Part shown: positions 1 through 47,251 of the stretch, piece after piece
Layout of the letters: the number at the start of each line of letters is the position of its first letter
Numbering within the stretch: the stretch's first letter is position 1
From: Allosalinactinospora lopnorensis
GTDB lineage: Bacteria > Actinomycetota > Actinomycetes > Streptosporangiales > Streptosporangiaceae
Reading direction: 5' to 3'
NCBI RefSeq assembly: GCF_000981225.1
Contig: NZ_LAJC01000044.1
Location: 1 to 47,251 of the forward strand
DNA length: 47,251 nucleotides
Program-made: the position numbers and the translations under genes
The notes under the pieces: model-generated
What the model was told of the DNA's origin: nothing
The model's input: only the letters and a program-made list of their open reading frames with translations
Databases searched by the model: none

Positions 1-564
1 AACCCCTACTCGGTGGAGATCCTGCCCACCGACCCCCAGGGGAAGATCCCCGCGGTCGCCTCCGGCGAGGCCGACGGCCTGCTCGGCTTCGCCCACGACC
101 AGGCACCGACACTGGCGGAGGAGACCGGCCGCGAGGTCGACGCGATGCTCTGGGCCGACTGGGGTCTCTCCTACTACGGCACCGGACTCATCACTTCCGA
201 GACCGTCGTCGAGAGCGACGAGGACCTGGTCCAGCGCATGGTCACCGCCACACAGGAATCCTGGAGCGCCGCCCAGGACAACCCCGAGAAAGCGGTCGCG
301 GCCATGGAGGGCGCCTCCGAGCAACTTCCCAGCGACCAGGTGCTGACCGAGCAGTTCGCCTTCACTCGGAAGCTGATGCCCACCGAGGCGACCGAGGGCA
401 GGGCACCCGGAGTCAACGCCGAGGAGGACTGGCAGCAGACCATCAACATCCTCGCCGAAAGCGGGGTCACCGGGTTCACCGAGACACCCGACGCGTACTG
501 GACCGGCGAATACGCCGAGGCCGGGGCCAGTGCTTTCGCGCAGCGCGGATCCGGGATCCGGTGA
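1..564 (+). CDS. ABC transporter substrate-binding protein, NMT1/THI5-like (3' part)
   Basis: The gene enters from the left edge in frame 1 and ends at TGA 562-564, leaving 187 residues of the C-terminal part. The sequence has the look of the periplasmic-binding fold of the SsuA/TauA/THI5 group: a segment around GKIPAVASGEADG, then an alpha/beta lobe with GLSYYGTGLITSE, and a helical tail with repeated Trp (EEDWQQTINIL). Such proteins are secreted lipoproteins that deliver small molecules (pyrimidine precursors, sulfonates, riboflavin precursors) to a membrane permease. The N-terminus, signal peptide and ligand-contacting first lobe are outside the window, as are the expected permease and ATPase, so the substrate cannot be named. 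The next gene is almost 900 bases away and unrelated. Confidence 0.8.
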   Translation, partial: NPYSVEILPTDPQGKIPAVASGEADGLLGFAHDQAPTLAEETGREVDAMLWADWGLSYYGTGLITSETVVESDEDLVQRMVTATQESWSAAQDNPEKAVAAMEGASEQLPSDQVLTEQFAFTRKLMPTEATEGRAPGVNAEEDWQQTINILAESGVTGFTETPDAYWTGEYAEAGASAFAQRGSGIR

Positions 565-1045
565 GCGGGCACCGTCGACGGCCCCGCTCCGGACCGGACG
601 GCCCGCGGCCGGTGGTGGAAGAAGGGGGATGATCTCCAGCGCCGCGGCGTCCCTGCCGACCGGTCGCGGCGCTGTGTGTCCGGCCGGCGGACGTGCCGCC
701 GAACCCCGGAGCGAACGTGTCACGGCTCATGGCGCGAGACATGTTCCTCCGCGAACGGCCCTGCTCCGCCGACTGGAGCCCGGCGGAGCAGGGCTCTCTC
801 CTGTTCCGGTGCCCACGGAATCCCCCGGATCCGCCCAACGGCCGCATACGGAGAAAACCGCCAATACCAGGGGCATAACCGAAGAAAAAGGAAATTCCAC
901 CCCTTGGCGTCGACGATACTCGGAATATACCGCCGCTACTCCACCCTCCGGAAGAAGGGGTGCCCTCGACAGGACCGGGGTTCACTCCGGTCGCGTTGCC
1001 ACCGGCAAGGAACAATATCCTCCCCCTGAGCGCGGATCCGGGATC
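542..1045. repeat. 17-nt direct repeat flanking part of the gap (542-558 and 1029-1045)
   Basis: AGCGCGGATCCGGGATC occurs at 542-558, overlapping the last codons of the substrate-binding protein, and again at 1029-1045. The copies are identical and 487 bases apart in the same orientation. No recombinase gene or element ends are seen, so this may be a duplication scar or chance in GC-rich sequence. Confidence 0.4.
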
Positions 1046-1441
1046 TCATAACCCCTGTCGACTTTCTGTATATCCCGTTTTGTCCACTGTTTTGTACCTC
1101 CCTTGGTACCGCGCGATTACCGCAGCGTTGAACGGCGCCCCCTCTACCGCAGGTATACCGCCGCTATCCTCGCCGCCCCCAGAGTAGAAATCGTTGGAAC
1201 CGACCCATCGACGATCTCAGGGGGAAACCAGTGGGAGGCAACGGGGGACCGGAGGAACAAGGGGACGAAATTCCTGTCTCTCCTAACCGAAGAGGCGTTT
1301 CGTTGCTGTTTTTCCTACTCGGCGGCGAGGAGCGCGGACACCGGCCAGGAATCCGCCGAAAACACGCTTTACCCATTTTCACTCCGACACCCGGCCTAGC
1401 GCCGGCCTGTCCGAATAGTTCTTACCAAGCGGCGCAGACCA
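565..1441. other. 877-base intergenic region without a recognisable gene
   Basis: All reading frames here give Arg/Pro/Gly/Ser-rich translations with no recognisable domain and no good ribosome-binding site. The region holds the strong hairpin at 757-795, the second copy of the 17-nt direct repeat, and a 13-nt repeat TATACCGCCGCTA (about 925 and 1154). The part from about 890 to 1440 has lower GC than the flanking genes, as expected of a promoter region for the gene at 1442. Confidence 0.6.
757..795 (+). terminator. Hairpin terminator after the substrate-binding protein gene
   Basis: GCCCTGCTCCGCC (758-770) pairs perfectly with GGCGGAGCAGGGC (782-794) around an 11-nt loop: a 13-bp GC-rich stem with no clear T tract, typical of high-GC actinobacterial terminators. 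It lies about 190 bases past the stop at 564. Confidence 0.6.
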
Positions 1442-3217
1442 ATGGACGAACCAGCACACATGAAAAACTCGGTAGGCCCCTCGGACCCGCGGGAACCGGA
1501 GCTCCCGTCCCCTGCCACCACCGGTGCGGGCAACCGGACGAGCGGACGGTCAGGGACGGTCGTCCAGACCGGTTCCCTCCACGGCGGTGTGACCGTCAGC
1601 GCGCCCTCGGCCCCGGTCACTGCCATGCGCATACTGCCCGCTGACATCGCTTTCTTCACCGGTCGGCGGGCTGAGCTGGAGCGTCTGGTGCAGGCGCTGC
1701 CCGGCCGAGCGGGCACAGGCGGGGTGGTGGGGATCAGCGCCATCGACGGGGTGGGCACGACCGCTCTCGCGGTGCATGCCGCGCACCAGCTCGCCCCCCT
1801 TTTCCCCGACAGGCAGCTGTTCGTCCGGCTGCATGGCCACACACCGGGACAGCGACCGGTCGAGCCTGCCGAGGTATTGGCCACGCTGCTGCTGGCGGTG
1901 GGGGTGGACGCCCGGCAGATCCCCCGGGAGATGGAGGCGCGCGCGGAGCTGTGGCGCGACCGCATGGCGGATAAGCAGGCGCTGGTGGTGCTGGACGACG
2001 CGGCCGGCAGTGAGCAGGTGCGTCCCCTGTTGCCCGGCACGGCCGAAACGCTGGTGCTGATCACCAGCCGGCGCCGCCTCAGCGCGCTGCCCGGGGTGTT
2101 TCCGGTCATCTTGGACGTGCTGTCCTCTGCGGAGGCCGCCCAGTTGTTCATCCGGCTGGCCGGACGTCCTGACCTGAGCCCCGGTGATGCGGCGGTGACC
2201 GAGCTGGTCGAGCTGTACGGGCGCCTGCCGCTGGCGATCAGCCTGATGGCCGGCCAACTCAGACACCGCCCCGCCCGGACGGCGGCTGACCTGGTAGCGG
2301 ATCTGGGTGCGGCCGGCGACCGCTGCGCCTCCGCCCGCACCGAGCACGCCTTCGCGCTGTGCTACCGCACCCTGCCCACCGAGCAGCGGCGGCTGTTCCG
2401 TCGGCTCGGTCTGCACCCCGGCGCCGACATCGACGCCCACGCCGGCGCCGCCCGCCACCGCTTGGACGGGCTGTACGGCCACCACCTGATCGAGGAGCCG
2501 GTGCGGGGCCGCTACCGCCTCCACGACCTCATCGGCCGGCACGCCCGCGCCCGCAGCGGCGAGGACCCACCGGCCGATCGGGACGCAGCGCTGGACCGGC
2601 TGCTGGACTACTACCTGTACACCGCCCAGGCCGCCGACCGCCACCTCGCCCGCCGCACCCCCACCGGAGTACCCGAGGCGAGCACCACCCCGCCCGCATG
2701 GGTGCCGGACCTGCCGACCCGGGAGGCGGCGGCCGCCTGGATGAGGACCGAACGCCTCAATCTGCACGCCGCCGCCGAACACGCCGCAGGCCACGACCGC
2801 CCCGGCCACACCATCGCCATCCCCGCCGCGATGGACGGCTTCCTGCGCGCCCACGGCCACTGGGACCAGGCTCGAAGCCTGCACCACACCGCCCTGGAGG
2901 CGGCGCGTGACACCGGTGACCGCCGCGCGGAAGCCGAGACCCTCAACAGCATGGGGGAGTTGCTGCTGGCCTCCGCCACCCACGCCAAAGCCCAAGCCCG
3001 GCATGAGCAGGCCCTGCGGATCGCCCGCGACATCGCCTTACCGGTTGAGCAGGCACGCGCCCTGGAGGGGATCGGGCGCTGCCGACTCCAGCACGGGCAG
3101 GACGGAAAGGGGGCCGCACGGCTGCGCGAGGCTCTGGCGATCTACCGGCGGATCGCGTCCCCGCGTGCCCTGCGGGTGGAGGAGGTCCTGCAGAACAGCG
3201 ACCTCCGACCTCCATGA
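1442..3217 (+). CDS. AfsR-like NB-ARC ATPase with TPR tail, degenerate Walker A
   Basis: A 591-residue STAND-type protein. An N-terminal low-complexity stretch carries GTVVQTGSLHGGVTV, a motif often seen at the start of actinomycete NB-ARC proteins. Then come a P-loop region near residue 105, Walker B (ALVVLDDAA, about 182-190), a sensor (LVLITSRRRL, about 204-213), the GLPL-like YGRLPLAIS near 260, and a C-terminal superhelix with at least two TPR-like repeats (AEAEALNSMGE-type helices after about 480). The canonical GxxGxGKT reads AIDGVGTT, so the catalytic Lys is Thr (codon ACG instead of AAG). There is no SARP DNA-binding domain in front and no effector domain is recognised. Role: probably a signalling ATPase or scaffold; nucleotide hydrolysis is doubtful. 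The start has no clear Shine-Dalgarno sequence; an in-frame ATG at 1460 is an alternative. Confidence 0.8.
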   Translation: MDEPAHMKNSVGPSDPREPELPSPATTGAGNRTSGRSGTVVQTGSLHGGVTVSAPSAPVTAMRILPADIAFFTGRRAELERLVQALPGRAGTGGVVGISAIDGVGTTALAVHAAHQLAPLFPDRQLFVRLHGHTPGQRPVEPAEVLATLLLAVGVDARQIPREMEARAELWRDRMADKQALVVLDDAAGSEQVRPLLPGTAETLVLITSRRRLSALPGVFPVILDVLSSAEAAQLFIRLAGRPDLSPGDAAVTELVELYGRLPLAISLMAGQLRHRPARTAADLVADLGAAGDRCASARTEHAFALCYRTLPTEQRRLFRRLGLHPGADIDAHAGAARHRLDGLYGHHLIEEPVRGRYRLHDLIGRHARARSGEDPPADRDAALDRLLDYYLYTAQAADRHLARRTPTGVPEASTTPPAWVPDLPTREAAAAWMRTERLNLHAAAEHAAGHDRPGHTIAIPAAMDGFLRAHGHWDQARSLHHTALEAARDTGDRRAEAETLNSMGELLLASATHAKAQARHEQALRIARDIALPVEQARALEGIGRCRLQHGQDGKGAARLREALAIYRRIASPRALRVEEVLQNSDLRPP

Positions 3218-3319
3218 TGAGCACGGACGTGCTGTCCGGCGGACCTCCGGTCCTCGCGGGCCGCTTCCGAGGGAAAACACCGCGGTGATGTTGCACAGGT
3301 CGCGCCCCGGGGTAGCCGA

Positions 3320-3337
3320 CCGCCGAGTAATCGGCGG
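3320..3337 (+). terminator. Short hairpin after the NB-ARC gene
   Basis: CCGCCGA (3320-3326), GTAA loop, TCGGCGG (3331-3337): a perfect 7-bp stem about 100 bases after the stop at 3217 and before the next ribosome-binding site. No T tract. Confidence 0.4.
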
Positions 3338-3451
3338 ACCGTACCGGCCGGCGCGACCTGCCCGGAGTACTCGCCCGGTCTCCCGAACGGTCCGCGTCCC
3401 GGCTCCCAGGCGGCCGGGGCCGGAAACCGGCATCGAGAGCAGGAGCGCACC

Positions 3452-4300
3452 ATGAGCCATCCTCCAGCACAGAGCCAGCCGTACCCCGGCTGGACCGACC
3501 CGATGGAGCCCCGCCCGGCCGACGAGATGCGGGACTACGTGGGACGGGATCTGCTGTCCGGCAGCCGCGCCCTCATCACCGGCGGGGATTCCGGGATCGG
3601 CCGGGCCGTCGCCGTGGCGTTCGCGAAGGAGGGCGCCGACGTCAGCGTCGGCTACCTCGAGGAGGACAGCGACGCCGCGCACACCGCCGCGCTGGTCGAG
3701 AAGGCGGGCCGCCGGGCACTGCGATTCCGCGGCGATCTGGCGGAGGAGTCCTACTGCCGCGAACTCGTCGAGGGCACGGTCGCCCGGTTCGAACGGATCG
3801 ACGTCCTCGTCGCCCACGCCGCGACCCAGACGCCCGTCAACGACTTCACCGAGCTCAGCACCGAACAGCTGCTGCGCACATTCCAGGTGAACGTCTACGG
3901 CGTGTTCTGGACGATCCGCGAAGCCCTGCCCCATATGCCGGACGGCTCGTCGATCGTCATCACCGGCTCGATCAACGGGCTGCGCGGGAACAAGCGGCTG
4001 ATCGACTACGCCTCCAGCAAGGCGGCGGCGATGAACCTGACCTACTCGCTGGCGCAGACGCTGAACGAGCGGGGGATCCGGGTGAACTGCGTGGCTCCGG
4101 GGCCGGTGTGGACACCGCTGATCCCGGCGACCCTGGAACCCGAGACCGTGGCCGGGTTCGGGGAGCAGGCACCGATGGGACGCGCCGCCCAGCCGGACGA
4201 GATCGCGCCCTCCTACGTCTTCTTCGCGAGCGACCGCCTCTCCTCCTTCTACACAGGGGAGGTGCTCGCGCCCACCGGAGGCGAGATCCAGGCCAGCTGA
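3452..4300 (+). CDS. SDR family oxidoreductase (YhdF/YdaD-like)
   Basis: A 282-residue classical-type short-chain dehydrogenase. Residues about 40-55 carry the cofactor motif TGGDSGIGRA. The catalytic Ser lies in IVITGSING and the YxxxK pair in IDYASSKAA; GIRVNCVAPGPVWTPL follows. The N-terminal extension of about 35 residues (PYPGWTDPMEPRPADEM) is characteristic of the general-stress glucose/alcohol dehydrogenase-like group that includes Bacillus YhdF and YdaD. It should be a cytosolic NAD(P)-dependent oxidoreductase; the substrate is unknown. AGGAG at about 3440 precedes the ATG with good spacing. It is probably co-transcribed with the DUF3140 gene about 100 bases downstream; both are commonly linked with stress responses, which is inference here. 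Confidence 0.9.
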   Translation: MSHPPAQSQPYPGWTDPMEPRPADEMRDYVGRDLLSGSRALITGGDSGIGRAVAVAFAKEGADVSVGYLEEDSDAAHTAALVEKAGRRALRFRGDLAEESYCRELVEGTVARFERIDVLVAHAATQTPVNDFTELSTEQLLRTFQVNVYGVFWTIREALPHMPDGSSIVITGSINGLRGNKRLIDYASSKAAAMNLTYSLAQTLNERGIRVNCVAPGPVWTPLIPATLEPETVAGFGEQAPMGRAAQPDEIAPSYVFFASDRLSSFYTGEVLAPTGGEIQAS

Positions 4301-4405
4301 GGCGCGCTCCCGGTCGGAGCCGGGCCGGCGGAGCACCGCCGGCATGACGTTGTGCGGCCCCGGGTACGGGTAGCCGCCCCCCACGTAACCGTGAAGGAGG
4401 TAGAC

Positions 4406-4813
4406 ATGGCGAACCTGGCAGACGACCCAGAGGTCCACCGGCTGTGGACGGACTTCCATTCCGTGGTGAACATGAGCGGTGAGGATCTCCGGAAATGGTT
4501 GCTGACCGAGGCCTCCGGGGAGTCCGCCTTCGACGCCTCCCCGGATCTGGACCTTCCGGAGCAGGGCCGCGCTGTCGTCGAGATCCTGAACAAGCGCCGC
4601 ACCGACCTCACCAGGGCCGATATCGCGGTGATGCGCGACACCGTTTCGGCGGTCCGCGAGCAGCTCGCGGACCCGCGTCCGAACGACGACGCGTGGCGGC
4701 ACCGCCTGATGACACTGGGGCACGATCCGCTGAAGCCCGACTCGGAACGGCCGGACGAGGAGAACCTCCCGGAGCCGCCCACCGGCGAGCGCGCCGCCGA
4801 ACCGGGCGAATGA
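4406..4813 (+). CDS. DUF3140 domain-containing protein
   Basis: A 135-residue actinobacterial protein of unknown function. The family hallmark is visible: MANLADDPEVHRLWTDFHSVVNMS, then a helix with LRKWLLTE, and a C-terminal WRHRLMTLGHDPLK segment. The start at 4406 is chosen because AAGGAGG at 4394-4400 sits five bases before this ATG; the frame is open back to 4352, but the extra 18 residues have no ribosome-binding site. It is acidic, soluble and has no catalytic motif that I can identify. It follows the SDR gene on the same strand and converges with the CocE-type hydrolase gene. Confidence 0.85.
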   Translation: MANLADDPEVHRLWTDFHSVVNMSGEDLRKWLLTEASGESAFDASPDLDLPEQGRAVVEILNKRRTDLTRADIAVMRDTVSAVREQLADPRPNDDAWRHRLMTLGHDPLKPDSERPDEENLPEPPTGERAAEPGE

Positions 4814-4815
4814 GA

Positions 4816-4842
4816 CCGCGCGGGTACACCACACCCGCGCGG
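4816..4842. terminator. Bidirectional hairpin between convergent genes
   Basis: CCGCGCGGGT (4816-4825) and ACCCGCGCGG (4833-4842) form a perfect 10-bp stem with a 7-nt loop, in the 40 bases between the stop at 4813 (plus) and the stop at 4854 (minus). It can serve both transcripts. Confidence 0.65.
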
Positions 4843-4853
4843 CCGGTCCGTCC

Positions 4854-6884
4854 TCACACGTGGTCGCGCGGGATGGTGAGGTTCCAGTTGCGCGAGTAGA
4901 CCCGCCGGAGCCCCTCGTAGGCGTCCAGCCGGGCATGAACCATGAAGTCCGTGGTATTCGAGGTCAGGACCGTGCGGGTGACCGTCTTGACGTCCCACTC
5001 GCCGCGGGAGAACCCCATCTCCCATTCGACGTCGCCGTAGACGGAGCCGAAGTCGTCGTTGACCCAGCCGTAGCGCTCGAAGGCGCGGCGGGTGACCTCC
5101 AGACCGATGTCGTCGAACCGGATGGCACCGAGGTCCTTCACCACTTCCAGGGCGGACTCGTAGTTGACCAGGTCCCGGGACACGGTCCAGCGCTCCTCGC
5201 CCGGCTGCACCTGCGTCGTCGGGGTGGGGGCGGTGCCCTCGGGTTCGCCGAACGCGCCGACCTCGGGCTCGTCCTGGGCGTTCACCGGTCTGATCGGCAG
5301 GGTGAGCGTGCTCCGCCTCGGGTAGACGGTGATCAGTGTGGGACGCGGCGGCGGCCACGCCAGCGGCCAGTACGACGTCGAGACCGACAGCCGGATGCGG
5401 TGTCCCTTGGGGAACGACTGCGCCATGGCGTTCATCTGGACGGTGACCCGGTAGCGCTTCCCGGGCTCGAGCATCTCGGGAGCGTTGTGGCCGTTGCGGT
5501 GGGTGAGGTTGAGCAGCCCGTAGCTGACCCGGGTGGCCCGCCCCTCGGGCGACACGTCGGAAAGCCGCATCGCGACCATCGCCACCGGCTGGTCGACCGA
5601 AAATTCCAGGTCGACCGTTGGCGCGCCCAGGATCTCGCAGCGCTCGCTGAGCTCGTCGGTGTCGAAGACGAGCGAGCCCCCGTCCTCCTCCCGTTGGTCG
5701 TAGGGGAGGTCCGGAGGCGCGTTGTAGGAGCACCACTTGCCGGCGAACTGCCCCACCGACAACGGGGATTCGAGCCTCAGCTCGTCCTCATTCCCCCCGT
5801 ACTCGCCGGGTCGGCAGATGCGGTTGCGGGCTAAGGGGAACGCCTGGTCGGCGAACCGGTCGGTGGGCCAGATGCGCTCTCCCACCCAGCGGCCGGGACG
5901 CTCCGTGTAGCTGGTGGACGGCGGCACGCTGTCCTGCATGTAGATGCGCAGCATGGGCTCGTCCATGATGCCGTTGTCCTTGTCGTCCTTGAGCCAGCGG
6001 TCCCACCAGCGGACGATCTCCTGCAGGAACCCGATCGCCGGTCCGGGCTTGCCCAGGTGCGGGTACTTGTGCGACCACGGGCCGATCAGGCCCTGCCGGG
6101 GGCACTCAAGGTTGGCGAGCATCCGGAACACCGCGTTGGAGTAGCCGTCGGCCCAGCCGCTCACCGCCATGACCGCGCACTCGATCTGCGAGTAATCCTC
6201 GCGGACCGAGCCGTGCCGCCAGTAGCCGTCGCGCCGCTGGTGGGTCAGCCACTCCTCCAACCAGAGCCCACTGTTCTTCAGCCGCTCCTGCCACATGTCG
6301 CGCCAGCGGTCCCCGGCGATCTCCGGATCGGGCGGGCACGACGTGTAGGCGAACATGGTCGACGCCCACGAGAGGTTGTCGCTGAGCAGGCACCCGCCCA
6401 TGTAGTGCACGTCGTCGGCGTAGCGATCGTCGCTGGAGCACACCGTGACGATCGCGTCGAGGCCGGGCGGGCGGCGCGCGGCCAACTGCAGGGCGTTGAA
6501 CCCGCCCCACGAGATTCCCATCACCCCGACCCTGCCGTTCGACCAGGGCTGTTCGGCGAGCCAGTGGAGCACCTCCTCGCCGTCGATCAGCTCCTGCTCC
6601 ATGTACTCCCCGTCGAGAAAGCCGTCGGAGTCACCGCTTCCCCGAATGTCCACCCGCACACAGGCGTAGCCCTGGCCGGCCAGGTACGGATGGTGTGTCG
6701 AGTCCCGCCGCGCGGTGAGATCCCGCTTCCGGTAGGGGATGTACTCCAGGATCACCGGAACAGGTTCCTCGTCAGAGGAGACCGGCCGCCAGATGCGCGC
6801 GGCCAGCCGGGCTCCGTCCGACATGGGGATCGATACGTGCTCGTGCTCCTTGATCTCGTGCGGTGTGGAGGTCACCGTACGCAT
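4854..6884 (-). CDS. CocE/NonD family hydrolase (S15 X-Pro dipeptidyl peptidase-like)
   Basis: A 676-residue serine hydrolase. Order of parts: an alpha/beta-hydrolase core with RGSGDSDG (about 81-88), nucleophile elbow GISWGG with Ser125, Asp246 in SGWADGYS, His272 in GPWSHKYPH, and a C-terminal jelly-roll/galactose-binding-like domain (from about 410: SERCEILGAPTVDLEFSVDQP). All three catalytic residues are present. The family hydrolyses acyl esters or peptide bonds (cocaine esterase, glutaryl-7-ACA acylase, X-Pro dipeptidases). No signal peptide is seen, so it is probably cytosolic. TAGGAG just before the ATG overlaps the stop of the ATP-grasp gene, so the two are translationally linked. 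It is the last gene of a three-gene operon. The natural substrate is unknown. Confidence 0.9.
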   Translation of the reverse strand: MRTVTSTPHEIKEHEHVSIPMSDGARLAARIWRPVSSDEEPVPVILEYIPYRKRDLTARRDSTHHPYLAGQGYACVRVDIRGSGDSDGFLDGEYMEQELIDGEEVLHWLAEQPWSNGRVGVMGISWGGFNALQLAARRPPGLDAIVTVCSSDDRYADDVHYMGGCLLSDNLSWASTMFAYTSCPPDPEIAGDRWRDMWQERLKNSGLWLEEWLTHQRRDGYWRHGSVREDYSQIECAVMAVSGWADGYSNAVFRMLANLECPRQGLIGPWSHKYPHLGKPGPAIGFLQEIVRWWDRWLKDDKDNGIMDEPMLRIYMQDSVPPSTSYTERPGRWVGERIWPTDRFADQAFPLARNRICRPGEYGGNEDELRLESPLSVGQFAGKWCSYNAPPDLPYDQREEDGGSLVFDTDELSERCEILGAPTVDLEFSVDQPVAMVAMRLSDVSPEGRATRVSYGLLNLTHRNGHNAPEMLEPGKRYRVTVQMNAMAQSFPKGHRIRLSVSTSYWPLAWPPPRPTLITVYPRRSTLTLPIRPVNAQDEPEVGAFGEPEGTAPTPTTQVQPGEERWTVSRDLVNYESALEVVKDLGAIRFDDIGLEVTRRAFERYGWVNDDFGSVYGDVEWEMGFSRGEWDVKTVTRTVLTSNTTDFMVHARLDAYEGLRRVYSRNWNLTIPRDHV

Positions 6885-6894
6885 CCAAAGACTC

Positions 6895-8166
6895 CTAATC
6901 GAATTCGAACGGCAGCTCGTTCACACAGGTGTCGTATTTCTTGCGCAGCTCCGCCTCGTCCTCCGCGCCGGCGTAGACCCGGGCCAGCTCATAGCTGTAG
7001 CTGTCCTGCCCGTGCTTGTCGGACAGCCGATCGCCTTCGGCCACCTCGACCTGGATCCGGACACCGGGCACCTTGCTCTCCACCCGGGCTATCTCCTCGG
7101 TCGTCGGCGTACGCCGCACCACGCCGTCCTCGAAACGCCGCACGAACCATGTCGCCGCGACGTTGTAGGGACCCTGCCGGCGCGGAAGGATCGGCTCACG
7201 CCCAAGCGCCAGGTGGATCTGGATCTGATGGTTCGGAATGCCGTCGACGAACTCGAACAGCCGCGCGTGCGACTGGGAGTGCCGCGGGTTGACCTCCAGC
7301 AGGTTGATGGCGTTGCTGGTGGGCTCCCAGAAGAACTCGATGTTGAACGTCGTGGAGTCGAGCCCTGTCTGCCGGACGACACGTTTCGAGATCGACGCCA
7401 GCCGTTCGACGACCGTCTCCGGCAGCGAGGACGGGTACTGGTAGCGCAGGAAGCTCGAGGTATCGGCGTAGTTGTGGGAGTCCACCACGCCGTGGACACG
7501 GGCATCGCCGTCGAAGACGTAGCCCTCGACCGTGAGCTGCATGCCGCCCACCGCCTCCTCGGCCAGGCAGGAACGGCCGCCCGCCGCGGCGATCTCCGGT
7601 GGCAGGTCGATGTGCGAGAGAACGAAGTTGAAGGGATCGCCCACCCTGCCGACGTGCTCGCGGATCTCGCGCACCGCGTGGTGGAACCGCTCCTCGTCCT
7701 CCACCAGGTAGGCGAGCTCCGAGGAGGCGGACTTCACCGGTTTGAGCCACATCGGGAAGCCCACCTCGGAGGGCGGGGACGGCTCCTCTCCGTCCAACCG
7801 CACCAGCGCGAACCGGGGATGCTCGTCGATCACCTCCGCCTGCGTGAGGCGGCTCCAGTACTTGTGCTCGCAGCGCACGACGGCGTCCAGCGGAGCGCTG
7901 CGCAGCCCGAAGTCGGCGCAGAGGATCGGCACCATCGAGCTGACCGGGAAGTCCCAGTAGCCGATGATCGCGTCCACCCGGCCGTCGAACGACCGGAGCT
8001 GTTCCCGCACCTTGTCGAGCAGTTCGGGCAGCGGGATCTCCTCACCACCCAGCAGTTCGTCGAGGCTCAGCAGCGCGTGGAACCGGTACTGGGCCAGATG
8101 TGGCAGGTCCTGCAGCGTTTCGAGGTTCACCTCGTCGAGCCCCAGAACGAAGATGTTCTCATGCAT
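6895..8166 (-). CDS. ATP-grasp domain-containing protein
   Basis: A 423-residue ATP-grasp ligase. The N-terminal pre-grasp segment (VFVLGLDEVNLETLQ) is followed by a central ATP-binding part with FPMWLKPVKSASSEL (about 137-151, Lys for nucleotide phosphate), AEEAVGGMQLTVEGYVFDG (about 201-219), and the metal-binding FNIEFFWE...INLLEVNPRHSQSH (about 272-298) with the Glu and Asn that bind Mg. Such enzymes activate a carboxylate as acyl phosphate and join it to an amine or thiol. GGAGAGG precedes the ATG. It lies between a TPP enzyme and a CocE-type hydrolase in one operon, suggesting a small-molecule pathway making and then processing an amide. The substrate cannot be deduced. Confidence 0.87.
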   Translation of the reverse strand: MHENIFVLGLDEVNLETLQDLPHLAQYRFHALLSLDELLGGEEIPLPELLDKVREQLRSFDGRVDAIIGYWDFPVSSMVPILCADFGLRSAPLDAVVRCEHKYWSRLTQAEVIDEHPRFALVRLDGEEPSPPSEVGFPMWLKPVKSASSELAYLVEDEERFHHAVREIREHVGRVGDPFNFVLSHIDLPPEIAAAGGRSCLAEEAVGGMQLTVEGYVFDGDARVHGVVDSHNYADTSSFLRYQYPSSLPETVVERLASISKRVVRQTGLDSTTFNIEFFWEPTSNAINLLEVNPRHSQSHARLFEFVDGIPNHQIQIHLALGREPILPRRQGPYNVAATWFVRRFEDGVVRRTPTTEEIARVESKVPGVRIQVEVAEGDRLSDKHGQDSYSYELARVYAGAEDEAELRKKYDTCVNELPFEFD

Positions 8167-8204
8167 GGAGATTCCCTCTCCTGACCACCGCCGGGCGGCG
8201 GTCC

Positions 8205-10004
8205 TCAGTGCCCCCTGCCCGGAATGAACTCCTGGAGCTTCGTGCGCATGCCTTTGGCCACGAGATCGGCACCGTCGGGGTCACCCGTGGCGAGTGCCTT
8301 CGTGGTGTCGAGGAGCTGGTCCAGTTCCACATGGGGCGGGATCGGCGGAATGTTCGGGTCGCAGTGGACGTCGAGCACCACGGGACGGTCGGCGCTCAGC
8401 GCGCGGTCCCATGCGGGCACGACGGCCTCAGGCGTGTCGACCTCGAAGCCGAGCAGGCCGGCCGACGTCGCGAAATCGGAATAGGAGAACTCCGGGAGGT
8501 CCTGGGAGAACGGCGTCTTGGGAGAGCCGCTCATCGCCCTCTGCTCCCAGGTCACCTGGTTCAGATCATTGTTGTGCAGCACGCACACCACGAGGCGCGG
8601 ATCGCGCCAGTCCCGGTAGTAGCGCCGCAGGGTGAGCAGCTCGGCGAGACCGTTCATCTGCATCGCGCCGTCCCCCACCAGAGCGACGGCCGGGCGGTCC
8701 GGCGCGGCGAACTTCGCCCCGATGGCGTAGGGGACCCCGCAGCCCATGGTGGCGAGGGTCCCGGACAGGGAGCCGCGCATGCTCTCGCGGAACTTCAGCG
8801 ACCGCGCGTACCAGTTCGCCGCGGATCCGGAGTCCGCTGTGACCATCGCGTCCCACGGCAGACGCGGCGACAGCTCGTCGAAGACCAGCATGGGGTTGAT
8901 CGGGTCGCCGGGCACACGCGCCTGCTGGCCCATGGTGGTCCACCACTGCTCGACGCTCTTGTGCACACTCTCCCGCCAGCGGCGTGTCCGGGCGCCGGAT
9001 TTGGACCGCAACCGCTTGAGGAGCTCGCGCAGGGTCGGTGCCGCGTCACCGACAAGGTTGACCTCCGTGGGGTAGCGCATGCCGATCATCCGAGCGTCGA
9101 TGTCGATCTGTACCGCGCGCTTGCCGAAGGGCGGTAGGAACTGCGAGTACGGCAGGTTCGAGCCGACGATCACCAAGGTGTCGCAGTCGCGCATCAGCTC
9201 CCACGACGGCCGGGTGCCGAGCAGGCCGATAGCCCCGGTGACATAGGGCAGCTCGTCGCTGAGCACGTCCTTGCCCAGCAGCGCCTTGGCCACGCCCCCT
9301 TGCGTGGTCTCGGCCAGTTCCTTCACTTCGGCGACCGCGCCGCGGGCTCCCTGCCCGATGAGGATGGCGACGCGCTCCCCCTCGTTGATCACCCCGGCCG
9401 CGCGGTCGATCTCCGAGGCGGCGGCGACGACCTCCGGCTGCACCAGCCCGGGTGAGCTTGACGGCACGTGCTTGAACGCGTGGCCGGGAGGCGTGTAGTC
9501 CGCCTCCTGAAGGTCCGCGGGGATGATGACCGCGGTCGGGCAGCGCTCGGCGAGCGCGGTGCGGATCGCGCGGTCCAGGATGTTCGGGAGCTGTTCGGGG
9601 ACCATCGCGGTCTCCACGTAGGCGCCCGCGACGTCCTTGTACAGAGTGCGCAGGTCGACCTCCTGCTGATAGCTCCCGCCCACCGCCGAGCGGGCGACCT
9701 GGCCGACGACGGCCACGACAGGAACATGGTCGAGCTTGGCGTCGTAGAGTCCGTTGAGCAGATGGATCGCACCCGGGCCGCCCGTCGCCAGGCAGACGCC
9801 GAGGCCACCGCCGAACTTGGCGTACCCCACCGCCTCGAAGGCCGACATCTCCTCGTGGCGGCTCTGCACGAACCGCGGCCCCTCCTCGGACTTGCCCAGT
9901 TCAGCGATGAGGCCGTTGATGCCGTCACCGGGGTAGCCGAAGACATGCTCGACCCCCCAATGGCGCAAGCGCTGCCACACGTGACCGGCCACACTCTGGC
10001 TCAC
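8205..10004 (-). CDS. Thiamine pyrophosphate-requiring enzyme (pyruvate oxidase/PoxB-like)
   Basis: A 599-residue TPP enzyme of the acetohydroxyacid synthase/pyruvate oxidase superfamily. The N-terminal PYR domain has VFGYPGDGINGL and the catalytic Glu in QSRHEEMSAFEAVGYAKF (about 51). A central domain follows (about 195-330), then a C-terminal TPP-binding domain with LVGDGAMQMNGLAEL ... HNNDLNQVTWEQR, the GDG(X)nNN motif that binds Mg and diphosphate. The WEQRAMSGSPK segment is common in PoxB-like proteins. The start is GTG behind GGGAGGGG. It should decarboxylate a 2-oxo acid; whether it is an oxidase (FAD-linked) or a carboligase cannot be decided. It is the first gene of the operon with the ATP-grasp and CocE-type genes. 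Confidence 0.88.
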   Translation of the reverse strand: MSQSVAGHVWQRLRHWGVEHVFGYPGDGINGLIAELGKSEEGPRFVQSRHEEMSAFEAVGYAKFGGGLGVCLATGGPGAIHLLNGLYDAKLDHVPVVAVVGQVARSAVGGSYQQEVDLRTLYKDVAGAYVETAMVPEQLPNILDRAIRTALAERCPTAVIIPADLQEADYTPPGHAFKHVPSSSPGLVQPEVVAAASEIDRAAGVINEGERVAILIGQGARGAVAEVKELAETTQGGVAKALLGKDVLSDELPYVTGAIGLLGTRPSWELMRDCDTLVIVGSNLPYSQFLPPFGKRAVQIDIDARMIGMRYPTEVNLVGDAAPTLRELLKRLRSKSGARTRRWRESVHKSVEQWWTTMGQQARVPGDPINPMLVFDELSPRLPWDAMVTADSGSAANWYARSLKFRESMRGSLSGTLATMGCGVPYAIGAKFAAPDRPAVALVGDGAMQMNGLAELLTLRRYYRDWRDPRLVVCVLHNNDLNQVTWEQRAMSGSPKTPFSQDLPEFSYSDFATSAGLLGFEVDTPEAVVPAWDRALSADRPVVLDVHCDPNIPPIPPHVELDQLLDTTKALATGDPDGADLVAKGMRTKLQEFIPGRGH

Positions 10005-10149
10005 GGTCCCCTCCCGGATCCCAACCGCTTTCGGCGTCCTCCCGGGCTACTGCCAAGAATCCGATGCACCAAACCTGCGCGTGCCGACGGCACGCGGGCG
10101 GAGGGCGGACACGCAAGGGCCGGAGCGGGTGCGGTGGCATCCTGAAAGG
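10005..10149. promoter_or_regulatory. Divergent promoter region
   Basis: These 145 bases separate the minus-strand TPP operon from the plus-strand Mut7-C gene, so both promoters should lie here. No convincing -35/-10 pair or operator stands out. Confidence 0.4.
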
Positions 10150-10896
10150 ATGGACCACTCCGAGCTGCGCCTGCGGTTCGCGGCGGAGCTGTGGCTGTTC
10201 CTCCCGCAGCGCAAGCGGGGCCCGGAGGCGAGCGCGCCCTGTGACACGACCTCGACACTCGGCCATGTGATCCAGTCGTCCGGGGTCCCGCTCACCGAGG
10301 TGGGCCGCCTTCTCGTCAACGGGCACCCGGTGGCGCCCTCCCACCGGCCCGGCCCCGGTGACGTCGTCCACATTCTCGGGATCGAGCGGCCGCAGAAACC
10401 CCCCTTTCACCCGCCCCGGTTCGTGCTGGATGTCCACCTGGGGGCGCTGGCACGCCGGCTGCGGCTGGTCGGCGTGGACACCGCCTACCGCAACGACCTG
10501 GACGACGACACACTGATCGAGCGAGCGAACGCGGAACAGCGGGTGCTGCTGACCCAGGACCGCCGGCTGCTGCACCGCCGGATCCTGGAGGCCGGCGCCT
10601 TCGTCCGGGGACACGACCCGGATCACCAGGTCCTCGACGTCCTGGAACGGTTCGCTCCACCACTGGCCCCGTGGAGCCGGTGCACGGCGTGCAACGGTCT
10701 CCTCGCGCCCGTCGACAAGCGCGACGTGGCGCACCTGCTGGAGGCGGGGACCCGGGCCACCTACGACACCTTCGCCCGCTGCCGGTCGTGCGGCCGGATC
10801 TACTGGCCCGGTGCCCACCACCGGCATCTCACGGCCATCGTGGACGCGGCGGAGAGAACCGTCTCCGCGGTCGCCGGGCCGCAACGGCGGTCGTGA
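10150..10896 (+). CDS. Mut7-C RNase domain protein with ubiquitin-like N-terminus
   Basis: A 248-residue protein. Residues about 1-85 form the Mut7-C ubiquitin-like domain (LRFAAELWLFLP ... LLVNGHPVAPSHRPGPGDVVHILG). Residues about 95-240 form the Mut7-C PIN-like RNase domain (FVLDVHLGALARRLRLVGVDTAYRNDLDD, LLTQDRRLL). A zinc knuckle follows (SRCTACNGLL ... FARCRSCGRIYWPGAHHRHL). The Asp residues in FVLDVHLG, NDLDDD and LLTQDR are those expected of the PIN active site. The family is related to the nematode Mut-7 C-terminus; the bacterial substrate is not known. The ATG at 10150 is preferred because the domain begins there; an upstream in-frame GTG at 10081 adds 23 residues of low-complexity sequence. 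Confidence 0.88.
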   Translation: MDHSELRLRFAAELWLFLPQRKRGPEASAPCDTTSTLGHVIQSSGVPLTEVGRLLVNGHPVAPSHRPGPGDVVHILGIERPQKPPFHPPRFVLDVHLGALARRLRLVGVDTAYRNDLDDDTLIERANAEQRVLLTQDRRLLHRRILEAGAFVRGHDPDHQVLDVLERFAPPLAPWSRCTACNGLLAPVDKRDVAHLLEAGTRATYDTFARCRSCGRIYWPGAHHRHLTAIVDAAERTVSAVAGPQRRS

Positions 10897-10973
10897 ACGC
10901 GACTCGCCGCGAAGCGGTGCCCCCGGCCCGAGGGGCAACAGGGCCGCACAGCGGCGGCAGCCGGAAACGGACG

Positions 10974-11008
10974 GTCTTCCGCCCGGTCACGGTGACCGGG
11001 CGGAAGAC
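10974..11008. terminator. Bidirectional hairpin between convergent genes
   Basis: GTCTTCCGCCCGGTCAC (10974-10990) and its exact reverse complement (10992-11008) are separated by a single G. The practical stem is about 15 bp with a 5-nt loop. It lies between the Mut7-C gene (stop 10896) and the polyprenyl synthase gene (stop 11030). Confidence 0.75.
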
Positions 11009-11029
11009 GCGCCAGGGCGGCGGTCATCG

Positions 11030-12124
11030 CTACCCCGGCGGGACCGGTCGAGGCGGGCCGGCCGTTCCTCCTGGCACCGTGCCGCGTTCCCCGACCAGGC
11101 GGGCGAGCGCGGCCAGCTCCAGCGCGGCCGGCTCCGACGGTGCGGACGCGTCGAGGTCGCAGAGCGCGCTCTCCAGCAGGTGACCGATTTGGTGCCGGCT
11201 CCACGCGCGCCCGCCCGCACGCTCGATCAGCTCCGCCGCGTGGGTGAGCTCCGCACCGGACAGCGACTCCTCGTGCGGGTCGCGCCCGTAGAGCGCCGCG
11301 AGTTCCCGCCCGGCCGCGGTGCCCGATGTCAGAGCGGCCACCACCGGTAGCGACTTCTTCCGGTTGCGCAGATCCGAATAGACCGGCTTCCCTGTCGAGT
11401 TCGGGTCGCCCCAGATCCCCAGCAGGTCGTCGGCGAACTGGAAGGCCATACCCACGCGTTCACCGAAAGCGCGCAGGTACTCGCCCCGCTCCGGCGAGGC
11501 GCCGCCGAACAAGGCACCGAGGACACAGGCGCACCCGAACAGCGCCGCGGTCTTCCGTTCCACCATGCTCAGGCACTCGTCCAGGTCGACATCGGCGCGG
11601 CGCTCGAAGGCCATGTCCAAGCTCTGCCCGTCGACCAGGCTCAGCACCGCGGTGCTGAGCCTGCGTGTGCCGTCGTGCGCGGTCGGGTGCCCGCTTCCGG
11701 CGAGCACGTCGGAAGCCAGGGTCAGCAGCGCGTCGCCGGCCAGGATCGCCGAGCCGCGGCCGAACACGCTCCACGCCGTCGGCCGGTGGCGGCGGGTCGC
11801 GTCGCCGTCCATGACGTCGTCGTGCAGCAGGGAGAAGTTGTGCACCAGCTCGACCGCCACCGCGGCCGGCACGGCCGCGGCCGGTGTGCCTCCCACGGCC
11901 GGGGCCGCCAGCAGCGCCAGGGCAGGGCGCAGCGCCTTGCCGCCGTCGGCCTCGGTTGGCCGGCCGTGCTCGTCCCGCCAGCCGAAGTGGTAGCCGGCGA
12001 TGTCCCGCATCGAGGCGGGCAACCGCTCGACCGCCTCGCGCAGGGCGGGATCGACCATGTCCCTGCTCCAGGTCAGCACATCGCGGGCGGATCGCCCTTC
12101 GGTCATCTCGCCAGTGGGGGACAT
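11030..12124 (-). CDS. Polyprenyl synthetase family protein, likely encapsulin cargo
   Basis: A 364-residue all-helical isoprenyl diphosphate synthase. The first aspartate-rich motif is LLHDDVMDGD (DDxxD), the second FQFADDLLGIWGD; GGKALRPAL corresponds to the conserved GGKR(L)RP region and DGQSLDMAFE to the GQ motif. It condenses isopentenyl diphosphate with an allylic diphosphate; chain length cannot be told. The start is ATG 12124 because GGGGAGG ends about eight bases before it; a GTG at 12133 is in frame. It begins 15 bases after the shell gene stops. In family 2B encapsulin systems (known from genome surveys) polyprenyl transferases are a recognised cargo class. Only about 15 residues precede the first helix, plus a Pro/Gly-rich tail, so the cargo-loading segment is not obvious. 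Confidence 0.9.
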   Translation of the reverse strand: MSPTGEMTEGRSARDVLTWSRDMVDPALREAVERLPASMRDIAGYHFGWRDEHGRPTEADGGKALRPALALLAAPAVGGTPAAAVPAAVAVELVHNFSLLHDDVMDGDATRRHRPTAWSVFGRGSAILAGDALLTLASDVLAGSGHPTAHDGTRRLSTAVLSLVDGQSLDMAFERRADVDLDECLSMVERKTAALFGCACVLGALFGGASPERGEYLRAFGERVGMAFQFADDLLGIWGDPNSTGKPVYSDLRNRKKSLPVVAALTSGTAAGRELAALYGRDPHEESLSGAELTHAAELIERAGGRAWSRHQIGHLLESALCDLDASAPSEPAALELAALARLVGERGTVPGGTAGPPRPVPPG

Positions 12125-12139
12125 GCCCGCCACCTCCCC

Positions 12140-13540
12140 TCAGCGCCCGAGCTCGACGTTCTCCAGGACACCGAGAGCGTCGGGGACCAGAACGGCCGCG
12201 GAATAGTAGGTGCTGACCAGGTAGGAGATGATCGCCTTCTCGCTGATGCCCATGAACCGCACCGACAGCCCCGGCTCGTACTCGTCGGGAAGCCCGGTCT
12301 GGTGCAGCCCGACCACCCCCTCGTCGTCCTCGCCGGTGCGCATGGCGAGGATGGAACTGGTCCGGGTCTTACTGATCGGGATCTTGTTGCACGGGAGCAT
12401 CGGCACCCCCCGCCAGGACGGCACCATGTTCCCGTTCATCTCGACGTTCTGCGGGTAGAGGCCGCGGCGGCTGCACTCCCGGCCGAACGCGGCGATCGCC
12501 TCAGGGTGCGCCAGGAGGTATTGCGACTTCCTGCGGCGGGACAGCAGTTCGTCGAGGTCGTCGGGGGTAGGCGGCCCATTCCGGGTAGGGATCCGCTGCC
12601 TCAGATCGGCATTGTGCAGCAACCCGAACTCGCGGTTGTTGACCAGCTCGTGCTCCTGCCGCTCCCGCAGCGCCTCGATTGTCAGCCGCAACTGCTGCTC
12701 GACCTGGTCCATCGGCTCGTTGTAGAGATCGGCCACCCGCGTATGCACCCGCAGCACCGTCTGCGCCACACTCAACTCGTACTCGCGCGGCGACAACTCG
12801 TAATCAACGAACGTTCCCGCGATCTCCGGCTCCCCCGAATGCCCCGACAGCACGTCGATATCGGCCTCGCCGTACCTGTTCTGCCGCCGCTGAGGACCGG
12901 ACCGGAACTCCTCCACATGCGCCCGCAGGGTCTCCGAGCGCTCCATCAGCTCGTCGAAGGATTCCCGGGAGAGCTCCAGCACAGTGGACCTGGTGACCGC
13001 CTTGACCGCGAACTCCCACCTGCTCTGGGAATCCGTCAGCGCATGATCCCCGAAATGATCACCGTCGATCAGCGTGGCCAGCACACTCTCATCGTCATAC
13101 TCTCCCGCCCCCACCTTGTTCACCTTGCCGTGGACGATCAAAAAGACCCGGTCCACCGGCCGGCCCGACTCCACGATCACCTCACCCGGCCGGTACTCCA
13201 CCTGCTCGAAACGGTCCGCCAACTCCCCCAGCACGCCTTCACCGGCGAGCCCCCTCAGCAGCGGCAACTCCCGCAGCTCCTCGGGAACGACCCGCATATC
13301 AGCACCGATATTGGTGAACGTGACCCGGCCATCGCCGACCGTGTAGGTCACCCGACGGTTGACCCGGTAGACCCCGCCCCGCGTCTCCACCCACGGCAGC
13401 ACCCGCAGCAACCACCGCGAAGTGATCCCCTGCATCTGGGGAACCGACTTGGTCGTCGTCGCCAGATTACGCGCGGCCGCCGTCCCCAGACTCAGCGACG
13501 ACCGGCCGTCCTGCGTCCTCGACGCAACCGTTTCCGTCAC
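12140..13540 (-). CDS. Family 2B encapsulin shell protein with cyclic-nucleotide-binding-like domain
   Basis: A 466-residue HK97-fold shell protein of the SrpI-related type. It has the signature N-arm [19 protein letters not shown] and [17 protein letters not shown] (about 19-52). An inserted cyclic-nucleotide-binding-like domain (about 92-215: [37 protein letters not shown]) marks subfamily 2B. The shell C-half has [22 protein letters not shown] and [20 protein letters not shown]. Shell subunits self-assemble into an icosahedral protein compartment holding an enzyme. The phosphate-binding cassette reads FGDHAL rather than FGE(L/I)AL, so nucleotide binding is uncertain. The GTG start at 13540 gives the family's usual N-terminus; the frame stays open upstream to 13615 with unrelated sequence. 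The next gene in the operon is the polyprenyl synthase. Confidence 0.92.
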
Positions 13541-14239
13541 GACACACACCACCAATCCATTCAGGTGCCAACAGAAAAGAGTCGGGTATTCCTGCGCGGA
13601 AACAGCACCCGACACAACAAATAAATCGACTCCCGTTAACGCGGTACAAACATTTCTGCCTACCGACCGGGCATCGGAATTAAATTCCCAGTCGAATCGA
13701 CGTTATGCGCGACCGAGACCGTTCTTACCCCGAGCAAATCACCGGCACGCCAGGGCGTCCGCCTTTTTCCTCGACTACGCACCGGTAATTTCCAGCGCAC
13801 TTCGGATTCGGTCCCGCACCTCGTCCGACACGGCGCCCGACCGGCCGGCTTTTCGCCTGCTGCGCCGGACAAACGACCGGGTTTTCGGTCCACAGAGATC
13901 ACACCCGACCAAAATCCTATTAGCGCGGATTTCGGTCGCCCAACACCTCTTGGATCCCCTTTCCGGGCAGGCGGACCCGGGATATGAGATGCCGCAGAAT
14001 TTCGACTATCCTTGCCGCCATAAATACATAAATGACGGGACAAACGCACGGAAACCGTACGGGGAGAGGACCCTTCGCCGCCAGGCCGGCGCGCAGAACC
14101 CGACGGTCGGACGGGCCCGGACGCGCCACATCGCTCGAAGCGGATATCCTGGTTCCCAAATCGCCCCCTTCCTTCGGTCAAACAGCGGGGCGTACCGGGT
14201 GCTCCAGGATGTTCTGTCTACCGTGACGACGATGCGGAC
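13541..14239. other. Non-coding region upstream of the encapsulin operon and the sensor kinase gene
   Basis: About 700 bases, clearly lower in GC than the flanking genes, between two divergent transcripts. Translations in all frames are low-complexity with no recognisable domain. It contains the inverted repeat at 13676-13688. I see no tRNA or other structured RNA. Confidence 0.55.
13676..13688. promoter_or_regulatory. AT-rich palindrome, possible operator for the encapsulin operon
   Basis: GGAATT (13676-13681), A, AATTCC (13683-13688): a perfect inverted repeat about 135 bases before the shell gene start, in an AT-rich patch. The binding protein is unknown. Confidence 0.3.
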
Positions 14240-15619
14240 ATGCCGAGGTCGACTGTGATCGGGCGGCTACGCGCCCTCCGGTCGATCCGCGCGCGGGTAA
14301 CGGCCGGCTCGATCGCCGTGCTGGGGATCGCGCTCGCCTTCGCCATCGCCATCACCTCCCTGCTGATCCGGGACGTGGTCGAACGGGAACTCATTGATCG
14401 GGCCGCCGACGCCGCGGGCAATGTGGCCGAGACCATCGCCACCCAGCCCGTCGAAGAGCCGATCTCACCGAGGAGCGGCGTGGTGCGGCTCCAGGTGGTC
14501 GATGCCGAGAGAACGGTCGTCGCGTCGAGCCCCGCGCTGCGGGACCACGGCCCCCTGACGGAGGCCCGCCCGGAGGGCGGCAACCTGGAGGTCAGCACGA
14601 TAGAGTGCCAGATCGGCGAGCTCGCCCCGACCTGCTTGCGCATCGTGGGGTTCGCGGTTCCCGATTCGGCCTACGGTGATGTGGTCGCCTACGCCGCGGT
14701 CTCGCAACCGCCGTTCCTCTCGCAGTACGTCCTGGAGGCCGCCCTGGTGCTGTTGGGGCTGGTCGTGCTCGTGCTGGTCGGCAGCGGCATATGGTGGGCG
14801 GCCGGCCGGACCCTGCGCCCGGTGGAGGAGATCCGGGCCGAGCTGGAGCGGATCACCGCCGCCGACCTCAGCCGCCGGGTGCCCGAGCCGCGCACCGAGG
14901 ACGAGATCGCGGACCTGGCCCACACCGTGAACGAGACCCTGGCGCGGCTGGAATCCGCGGCGTACCGGCAGCAGCGTTTCATCTCCGACGCCTCGCACGA
15001 GCTGCGCACCCCGATCGCGGGACTGCAGATGCAGGTGGAGCTCGCACTGGAGGACCCCGAGGGGGAGCATCCCCGTTGGACCCTGCGAAGGATGCTCCGC
15101 GATACCCAGCGGCTTCAGCGGATCGCGGACGACCTGCTGCAACTGGCCCGACTGGACTCCGATACCGTGAGCGGGCGGGAACCGGTGGATCTCGGCGAAC
15201 TGGTGGGCGCGGAGGTGTCGCGGAGCCGGTTCGAGCCCGAAATCAGCGTCGACACCGCCCCGGACACCATTGTCACCGGCGACCGGACCCAGCTCTCCCG
15301 GCTGCTGATCAACCTGCTGGCCAACGCCTCACGGCACGCGGCGGGCCGGATCCGCATCACCGTCACGCGGGAGGACGGGCAGGCCGTGCTGCGGGTCCAC
15401 GACGACGGCCCCGGCATTCCACCCGGGGAGCGGGAGCGGATCTTCGAGCGCTTCGCCCGCCTCGACGAGTCGCGCCACAAGGATCCCGGCGGCACGGGCC
15501 TCGGCCTGTCCATCGCCCGCGAAATAGCACGGATGCACGGCGGGTCGCTGGCCGCTGAGGAGAACTCCGAGCTGGGCGGCGCCGTGTTCGTTCTCCGGCT
15601 GCCGCTGCGCAGGGGATGA
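14240..15619 (+). CDS. Sensor histidine kinase (HAMP, HisKA, HATPase_c), no adjacent partner
   Basis: A 459-residue membrane kinase. TM1 spans about 22-43 (AGSIAVLGIALAFAIAITSLL), an extracytoplasmic loop about 48-160 holds two Cys (IECQIGELAPTC), and TM2 is about 163-186. The HAMP region (TLRPVEEIRAELERITAADLSRRV) follows, then the H box SDASHELRTP with His253, N box (LLINLLANASRHA), DDGPGIPPGERERIFERF, and GTGLGLSIA. It is an EnvZ/PhoR-type kinase, which should pair with an OmpR-type regulator, but none lies on either side: upstream is 700 bases of non-coding DNA, downstream a convergent NarL-type pair. A GTG at 14255 with GAGG in front is an alternative start. Confidence 0.9.
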   Translation: MPRSTVIGRLRALRSIRARVTAGSIAVLGIALAFAIAITSLLIRDVVERELIDRAADAAGNVAETIATQPVEEPISPRSGVVRLQVVDAERTVVASSPALRDHGPLTEARPEGGNLEVSTIECQIGELAPTCLRIVGFAVPDSAYGDVVAYAAVSQPPFLSQYVLEAALVLLGLVVLVLVGSGIWWAAGRTLRPVEEIRAELERITAADLSRRVPEPRTEDEIADLAHTVNETLARLESAAYRQQRFISDASHELRTPIAGLQMQVELALEDPEGEHPRWTLRRMLRDTQRLQRIADDLLQLARLDSDTVSGREPVDLGELVGAEVSRSRFEPEISVDTAPDTIVTGDRTQLSRLLINLLANASRHAAGRIRITVTREDGQAVLRVHDDGPGIPPGERERIFERFARLDESRHKDPGGTGLGLSIAREIARMHGGSLAAEENSELGGAVFVLRLPLRRG

Positions 15620-15647
15620 CGGGCCCCGGATCGACCGGGCGGGCCGT

Positions 15648-16343
15648 TCACCCCAGCCAGCCCGGTTTGACCAGCCCGGCCTCGTAGGCGAGGACGACGA
15701 GTTGGGCGCGGTCGCGGGCGCCGAGCTTGGTCAGCACCCGGCTCACATGGGTCTTGGCCGTCGCCGGGCTCACCACCAGCCGCCCCGCGATCTCCTCGTT
15801 GGACAGACCCGCGGCCACCGCTACCAGGACCTCGCGCTCGCGCTCCGTCAGACTGTTCAGCAGGGGCGCGGGCGGCGGCTCCTTGATCCGGCCGGCGAAC
15901 TCCCCGATAAGCCGGCGGGTGACGGACGGCGCCAGCAGCGCGTCGCCCCGCGCGACCACCCGAACACCGTGGATCAGCTCCATCGGCTCGGTGTCTTTGA
16001 CCAGGAATCCGCTCGCCCCGGCTTTCAGGGCTCCGTAGACGTACTCGTCCAGGTCGAACATCGTGAGAATGAGGACCTTGACGCCGTGGAGCCGCTCGTC
16101 GGCGGCGATCCGCCGGGTGGCCTCCAGTCCGTCGAGCACCGGCATGCGGATGTCCATCAGGACCACACTGGGCCGTTCCGACCGCGCTAGCCGCACCGCC
16201 TCGGCGCCGTCACCCGCCTCCCCGACGACCGAAAGTTCCGCTTCGTCGTCGAGTATGGAGCGGAAACCGGCGCGCACCAGGGTCTGGTCGTCGGCGAGGA
16301 TGAGCCGGGTCGCGGCGCTCGCGCCGCCGTCGCCTCGGTTCAC
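15648..16343 (-). CDS. NarL/LuxR-family response regulator
   Basis: A receiver domain (TRLILADDQTLVRAGFRSIL, phosphoacceptor Asp in VVLMDIRMPVLDG, LTMFDLDEYV, KAGASGFLVKDT) is joined to a C-terminal LuxR-type HTH (LTEREREVLVAVAAGLSNEEIAGRLVVSPATAKTHVSRVLTKL). The start is uncertain. GTG 16343, with GGAGG ten bases upstream, gives 231 residues and a normal N-terminus. The same frame is open to GTG 16457, which overlaps the kinase stop as GTGA and would add 38 residues. It acts with the kinase encoded just upstream as one two-component system; the signal and regulon are unknown. Confidence 0.9.
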   Translation of the reverse strand: MNRGDGGASAATRLILADDQTLVRAGFRSILDDEAELSVVGEAGDGAEAVRLARSERPSVVLMDIRMPVLDGLEATRRIAADERLHGVKVLILTMFDLDEYVYGALKAGASGFLVKDTEPMELIHGVRVVARGDALLAPSVTRRLIGEFAGRIKEPPPAPLLNSLTEREREVLVAVAAGLSNEEIAGRLVVSPATAKTHVSRVLTKLGARDRAQLVVLAYEAGLVKPGWLG

Positions 16344-16453
16344 GCTCGTGCACACCTCCGCGCCCCGCACCGATTGGTCCCCCATTGATACCAGGACGGG
16401 AAAGCGCGGAACAGCCGAGCGGGCGGACACCGGCGAAGAGGCCAGCGGGTACG

Positions 16454-17611
16454 TCACATGCCGGTGGTGCCACCACTGAGCGGGAGTACGGCGCGCACCC
16501 GGAAACCGCCCTCCGGGCGCGGCTCCGCGGTGACGTCGCCCCCCACGGAGGTCGCGCGTTCGCGCATGCCGCGCAGTCCCTCCCCCGCGGATACAGCGGT
16601 CCCGGGCACACCGTCCCCGTCATCGTCGATCTGCACGGCGACCGTGCCGCACGTGTAGCGCAGGGACACCATCGCCCCTGTGGCTCCCGCGTGTCGCACG
16701 GCGTTGGTGAGGGCTTCCTGGATGATGCGATAGGCCGCCAGGTCGACCGCCGAGGGCAGCGGTGCATGGTCGCCTTCGGTGTCGACGCTGACCGGAAGAC
16801 CGGCCCGGGTCACCTGAGCGGCCAGGTCATCGAGCCGCGCCAGGGACGGTACCGGAGCCACCGGCGCCGCGTCCTTCTCGTCGACCCGCCGGAGCACACC
16901 GAGGGTTGACCGGAGCTCTCTCAGTGTCTCCTTGCTGGCCTGCCCGATCGAGGCGAGCGTTTCGTAGGCCTGCTCGGGGTCGCGGCGATGCGCCGCCGCC
17001 CCGGCCTGCACGTTGATCAGCGAGATGTTGTGCGCGATGACGTCGTGCAGCTCCCGGGCGATGCGCAGCCGCTCCTCGGTGGCGCGGCGGCGTGCCGTCT
17101 CCTCACGGGACCGCTCGGCTTCGACGGCCCGTTGTTCGTACTCGTGCAGGTAGGCGCGGCGACTCCGCGCGATCTCCCCGGCCGCGAGCACCACGATCAG
17201 CCACGCGAGCGCCATGAGCGACCGGCCGAGCTCGAAGTGGACCATCTCGCCGGCCAGGAAGAACCCGAACGCCACAGTGGTCCCGACGACGGCGGACAAC
17301 CGGTGGCGCTCCGCCGCCAGGCGGAAGACACCGACGGCGAACGCCCCCCACCCGCTCCAGCCGTCAACGCTGCCGAGCATGTAGTACAGCGGGGTCGCGG
17401 TACCAAGGGCCACTCCGGTGACCAGTGGCCACCGGCTCAGCACCGACAGAGACGCCGCACCGGCGAGCAGCACGGCGAGACTGGGTACCCCCAGCGGTTC
17501 GCCGGTGATGTCGGCCGTCAGCAGTTCCCCGGCAAGCAGGATGACGCTCACGGCCGCGGCCAGTGCCGCGTCCAGCGGCGAACCGGACAACCGGGCCACC
17601 AGGTTTCGCAC
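16454..17611 (-). CDS. NarL-type sensor histidine kinase (HisKA_3)
   Basis: A DesK-type kinase of 385 residues from GTG 17611. Four to six hydrophobic helices fill about 12-150, then a linker with coiled-coil character (HEYEQRAVEAERSREETARRRATEERLRIA), the dimerisation H box ARELHDVIAHNISLINVQ, and the ATPase part (YRIIQEALTNAVRHA, QIDDDGDGVPG, GEGLRGMRERA). The stop overlaps the next frame at GTGA, which indicates tight coupling with the response regulator gene. The frame is open to GTG 17734, but that stretch overlaps a separate small reading frame with a good ribosome-binding site and reads as Arg-rich sequence, so I prefer the shorter form. Confidence 0.87.
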   Translation of the reverse strand: MRNLVARLSGSPLDAALAAAVSVILLAGELLTADITGEPLGVPSLAVLLAGAASLSVLSRWPLVTGVALGTATPLYYMLGSVDGWSGWGAFAVGVFRLAAERHRLSAVVGTTVAFGFFLAGEMVHFELGRSLMALAWLIVVLAAGEIARSRRAYLHEYEQRAVEAERSREETARRRATEERLRIARELHDVIAHNISLINVQAGAAAHRRDPEQAYETLASIGQASKETLRELRSTLGVLRRVDEKDAAPVAPVPSLARLDDLAAQVTRAGLPVSVDTEGDHAPLPSAVDLAAYRIIQEALTNAVRHAGATGAMVSLRYTCGTVAVQIDDDGDGVPGTAVSAGEGLRGMRERATSVGGDVTAEPRPEGGFRVRAVLPLSGGTTGM

Positions 17612-17676
17612 CCCGCGCGCCACCTCTCGCTCGAAGCGCCCCGAGACACCTGGGCGAAGACGCCGGTTCGCGTGGT

Positions 17677-17736
17677 TCAGAGGAATCCGCCGACCAGTCC
17701 TGCCAGCGCGACTCCCGCGGTCCGCAGTCCCCACAT
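17677..17736 (-). CDS. Possible 19-residue hydrophobic leader peptide or microprotein
   Basis: GGAGAGGGG is followed after eight bases by ATG (17736) and 19 codons reading MWGLRTAGVALAGLVGGFL, ending at TGA 17679-17677, about 65 bases before the preferred kinase start. The peptide has one Arg and a single hydrophobic run, like a minimal membrane segment. The ribosome-binding site is better than that of the kinase itself. It may be a small membrane protein, a translational leader, or chance. Confidence 0.35.
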   Translation of the reverse strand: MWGLRTAGVALAGLVGGFL

Positions 17737-17854
17737 ACCGGTTTCCCCTCTCCGAACAGCCGCTTACCCAACGGCTCGATACTGGGAAAGGGGTTCCGCA
17801 CCGCGCATTCGCCTCGCGGAGGCACTCGGGCTACATCGAGCGATGTACGCGGGG

Positions 17855-18412
17855 TCAGAGGGTGATGTTGTCCCTCGCCACGCTCGGGCCCTCGCGGCGC
17901 ACCCGCAGGCTCAGCATGACCAGCACCGCGCCGAACACGATCGCGTAGATACCGATGATCCAGGCCACCGCCACGGCCGCGGTGGTCGGCCAGAACCACA
18001 CCAGCAGGCCGAAGAACACGGACAGGGCCCCGGCGAGGATGAGCAGCCATTCACCCTCGATCTCCTCGCGCAGCCGGACCGCGGTGATGATCTCGAAGAT
18101 GCCGGTGACGAACGCCCACGCCCCGATGAGGACGATCAGTACGATGACGGTCACGCCCGGCCAGACCAGCGCCACCGCCCCGAACCCGAGCCCGAAGACG
18201 GCTTCGAGCGCCAGCGGCAGCCGGTTCCCGTTCCTCACCCGGATCGCGGAGACAGCGGCGAGGACTCCGTCGGCGAGTGCGTACACGCCGAACACTATGG
18301 TGAGCGCGATCAGCGTGATCCCCGGCCAGATCACGGCCAGCAGACCGAAAATGATTGCTGCGGCGCCGCGTACGGTGAGGACCCACCAGTGGCGCGCAAG
18401 ATCGTTGAGCAT
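17855..18412 (-). CDS. HdeD family acid-resistance membrane protein (DUF308)
   Basis: A 185-residue protein with six predicted membrane helices in three repeats, each with the family's LxxxWPxxT pattern: LLAVIWPGITLIALTIVFGVYAL, AVALVWPGVTVIVLIVLIGAWA, and LLVWFWPTTAAVAVAWIIGIYAI. E. coli HdeD is linked to acid resistance at high cell density; in actinobacteria the role is unproven. The ATG at 18412 lies just after GGGGGAG. It stands alone, transcribed in the same direction as the two-component pair downstream of it. Confidence 0.9.
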   Translation of the reverse strand: MLNDLARHWWVLTVRGAAAIIFGLLAVIWPGITLIALTIVFGVYALADGVLAAVSAIRVRNGNRLPLALEAVFGLGFGAVALVWPGVTVIVLIVLIGAWAFVTGIFEIITAVRLREEIEGEWLLILAGALSVFFGLLVWFWPTTAAVAVAWIIGIYAIVFGAVLVMLSLRVRREGPSVARDNITL

Positions 18413-18839
18413 GTCTCCCCCGCCCGTCAACCAACCATATCCCTGCCGTGCCCTACTGCTCCCAGGGCGATCTCAAGAACGGGGAAAGGAGTACTGAGTC
18501 TTCTTTATCCTGTTCCTTCCATTCTCAGAATCAGGTAAGGAGGGATGCCGCCATGGTCGCGGCCGGCTGCACGGTGCCGGCCCGCGGCGGGAAAGGAGCG
18601 GCCCCCCGGCCGGCGGCACGCAGGCGGCGGCGCCGGCCGTGCGGTCCACCCGCTGCAGACGTGCCCGACGCTTCGCCGCCTCGGCTCCGGGGGGACGCGC
18701 ATTCGGGGAGTTTCGACCTTCTCCCTGGGCACGACCATCGTGCGACCCCGATGAGGGAGGGCGCGGCTTCCCCTCCGGGCCTGGTGGCCGGAGGAACCGC
18801 CGCGCGACCCCAACGGCGCCGCACTGGACGCGCCTCTCC
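18413..18839. other. Intergenic region between citrate synthase and HdeD genes
   Basis: About 430 bases. Translations are Arg/Pro/Gly-rich without domains. The end next to citrate synthase holds the hairpin at 18761-18805; the end next to HdeD (18430-18540) is less GC-rich and should carry its promoter. Confidence 0.5.
18761..18805 (-). terminator. Hairpin terminator after citrate synthase
   Basis: Outer arms GCGCGGC (18761-18767) and GCCGCGC (18799-18805) enclose an inner near-perfect stem CCTCCGG/CCGGAGG around TGGT. It lies 35 bases past the citrate synthase stop in the direction of transcription. Confidence 0.5.
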
Positions 18840-20129
<1,290 letters not shown>

Positions 20130-20750
20130 GCCCGAGTCAACCTTTCCAGGCGGGGGATGCAGGAGATGCGCGGGGTGTAGGGCGCGGGGGGCGGGCCCTA
20201 CACGTGTTATTCCGTTGACACTATGCAGTTTCATTAAACTTCCGTGAAGTAAAACCATACAATTCTCGCGGATCCACGCACAGGTGATGTACGGCACACC
20301 ACAAAGGCAGCGAATTGTTACGCACACGGCAAAGAAATCGACTTCTTCACATACGGTGCATAATCTGCTAATCACACGGTGAACACAATGTCGCCTCCGT
20401 CGTGGCGACGGCGTCCCGCACACCGTCGAGGAGCGACCGCGGGAGGGGAGCGCCCCGCTACCCGCCGGATCCGGTGCCGCCGTCTACGGCGGTTTCGCGC
20501 CCTACCGGGCGGCCGCGCCCGTCGCGGCGGATGTGTTTACCGCCGGATTCCGGCCCCTGACCGCACCAAGGGCCGGATGCCAGGCTTGAAACGGTCATTA
20601 CGATTTTCCGGTGAGCTTTTCACCGCCCCTGGAGCATCCTGGATGCAAGGCTGGTGGAGCGGTCGCCTTGATCGGGTCTCCGGCTAGTCCTCCGCCAACG
20701 AGCCTGTTAACGCCATAACTGGCCAAGACGGATCAACGGTGGTGAGATCT
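20130..20750. other. Promoter region of citrate synthase and of the DUF7144 gene
   Basis: 620 bases between divergent genes. The part at 20200-20390 is strikingly AT-rich for this genome and contains the palindrome at 20238-20250; it should hold the gltA promoter. The part at 20400-20740 is GC-rich with no recognisable gene. Confidence 0.5.
20238..20250. promoter_or_regulatory. Inverted repeat upstream of gltA, possible operator
   Basis: ACTTC (20238-20242), CGT, GAAGT (20246-20250), flanked by AT-rich sequence and about 110 bases before the gltA start codon. Which regulator binds is unknown. Confidence 0.3.
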
Positions 20751-21278
20751 ATGAACAACGTTCAGCTCCACGGGTGGGGCGCGTTCGCCGCGACCGTAGT
20801 GCTGCTCGCGGGCGCGTTCCATCTGATCCAGGGGATCACGGCGATGGCCGCGCCGGCGTTCTTCGTCGGCACCGAAGGCCAACTGCTGATAGCCGCCACA
20901 TTCGTGGGCTGGGGGATCGTCCTCGCTATCCTCGGCCTGGTGCTGATCCTGACCGGGATCGCCCTCTTCTACGGCTACATGTGGGCGCGCGTCCTCGGTG
21001 TGGTGCTGGCCGGCATCGGGGCCGTCCTCCAGCTCGGCTTCCTCGCCGCGTTCCCGATCTGGTCGCTGGCGGTCATCGTCCTCAACGTCGTGGTGATCTA
21101 CGGCCTCACCGCGGGATGGTCGACGGAGACGAGGGACGAGGAGGTCGCGAGGGCGGCCGCCTCTTACCAGGCCGGCCGCACTGACGCCACGAGGGCCACC
21201 GCACCCACCCAGCGCGAATCCGGCGCGCACGAGCGCCCGGACATGCCCTCCGGTGGGACCACGACCGGCGGCCCCTGA
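20751..21278 (+). CDS. DUF7144 family four-helix membrane protein
   Basis: A 175-residue protein with four membrane helices in residues about 8-125 (WGAFAATVVLLAGAFHLIQGI; LLIAATFVGWGIVLAILGLVLILTGIALFYGYMWARVLGVVLAGIGAVLQLGFLA; PIWSLAVIVLNVVVIYGLTAGW). A hydrophilic tail rich in Thr, Arg and Glu (about 130-175) follows. The GxxxFAxxxLxxxGxFxxIxGI start and WARxxGVxxA segment match the actinobacterial DUF7144 membrane family; its function is unknown. Start ATG 20751 is preceded by GGTGAG; an in-frame GTG at 20739 is less likely. Confidence 0.85.
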   Translation: MNNVQLHGWGAFAATVVLLAGAFHLIQGITAMAAPAFFVGTEGQLLIAATFVGWGIVLAILGLVLILTGIALFYGYMWARVLGVVLAGIGAVLQLGFLAAFPIWSLAVIVLNVVVIYGLTAGWSTETRDEEVARAAASYQAGRTDATRATAPTQRESGAHERPDMPSGGTTTGGP

Positions 21279-21330
21279 CCACCTCAGCCGGCGGGACGTC
21301 TCCGCGCGCCGGCCGCCCTGGACGAACAGC

Positions 21331-21363
21331 GAGCCCCGGAAGGACAGATGTTCCCCGGGGCCC
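21331..21363. terminator. Imperfect hairpin between convergent genes
   Basis: GCCCCGG (21333-21339) pairs with CCGGGGC (21355-21361), with GGAA/TTCC able to extend inward. It lies between the DUF7144 gene (stop 21278) and the TetR gene (stop 21378). Confidence 0.4.
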
Positions 21364-21377
21364 GCTTGTGTGCGCCT

Positions 21378-22151
21378 TCAGCCGGGGCCTTCCCCCAGGG
21401 CCTCGCTTACCCGGCGCAGTACGTCCGTACCGCCCGTGGACGAGGGGTAGACCGCGACCAGCACGGTGTCACGGGGGCTTTCCCCGGCGGCCGCGGTCTG
21501 CCCGGAGCTCCGGAGCATCGCTCCAAGGGAGCGGGTCACGAACTCCATGGCGCGGTCGAAGCGCGCCCAGGGGACGGGCTGGTCGGGATCGTGCAGCCAG
21601 GACCGCAGCACGTGGTTGTGCGCGGCGATGACCGAGGCGGCCAGCGCCTCACCGGCGAGCACCCGGGGGCCGGTGGTCTCCCCCCGCGCCAGGTAACGGC
21701 TGAACGCGCCCTGGTAGCGGGCGGTCATGGCGATCTCGCGGTCGCGCAGCCGCGGAACGGCGCGCACCAGCCGATAGCGGGGCACGGTGATCTCGGGGAC
21801 GTCGACGTAGGCCTGGAAGACCATGCGGGCGGCGGCGCAGACGGTGGCCGCGGGGTCGTCGCCGGGTGTCGCCTCCAGGTAGCGCGTGACGGTCTCGAAG
21901 AGCTCGTCGTGCTCGGCGAAGAGGATGTCCTCCTTGGAGCCGAAGTGCCGGAAAAGGCTCCGCCTGCTCACACCGGAGGCCGCCGCGATGCCGTCCATGG
22001 TGGTCGCCTCGTACCCGGCACCGTCGAAGAGCCGCACAGCGGCTGCCACGACATGGCGGCGCGCGGGCTTGCCCGCCCTGCCCCGTTCGGATCCGCCCGG
22101 TTCCTCCACGCTCCTGCTCCCCCATCGCGCCGGCTGTCTGGAAGCGAACAT
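21378..22151 (-). CDS. TetR/AcrR family transcriptional regulator
   Basis: A 257-residue regulator. The N-terminal HTH spans about 30-75 (ARRHVVAAAVRLFDGAGYEATTMDGIAAASGVSRRSLFRHFGSKEDILF), followed by a helical ligand-binding domain (about 85-215) and a flexible tail (about 215-257: SSGQTAAAGESPRDTVLVAVYPSSTGG). The ATG at 22151 gives the usual N-terminal arm. It is divergent from an acyl-CoA dehydrogenase gene with a 105-base shared promoter region holding an inverted repeat, the classical layout for repression of a fatty-acid or acyl-CoA catabolic gene and of itself. The ligand is probably an acyl-CoA, by context only. Confidence 0.9.
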   Translation of the reverse strand: MFASRQPARWGSRSVEEPGGSERGRAGKPARRHVVAAAVRLFDGAGYEATTMDGIAAASGVSRRSLFRHFGSKEDILFAEHDELFETVTRYLEATPGDDPAATVCAAARMVFQAYVDVPEITVPRYRLVRAVPRLRDREIAMTARYQGAFSRYLARGETTGPRVLAGEALAASVIAAHNHVLRSWLHDPDQPVPWARFDRAMEFVTRSLGAMLRSSGQTAAAGESPRDTVLVAVYPSSTGGTDVLRRVSEALGEGPG

Positions 22152-22193
22152 AACCGACCCGGTCGACACGAAAAGCCGCCCACCCTCTACCCT

Positions 22194-22226
22194 GACACTA
22201 AATGCCATAATTAGGCACGCAGTGCC
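22194..22226. promoter_or_regulatory. Inverted repeat between tetR and acyl-CoA dehydrogenase, likely TetR operator
   Basis: GACACTAAATGCC (22194-22206) and GGCACGCAGTGCC (22214-22226) form an imperfect inverted repeat (9 of 13 positions) around AT-rich ATAATTA. The right arm is itself a palindrome, GGCAC-GCA-GTGCC. Position, 31 bases before the dehydrogenase start, fits repression of both divergent genes. Confidence 0.55.
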
Positions 22227-22256
22227 AAAACGAAGGCCCGAGAGCGAGGAACCCCC

Positions 22257-23411
22257 ATGAGCGACTTTCCCCTGTTCCAGACCGGTGAGGAGCACGAGGA
22301 GCTCCGCGAGGCCGTACATGCCGTCGCCGAGGACAAGATCGCCCCTCACGCCGCCGAGGTGGACGCCAACAGCGAGTTCCCGCGGGCCGCCTACGACGCC
22401 CTGCGCGCCACCGACTTCCATGCGGCGCACATCCCCGAGGACTACGAGGGTGTCGGCGCCGACGCGCTCGCCACCTGCATCATCATCGAAGAGGTGGCCC
22501 GTGTCTGCGCCTCCTCGTCGCTGATCCCGGCGGTCAACAAGCTGGGCACCATGCCACTCATCCTCGGCGCCTCCGAGGACGTCAAGCGGCGCTACCTGAC
22601 GCCCACGGCGCGCGGCGAAGCGATGTTCTCCTACGGGCTGTCCGAGCGCGAGGCCGGATCCGACACCGCGCGCATGCGCACCCAGGCCGTCGCCGACGGA
22701 GACGACTGGATCCTGAACGGCCAGAAGTCCTGGATCACCAACGCCGGCGTGAGCGAGTACTACACCGTCATGGCGGTCACCGACCCGGACGGCAAACGCG
22801 GCAGCAACATCAGCGCGTTCGTCGTGCACGCCGACGACCCCGGCTTCGCTCTGGGCGAGCCCGAGAAGAAACTCGGCATCAAGGGGTCGCCCACGCGCGA
22901 GCTGTTCTTCGACGACGTCCGCATTCCCGGCGACCGTCTCGTCGGCGAGCCGGGCGAGGGGCTGAAGATCGCGCTGCGCACCCTCGACCACACTCGCGTC
23001 ACCATCGGGGCGCAGGCCATCGGCATCGCGCAGGGCGCACTGGACAATGCCGTGGCCTACGTCAAGGAGCGCAAGCAGTTCGACACGGCCATCGCCGACT
23101 TCCAGGGCATCCAGTTCATGCTCGCCGACATGGCCATGAAGCTGGAGACCGCCCGCCAGATGGTCTACGTCGCCGCGGCCAAGTCCGAGCGCAACGACTC
23201 CGACCTCTCCTTCTTCGGTGCCGCCGCCAAGTGCTACGCCTCCGACGCGGCCATGGAGATCACCACCGACGCGGTCCAGCTCCTCGGCGGCGCCGGCTAC
23301 GTCAGCGACTTCCCTCTGGAGCGCATGATGCGCGACGCCAAGATCACCCAGATCTACGAGGGCACCAACCAGATCCAGCGCCTGGTCATGGCCCGCCACC
23401 TGCTGAAATGA
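22257..23411 (+). CDS. Acyl-CoA dehydrogenase
   Basis: A 384-residue FAD-dependent acyl-CoA dehydrogenase. An N-terminal helical domain (LFQTGEEHEELREAVHAVAEDKIAPHAAEVD) is followed by the middle beta-domain with SYGLSEREAGSDTARMRTQA and WITNAGVSEYYTVMAVTD (FAD and substrate contacts). The C-terminal helical domain has RVTIGAQAIGIAQGALDNAVAYVKERKQF and IYEGTNQIQR, in which the Glu is the usual catalytic base. It oxidises acyl-CoA to trans-2-enoyl-CoA, passing electrons to ETF. Length and motifs are normal for short/medium-chain enzymes. It is divergent from a TetR gene that probably controls it. Confidence 0.95.
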   Translation: MSDFPLFQTGEEHEELREAVHAVAEDKIAPHAAEVDANSEFPRAAYDALRATDFHAAHIPEDYEGVGADALATCIIIEEVARVCASSSLIPAVNKLGTMPLILGASEDVKRRYLTPTARGEAMFSYGLSEREAGSDTARMRTQAVADGDDWILNGQKSWITNAGVSEYYTVMAVTDPDGKRGSNISAFVVHADDPGFALGEPEKKLGIKGSPTRELFFDDVRIPGDRLVGEPGEGLKIALRTLDHTRVTIGAQAIGIAQGALDNAVAYVKERKQFDTAIADFQGIQFMLADMAMKLETARQMVYVAAAKSERNDSDLSFFGAAAKCYASDAAMEITTDAVQLLGGAGYVSDFPLERMMRDAKITQIYEGTNQIQRLVMARHLLK

Positions 23412-23708
23412 GGGGGGCGATGTGACCTGGGGACCCCGCTCCGTCTCAACACCGCCGGTCGCGGGGCGCGGGCGGGCTACACCTGTGCCGGTCCCCTCCG
23501 CGTCCGCCCTTTCGTCCGCCGGTCCGCGAGGCGCGCTCCGGCCATACCGGCCCATCCCCATGTAGCGTCCGCCAATCAGGATCGCAGTCGACGTTCAACT
23601 GATGGGGAAAGGACCTTCGCCCCCGTTCTCGGCACCCCTTCCGGCGCGAGGGTGGGTGCAGGGCCAAGACACGGGCTCGGGAGCGCACGGTTGAGCAGAG
23701 GGGGAGCA

Positions 23709-24204
23709 ATGGACACGGCAACCCAGGACAGACAGGACACCAGGCTGCTGTTCCGCATGGAGGGCAGACTCACCGAGCTCGTGATCGTCGGGCTCTTCCC
23801 GGAGCGTCCGGATGGTCAACAGCTTCGAGGGCCGCATCGTGACCGGGGAACCCGCCGGCGCGCGCGTGATCGGCACGGACCACTTCACGGTCCGCCCCGA
23901 CGGTGTCGGCACCATAGAGGCCCGCGAACTGGTCAGCACCGACCGGTACCAGACCAGCGCCGAGGTGTACGGATACGCCACGCCTCCCGCCGGCCTCCAG
24001 CTCCCATCGCTCGATGTGCTGCTCGACCCGGATTTCACCTGGCCCGACGCCTGGTTCACCATCGACGCGTTCGCGCTCTACCGGACGGCCGCGCCGGGAC
24101 TGGTCGGGCTCAACCGGACCGCCGTCTCACACCGGGGACGGGTGAACATGGGTACCGGGGAACTCCTCATCGAGGGCCGGGCGGTCACGGCCGAGGCCTC
24201 GTGA
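23709..24204 (+). pseudogene. DUF3237 family protein, split by a frameshift
   Basis: Two frames join to one DUF3237-like protein. The first (ATG 23709, after GGGGGAG) reads MDTATQDRQDTRLLFRMEGR then LTELVIVGLFPE. The second, from about 23806, reads VRMVNSFEGRIVTGEP, GTDHFTVRPDGVGTIEARE and RYQTSAEVYGYATPP, and ends at 24204. The switch needs a two-base loss or one-base gain near 23802-23808. The intact second part alone (from ATG 23812) would be 130 residues. DUF3237 proteins are small beta-barrel proteins of unknown function. Other nearby genes also carry single-base indels, so a sequencing error is quite possible and the gene may be intact in the organism. Confidence 0.65.
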
Positions 24205-24305
24205 CCGGATCAGCGGGCGGAGCGGCCGCTCGGTGCCGGGCGCAGAGGACGGGGCCCCTGATGGGTGTAGCCCCGATGCCACGGTCCGGCCGGTGAGCGC
24301 GGCGG

Positions 24306-25932
24306 CTACTCCGCGGGTTCGAAGGACTCCGTCATCGTGTCCAGGAGTTCCCGGTTCTCCTCCCAGTCCTCCTCGGGGGAGACCAGGAACAGGGCGTAGC
24401 CCTTCTCCTCGTTGTGGAACGCGCGGTTGACCGCGCGCATCCGCCCGTTGGAGTCGGCGAATGTGAACTCCCAGTCGGCGGCGCTGATGTACTCGTCGAG
24501 GTAGGGCTCGTCCAGCGCCACGATCTCCTCACGCTGGTAGCCGCTGAACCCCCTGGATATGGTCCTCTCCTGCCGCTCCCAGTCCTCCTTGGCGTTGTCG
24601 GCCGGGGTGTCGGTCTGGTCGATCTGCAGGTAGCCCCCCGCGGGGTTGAAGAAGAACACCCCGTTGTCGCGCTGGTCCAGCTCCCAGCTCGCGGGCACGT
24701 CGAGTGAGAAGCCCGTAGGGTCCTCGTGCCGGGCCAGGGGGGGAGCGTTCTCCGGGGGTTCCGCCTCGGCGCTGTTCTCGGGATCCTCCAGGAGGTCCTC
24801 CGCGGGGGGCGCCTCGCCTGACGGGTCGGTTTCGTCGCCGCTGCTCAGCCCCAGCCAGAACCCCGCTACGATCGCGCCACCGCCGCCGCGCCTCCGGCCG
24901 CGGTCGGGAGCAGTTTCCTCCGGCGCTCGGACGCCGGGGACGGCGCGGACGCCGCGGGCGCGGAAGGCAGCGGCCCGGGAGGCTCCGGGGGCATGGTCGC
25001 GGCCACCACCGGGGGTACCGGCATGGTGGAGGTCGGCTCCTCCGCCCCCTCCTCCGGAGCGCTCGCAGCGGACTGCTCTTCCTGCGGCGCATCGGACGAG
25101 GTCACGGCATCGACCGCCACGCGCAGCATCCAATGCGCCTCCGCCGCCAGGGGCCGGCGCTCGGGCACCTTGTCGAGGAGCCGCTCCAGCAGCGGCCGGA
25201 GTGGCCCGGCGGCGACCGGCGAGGGCGCCTCCTCGGTGACGATGGCGGTAAGCGTCGCCATAGGAGTGGCGCGCTGGAAGGGAAGGTCGCCTTCGAGCGC
25301 CTGGTACAGGGTGACGCCGAGCGCCCACATGTCGGAGGCCGGGGTGGCCGAACCGCCTTCGGCCAGTTCCGGGGCGAGGTAGCTGGGCGACCCGATGAGC
25401 TGACCAGTGCTGGTGAGGTTGGTGTTGCCCTCCAGCAGCGCGATCCCGAAATCGGTGAGCACGGCGCGTTCGCCGCGCGCGATCAGGACGTTGCCCGGCT
25501 TGATGTCGCGGTGCACGACGCCCCGGTTGTGCGCCACGGCCAGGGCCGCGACCACCTGCAGGCCGATCCTGGCGACCCGCTCGGGCGCTGCGCGCCTTCG
25601 CGTTTGAGCAGATCTCCCAGTGAATCGCCGCGCACCAGCTCCATGACGATCCACGGCCGGCCGTCGCTCTCGACGACGTCGAAGACCGTGATGATCGACG
25701 GATGGCTGAGCTGGGCGGCGCTGCGCGCCTCGCGCAGCATCCTGGCCCGCAGCACATCGATCTCGCGCGGGGGCAGGTTCGGGGAGATACTGAGTTCCTT
25801 GATGGCGACCGGGCGGTCGAGCAGCTCGTCGGTGCCCTGCCAGACACGGCCCATGCCGCCTTCGCCGATCGGCTGGGAGAGCCGATAGCGTCCGACGATC
25901 AAGCGTCCCGACTCGGTTTGCTCAATGCTCAT
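24306..25932 (-). pseudogene. Membrane Ser/Thr protein kinase (PknB-like), two frameshifts
   Basis: Three consecutive minus-strand frames make one kinase. Frame 1 (25932 to about 25590): MSIEQTESGRLIVGRYRL, glycine loop GEGGMGRVW, VAIKEL, up to LGDLLKREG. Frame 2 (about 25588 to 24888): ERVARIGLQVVAALAVAH, catalytic loop VVHRDIKPGNVL, LTDFGIALLEG, SYLAPELAEGG, then a Pro/Ala/Glu-rich juxtamembrane linker ending in RRRKLLPTAAGG. Frame 3 (from about 24885): the membrane helix (GGAIVAGFWLGLSS) and an extracytoplasmic domain of about 170 residues (GFSLDVPASWELDQRDNGVFFFNPAGGYLQID). Each junction needs one added base. All kinase motifs are intact, which argues for sequencing error rather than decay. 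Outside domain: of the kind seen after actinobacterial receptor kinases, ligand unknown. Confidence 0.8.
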
Positions 25933-26251
25933 ACGCGAGGATTCCTCAGATGGGGAGGCAGACGCCTGGGAGGCCGGAGGCGTCGTGTAGCGAGTTTAGA
26001 AGCACGAGACGTGCCGCAAGCGATACGAATCCCGCGCCGTTGGGTGGTACTACGCCTACCACACGCGCAGGCTACCCTTCTGACCTGCGTCAACGCGAAA
26101 AATTTACTGTTTACCCGCTATGTGCCGAATTATGCGTAACTCCGCTGTCCGGAACCGGCCGCATTGGACGTCGCGAGTATAACGCGAAGGGACGTCTCCG
26201 GATCCCGCAGGTCAGCGGTCGAACGCCGACCCCACGACCAGGAACCTCCCT
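25933..26251. other. Intergenic region upstream of the kinase gene
   Basis: About 320 bases, AT-richer around 26080-26150 (AAAAATTTACTG segment), probably containing the kinase promoter. No gene, RNA or clear operator recognised. Confidence 0.45.
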
Positions 26252-26824
26252 CTAGGAAACCCTCGTGGCCAGGCCCTGGTAGTCCACGACAAGGCCGTCA
26301 TTGTCAACGGTCAGCGCGAAAGCTCCGTGCTCCGAATCGCTGTACTCGTAGCGTTCGCGTCCCTCGGCCGAGCCGAGCCTGGTGTAGCGCTGGACCACGC
26401 GCCGCACCTGCAGACTCGGGACATCGATCCAGACGACCGGGATGTCGCGGAACTCTCCGGGCTGCAGTCCCAGGCGGCGGATCGGCAGGGTGTTGGTGAG
26501 CGGTGTGGCCGCGACGTCCACGTCCACGCAGCCGCTGAGCGACGGGGCCGGCCTGCCGTCGAGCCTCCAGTGCTCGCCCCTCCGGATCAGTTCGAGCACC
26601 TGCGCTCCGCGCTCCGACAGCACCTCGACGCGGACCTCACTGGTCACCCAGGCCAGGTCGGCGCGGACCGTGAACCGGGAGGAGAACCGGTCGCGCTGGT
26701 CGGCGACCGTTTCGCTGCCCTCCAACCGGAACCCGTCCAGGTCGGCGATCAGTGTGCCCAGCCCCAGCCCCGCGGGGACGTCAAGCCGGGCCCACACAGC
26801 GGGGCGATCGTTGCTGGCGGACAT
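26252..26824 (-). CDS. Putative glycolipid-binding domain protein (DUF1089/PA1994-like)
   Basis: A 190-residue all-beta protein of the glycolipid-binding family typified by Pseudomonas PA1994. Family features: an opening with RLDVPAGLGLGTLIADLDGFRLEGSETV, central RFTVRADLAWVTSEVRVEV, GCVDVDVAATPLTNTLPIRRLGL near the middle, and the conserved RRVVQRYTRLGSAEGRERYEY...FALTVDNDGLVVDYQGLATRV end. The fold resembles the lipoprotein-lipid carriers LolA/LolB by published structure work; the ligand is unproven. GAAAGG precedes the ATG. Single gene, separated from putP by a strong terminator. Confidence 0.88.
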   Translation of the reverse strand: MSASNDRPAVWARLDVPAGLGLGTLIADLDGFRLEGSETVADQRDRFSSRFTVRADLAWVTSEVRVEVLSERGAQVLELIRRGEHWRLDGRPAPSLSGCVDVDVAATPLTNTLPIRRLGLQPGEFRDIPVVWIDVPSLQVRRVVQRYTRLGSAEGRERYEYSDSEHGAFALTVDNDGLVVDYQGLATRVS

Positions 26825-26891
26825 GGCACCTTTCTATCGGTACCTCTTATTACACGCCAGATGGAGCAGAGCACGCGACGTGACACCGGAA

Positions 26892-26934
26892 CGCGTGGAC
26901 CCGCGGACCGCTTCCCGGTCCGCGGGTCCACGCG
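26892..26934 (-). terminator. 19-bp perfect hairpin after putP
   Basis: The arms at 26892-26910 and 26916-26934 are exact reverse complements with a CTTCC loop, the longest perfect hairpin I found in the window. It is 19 bases past the putP stop, so it ends that transcript and insulates the glycolipid-binding gene. Confidence 0.85.
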
Positions 26935-26952
26935 CGGTGTGCGCCAAGGTGC

Positions 26953-28494
26953 TCAGACGACCGGCTTGAGCTCCTTGAACTCCCCGTCCACGCGGTCGAA
27001 GTCCTGCTCCATCTGCTCGGAGACCCGTCCCATGGGGTTGCAGACGGCGATGGCGAGGAAGCTCGCGGCCACGGCCGGGACCATGGCGTACAGCCCGGTT
27101 CCCAGCACCTGCTCATCCAGGACGTCCCAGATGATGGCCATGGCGCCGCCGACGATCATCCCGCCGAGCGCGCCGGCCCGGTTCATCCGGCGCCAGTACA
27201 ACGAGAGCAGAATGACCGGCCCGAAGCCCGCACCGAACCCGGCCCAGGCGTAGCCGACCAGGTCCATGATGGTGTTGTTGCCGGACAGCGCGATCCCGGC
27301 GGCGACGACCGCGACCAGGACAACGGCGGCACGACTGATCCACACGAGCGACATCGGTGAGGCGTCGCGCTTGAGGAAGGCCCGGTAGCCGTCCTCGGTC
27401 AGCGCGGAGGAGGCGACCAGGAGCTGGGAGTCAGCGGTGCTCATGACCGCCGCGAGGATGGCCGCCAGCAGGAAGCCGGCGATCCACGGGTTCATCAGGG
27501 CCTGGATCAGCTGCGGGAAGACCTGCTCGGCCATGTCCTCCCCAAGCGGCTGGTCGAAGTAGGCCACCCCGGTGAACCCGACAACGAGCGCCAGCGCCAT
27601 GGCGGTGACCGCCCAACTGACGCTGATCACACCCGCCGCGGGAACGTCGCGCGGGGAGCGGATGCCCATGAACCGGGCGAGGATGTGCGGCTGTCCGAGG
27701 TAACCGAAGCCCCAGGCCAGGCCGGAGATGACCACCACGGGCACGAGAGCGTCGGACAGGCTCCAGGCGCCCTCCAGGCCCGAGACACCGCCGAAGACCG
27801 ATCCGAGGTCCCCGTCCACGCCCTTGTCCGGGTCCATGAAGATCGCGACGATCGCGACGACCGGCACGACGAGCAGCGCGATCCACATCATCGCTGCCTG
27901 GATGACGTCGGTGTAGCTCACCGCGAGGAAACCGCCGAGGAAGGTGTAGAGCACCACGATCGACACGCCCAGGACGATGGCCGTGTTCGCCGACATGCCG
28001 AAGACCTGCTCGAACAGGCCGCCCATCGCGACCAGTCCAGAGGCCACGTAGAAGAGGTAGAAGACCAGGATCAGGACGGCCGAGACACCGCGGAGCATCC
28101 CGCCCCGGTCGCCGAACCGGTTCTCCAGGTACGAGGAGAGGGTGAGGGAGTTGGACTCACCGCCCATCCGGGCGTCGGTGGCGCGCTCGGTGAAGAGGCG
28201 CAGCCGGCCCGCGAGCAGGTACCAACTGGCGGCGAAGCCGATGGCCAGGCCCACGGCGATCCAGGCCTCGCCCAGCCCGGACAGGTAGATCGCGCCGGGA
28301 AGCCCCAGCAGCAGCCAGGCGCTGAAGTCGCTGGCGTTGGCGCTCAGCCCGGCCACCCAGCTGTTCAGCTGGCGACCGCCGAGAACGAAGTCGGACAGGG
28401 ACGCGGTCCGTTTGAAGACCCAGAAACCGATCACGACCATCACCACGAAGTACACGGCGAAGGTCGCGACCGATGCCAATGTGGAGCTGCTCAC
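26953..28494 (-). CDS. putP: Sodium/proline symporter
   Basis: A 513-residue SSS-family transporter with about 13 membrane helices. Diagnostic parts: FVLGGRQLNSWVAGLSANASDFSAWLLLGLPGAIYLSG (TM2 region with Na-binding Ser/Asp), GGFLAVSYTDVIQAAMMW, GYLGQPHILARFMGIRS, and AAILAAVMSTADSQLLVASSALTEDGY, all close to PutP. It imports L-proline with Na+ as nutrient or compatible solute. The start is GTG 28494 behind GAGGGAG. No proline dehydrogenase gene is adjacent, so a role in osmoprotection or general uptake is possible. Confidence 0.93.
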   Translation of the reverse strand: MSSSTLASVATFAVYFVVMVVIGFWVFKRTASLSDFVLGGRQLNSWVAGLSANASDFSAWLLLGLPGAIYLSGLGEAWIAVGLAIGFAASWYLLAGRLRLFTERATDARMGGESNSLTLSSYLENRFGDRGGMLRGVSAVLILVFYLFYVASGLVAMGGLFEQVFGMSANTAIVLGVSIVVLYTFLGGFLAVSYTDVIQAAMMWIALLVVPVVAIVAIFMDPDKGVDGDLGSVFGGVSGLEGAWSLSDALVPVVVISGLAWGFGYLGQPHILARFMGIRSPRDVPAAGVISVSWAVTAMALALVVGFTGVAYFDQPLGEDMAEQVFPQLIQALMNPWIAGFLLAAILAAVMSTADSQLLVASSALTEDGYRAFLKRDASPMSLVWISRAAVVLVAVVAAGIALSGNNTIMDLVGYAWAGFGAGFGPVILLSLYWRRMNRAGALGGMIVGGAMAIIWDVLDEQVLGTGLYAMVPAVAASFLAIAVCNPMGRVSEQMEQDFDRVDGEFKELKPVV

Positions 28495-28873
28495 TAGGCT
28501 CCCTCATTTCTTTCGTTCGTGTGGGGTGGGGGGAAGGGAGAGACAGGGGCGATCCTGACCCGCCTGAGGCGCTCCGGGCAATAACCGGTACGAAGATGCC
28601 TGCTTACCGAGATCATGCCGGGGGTCCGCCCCGCTCGGGATTGTGGTTTCGGCCAGCCTTGTCCGCGCCTCTTTGTCGGGTCGGACATATCCCGTCCCAG
28701 CAGGGCCACGACCACCCGGGGCTTCGGCCACAAAGCACCGATCACAGGATCTCTACGCCGCTCACCTCCCTGATTCCGGGGCCGAGCCCGAGCCCGAGGG
28801 AGGCCGCACGCCCCGCTTCTCCACCGGAACACCGCCCCTGACCACTGGGAGGCACGGGCGGCGCCCTACGATA
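28495..28873. other. Intergenic region between putP and the B12-uptake riboswitch
   Basis: About 380 bases between divergent transcripts; it should contain the putP promoter and the promoter of the riboswitch transcript. Translations are Arg/Pro-rich and domain-free. Confidence 0.45.
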
Positions 28874-29020
28874 GGCCATGGCGACGGAGACCAGGAAGCC
28901 GGTGCGAATCCGGCACGGTCCCGCCACTGTGACCGGTGAGCCGACCCCCGCAGCGAGCCACGGCGTGCACACGCTGGAAGGCCGGGCGAGGCGATGACCC
29001 GGGAGTCAGGAGACTGGGCC
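28874..29020 (+). ncRNA. Cobalamin riboswitch upstream of B12 uptake genes
   Basis: The conserved core is easily read: GGAAGCCGGTGCGAATCC (about 28904-28921), then the B12 box CGGTCCCGCCACTGTGACC (about 28916-28934), GTGAGCC, GCCACGGCG, CGCTGGAAGGCCGG, and the closing GAGTCAGGAGACTGGGCC at 29003-29020. This is the adenosyl/methylcobalamin-sensing element, which normally switches off expression when B12 is plentiful. It lies about 110 bases upstream of the btuF-like start, consistent with translational or transcriptional control of uptake. Confidence 0.92.
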
Positions 29021-29133
29021 GTCGCGACATTGTCGTCGACCAGGGGCGCGGACCCCGGGGAGGACCACATGCCGGGACGATCGCTCGTGCCCGTACCTCT
29101 CGCCGCGCCCGGCTCCCGCGAGAGGAACCAGAC

Positions 29134-30130
29134 GTGCCACATCAGTCCCCCACCGTTTTCCCCTGCCCCGACCCCTGGTGCTGGCGTCGGCGCTCACGCT
29201 GACGCTCACCGGCTGCGGTGACGGTGCCGCCCCGGACAGCGGCGGAGAGGCCCCGGCCGAGGGCTACCCGGTCACCATCACCAACTGCGGCGTCGAAGTG
29301 GAGGTGACCGCTCCCCCGGAACGCGTGGTCACCATGAACCAGCACGTGACCGAGGTGATGCTCGCGCTGGGCCTGGAGGACCGGCTGGTCGGGACCGCCT
29401 ACCTGGACGACGAAGTGCTCCCGGAGTACCGCGACGCCTACGAGGAGGTCCCGGTCCTCGCCGATGAGTATCCCTCCCTGGAGAAACTACTGGAGGCCGA
29501 GCCCGACTTCGTCTACGCCGGGTTCGGCGCCAGCGCGTTCGACGCCGCCGAGGGCCGGGGACGGGACGCGCTCGCCGAGCTCGGCATCGGAACCTACGAA
29601 AGCCTGGAGGAGTGCACCGACCGGTGGGGATGGACACCGTCGCCACCGAGCTCCGCAACATGGGGGAGATCTTCGGTGTCGAGGACCGGGCGGAGGAGAC
29701 CATCGCCGAGATCGAGGCCGACGTCGAGACCGTCTCGGAGCGGCTGGACGGCGTCGATCCCGTGGAGGTCCTCGTCGTGGACAGTATCGACGACACGGTC
29801 TTCACCTCGGGCGGCGGCGGAATCGGCACCGAGATCATCGAGCGCGCCGGCGGCAGCAACGTCTTCGACGACGTGGACGACGCCTTCTCCGACGTCTCCA
29901 TCGAGCAGGCCGCCGACCGCTCCCCCGAAGCGATCCTCATCTACGACTACGGCGCCACCACGGCCGAGGAGAAGAAGCAGGCGGTGCTGGCCGACCCCAC
30001 GCTCGCCGGGACGCCGGCCGTCCGCGAGGAGCGGTTCGGCGTGCTCCCGTTGTCCTCTGTCGTGGTGGGTGTGCGCGTAGGAGGCGCGGTGACCGAGGTC
30101 GCCGAGCAGCTCCACCCCGACGCGTTCTAA
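29134..30130 (+). pseudogene. btuF: Cobalamin ABC transporter substrate-binding lipoprotein, two frameshifts
   Basis: Three frames combine into one BtuF/FecB-type binding protein. The start is probably GTG 29134 behind GAGAGG. One added C in the C run at 29147-29151 would link MPHQSP to HRFPLPRPLVLASALTLTL and lipobox LTGC, a complete lipoprotein signal. The main frame then runs ITNCGVEVEVTAPPERVV, VTEVMLALGLEDRLVGTAYLDD, EPDFVYAGFGASAF, ELGIGTYESLEECTD. A second one-base loss near 29619-29623 leads to the last frame: MDTVATELRNMGEIFGVED, VLVVDSIDDTVFTSGG and ILIYDYG, ending at 30130. Its place behind a cobalamin riboswitch and before a FecCD permease gene assigns it to B12 (or cobinamide) uptake. 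Both lesions are single-base, so sequencing error is likely. Confidence 0.75.
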
Positions 30131-30135
30131 CCGGC

Positions 30136-31233
30136 GTGCTGCTGAGAAAGGCTTTCGCCCGCGGCCGATCCGGGGCGGGCGGCCCCGCCCGCAGCGGCCC
30201 GCTGCCGCTGCCCGTCGTGCTCCCGGCGCTGCTCACCGCGCTACCGGTGACCATGACGTTCGCGGTCATCATCGGCTCGGTGGAGATCTCGTTCGTCGAC
30301 ACCTGGCGGATCCTGGCACACCGGGTGTTCCCCGACCTGGTCGAGCCGGCCTGGCCGCGGGCGCACGAGGCGATCGTGCTGACCGCGCGGCTCCCGCGGG
30401 TGCTGCTGGCGGCGGTGGTCGGTGCCGGACTGGCGCTGGTCGGTGTGGTGCTGCAGACGCTGGTCCGCAACCCGCTGGCCGACCCCCTGCTGCTGGGGGT
30501 CTCCTCGGGCGCGACGTTCGGCGCGGTACTGGTGGTGATCTCCGGCTTCACCGCCTTCGGACTGTACTCGCTCCCGGTATCGGCGTTCCTGGGGGCGCTG
30601 GCCTCCCTGATCGCGGTGTACCTGCTGGCGCAGACCGGCGGCCGGACGACCACCACACGGCTCATCCTCTCGGGCGTGGTCGTGGGGCAGGTCATGCTGT
30701 CGGCCGCCAATCTGATCATCATGACCTCCGGTGATCCGCACGCCGCGAAGCAGGTGACCCGCTGGACACTCGGTGGTTTGGGCGGGACCGGTTGGGACAT
30801 GCTGCCGCTGCCGTCGGTCGTGCTGCTCGCGGTACTGGTGCTGCTGGTGCTGCAGATGGGTTCGCTCAACGTGCTGATGCTGGGCGAGGAGACCGCAACG
30901 GGGATGGGGCTGCCGGTGCACCGGTTCCGTGCGGTCATGTTCGTGCTGGCGTCCCTGGCTACGGGGGTGATGGTCGCCGTGAGCGGGGCGATCGGGTTCG
31001 TCGGGCTGATGATGCCGCACATCGCCCGCCTGCTGGTGGGAACCGACCACCGCCGCGTTCTCCCGGTGGCTCCGCTGCTCGGCGCCGTGTTCCTGGTCGT
31101 CGCCGATCTCGCCGCCCGCACCCTGGCCAGTCCCGAGGAGATCCCCGTGGGGATACTCACCGCCCTGTGCGGCGCCCCGTTCTTCCTGTGGCTCATGCGC
31201 CGCGACGCCGGGAACCGGAAACCGCTGATGTGA
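30136..31233 (+). CDS. btuC: FecCD-family ABC permease for cobalamin uptake
   Basis: A 365-residue BtuC/FecCD permease with about ten membrane helices. Motifs: RLPRVLLAAVVGAGLALVGVVLQTLVRNPLADPLLLGVSSGA (the cytoplasmic coupling region after TM2-3), GVVVGQVMLSAANLIIM, ETATGMGLPV, and GAIGFVGLMMPHIARLLVGTDHRRVLP. The GTG at 30136 follows the btuF stop by five bases. Assigned to vitamin B12 because the transcript begins with a cobalamin riboswitch. An ATPase (btuD) gene would normally follow but is absent: the next gene is on the other strand. The ATPase must be encoded elsewhere or shared with another importer. Confidence 0.88.
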   Translation: MLLRKAFARGRSGAGGPARSGPLPLPVVLPALLTALPVTMTFAVIIGSVEISFVDTWRILAHRVFPDLVEPAWPRAHEAIVLTARLPRVLLAAVVGAGLALVGVVLQTLVRNPLADPLLLGVSSGATFGAVLVVISGFTAFGLYSLPVSAFLGALASLIAVYLLAQTGGRTTTTRLILSGVVVGQVMLSAANLIIMTSGDPHAAKQVTRWTLGGLGGTGWDMLPLPSVVLLAVLVLLVLQMGSLNVLMLGEETATGMGLPVHRFRAVMFVLASLATGVMVAVSGAIGFVGLMMPHIARLLVGTDHRRVLPVAPLLGAVFLVVADLAARTLASPEEIPVGILTALCGAPFFLWLMRRDAGNRKPLM

Positions 31234-31290
31234 GCCCCGCCCTGTGGACGACCTGCCGGGAGCCCTCCGCAGGGCCGTGGAGGATGGCGG

Positions 31291-32535
31291 TCAGCCCGAC
31301 TCCGCCGAGTGGGGGGCTTCCGGGTCGTCTTCCGGATGCCGGATCACACGCGTGAGGGTGTGGTGGATGTAGTCGAACTCTTCCACCAGGCGTTCGGCGT
31401 CGAGGAGCAGGCCACCGTAGACGCGGGACTCGTCGACCAGGTTGAGCTCGTGCTCCTGCGTAATCCGGGTGAGGGCCGACTGGTCGCTCCGCGCCTGCTC
31501 GACACAGTCCTCCAGTTGCCGGCTCTGCTCCCGAAGCCGGGCTGAGTCGAGTTCGACCAGCAGATGCGCGGCGTCGCCGATGTGCCCGAGGAACGCACCG
31601 TAGCGGCGCAGGAAGTCCTCGTGCGGAACGTCGGGGTCGTCACTGGTGCGGCGCAGCGTCTCGACGAGGGAACTCAGGTGCGCGCTGATGCGCCGCATCC
31701 GGTCGACGACGGTGCGGTAGCCGCCGAAGGGCGGTTCCTCGTTCAGCAGCAGCCGGCGCGGGTTCCAGCGGACGCTCTCCTCGGCGCCGGTGATGGTGTG
31801 CTGCGTCTGGTCGGCGAGTTTTTCGAGGTCGTCGGTGCGGTACCACCAGTCCTCACTGTCGCCCTCCCTGCTCCGCCCGTCGCTCAGAGCCGCGGAGATG
31901 TCGCTGATGAGCCCCTGGACGGCGCTGGCCAGGTTGGTGACACCGTACTCGGCGCTGCGGTAGCGCATCGGCGGCACGATCAGGATGTTGACGAGGACAC
32001 CGATCGCGCTGCCCATCAGCACCAGCAGGATGAGGCTGGCCAACAGGTTCAGCCGGTCCGGGGTCTCGGTGACGCTGAGGAACGCGGTGTAGGCGAAGAA
32101 CGCGGCGGTGACGACCTGGCTCCCCTGGCTCCCCAGGCGGCGCCACCGGCCGATGACCAGCGCTACGAGGGTGACGACGGCGAACGTCCAGATGTGCGGC
32201 GTGAGGAGGAACCCCAGCAGCCCCTGCAAGGAGACGCCGAGCGCGACCGCCAGCACGAACCGCATGGACTGCAGCACCGACTGGTACACCGTCACCTGCA
32301 GCATGAGCACCGCGGCGAACGGCGCGAAGGCCGGGTACTCCGACTGCAGGAGCTCCTGCGCGATGAACCAGGCCGCCGTAGCGGCCAACGTGCTCTTGAG
32401 GATGAGGAGGAGGGACTCGCGTTCGGGACCACCGTGGCCGCGGGCCCGTTGCAACGCCCCCCGCAGCCGGCCGAACACCCCCCGCCCCGCGGACGTCCCA
32501 TCGCCCCGCGCGCTGGAAGCATCTTCTTTCGACAT
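31291..32535 (-). CDS. FUSC/aromatic acid exporter family protein
   Basis: A 414-residue protein. Residues about 40-200 hold five or six membrane helices (LLILKSTLAATAAWFIAQELL, FAPFAAVLMLQVTVYQSVLQSMRFVLAVALGVSLQGLLGFLL, FAVVTLVALVIGRW, LLASLILLVLMGSAIGVLVNILIVPPMRYRSAE), the FUSC/ArAE pattern with its PP-M-R end motif. The C-terminal 210 residues are a charged, mostly helical cytoplasmic domain. Members export aromatic carboxylates or other small toxic acids; the substrate is not known here. ATG 32535 has GAGG upstream; an in-frame ATG at 32577 would add 14 residues. It is convergent with the btu genes and divergent from the methyltransferase gene. Confidence 0.87.
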   Translation of the reverse strand: MSKEDASSARGDGTSAGRGVFGRLRGALQRARGHGGPERESLLLILKSTLAATAAWFIAQELLQSEYPAFAPFAAVLMLQVTVYQSVLQSMRFVLAVALGVSLQGLLGFLLTPHIWTFAVVTLVALVIGRWRRLGSQGSQVVTAAFFAYTAFLSVTETPDRLNLLASLILLVLMGSAIGVLVNILIVPPMRYRSAEYGVTNLASAVQGLISDISAALSDGRSREGDSEDWWYRTDDLEKLADQTQHTITGAEESVRWNPRRLLLNEEPPFGGYRTVVDRMRRISAHLSSLVETLRRTSDDPDVPHEDFLRRYGAFLGHIGDAAHLLVELDSARLREQSRQLEDCVEQARSDQSALTRITQEHELNLVDESRVYGGLLLDAERLVEEFDYIHHTLTRVIRHPEDDPEAPHSAESG

Positions 32536-32748
32536 CTCACGGCCTCGACTCAGAGATACGGTAAGCGAACCCTTCACCGACTACCCGGAGTCATGCGAAC
32601 AACGCGTCCCCAGGATCGCCACTTCTATGCACTCGTTCCCCGGCGATCGGGGGATGGGGCGGGTCCGGCCCGGGCGTGCCTTCACCATGGCCTGACCGAA
32701 CCTGGGCCACACTCTGACTCAACGTGATCGCCAAGTTACCATCGCCGC

Positions 32749-33834
32749 ATGGCATCCCCGAGCCACGAATGGGGTGAGGCTCTGCGCGCCACGCCCCGGC
32801 ATCTGTTCGTGCCCGACACCGCTTGGACCACCCAACACGGACTGACCGACCGCAACGCCGATCCGGACACCTGGTGGTCCACGGTGAACAGCGACAGCGC
32901 GATCGTCACCCAGATCGACGACGGCGCCACCGAACTGACCAACGAATCGCCGTGGAGGACCATCAATCACACCAGTTCGTGCTCGGCGCCGAGCATGGTG
33001 TTCGACTTTCTGGGGTTGCTGGCCCCCTACCCCGGCGACCGGGTGTTGGAGATCGGTGCCGGAACCGGGTGGACCGCCGCCCTGCTCTCAGCCCGCCTCG
33101 GCTCGGACAAGGTCACCACGGTCGAGGTGGACGAGCAGGTCGCCAAGCAGGCAGCGGCGAACCTGGAGCGCGCCGGGTATTCCCCGACCCTGGTCGTAGG
33201 CGATGGCGCCCATGGTTGGCCCGAGAACGCCCCATACGACCGCGTGCACGTCACCTGCGGCGCGGTCACCATCCCTTACGCGTGGGTGGAGCAGACGCGC
33301 CCCGGCGGGGTGATCGCACTGCCATGGATGCACGGCGCGCTCGGCGCTGGACACAAGGCCACGCTCACTGTGGCCGGTGAACAGGCCATCGGGCGGTTCC
33401 ACAGCGAGTGCGCCTACATGATGCTGCGCGCCCAACGCCCTACGCACCCCCCGATCGAAGGCGAAGCGCGCGAAAGCACACCTCGGGTAGACCCGCGGCG
33501 GCTCTCCCGCGCCGGGGACGGGCTGCGGCTCGCACTGGCGGGGATGCTGCCCGGGGTGTCCCTCAACGGCGCCGACCACCCCGGCGGTTCCCACCGGCTG
33601 GCCCTGCGTCACCTGCTCAGCGAGTCCCACGCCCTCGCGGTCCATTCCGGCGAGGGAGGGGACGCCGAGGTGACCCAGCGCGGCCCCCGCGACCTGTGGA
33701 GCGAGGCGGAGGCGGCCTACCTGGCGTGGGCGGGGTGGGGCGAACCCGGCCGGGGCCGCTTCGGCCTCACCGTCACCCCCAACGGCCAGCATGTTTGGCT
33801 GGACCGACCCGGCAACCTCCTTGGGCAGGTGTGA
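32749..33834 (+). CDS. Protein-L-isoaspartate O-methyltransferase-like protein
   Basis: A 361-residue PIMT-type SAM methyltransferase. PIMT-like start: WGEALRATPRHLFVPDTAW. Then TSSCSAPSMVFDFLGLL (the PIMT SQP-like substrate segment), SAM motif I RVLEIGAGTGWTAALLSARLG (about 98-117), acidic motif VTTVEVDEQVAKQAA, PYDRVHVTCGAVTIPYAWVEQTRPGGVIALPW, and an extra C-terminal domain of about 130 residues (AEAAYLAWAGWGEPGRGRFGLTVTPNGQHVWLD). Repair PIMTs are about 210-230 residues; this longer form resembles the PIMT homologues that modify ribosomal peptides. Its stop is directly followed by the ATG of a 41-codon Cys4 gene. Four kilobases downstream, the lasso operon encodes a second such enzyme. 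Confidence 0.8.
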   Translation: MASPSHEWGEALRATPRHLFVPDTAWTTQHGLTDRNADPDTWWSTVNSDSAIVTQIDDGATELTNESPWRTINHTSSCSAPSMVFDFLGLLAPYPGDRVLEIGAGTGWTAALLSARLGSDKVTTVEVDEQVAKQAAANLERAGYSPTLVVGDGAHGWPENAPYDRVHVTCGAVTIPYAWVEQTRPGGVIALPWMHGALGAGHKATLTVAGEQAIGRFHSECAYMMLRAQRPTHPPIEGEARESTPRVDPRRLSRAGDGLRLALAGMLPGVSLNGADHPGGSHRLALRHLLSESHALAVHSGEGGDAEVTQRGPRDLWSEAEAAYLAWAGWGEPGRGRFGLTVTPNGQHVWLDRPGNLLGQV

Positions 33835-33960
33835 ATGGGCAAGCACGGTAAGGAGCAGGACTGCGGAATGTGCGGCGGCAGCGGCATGGCCACCATCGTC
33901 AACGACGGAAAGCGTGCAGAACGCCCGTGCGTAGGATGCCGGGGCACTGGCAAGGTCTGA
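33835..33960 (+). CDS. 41-residue Cys4 (DnaJ-like CxxCxGxG) microprotein
   Basis: The ATG at 33835 abuts the methyltransferase stop (TGAATG), so translation is coupled. The peptide has two zinc-knuckle halves of the DnaJ type, CGMCGGSG and CVGCRGTG, joined by MATIVNDGKRAERP, and ends at TGA 33958-33960. Four Cys in CxxC pairs suggest one bound zinc. It may be a small partner protein of the methyltransferase; the Asn-Asp-Gly in the linker also makes it a conceivable methyltransferase substrate, which is speculation. Similar tiny Cys4 proteins occur widely in actinomycetes (recollection, not searched). A strong terminator follows. Confidence 0.7.
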   Translation: MGKHGKEQDCGMCGGSGMATIVNDGKRAERPCVGCRGTGKV

Positions 33961-34037
33961 CCGGGTGCGGAGTCTGGTGGAAGGCACGGTGCCGCGATAG
34001 CATCCCCGATGGGTATTGCTTGAAGAAGCGACTAGGT

Positions 34038-34080
34038 ACACGAGGCCCTCACCTTGCTACAGGTGAGGGCCCTCGTGTTT
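34038..34080. terminator. Long hairpin terminator between convergent genes
   Basis: The arm at 34038-34054 (ACACGAGGCCCTCACCT) pairs with 34061-34078 with a single bulged G and a TGCTAC loop, followed by TT. It ends the methyltransferase/microprotein transcript and, read from the other strand, the DUF397 transcript whose stop is at 34085. Confidence 0.85.
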
Positions 34081-34084
34081 AGGA

Positions 34085-34279
34085 CTACAGCTTGTCAGCC
34101 TTTGCGGCCTTCAGGAACGCCGTCCACTCTGCCGCGGGGATCTCGATGTGTCCGAGCCGCCGGTTCTTGGTGTCGCGCACCGCCGCGCCGATCGCGGCAT
34201 GCTTGGCAATTTCCACACAGTCCTGCCGGTTCCCGCTGTAGGAGGACTTGTGGAACTCCAGGTCGATCATGGGTATCAC
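34085..34279 (-). CDS. DUF397 domain-containing protein
   Basis: A 64-residue protein with the family pattern: WxKSSYSG-like FHKSSYSGNRQDCVEIA, AAVRDTKNRR, and the C-terminal EWTAFLKAAK. DUF397 proteins are small partners of DUF5753-type helix-turn-helix proteins in actinomycetes (BldB/WhiJ-type systems) and are often regulated pairs in development or secondary metabolism. GTG 34279 has AGGAAG in front; ATG 34270 is also possible. The gene follows its HTH partner by 18 bases. Confidence 0.88.
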   Translation of the reverse strand: MIPMIDLEFHKSSYSGNRQDCVEIAKHAAIGAAVRDTKNRRLGHIEIPAAEWTAFLKAAKADKL

Positions 34280-34297
34280 TCAGGTCTTCCTAAGAGG

Positions 34298-35149
34298 CTA
34301 GGTAAGGCCGCGTATCACCTGCTGGATGAACTCGACTGATCTCGCCTGCGTCAACGCCGCTCCTTGGACGTTCGCCCACACGTCGTTGTATGTGGCGATT
34401 TCGGCCTCTTCCTCTATCACGATGCTAGCCGTGACGGTTTCGGTGAACGCCACGGGGAGGTCGAGGGGGTTCGGGAAATCGAGGACCGTGAACGACCCGT
34501 TCGACGCCTGGTGTTCGCCCGCCTCATAGGGAAGAACCCGCAGGTCAATGTTATGGCGCGTTGCCATGTTGCAAAGGTGCTGCAACTGCTCCAGCAGCAC
34601 GGCTCGACCGCCGATCTGGCGCCGCAGTGCACCTTCGTCGAGGATCGCGGAGAACCGGGGCGGGTGCACGCCATTGAGGATCTGTTGGCGCTCGATCCGG
34701 CCCTTCACATGCCGGTGCACGACAGCATCTTCCCGGGCGTTTCCCGCCCGAAAGACTGCCTCGATGTAGTCCGGGGTTTGGAGAAGGCCGGGGACGAGCT
34801 GCGCCTGCCAGCAACGAATGCCCGATGCTTCCGCCTCGAAGTCGGGCAGGGCTCGGTCGCCGAAGATGTCTCGGTACTTCCACCACCAGCCGCGTTCCTT
34901 GGATTCTCGCGCTAACCGGAGCATCGCGTCGCGGGTGTCCGCGTCGCTGACGTCGTAGAGATCCATCAGTTTCACCAGGTCGGCAGGCTTAACGCCTTGC
35001 TTGGCGGCTTCGATCTTCGTCAGCTTCGAATGGGGCCATCCCAACTTCGCGGCAGCGCGGGCGCCTGTGTACCCGCAGAGGTCACGAGCTTTGCGAAGTT
35101 CCGCGGCGAGTCGCCTACGCCGAACTGACGGGCTGTACGTCCGTTGCAT
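34298..35149 (-). CDS. Helix-turn-helix regulator with DUF5753 (Scr1/WhiJ-like)
   Basis: A 283-residue regulator. The N-terminal XRE-type HTH (about 10-70: RRRRLAAELRKARDLCGYTGARAAAKLGWPHSKLTKIEAAKQGVKPADLVKLMDLYDV) is followed by a DUF5753 domain (about 100-280: GIRCWQAQLVPGLLQTPDYIEAVFRA, RQQILNGVHPPRFSAILDEGALRRQIGG, NIDLRVLPYEAGEHQASNGSFTVLDFP). Together with DUF397 it forms a pair that resembles an antitoxin-like regulatory unit and is common near secondary-metabolite loci. It lies between the two methyltransferase loci, so control of one or both is plausible but not shown. Confidence 0.9.
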   Translation of the reverse strand: MQRTYSPSVRRRRLAAELRKARDLCGYTGARAAAKLGWPHSKLTKIEAAKQGVKPADLVKLMDLYDVSDADTRDAMLRLARESKERGWWWKYRDIFGDRALPDFEAEASGIRCWQAQLVPGLLQTPDYIEAVFRAGNAREDAVVHRHVKGRIERQQILNGVHPPRFSAILDEGALRRQIGGRAVLLEQLQHLCNMATRHNIDLRVLPYEAGEHQASNGSFTVLDFPNPLDLPVAFTETVTASIVIEEEAEIATYNDVWANVQGAALTQARSVEFIQQVIRGLT

Positions 35150-35289
35150 GGGTCATCACTCTAGAGCACACCCGAGAATGGGATCTTTTCTGTCTTTGGC
35201 TTGAAATTTAGAAGTTTTCGATTCATGATGATCGTCACCTAGTTGTTTCCCACCGTAGCGGCACATCGTCGCAAACGGAGCTGATACCT

Positions 35290-35649
35290 ATGCGCTTCAC
35301 ACTGTCCCTGCTCGTTCCCCTGACAGCGCTTCTGTTCTGGGCTCGCGAAGTGAGCACGCGTCCGGCTAGACAACGCGTTTCGGCTCGGTTGGCGCGTTTG
35401 GTGGTGGGGCTTCCCGCGCGGCCATCGTGGCCGGAGCTGCCCGTCTACGGGCCGCACGCTCCGGTGTTCGCTGCTCGTGCGGCGCTGATCCGTCCCTACG
35501 TTCGCGATGCCGCGCATCGCCCCCGCCCACAGGCCGCCGCAATCGGAGAACGCCGCCAGGGCGATGGTCTCGACGATCTGCGCGCCGAGTTGGCGCCGCT
35601 GGTCCGCGACCTGCTGGCCCGGCGCGAGGTGGCGGAGGTACAGCCGTGA
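35290..35649 (+). CDS. Hypothetical protein with N-terminal membrane segment
   Basis: A 119-residue protein that I do not recognise. An N-terminal hydrophobic stretch (FTLSLLVPLTALLFWA, about 3-18) could be a membrane anchor; the rest is basic, Pro/Ala/Arg-rich, ending in an amphipathic helix (LDDLRAELAPLVRDLLARREV). GGAG precedes the ATG by ten bases. Its TGA overlaps a GTG (GTGA at 35646-35649), so it is coupled to the BldC-like gene, and that one to the next by another GTGA. The three genes form a unit upstream of the lasso operon. Confidence 0.6.
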   Translation: MRFTLSLLVPLTALLFWAREVSTRPARQRVSARLARLVVGLPARPSWPELPVYGPHAPVFAARAALIRPYVRDAAHRPRPQAAAIGERRQGDGLDDLRAELAPLVRDLLARREVAEVQP

Positions 35650-35680
35650 CCCCCGAACCCGCACCCCGCACCAGGCTGAG

Positions 35681-35848
35681 GTGTTGTTGACCACCGCCGA
35701 GGTCGCGGCGGTCTTTCGGGTGCACCCCGAAACCGTCAAGAACTGGACCCGGCGCGGCGCGCTGTCCTCGCTTCGCACCTTGGGCGGGCACCACCGCTAC
35801 CGCAAGGCCGAAGTGAACCGGCTCCTGCGGGGGGAGGCAGCACAGTGA
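35681..35848 (+). CDS. BldC-like helix-turn-helix protein (possible frameshift near start)
   Basis: The 55-residue in-frame product from GTG 35681 is a MerR/BldC-type winged helix: LLTTAEVAAVFRVHPETVKNWTRRGALSSLRTLGGHHRYRKAEVNRLL. BldC, which regulates development and antibiotic production in Streptomyces, has the same length and the matching TLGGHRRY wing. A better start would be GTG 35646, which overlaps the upstream stop as GTGA. Using it requires one extra C in the C run at 35650-35654, giving MTPRTRTPHQAEVLLTTAEV. That lesion resembles the one in btuF. The stop overlaps the next gene's GTG. Confidence 0.75.
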   Translation: MLLTTAEVAAVFRVHPETVKNWTRRGALSSLRTLGGHHRYRKAEVNRLLRGEAAQ

Positions 35849-36324
35849 CCACCATTCAGCCCGGCCGCCCGCCGCTGCGTCTGGTTCCCCAGCAGCGCGG
35901 CGACAGCCCGGCGATCGACGTCCGCACGGCCCGCACCTACGACGAACTCCACTCCTGGGCGACCGCGATGGACGTCGTCCCCACCGTGGTCGAGGAGGAC
36001 TGGCAGAGCATCACCTACCAGGCCGAGGCTGACCTCCGCGGAACGCGGGTCCGCTATCGGCTCCGGGACGTGCTGCCCCGCGAGACCGCGCTGCGCCGAC
36101 TGGCCCGCACCTATGTGGTCGGGATGGTCCACCAGGTCGGCGACGGCGAGTGCTACCACGTGCGCGAGGTCATCGCCCCGTGCCTGTCCGCCCCGGAGGA
36201 GCAGGCCCGGGAGCAGGCGAGAATCCTCGCCGGGGCGCGGGTCGAGGCCGAGCGCCGGGCGGTGTGCGGCGCCACCGCGACCAGCCTACGCACCCACCTG
36301 GTGGAGCGCGCCATCGATTGGTAG
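35845..36324 (+). CDS. Hypothetical protein, coupled to the BldC-like gene
   Basis: A 159-residue soluble protein without a domain that I recognise. It starts at GTG 35845, overlapping the BldC-like stop (GTGA). The middle part (TYDELHSWATAMDVVPTVVEEDWQSITYQAEADLRGTRVRYRLRDVLPRETALRRLARTYVVGMVHQ) looks like a small alpha/beta domain; the C-terminus is a long Ala/Arg/Glu helix. It ends 100 bases before the lasso precursor, separated by a hairpin. It may be part of the same accessory island, with no evidence of direct involvement in the lasso pathway. Confidence 0.6.
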   Translation: MTTIQPGRPPLRLVPQQRGDSPAIDVRTARTYDELHSWATAMDVVPTVVEEDWQSITYQAEADLRGTRVRYRLRDVLPRETALRRLARTYVVGMVHQVGDGECYHVREVIAPCLSAPEEQAREQARILAGARVEAERRAVCGATATSLRTHLVERAIDW

Positions 36325-36341
36325 ACCCCCGCGCGGCCACA

Positions 36342-36378
36342 GTCGGTCAGACCCCTCTATGTGAGGGTTCTGACCGAC
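36342..36378 (+). terminator. Hairpin between the HTH unit and the lasso operon
   Basis: GTCGGTCAGACCCCTC (36342-36357) pairs with GAGGGTTCTGACCGAC (36363-36378) in a 16-position stem with one mismatch and a TATGT loop. It lies 18 bases after the stop at 36324 and 50 bases before the lasso precursor start. It is most simply a terminator of the upstream unit; a role as attenuator for the lasso operon cannot be excluded. Confidence 0.6.
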
Positions 36379-36427
36379 GACCCTGGTATCAGGTTTAGCC
36401 CCATAGGACAGTGAGAAAGGGTGCCCC

Positions 36428-36568
36428 GTGCAGGAATCGACAACGCCCCCCTATGAGCCCCCGATGGTGGTCGAGGTCGGCGACTTCACCGAGATCACAC
36501 GGGGTCAGTACGCCTCCGAACACGCCGACGACGGTGACGGCGCCGGGTACTGGTCACAACCAGTCTGA
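36428..36568 (+). CDS. Lasso peptide precursor (A)
   Basis: A 46-codon gene, GTG 36428 to TGA 36566-36568, with AAAGG seven bases before the start. The leader (residues 1-25) contains the YxxP motif that lasso RRE proteins bind, as YEPP at residues 9-12, and ends ...FTEITR with Thr at position -2, the residue the B2 protease needs. The core (residues 26-46, 21 residues) begins GQYASEHAD: Gly1 for the isopeptide bond and Asp9 as acceptor, giving a nine-residue ring. Two Asp-Gly dyads follow (core 10-11 and 12-13), and a tail with Tyr16-Trp17 that could plug the ring and ends SQPV. Downstream genes encode cyclase, RRE, protease and a PIMT-like methyltransferase in the expected order. Processing and ring size are inferred. 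Confidence 0.88.
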   Translation: MQESTTPPYEPPMVVEVGDFTEITRGQYASEHADDGDGAGYWSQPV

Positions 36569-36581
36569 GGTCTGCGAGCCA

Positions 36582-38309
36582 TTGTTTCCCTCACCCGGGC
36601 GTGGCGGTTGGTGGCTTGCGCTGCCGGACGCCGCCGCGCCCGCTATCGAGCAACAGCCCGACTGGCCGGTCATCGCCCGGCATCCCTCGGGCCGCCCGTG
36701 GCTCCTCGGCGAGCTGGCCACCCCCGTTCTCACCGCCGCGGCTGGTCCTGTGATAGCCGCGGCGATCGGTGACGTACTCGCCGAACCGCAGGAGTTCGTC
36801 GAACTCCTACGCCGGGCAGTCGAGCATCGAGACTATGACCCCTTGATGACTCTTCCCGGTAGCTACCACTTCGCCGTGAGCGAGCCAGGGCGCATGCTCG
36901 CCTATGGCGACGCGGCCGGTCTGCGCCGTCTCTACACCACCCGCTACGGGCGTGCGACGGTTGTCAGCGATCGGGCGCGCGTGCTCGCCGACCTGCGCGA
37001 GGCCAAGGTCGACCCGGTGTGGATGGCCGCGCGGATGTGCACCCCGGCGGTACCCGTTCCGGTTCGCCAGACACATAGCCCGTTCGAGGCCGTCACCCCG
37101 GTTCCGGCCGGGTACCGGGTCGAGATCGCTGACGACCAGGTGCCACGCACCGCCCGGTACTGGCATCCCCCGCCGGCCGAGTCCCCATTGCGGGAGGGGG
37201 CCGTCGGGTTGCGGACGGCGCTTGAGGGCGCGGTCGCTGACCGGGCGCATCGCAGCGGTGGCCCGGTCACAGTCGAGCTATCTGGCGGGCTCGATTCCGC
37301 AGCGCTGGCCGCACTGGCCGTGAGCGCAGTCGGCGCCGATGGTGTCCGCCTGGTGACGACCCCGTCCGCGGCCAGCGGTGATCTACCGTGGGCGTGCCTG
37401 GTCGCCGACCACCTCGGCGCATGGCACGACGTGCTCGACCACGCCCCGCCCTTGTTCGCCGGCCTTCCCGGCATCGTCCCGCACGGCAGCGATGAGCCGC
37501 CCGCTGCAGTGGGTGCGGCTCGCATCGCGCATACCGCGCGCACCCTGGCCCGGAGCCGACTGCACCTGAACGGTCAAGGCGGCGACGAGGTGATCGGGGC
37601 CCCGCTGGCGAATCTGGGGCCGCTGCTGCGCGAGCGGCGACGCGGGGTGGTGCGGCGCCTACGCGGATACGCCGCACTGTACGCCACCTCAGCCGTGCGG
37701 CTTGCCCGGCACGCTCTTACCGAACAGCCGTACCAGCGGTGGCTACAGGAGGCGGCCGAGGCCTTCGACGTCGAGGTCGGCCCGATCCGGGACGCAGTGT
37801 CGTGGCAGGCCCACCCGCGGCCGATGCCATGGGCGAGCCGACATGCCCGGCACCTGGTCGCCGGCGCCCTAGTAGAGACCGCGCCGGAGCCATGGGGCGA
37901 CCGGCCCACTCATGCCGCTCTTGCGCGGGTGCGGACCTCGGCCGCGGCGGCGGCCACCTACGGCCAGGCCATGGCCGAGCTCGGCGGGCCGGTTCCGGTG
38001 TTCCCGTTCTTTGATCGGGCGGTCATCGAAGCGTGCCTCGTCGTCCGGCCATGGGAGCGCGCGGACCCGTGGGTGTTCAAGCCGTTGTTGGTCGAGGCGA
38101 TGCGCGACGCGCTTCCCGAGGCGCTGCTCGCCCGCACCACCAAAGGGTCTTATACCCCCGACATACATCGGGGGTGGGCGCAGCACCGGAGAACGGTGCT
38201 CGACCTGGTGCGTTCCCCGCTGCTCGCCGAGTTCGGGCTGGTCGAACCGGCGATCCTACGCCGGGCGCTCACCGGGTGGGGCGCGGCCGGTCTTCCGCCA
38301 GCCATGTGA
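36582..38309 (+). CDS. Lasso peptide cyclase (C), asparagine synthetase-like
   Basis: A 575-residue ATP-dependent macrolactam synthetase. The N-terminal part is a degenerate glutaminase-like domain lacking the catalytic Cys (WWLALPDAAAP ... PGSYHFAVSEPGRMLAYGDAAGLRRLYTTRYG ... VSDRARVLA). The synthetase domain has the PP-loop SGGLDS at 234-239 and LNGQGGDEVIG near 335, which bind ATP and adenylate the acceptor Asp side chain. C-terminal FFDRAVIEACLVVRPWERADPWVFKPLLVEAM and TKGSYTPDIHRGW are typical of lasso C proteins. The TTG start at 36582 is the first start codon after the precursor stop; GAGG lies 11 bases upstream. It forms the isopeptide between core Gly1 and, as predicted, Asp9. Confidence 0.9.
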   Translation: MFPSPGRGGWWLALPDAAAPAIEQQPDWPVIARHPSGRPWLLGELATPVLTAAAGPVIAAAIGDVLAEPQEFVELLRRAVEHRDYDPLMTLPGSYHFAVSEPGRMLAYGDAAGLRRLYTTRYGRATVVSDRARVLADLREAKVDPVWMAARMCTPAVPVPVRQTHSPFEAVTPVPAGYRVEIADDQVPRTARYWHPPPAESPLREGAVGLRTALEGAVADRAHRSGGPVTVELSGGLDSAALAALAVSAVGADGVRLVTTPSAASGDLPWACLVADHLGAWHDVLDHAPPLFAGLPGIVPHGSDEPPAAVGAARIAHTARTLARSRLHLNGQGGDEVIGAPLANLGPLLRERRRGVVRRLRGYAALYATSAVRLARHALTEQPYQRWLQEAAEAFDVEVGPIRDAVSWQAHPRPMPWASRHARHLVAGALVETAPEPWGDRPTHAALARVRTSAAAAATYGQAMAELGGPVPVFPFFDRAVIEACLVVRPWERADPWVFKPLLVEAMRDALPEALLARTTKGSYTPDIHRGWAQHRRTVLDLVRSPLLAEFGLVEPAILRRALTGWGAAGLPPAM

Positions 38310-38376
38310 CCGACCTCGCCGCCCTCGAACTGTGGGCGCGTACCGTCCACACCGAGTCTGCAAGGGAGACCGCGGT

Positions 38377-38640
38377 ATGACCGTACTCGCCCCCCATGTG
38401 ACCCTCACCCCCACCAACGACGGCGCGATGCTGCTCGATGAGCGCACCGGCCGTATGTTCCACCTCAACCGCTCCGGCTACGAGGTGCTGACCGCCATGC
38501 TCGACGGCGGCACCGATGCAGCGGCCACGCGACTGTGTGACCGCTACGGCATCGACGATGACCGGGCCTGGCGCGACGCCGAAGCCGTGCTCACCGACCT
38601 GACCACGCGCGGGCTCATCACATCGGAGACGGCTACGTGA
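38377..38640 (+). CDS. Lasso peptide RRE protein (B1), PqqD family
   Basis: An 87-residue PqqD-like winged-helix protein: VTLTPTNDGAMLLDERTGRMFHLNRSGYEVLTAMLDGGTDAAATRLCDRYGID...VLTDLTTRGLI. This RiPP recognition element binds the leader, contacting the YxxP motif, and presents the precursor to the protease and cyclase. AAGGGAG ends eight bases before the ATG at 38377. Its stop overlaps the GTG of B2 (GTGA at 38637-38640), so the two halves of the split B enzyme are made together. Confidence 0.92.
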   Translation: MTVLAPHVTLTPTNDGAMLLDERTGRMFHLNRSGYEVLTAMLDGGTDAAATRLCDRYGIDDDRAWRDAEAVLTDLTTRGLITSETAT

Positions 38641-39056
38641 GCCCGCAGGTCGTGCTGCGACGCCCCTCCGCCCTCACCGTGGGGGCCCGTGTACTCGGGT
38701 GCGTGGCGGTCGCCGCGGCCCGGCTGCTCCTGGCCATGACCCGAGGACGGCCGGTGCGCATCCGCCGCATCCTGCGCGCCCTGCTCGCCGGAGTGCCCCC
38801 GGCGACCCCTGCAGCGGCCGAGGCCGCGCACGCCGCCGTGGTCACCGTCAGTCTGCGGTGCGCGAGCCCACATGGGTGCCTGCCGCGGTCGGTGGCGGTT
38901 GCGCTGCTGTTCCGCATGCGCGGCGCCCGAGTGCGGTGGGTCGTCGGGGTCTCTTCACCCCCACCGGCCTCGCACGCGTGGGTGGAAACGACGGACGGGC
39001 CCGTCGTCGAACCCGACGACCCCCGAGCGACCTTCACACCGGCGATCACGATCTAG
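38637..39056 (+). CDS. Lasso peptide leader protease (B2), transglutaminase-like
   Basis: A 139-residue cysteine protease of the lasso B2 type. Residues 70-120 hold the active site: SLRCASPHGCLPRSVAVALLFRMRG with nucleophile Cys81, SHAWVE with His113, and an acidic partner in GPVVEPDDP. The N-terminal helical region (LTVGARVLGCVAVAAARLLLAMTRG) is usual for the family. It cuts the leader after residue 25 of the precursor, where Thr is at -2, freeing Gly1 for cyclisation. It starts with GTG overlapping the B1 stop. Confidence 0.92.
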   Translation: MSPQVVLRRPSALTVGARVLGCVAVAAARLLLAMTRGRPVRIRRILRALLAGVPPATPAAAEAAHAAVVTVSLRCASPHGCLPRSVAVALLFRMRGARVRWVVGVSSPPPASHAWVETTDGPVVEPDDPRATFTPAITI

Positions 39057-39068
39057 GGGGACCACCAG

Positions 39069-40181
39069 GTGACCGCAGCACCCGACCAGATGACCGAGCG
39101 GCTCCGCCGCTACGCCGACGCGCTACGCCGCCAGGGCGCCATCACCACCGACGCCGTGCACCGCGCGTTCGCCACGGTCCAGCGGCACCACTGCGTGGAG
39201 GCGTTCTACTACCGCGGCGAGCGCTACGGCGTTCCCCAGGACTCGCCTCCGCCCGACGAGGTGCTCGGCATCATCTACAGCGACGCCTCGTTGCTCACCA
39301 TCATGCCCAGCCGCTCCGACGAGCCCGCATCATCCTCCAGCGCGCCCACGATCATGGGCCCCATGCTCGAAGAACTCGACCTCTCCCCGGGCATGCGGGT
39401 CTTGGAAATCGGGGCCGGCACCGGGTACAATGCGGCGCTCATCGCGACCATCACCGGGGCCGAGGTCGTCACCGTTGAAGCGGGTGATGTCGCTGCGGCC
39501 GGTGCTGCGGAATCCATCCGCCGGCTCGGCATAGATGATCTGGTTCGCGTGGTCTACGCCGACGGCTACGGCGGGCCGACCGCCGAGTCCGGACGCTTCG
39601 ACCGGATCATCGTCACCGTTGGCATCGCCGGCATCCCACCGGCCTGGTTCGACCGGCTCACCGACGACGGGCTGATCCTCGCCCCCATCGCGCACGGCGG
39701 GATGCACCCGACCATGGCAATGCGCCCCGGCAAAACCGTCTATCCCCGGTTGTGGTCGGACTTCATGACCGCCGTCGGCCCGCTGCGCCCACCCGAGGCC
39801 AGTGGCCGCCCCGGCGCCAAAATCACCGGAGAGCCCGGCCACCTCCCCGAGGTGTTTCCCGCCCTGGAGACCGGTGCCTACAACGACCTGTGGTTCTACC
39901 TCGGCGCGAACGATTCCCGCACCACCCGCGCCTACCTCGACCATCCCGAGTTCGACCCCTGGGGCGGGTTCTGCGCCATCGTCACCGAGGACCACCGCGC
40001 CGCATGGGTGCGCCGCGACGGCTCCGTCCTGCACACCGATTCCGCTCTCGGCACTGAGGCCGCCCGCTTCGCATCGGCCTGGTATGAGACCGGTTGCCCA
40101 ACGCTGCGGCGGTGGCACGCCGAACTCCGGCCGGCCTTCGCCGCAGAATCCCTGCTCGTCCCCACCAACTGGCAACACTGA
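39069..40181 (+). CDS. Lasso-associated PIMT-like O-methyltransferase (aspartimide-forming type)
   Basis: A 370-residue SAM methyltransferase related to protein-L-isoaspartate methyltransferase. The N-terminal part (VHRAFATVQRHHCVEAFYYRGERYG) is followed by SSSSAPTIMGPMLEELDLSPGMRVLEIGAGTGYNAALIATITG with SAM motif I at 111-119, acidic motif VVTVEAGD, and RFDRIIVTVGIAGIPPAWFDRLTDDGLILAPIAHGG. A C-terminal extension of about 170 residues is not present in repair PIMTs. PIMT homologues encoded last in lasso operons are known to methylate a core Asp, which then collapses to an aspartimide (cellulonodin, lihuanodin). Here the two Asp-Gly dyads of the core are obvious candidate sites. GTG 39069 is 12 bases after the B2 stop. 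Confidence 0.9.
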   Translation: MTAAPDQMTERLRRYADALRRQGAITTDAVHRAFATVQRHHCVEAFYYRGERYGVPQDSPPPDEVLGIIYSDASLLTIMPSRSDEPASSSSAPTIMGPMLEELDLSPGMRVLEIGAGTGYNAALIATITGAEVVTVEAGDVAAAGAAESIRRLGIDDLVRVVYADGYGGPTAESGRFDRIIVTVGIAGIPPAWFDRLTDDGLILAPIAHGGMHPTMAMRPGKTVYPRLWSDFMTAVGPLRPPEASGRPGAKITGEPGHLPEVFPALETGAYNDLWFYLGANDSRTTRAYLDHPEFDPWGGFCAIVTEDHRAAWVRRDGSVLHTDSALGTEAARFASAWYETGCPTLRRWHAELRPAFAAESLLVPTNWQH

Positions 40182-40241
40182 CAAGCCGAGGTAGCCCTGA
40201 ACCCATCGCCCGCGCTCACCCGTGGCGGTGCTGGACGAACC

Positions 40242-40272
40242 GCCGGCGCCCTACCGGAAGCAGGGCGCCGGC
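40242..40272 (+). terminator. Hairpin terminator of the lasso operon
   Basis: GCCGGCGCCCT (40242-40252) and AGGGCGCCGGC (40262-40272) make a perfect 11-bp stem with a 9-nt loop, 60 bases after the methyltransferase stop. Confidence 0.75.
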
Positions 40273-40315
40273 CGGGAGAACCCCGATAACTCCCGGACTC
40301 CTCCCGGAACCGCCC

Positions 40316-40337
40316 CCTCCCTCCACGATGAGGGAGG
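40316..40337 (-). terminator. Hairpin terminator of nrdAB
   Basis: CCTCCCTC (40316-40323) and GAGGGAGG (40330-40337) form an 8-bp stem with a 6-nt loop, 18 bases past the nrdB stop on the minus strand. Confidence 0.6.
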
Positions 40338-40354
40338 AGAGCGGGTCTTCCCGG

Positions 40355-41428
40355 TCAGTCCCAGTCGAGGCCGCCGCCGGTCTGGTACTCGATCACCCGG
40401 GTCTCGAAGAAGTTCTTCTCCTTCTTCAGGTCCATCATCTCCGACATCCACGGGAACGGGTTCTCCGTCTCACCGAAGATCGGCGCCAGGCCGATCTGCT
40501 CGGCGCGCCGGTCCGTGATGAAGCGCATGTACTGCTCGCACAGCCCGGCGTTGAGGCCGAGGATCCCCCGCGGCATCGTCTCGCGCCCGTAGGCGACCTC
40601 CAGCTCGCACGCCTCGGCGAGCATGGTGCGCACCTCGGCCTGGAACCCCTCACTCCACAGGTGCGGGTTCTCGATCTTGATCTGGTTGATCACGTCGATG
40701 CCGAAGTTCAGGTGGATCGACTCGTCACGCAGGATGTACTGGTACTGCTCGGCGATGCCCACCATCTTGTTCCGCCGCCCCAGCGACAGGATCTGGGCGA
40801 ACCCGGTGTAGAACCACATCCCCTCGAAGACGACGTAGAACGCCACCAGGTCGCGCAGGAACGCCTGGTCCGCCTCGGGGGTGCCGGTGCTGAAGTCCGG
40901 GTTCTCCAGGTTCTGCGTGTACCGCAGCGCCCAGGTGTCCTTCTCGGTGATGGACGGGATCTCCCGGTACATGTTGAACAGCTCGCCCTCGTCCAGGCCG
41001 AGGCTCTCGCAGATGTACTGGAAGGTGTGCGTGTGCACGGCCTCCTCGAACGCCTGGCGGAGCAGGTACTGGCGGCACTCGGGATTGGTGAGGTGCCGGT
41101 ACACCGCCAGCACGATGTTGTTGGCCACCAGGGACTCCGCCGTGGCGAAGAAGCCGAGGTTGCGCTTGAGCATCAGCCGTTCGTCCTCGCTGAGGCCATC
41201 GGGGGACTTCCACAGCGCGATGTCCGCCTGCATCGCGACCTCGGTCGGCATCCAGTGGTTGTTGCAGCCGGCGATGTACTTGTCCCAGGCCCAGTGGTAC
41301 TTGAGCGGGAGCAGCTGGTTGACGTCGGCGCGCGAGTTGATCATCGCCTTGTCGTCGACGCTGACCCGGTCGGCGTCCCGCCGGATCTCGCCGAGGCCGG
41401 TGGTATCGGGGTCGAAAACGCTGGTCAT
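40355..41428 (-). CDS. nrdB: Ribonucleotide reductase small subunit, class Ic type
   Basis: A 357-residue ferritin-like R2 subunit. Metal ligands can be read: Glu98 (FFATAES), Glu129 and His132 ([10 protein letters not shown]), Glu202 (VVFEGMWFY), Glu236 and His239 (RDESIHLNF). Where E. coli has the radical Tyr122 the sequence has Phe136, four residues after His132, and the first ligand is Glu rather than Asp. Both are the marks of subclass Ic (Chlamydia trachomatis, Phe127 and Glu89), which uses a Mn(IV)/Fe(III) cofactor in place of a tyrosyl radical. The C-terminal ...[14 protein letters not shown] provides the Tyr of the electron path. It is second in the operon after nrdA, under a cobalamin riboswitch. 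Confidence 0.95.
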
Positions 41429-41521
41429 AAAGGGTAATCAGCTCTTTCGCGGTCAGGGGCGGCGCGGGGGCTCCCGGCGCCGCCCCGGCGTGCGTGGGGT
41501 GTGCGCGGCGGGTGTGCCGCC

Positions 41522-44023
41522 CTACTGGCAGGCCTCGCAGTCGGTGTCGTCGACGGAGCAGGCGGCGCCCGCGTCGGAGTCGGGTGCCGGCGGGACCGCC
41601 GAGGGGCTCGGCGCGGGCGAAGCGGCGGAGACGCCCGGAGCCGGTGCCGCGGCGACCGCGTTGAGCCGGCCGTCGGTGCCCTTGAGCGTGCTCTTCTCCA
41701 CGTGGGTCGCGCTCTGCGAACGCAGGTAGTAGGTGGTCTTGAGTCCCTTGCGCCAGGCGCGGCGGTAGAGCTCGTCGAGCTTGCGACCGCTGGGCCCGGA
41801 CATGTACAGGTTCAGCGACTGCGCCTGGTCGATCCACTTCTGCCGCCGCGACCCCGCGTCGACCAGCCAGGACGGGTCGATCTCGAAGGCCGTCGCGTAC
41901 AGCTCCTTGAGGTCGCCGGGGATCCGGTCGACGCGCCCGAGACTGCCGTCGTGCAGCTTCAGCTCGGCGACCATCTCCTCGTCCCACAGGCCCCGATCCT
42001 TGAGGTCGCGGACCAGGTAGGGGTTGGCCACGGTGAAGTCACCGGACATGTTCGACTTCACGTACAGGTTGCGGTAGATCGGCTCGACCGACTGGCCGAC
42101 ACCGGTGATGTTGGCGATGGTCGCCGTCGGGGCGATCGCCATGACGTTGGAGTTGCGCATTCCCACGGTGCGCACCTGAGTGCGCAGGGTCTCCCAGTCC
42201 AGTCGCTCCGTCGTGTCGACGTCGAGGTCGCCCCCGCGGGCTTCGGCGAGTGCGCGCAGCGAGTCGATCGGCAACACGCCCTTGCTCCACAGCGAGCCGT
42301 CGAAGCTCTCGTACGTCCCGCGCTCCGCGGCCAGCTCCATCGACGCCGTGATCGCGTGGTAGGAGATCAGCTCCATGCTCTCGTCGGCGAACTCCACCGC
42401 CTCCCGGGAGGAGACCGGAAGGCGCTGCTGGAACAGCGCGTCCTGGTAGCCCATGACGCCCAGCCCCACCGGGCGGTGCCGCATGTTGGCGCGCTCCGCC
42501 TCGGGGATCGTGTAGAAGTTCACGTCGATGACGTTGTCGAGCATCCGCACAGCGGTACGGACGGTGCGGCGCAGCCGCGCGGCGTCGATGCCCTCCTCCG
42601 TTACGTGCCGGGCCAGGTTGACCGAGCCGAGGTTGCACACGGCGACCTCGTCGGCGCTGGTGTTCAGGGTGATCTCGGTGCACAGGTTGGACGAGTGCAC
42701 CACACCGGTGTGCTGCTGCGGGGAGCGCAGGTTGCACGGGTCCTTGAAGGTGATCCACGGATGGCCGGTCTCGAACAGCATCGTGAGCATGCGCCGCCAC
42801 AGGTCCACCGCCCGCACCCGGCGCCACACCTTGATCCCGCCGGCCTCGGCCGCCCGCTCGTAGGCCTCGTACCGCTCGGCGAACGCGGTTCCGTAGAGGT
42901 CGTGCAGATCGGGGACCTCGTCCGGGGAGAACAGCGTCCACTCGGCATCGGCCTCGACGCGCCGCAGGAACAGGTCGGGCACCCAGTTGGCGGTGTTCAT
43001 GTCGTGGGTGCGCCTGCGCTCGTCCCCCGTGTTCTTGCGCAGGTCGAGGAACTCCTCGACGTCGATGTGCCACGTCTCCAGGTAGGCGCAGACGGCGCCC
43101 TTGCGCCGGCCTCCCTGGTTCACGGCCACGGCGGTGTCGTTGGCGATCTTCAGGAAGGGCACGATGCCCTGGCTCTTGCCGTTGGTCCCACGGATGTGGG
43201 CACCCATCCCGCGCACCGGTGTCCAGTCGTTGCCGAGGCCGCCGGAGTACTTGGACAGCAGCGCGTTGTTGCTGATGCCGTGGAAGATCGAGTGCAGGTC
43301 GTCGCCAACGGTCGTGAGGAAGCACGAGGAGAGCTGGGCGCGCTGGGTCCCGGAGTTGAACAGCGTCGGCGTCGAGCACATGAAGTCGAAGGAGGAGAGC
43401 AGCTCGTAGAACTCGACGGCGCGCGCCTCGCGGTCGTCCTCCCGCAGTGCGAGGCCCATGGCCACCCGCATGAAGAACGCCTGCGGAAGCTCGTACCGGG
43501 TTCCTTCACTGTGCAGGAAGTAGCGGTCGTACAGGGTCTGCAGGCCGAGGTAGTTGAACTCCAGGTCGCGCTCCGGGCGCAGCGCGGCGCCGAGACGGGC
43601 CAGGTCGAACTTCGCGAGTTCGGGGTCGAGCTGGCCGAGCCGCACGCCGCGCTCGACATAGGACACCAGGTAGTCGGGGTAGCGTCCGGCCATCTCGGCC
43701 TGCCCGGCCTCGTCGGGGCGGCCGGAGAGGAAGGTCAGGGCTTCGCGGCGGAGCTTGTCCAGCAGCAGCCGCGCGGCGACGTGGGAGTAGCCGGGGTCGG
43801 TCTCGACGAACGACCGCGCCGCCATGACCAGCGCGAGTTCCAGCTCCTCGGAAAGGATTCCCGGGTAGAGGTTGCGCCGGGTCTCGGCGAGAACCGCCTC
43901 CTCCGACACCCCCGCGAGTCCCGCGCACGCTTCGCCGACCAGCAGAGCAACCCGCTCCATCGGATCGGCGGGAGGGTTCGCGGACGCCGGCTCTGCCGAG
44001 GCGACATCGGTGTCGAAGGTCAT
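41522..44023 (-). CDS. nrdA: Ribonucleotide reductase large subunit, class I
   Basis: An 833-residue R1 subunit. The active site is complete: first redox Cys in QLSSCFLTT, second in EVAVCNLGSVNL, thiyl-radical Cys in SSNLCTEITLN with its Asn and Glu, radical-path tyrosines near MRNSNVMAIAPTATIANITG and the YRNLYVKSN region, and a C-terminal CEAC pair for thioredoxin or glutaredoxin. The N-terminus lacks the full ATP-cone (no KRDG-type motif; it begins MTFDTDVASAEPAS then MERVALLVGEACAGLAGVS), so dATP feedback through a cone is doubtful. A Pro/Ala/Ser-rich linker (about 785-820) precedes the CxxC tail. TTGGAG precedes the ATG. Transcription starts beyond a cobalamin riboswitch. Confidence 0.95.
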   Translation of the reverse strand: MTFDTDVASAEPASANPPADPMERVALLVGEACAGLAGVSEEAVLAETRRNLYPGILSEELELALVMAARSFVETDPGYSHVAARLLLDKLRREALTFLSGRPDEAGQAEMAGRYPDYLVSYVERGVRLGQLDPELAKFDLARLGAALRPERDLEFNYLGLQTLYDRYFLHSEGTRYELPQAFFMRVAMGLALREDDREARAVEFYELLSSFDFMCSTPTLFNSGTQRAQLSSCFLTTVGDDLHSIFHGISNNALLSKYSGGLGNDWTPVRGMGAHIRGTNGKSQGIVPFLKIANDTAVAVNQGGRRKGAVCAYLETWHIDVEEFLDLRKNTGDERRRTHDMNTANWVPDLFLRRVEADAEWTLFSPDEVPDLHDLYGTAFAERYEAYERAAEAGGIKVWRRVRAVDLWRRMLTMLFETGHPWITFKDPCNLRSPQQHTGVVHSSNLCTEITLNTSADEVAVCNLGSVNLARHVTEEGIDAARLRRTVRTAVRMLDNVIDVNFYTIPEAERANMRHRPVGLGVMGYQDALFQQRLPVSSREAVEFADESMELISYHAITASMELAAERGTYESFDGSLWSKGVLPIDSLRALAEARGGDLDVDTTERLDWETLRTQVRTVGMRNSNVMAIAPTATIANITGVGQSVEPIYRNLYVKSNMSGDFTVANPYLVRDLKDRGLWDEEMVAELKLHDGSLGRVDRIPGDLKELYATAFEIDPSWLVDAGSRRQKWIDQAQSLNLYMSGPSGRKLDELYRRAWRKGLKTTYYLRSQSATHVEKSTLKGTDGRLNAVAAAPAPGVSAASPAPSPSAVPPAPDSDAGAACSVDDTDCEACQ

Positions 44024-44191
44024 CGTGGCTCCAACCAGGTAGTGCGGAAAACCGGTCGGGGCTTCGAGGTGTGTACCGTGCGAAGAAGGGCGAAGCGCGG
44101 CGCCGGCCGTGCCGGTCCGGTGGCCGGAGGTCCCTCTGCTTCACGGCGGCCCACCCTCGAGGCCCCGCTTCTCATGCGCGCCCGGCGCGCA

Positions 44192-44428
44192 CTGGTGGTA
44201 GGTCTTCGGACTCGCGGGCGGCTGCGGCCGGAATCCGGCCGGGCCTACCGGCCGTCGCTCCCCGGGGCCGTGGCGTGGCGCCCAGTGCCTGATGACGGCG
44301 TTCGGAAGCGCGCTCACGTGCGTCGTTCGCGCCGCTGTTCGTTCCCGCTCACCGCTGCGGGGCAGTCCCGGACTCGCACCGGGTTCCCTCTTGCCTCACC
44401 GCGGGGCGTGCCCTTGGTGAACCACCAG
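44192..44428 (-). ncRNA. Cobalamin riboswitch upstream of nrdAB
   Basis: Read on the minus strand, P1 arms CTGGTGGT (from 44428) and ACCACCAG (ending 44192) close the element. Between them lie GAGGGAACCCGGTGCGAGTCC, the B12 box region GACTGCCCCGCAGCGGTGAG, a CACTGGGC segment, and the terminal GAGTCCGAAGACCTACC, all conserved parts of AdoCbl riboswitches. It lies about 170 bases upstream of nrdA. In Streptomyces coelicolor a B12 riboswitch is known to repress class Ia nrdAB when B12 is available so that B12-dependent class II RNR is used. Confidence 0.93.
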
Positions 44429-44436
44429 CGGAAGCG

Positions 44437-44466
44437 ATACTACATCTAGTGTCGAAGGGCAGTGAA
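44437..44466 (-). promoter_or_regulatory. Candidate nrdAB promoter
   Basis: On the minus strand TTCACT (44466-44461) and TAGTAT (44442-44437) are separated by 18 bases, just upstream of the riboswitch P1 arm. It is a moderate match to a housekeeping sigma promoter in the right place for a transcript beginning with the riboswitch. Confidence 0.4.
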
Positions 44467-44578
44467 CATCGCAAGATAGGCGTGTGTCACCCGGGAATCC
44501 GCTGACAGCGCGCCGCGGTCCGTGATACGCAGGGCGCGGCCCATGCGTCCGAGGTGAACCCCGCCGACCGCGCCCCGG

Positions 44579-44594
44579 CGCGGGTCTTCCCGCG
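44579..44594 (-). terminator. Short hairpin after the NYN-TPR operon
   Basis: CGCGGG (44579-44584), TCTT, CCCGCG (44589-44594): a 6-bp stem directly after the TPR gene stop (44602) in the direction of transcription. Confidence 0.4.
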
Positions 44595-44601
44595 GCCCCG
44601 C

Positions 44602-45156
44602 TCAGTCGTCGAGCAGCCGGTCGAGCGCGTCCTCTTTCAGCCCCAGATCCATCCGGATCCGGAAACGCGACCGTAAGAGCTCTGTGAGGAGATCGTGGAT
44701 GTAGGGGGTGACGTCCTGGTGCCGGAATCGCTGCACGCCGAGGGTCGCCCAGCTGTGCGCCCCCTCCAGGTCGCCGTGGGCCTGCAGGGTCTCGGCGATG
44801 TGGATGTAGGTGGGCAGGTTGCGCGGACCCTCGACCCGCATGTGCTCTAGCTGCCCGTAGGCGGCGTCGATCAGGTCGAGCTCCAGGAGGGCGCCGGCCA
44901 GCAGGGCGCGGGCGTCGATGATGGTCACGCCGCCGTCGTCGATCGCACGCTGGTAGGCGGCGGAGGCGCGTTCGTACTCCTGGGCCATCTCCCACTGTTC
45001 ACCGGCGCGGACGAAGAGCTCCGCCCGGGAGATCTCGCTGTCGGCGTCGACACTGTTGGCCAGGTCGAGGAGTTCCTGGGCGACATCGACGTGGTCACCG
45101 GACTGCACGGCTCGGAATTCCAGCCGATCAAGATCGGCCGTCGTCACGCGGGTCAC
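44602..45156 (-). CDS. Tetratricopeptide-repeat protein
   Basis: A 184-residue all-helical protein built of TPR-like helix pairs: VAQELLDLANSVDADSEISRAELFVRAGEQWEMAQEYERASAAYQRAIDDGG (about 22-73), ARALLAGALLELDLIDAAYGQLEHMRVEG, TYIHIAETLQAHGDLEGAHSWATLGVQRF. It has no catalytic motif and probably serves as a protein-interaction scaffold. GGGAGG six bases upstream supports GTG 45156; other in-frame GTG codons lie at 45162 and 45147. It follows the NYN gene by 46 bases and is probably in its operon. Confidence 0.82.
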   Translation of the reverse strand: MTRVTTADLDRLEFRAVQSGDHVDVAQELLDLANSVDADSEISRAELFVRAGEQWEMAQEYERASAAYQRAIDDGGVTIIDARALLAGALLELDLIDAAYGQLEHMRVEGPRNLPTYIHIAETLQAHGDLEGAHSWATLGVQRFRHQDVTPYIHDLLTELLRSRFRIRMDLGLKEDALDRLLDD

Positions 45157-45202
45157 TGTCACCCTCCCTGCGTCCTCGCCGCCACACGGCGCGTCCCGGC
45201 CG

Positions 45203-46852
45203 CTAGGTCCGAGCGCGTTCCAGAGCGTCCCAGAACCCCTGCCGCAGCGATTGGCGGACCTCGTCACGCAGCAGGAAATCGACCGGCAGCGCCGAGCCCT
45301 GCAGCAACCGCGCCTCCAGGTCGGAAGGCAGTCTGGGTCTGCGGGCCAGCACCGCCTCCAACCACAGGGCCGGTGCGTCACGCGCTATCGCTTCGGCGAA
45401 GTCGTTCCCCTCTCGGCGCGCGACATGCACCGCGTCTTCGATCGTGCGGGCCACCGACGCTCCGGGAGGGATGTACCCCACACTCGGCGTCGGGTCGGTG
45501 TAAGGGCCGTGCTGGACCCTTGGATCGGGGTGGGGGCCAGTAGCGGTCCCGGATCCCTCGCGGGGTCCGGGAGCATTCCTGAAGCTGGCTTCAGCCTTCG
45601 TACTGGCCCCAAAAGTAGGGTTTGGGCCGGTGTTACCTCCAAACCCCGGGTTCTCCCCTGTATTAGGCCCGTATCTGGGATCCGGTGGCGGCGCGTTTCT
45701 GGGCGGCGGCTGCCCGCGCTGCTCGTACTGCGGCGGCTGCCCGCCTCCCATCATCGGAGGGTGCTGCGCGCCCGTCTGGTGCTGCGGTGGAGGCGGCGGG
45801 GCCGGCCGGTTCTGCGGCTGCGGGGGACCGTACCCCTCAGGAGCCGGGCCGCGCATACTGGGGTGAGCTCCGGTGGGCGGATTGCCGAACGCCGGATTGG
45901 GACCGGTGGGCGGGTTGGCCGCCATCCCCGGATGCGCCCCGGTGTTCTGCGCCTGCGGAGGTGTCTGACCGCCCGAAGGGAACCCGTTCGCGTCGATCGG
46001 GCCCGAGTTGTTCGACCGCGGCGCGTTCCCGGAACCGGGCTCCTGCGGAGCGAGGTGGTCGCCGCCCCTGTGCTGGGCGAGGCTCTGCTGCATCGCCCGC
46101 AACTGGTCCATGGCGTTGCCGCTCATGGGCTGCTGCCCACCGGTGTTCGCGAACATCGCCTCAAGCCCGCCGGAGGACGTGGTCGCCGGTTCCACCCGCG
46201 AAGCCCCGGCGTGTGCTGTGACGGGTTGCCGTGTAACGTTCGCCGCCGTGTGCCCTTGGCCGTTGCTGAGCGGGGCGGCCGGTACGGACTGCGCGGCCTC
46301 GCCTTCGGCACCGGCGCCCGAGAGCAGGTTCACATACGGGCGCAGGTGACCGGCGCCGATCTCGATTAGGTCGTCGCACTCGCGGCGCAGCGCCCGCGAG
46401 ATGGTCCAGTTGCCCTCGACGGAAATGTGCATGACGGTGACCCGGACACCGAGGTCCTGGACGTCCGACACGACCTGGGCCATGTCCTCGTCCCCACTGA
46501 CAAGGATCGCCTCGCACAGCACCCCTGTACGCGCGAGCGTCGTCAGGTCCCGTTGCACATAGCTTTCAACACCCTCCCGCCTGCCTGGACGGATACGCGC
46601 AGCTCGGAACTTTATCCCGGGGATGTCCGCGATGCCGTCCTGCTCCTGAGTACGGCGGCCGTCGGCCGTCGCCTCGTACCAGTAGCACCGCAGCAGCGAA
46701 AGACCCGTGCGGTCACGCGCCACCTCGTTGAGGAGACGGGCGAGACCCGCGTAATCCCATGACACGGAATCGCGGTTGCGGGTTCCGTGCACAGCCATCG
46801 CGCCGTCGGCGAGGAGGTAGCCGGCGTCCACGAACAGCGCGCAGCGATCCAC
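45203..46852 (-). CDS. NYN-domain (PIN-like RNase) protein with long disordered linker
   Basis: A 549-residue protein in three parts. Residues 1-175 are a NYN/LabA-DUF88 nuclease domain: CALFVDAGYLLADGA (first Asp), ESYVQRDLTTLARTG, EAILVSGDEDMAQVVSDVQDLGVRVTVM (acidic cluster binding metal). Residues about 190-455 are Gly/Pro/Gln/Asn-rich and disordered, with imperfect repeats around TGANPGF-like units and poly-Pro. Residues about 455-549 are a helical C-terminal domain (IEDAVHVARREGNDFAEAIARDAPALWLEAVLARRPRLPSDLEARLLQGSALPVDFLLRDEVRQSLRQGFWDALE). It probably cleaves RNA; substrates are unknown. The GTG start at 46852 has an AAGGGGG site. The low-complexity linker is striking for possible condensate-type behaviour. 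Confidence 0.87.
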   Translation of the reverse strand: MDRCALFVDAGYLLADGAMAVHGTRNRDSVSWDYAGLARLLNEVARDRTGLSLLRCYWYEATADGRRTQEQDGIADIPGIKFRAARIRPGRREGVESYVQRDLTTLARTGVLCEAILVSGDEDMAQVVSDVQDLGVRVTVMHISVEGNWTISRALRRECDDLIEIGAGHLRPYVNLLSGAGAEGEAAQSVPAAPLSNGQGHTAANVTRQPVTAHAGASRVEPATTSSGGLEAMFANTGGQQPMSGNAMDQLRAMQQSLAQHRGGDHLAPQEPGSGNAPRSNNSGPIDANGFPSGGQTPPQAQNTGAHPGMAANPPTGPNPAFGNPPTGAHPSMRGPAPEGYGPPQPQNRPAPPPPPQHQTGAQHPPMMGGGQPPQYEQRGQPPPRNAPPPDPRYGPNTGENPGFGGNTGPNPTFGASTKAEASFRNAPGPREGSGTATGPHPDPRVQHGPYTDPTPSVGYIPPGASVARTIEDAVHVARREGNDFAEAIARDAPALWLEAVLARRPRLPSDLEARLLQGSALPVDFLLRDEVRQSLRQGFWDALERART

Positions 46853-47205
46853 GCGACACCGCCCCCTTCCCTTGTTCTGGTCGTCCGGTCGGGGAAAACG
46901 AGGTCAGAGTTCTCCGGCGATCGGCGTTCGACCAATAGATAGGCCAGGCCACAGCCTAACCAAGTCTGCGGCGATTCGGATGCCGCCCTTGGCACTCGAA
47001 ACCGCCCTCCGGTTCGGGAATCGCGCGCCCCGGGCCGGGTGTCCCCGGAAACACGCCCATACAAGGAGGCGAGGGCGCCGCATCCTATTATCCGATAACC
47101 GGATCTCAATGAATGCCCCATAGCGTTCACCGGATGGCCGTGTGTGGCCAAGCGTTCTTCCACACAGCGCGCAAGGCCGGGAACACCGCGTTCCGCGAAC
47201 GGGCC
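46853..47205. other. Region upstream of the NYN gene
   Basis: About 350 bases without a recognisable gene; the segment 46900-47130 is less GC-rich and should carry the NYN promoter. Confidence 0.45.
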
Positions 47206-47241
47206 GCCCGCCCGGCCCCGACCCACCGGGGCCGGGCGGGC
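47206..47241. terminator. Strong hairpin at the right edge
   Basis: GCCCGCCCGGCCCC (47206-47219) and GGGGCCGGGCGGGC (47228-47241) form a perfect 14-bp stem with an 8-nt loop. It probably ends a minus-strand gene that lies beyond the window. Confidence 0.6.
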
Positions 47242-47251
47242 CGGGTGACCG

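Follow-up and report, generated by a model that had tools for sequence, protein, structure and literature searches.

In the available portion of Zhu and Link 2026 (PMC13001092), two aspartimide lasso peptides are described as characterised, both modified in the ring; Thr at position n+1 is reported there to prevent hydrolysis to isoAsp and unthreading of such peptides, and a WXXXGXP motif is described for RiPP-associated PIMT homologues. Cellulonodin-2 and lihuanodin (group 1) carry the modified residue, Asp6, in the ring within a DTAD motif, where it is followed by Thr, and use Asp9 as ring acceptor. Published predictions describe a further kind, "group 2" (Lee et al. 2023, PMC10787088; Zhu and Link 2026, PMC13001092); in the accessible text of these papers, its PIMT-bearing precursors, or lassimiditides, combine a lasso operon and a PIMT homologue with a conserved predicted loop Asp. 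No purified group 2 lasso peptide was found in the literature, as far as its accessible text goes, and the kind is known by prediction.

Here we describe an operon of Allosalinactinospora lopnorensis that reads as a new member of the published group 2. It lies in a 47,251-nt stretch of contig NZ_LAJC01000044.1, referred to below as the window. The gene set very probably makes a lasso peptide and then alters one aspartate just outside the ring. We put the probability that this operon encodes a group 2 aspartimide lasso peptide ("lassimiditide"), with the full pathway and with Asp10 as the site, at about 0.65. The gene content, motifs, conservation and phylogeny are observed, and from them we infer all chemical steps, the site and the threading.

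Gene content of the operon

The features discussed in the text are as follows.

36428-36568, + strand: lasso precursor, 46 aa (NCBIfam lasso_leader_L3 above cut-off)
36428-36502, + strand: leader of the precursor
36503-36565, + strand: core of the precursor, GQYASEHADDGDGAGYWSQPV (boundary from the Thr(-2) rule and alignment with 14 related cores)
36527-36529, + strand: codon of core Asp9, expected ring acceptor (Asp in 15/15 cores; Asp9 closes the ring in two characterised relatives)
36530-36532, + strand: codon of core Asp10, predicted methylation/aspartimide site, with Gly11 at n+1 (Asp in 15/15 cores)
36536-36538, + strand: codon of core Asp12, rival site (Asp in 14/15 cores, Thr in L039)
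36566-36568, + strand: precursor stop codon
36582-38309, + strand: lasso cyclase, asparagine-synthase type, about 575 aa (Pfam Asn_synthase; start codon uncertain)
38377-38640, + strand: PqqD-type RRE, leader-binding protein, 87 aa (lasso_PqqD_Strm above cut-off; PqqD)
38637-39056, + strand: B2 leader protease, 139 aa (lasso_biosyn_B2 above cut-off)
39069-40181, + strand: PIMT homologue with C-terminal extension, 370 aa (PCMT above cut-off; trees; AlphaFold2 model; 1DL5 match)
40080-40100, + strand: WXXXGXP motif of RiPP-associated PIMT homologues (WYETGCP, residues 338-344 of the PIMT homologue)

The five genes lie where the sequence-only reading had placed them, and its description of one strand with overlaps or short gaps holds (spacings of -4 to 67 nt). 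The precursor stop is followed after 13 nt by a TTG at 36582, taken as the cyclase start although this is uncertain; 67 nt separate cyclase and RRE, RRE and B2 overlap by 4 nt, and the methyltransferase begins 12 nt after B2. The precursor has a GTG start and 46 codons and reads ...YEPP...FTEITR|GQYASEHADDGDGAGYWSQPV, so that YxxP, Thr at -2, Gly1 and Asp9 are all found as claimed. Thr at -2 marks the lasso core boundary.

NCBIfam cut-offs were exceeded by the precursor (lasso_leader_L3, 36.9 bits, cut-off 19), the RRE (lasso_PqqD_Strm, 77.8 bits, cut-off 70) and the B2 protease (lasso_biosyn_B2, 84.1 bits, cut-off 33). The cyclase scored above the cut-off of 21 with Pfam Asn_synthase (109.5 bits), and its top NCBIfam model, macrolact_Ik_Al of the albusnodin/ikarugamycin family, gave 241 bits, below the cut-off of 300. 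Unlike albusnodin-type clusters, the window operon shows no acetyltransferase, and its precursor has a weak match to lasso_albusnod (20.7 bits against a cut-off of 30). A lasso-leader precursor, a cyclase, an RRE and a B2 protease, the set that marks a lasso operon, are together here. The operon had been called complete: this stands for its five lasso and methyltransferase genes, all open and full length, but no transporter gene was seen in it. Promoter and terminator scanning of the window gave nothing useful, and a tRNA scan found none. Also within the window, 2.5 kb upstream of the operon, is a cysimiditide-like pair. The genome holds two lasso B2 genes, one in the group 2 cluster and one in a group 1 (DTAD) lasso cluster.

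The methyltransferase matches Pfam PCMT (96 bits, cut-off 20.3) and reached no cut-off among NCBIfam models. It combines the features of lassimiditide enzymes, being an in-operon PIMT homologue with a C-terminal extension and WXXXGXP. Its AlphaFold2 model (pLDDT 92.2) has as top solved match the PIMT of T. maritima (1DL5), aligned over nearly the full length at 23% identity (Foldseek E 2.7e-20). The TM scores of 0.54/0.63 at 8.9 angstrom rmsd indicate a difference from 1DL5 in how the domains are placed or in the C-terminal domain; 1DL5, unlike the window enzyme in its predicted role, is not a RiPP enzyme.

Related operons and phylogeny

Precursor, cyclase, RRE, B2 and methyltransferase occur in the same order in 15 operons, the window and 14 other places. 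Such recurrence exceeds chance, and a chance neighbourhood was rejected on this ground. Two pairs of entries (L040/L055 and L043/L057) are the same locus and were counted once each; L049, L054, L053, L058 and L059 (the last three cut upstream by a contig end) and the partial L105 were left out of the counts. The exact WXXXGXP is present in 13 of the 15 operons, L057 and L156 being without it. In a neighbourhood comparison of 13 operons, cyclase, methyltransferase and B2 were displayed and no further widely shared gene family was seen; one extra family, a regulator, occurred in 4 of the 13. Most RREs were missed there through its size and score filters, and all 15 operons have one (11 by tblastn, the other 4 by Pfam PqqD). 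As deposited, the cyclase is interrupted in three operons (L046 and L050 have frameshifts, and L083 has a stop), which may be sequencing error or decay. Two close pairs gave dN/dS of about 0.19 and 0.26; the value of about 0.55 for the window and L039, at high divergence, was set aside as evidence.

The ten group 2 methyltransferases tested, the window enzyme among them, form one clade (99/99), apart from L001, a separate short PIMT (208 aa) of the same genome. Clustering with housekeeping PIMTs, which the sequence-only reading had named as a refuting outcome, was looked for and this grouping was obtained instead; L001 is a long branch, and the housekeeping comparison was made without a surE-pcm set. 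The cyclases of the 15 operons likewise form one clade (SH-aLRT 99), apart from 21 methyltransferase-free cyclases, and both trees show the same main halves. The enzyme nearest to that of the window is from L039 (61%, 100/100 for the pair). On the 56-row methyltransferase tree, 5 changes of the lasso label are required, owing to rows such as L054, which keeps B2 and methyltransferase and in which no precursor or cyclase was found, and L049 (Frankia), a methyltransferase without lasso genes upstream; the clade holding such rows has 92/80 support.

With cellulonodin-2 and lihuanodin the window operon shares Asp9 as (here expected) ring acceptor, a WXXXGXP PIMT homologue and the leader and B2/RRE type. 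Group 1 membership does not hold: core residues 6-9 read EHAD rather than D(T/S)AD, and one clade with the DTAD methyltransferase of L176, which represented group 1 in place of the published TceM and LihM, was rejected (AU test, p 2.3e-05). Since this cellulonodin-2-like enzyme falls elsewhere, lasso operons probably recruited PIMT-type enzymes twice.

At E <= 1e-70 the sole methyltransferase match among 396 genomes of a phylum sample was the window's own, and 341 genomes of a family set gave five group 2 enzymes including it at E <= 1e-100 (next match 1.7e-50); both searches scored 4-5 candidates per genome, which makes the rarity a rough figure. A lasso B2 search matched in 93 of 297 genomes, the best 30 loci being tested for methyltransferase. 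No relative of the methyltransferase was found in viral contigs.

The predicted site and its alternatives

All 15 cores (14 distinct, L051 and L052 being identical) have Gly1, adjacent Asp9-Asp10 and Gly (6 cores) or Ser (9) at 11, although these operons are kin and shared residues are partly shared descent. The controls were 23 methyltransferase-free lasso loci, 18 of them with a recognised precursor (the other five are L161, L163, L166, L170 and L175, with L166 and L175 cut by contig ends); the Asp-Asp pair is in 0 of these 18 cores and Asp10 in one (L165). Modification of Asp9 had been proposed. This residue is expected to be consumed by ring closure, and Asp10, the first loop residue, is on that account the likeliest site of methylation and aspartimide formation, with Asp12 as its rival. 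If Asp9 closes the ring, the putative loop of these cores contains the strongly conserved Asp that is typical of group 2.

Methylation of Asp12, or of either Asp, in the same pathway is rather unlikely. Asp12 is in 14 of 15 cores and in the window precedes Gly13, and Asp-Gly is prone to aspartimide formation. Against it, Thr12 is found in L039, the operon with the methyltransferase closest to that of the window, and position 12 is followed in 13 of 15 cores by Ala, a less reactive neighbour for aspartimide formation. The preference for Asp10 over Asp12 hangs on that one sequence, L039, which itself has Asn13-Gly14; Asn-Gly is prone to succinimide formation. It is very improbable that another carboxylate, for example the C-terminus, is methylated to leave a stable methyl ester. 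PIMT chemistry does pass first through a methyl ester, and some lasso peptides are C-terminally methylated, but the enzyme is PCMT-type and has relatives for which action on Asp side chains is described, and across the 15 cores Asp10 is invariant whereas the C-terminus differs in both length and sequence.

A repair-type PIMT standing by chance beside the lasso genes and acting on aged proteins has a slighter chance still. It would account for the PCMT domain, the sister group, in Micromonosporaceae, is made up of lone genes, with no lasso genes beside them in the six loci inspected, and L060-L088 gave no cyclase or B2 match. The gene nevertheless follows B2 in all 15 operons, the methyltransferase and cyclase trees agree, the enzyme is 370 aa long with a C-terminal extension, and the genome has its separate short PIMT, so this candidate was rejected. 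Least probable of all is an operon that is silent or decayed in this genome and makes nothing; the missing transporter and the three interrupted cyclases of relatives would fit, whereas the five window genes are intact. The best reading of gene content, motifs, conservation and phylogeny, as a prediction, is the one originally made from the letters: a lasso peptide that bears an aspartimide or isoaspartate.

In the group 2 pathway with Asp10 as the site, the RRE would bind the leader, the B2 protease would cleave after Thr-Arg, and the cyclase would link Gly1 to the Asp9 side chain, giving a threaded 9-residue ring. Lasso rings have 7-9 residues. The Gly-rich loop would span about residues 10-15, and Tyr16/Trp17 would be the likely plugs. 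Once the lasso is folded, the PIMT homologue would methylate the Asp10 side chain; the published group 1 enzyme TceM is reported to be active on the lasso alone. The Gly11 amide would then attack the methylated Asp10 to form the aspartimide, and the end product may be the aspartimide, isoaspartate or both. Monoisotopic masses calculated for the predicted species are 2190.888 Da for the lasso, 2204.904 for its methyl ester and 2172.877 for the aspartimide, with [M+2H]2+ at 1096.451 (lasso) and 1087.446 (aspartimide); isoAsp would leave the lasso mass unchanged.

Since the predicted site does not belong to the ring, opening to isoaspartate would make only the loop longer. Threading should then not need Thr at n+1, unlike in the DTAD peptides, and the window group has Gly or Ser there. 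For the same reason the enzyme could drive Asp to isoAsp without unthreading. We tentatively propose, at somewhat less than even odds, that Asp10 becomes isoAsp in this way with a beta-linked ring-loop junction, and that the same chemistry was recruited twice with opposite solutions, both carried by one genome. If true, these would be a Thr-guarded ring site and an unguarded loop site. A loop-site family with Gly/Ser at n+1 would test whether the Thr rule protects the ring. A genome with both kinds lets two apparently independent recruitments be compared within a single host, and it contributes to the question of what purpose the aspartimide serves.

Five-gene lasso operons with a PIMT homologue

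The five-gene lasso operon claimed by the sequence-only reading was borne out: precursor, cyclase, RRE, B2 protease and PIMT homologue all lie on the + strand, and reading frames are open in all five genes.

Genes of the window operon
36428-36568, +, lasso precursor, 46 codons (NCBIfam lasso leader model passed)
end at 38309, +, cyclase (Pfam asparagine synthase model passed)
38377-38640, +, RRE (NCBIfam lasso PqqD model passed)
38637-39056, +, B2 protease (NCBIfam lasso B2 model passed)
39069-40181, +, PIMT homologue, 370 residues

The top NCBIfam model for the cyclase was albusnodin/ikarugamycin cyclase (241 bits, below the cut-off of 300). With its boundary set by the Thr(-2) rule, the core is GQYASEHADDGDGAGYWSQPV.

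When the B2 protein was searched against 297 genomes from the order, 93 gave matches. Among the best 30 loci, which were tested for a methyltransferase, a close homologue adjoined B2 in G054, G206 and G270 besides the window; genome G130 added a further operon. Genome contigs were then scanned with a four-sequence alignment and the best 80 of 559 relatives retained; among these, methyltransferase, cyclase, B2 and precursor matched together by tblastn in 10 loci, two of which duplicated G206 and G270, leaving eight additional operons. Two more came from a plasmid search, giving 15 operons of this layout, window included. The RRE is present in all of them (11 by tblastn, including the window, and four by Pfam PqqD). 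Among the named hosts are Prauserella, Amycolatopsis, Actinoalloteichus, Streptomyces, Actinomadura and Bailinhaonella. Plasmid records carry three of the operons (Prauserella muralis, Prauserella marina and Streptomyces flavofungini), and precursors there are annotated as 'lasso RiPP family leader peptide-containing protein'.

The cyclase is interrupted as deposited in 3/15 operons, by a frameshift near the end (L046), a frameshift in a metagenome-assembled genome (L050) or a stop (L083); the adjoining methyltransferases are open. At L049 (Frankia sp. EI5c) a group 2-like methyltransferase was detected and upstream lasso genes were not found; at L054 (Streptomyces graminilatus) B2 and methyltransferase were detected, precursor and cyclase not found. 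These two loci may be remnants or different uses of the enzyme.

Core residues and predicted modification site

The 15 cores (14 distinct) were compared ungapped. Gly1, Asp9, Asp10 and Tyr16 occur in every one, position 17 is always Tyr, Trp or Phe, and position 11 is Gly in six and Ser in nine. As controls, 23 methyltransferase-free lasso loci were read, 18 with a recognised precursor and five without; the Asp-Asp pair was found in none of these 18 cores and Asp10 in one. With Asp9 as ring acceptor, the second, invariant Asp of the pair is the first loop residue. Asp12, the rival site, is present in 14/15 group 2 cores. We prefer Asp10 as the modified residue because L039, the nearest relative and the sole sequence behind this choice, has Thr12; its core also carries Asn13-Gly14.

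PIMT homologues in the operons and in the genome

The AlphaFold2 model of the window methyltransferase (mean pLDDT 92.2) has Thermotoga maritima PIMT 1DL5 as top solved match, aligned over nearly the full length but at 8.9 angstrom rmsd. The WXXXGXP motif is exact in 13 of the 15 lasso-operon enzymes, with a one-residue deviation in L057 and L156, and dN/dS is ~0.19 and ~0.26 in two close pairs. The ten lasso-operon enzymes used in a 38-row tree form one clade (99/99). In a 56-row tree, the 13 known when it was made group with L049, L053, L054 and L058 (92/80, branch unstarred). Their sister enzymes are mostly single genes of Micromonosporaceae; no lasso genes were seen around them at the five loci laid out (L060, L062, L063, L064 and L067). 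These five, full-length PIMT homologues with 37-41% identity to the window enzyme, are the nearest kin of group 2 enzymes. A repair-type reading of the window enzyme was rejected on the trees; the genome's 208-residue PIMT (a long branch) and six other tested paralogues were placed elsewhere.

In the genome, PCMT is matched 20 times at E <= 0.001 and lasso B2 twice at E <= 0.01, once in each lasso cluster (group 1, group 2). The group 1 (DTAD) operon (L178, G000:C53:5000-17000; core GSAAHDTADTNVARYN) has a cyclase, B2 and its own 347-residue methyltransferase, also a PIMT homologue. A peptide with two CxxCxGxG motifs, the mark of cysimiditides/type II pamtides (PMC13001092), adjoins three PIMT homologues of the genome, one inside the window.

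Second PIMT homologue of the window and adjoining ORF
32749-33834, +, PIMT homologue (TIGR04188 273 bits, below the cut-off of 380)
33835-33960, +, 41-aa ORF directly after it, Asn-Asp-Gly between two CxxCxGxG motifs

This pair (32749-33960), which precedes the lasso precursor by 2.5 kb, is likely a cysimiditide/type II pamtide pair. The other two paired-CxxCxGxG peptides beside PIMT homologues are at L179 (G000:C41) and L180 (G000:C56). At L185:2991-4702 (G000:C25), an ORF judged by eye to be ATP-grasp-ligase-like precedes a PIMT homologue, perhaps a graspetide cluster.

Two groups and the proposed chemistry

Following a weak second B2 match in G073 and in G017 revealed, in both, an operon with core GAADDDTADMNTAKYY; positions 6-9 read DTAD, the motif described for cellulonodin-2. 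A single clade of its methyltransferase with group 2 was rejected (p-AU 2.3e-05, with long branches). In a quick cyclase tree without bootstrap, the two sequences used for group 1, the 15 of group 2 and the 21 from methyltransferase-free operons separate, with a branch cutting off each set (SH-aLRT 100, 99 and 98). Within group 2, cyclase and methyltransferase trees divide into the same two halves. On the simplest reading of these trees, PIMT homologues would have been recruited twice into lasso operons, and group 2 would have descended as a cassette.

According to reviews, PMC13001092 among them, a ring Asp of cellulonodin-2 and lihuanodin is methylated on the threaded peptide and then closes to aspartimide, the n+1 Thr directing hydrolysis toward Asp. 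In group 2 the modified residue would be one outside the ring, and the end product may be aspartimide, isoAsp or both. No purified lasso peptide with a loop-site aspartimide or isoaspartate was found in the literature searched, a set with few subscription papers. Lee et al. 2023 (PMC10787088) predicted peptides of this kind, and Zhu and Link 2026 (PMC13001092) gave them the name group 2; the window operon is an additional member of this already predicted group. Whereas n+1 is Thr in cellulonodin-2 and lihuanodin, it is Gly or Ser, never Thr, in 15/15 group 2 cores, which, with a predicted site outside the ring, would fit release from the Thr constraint.
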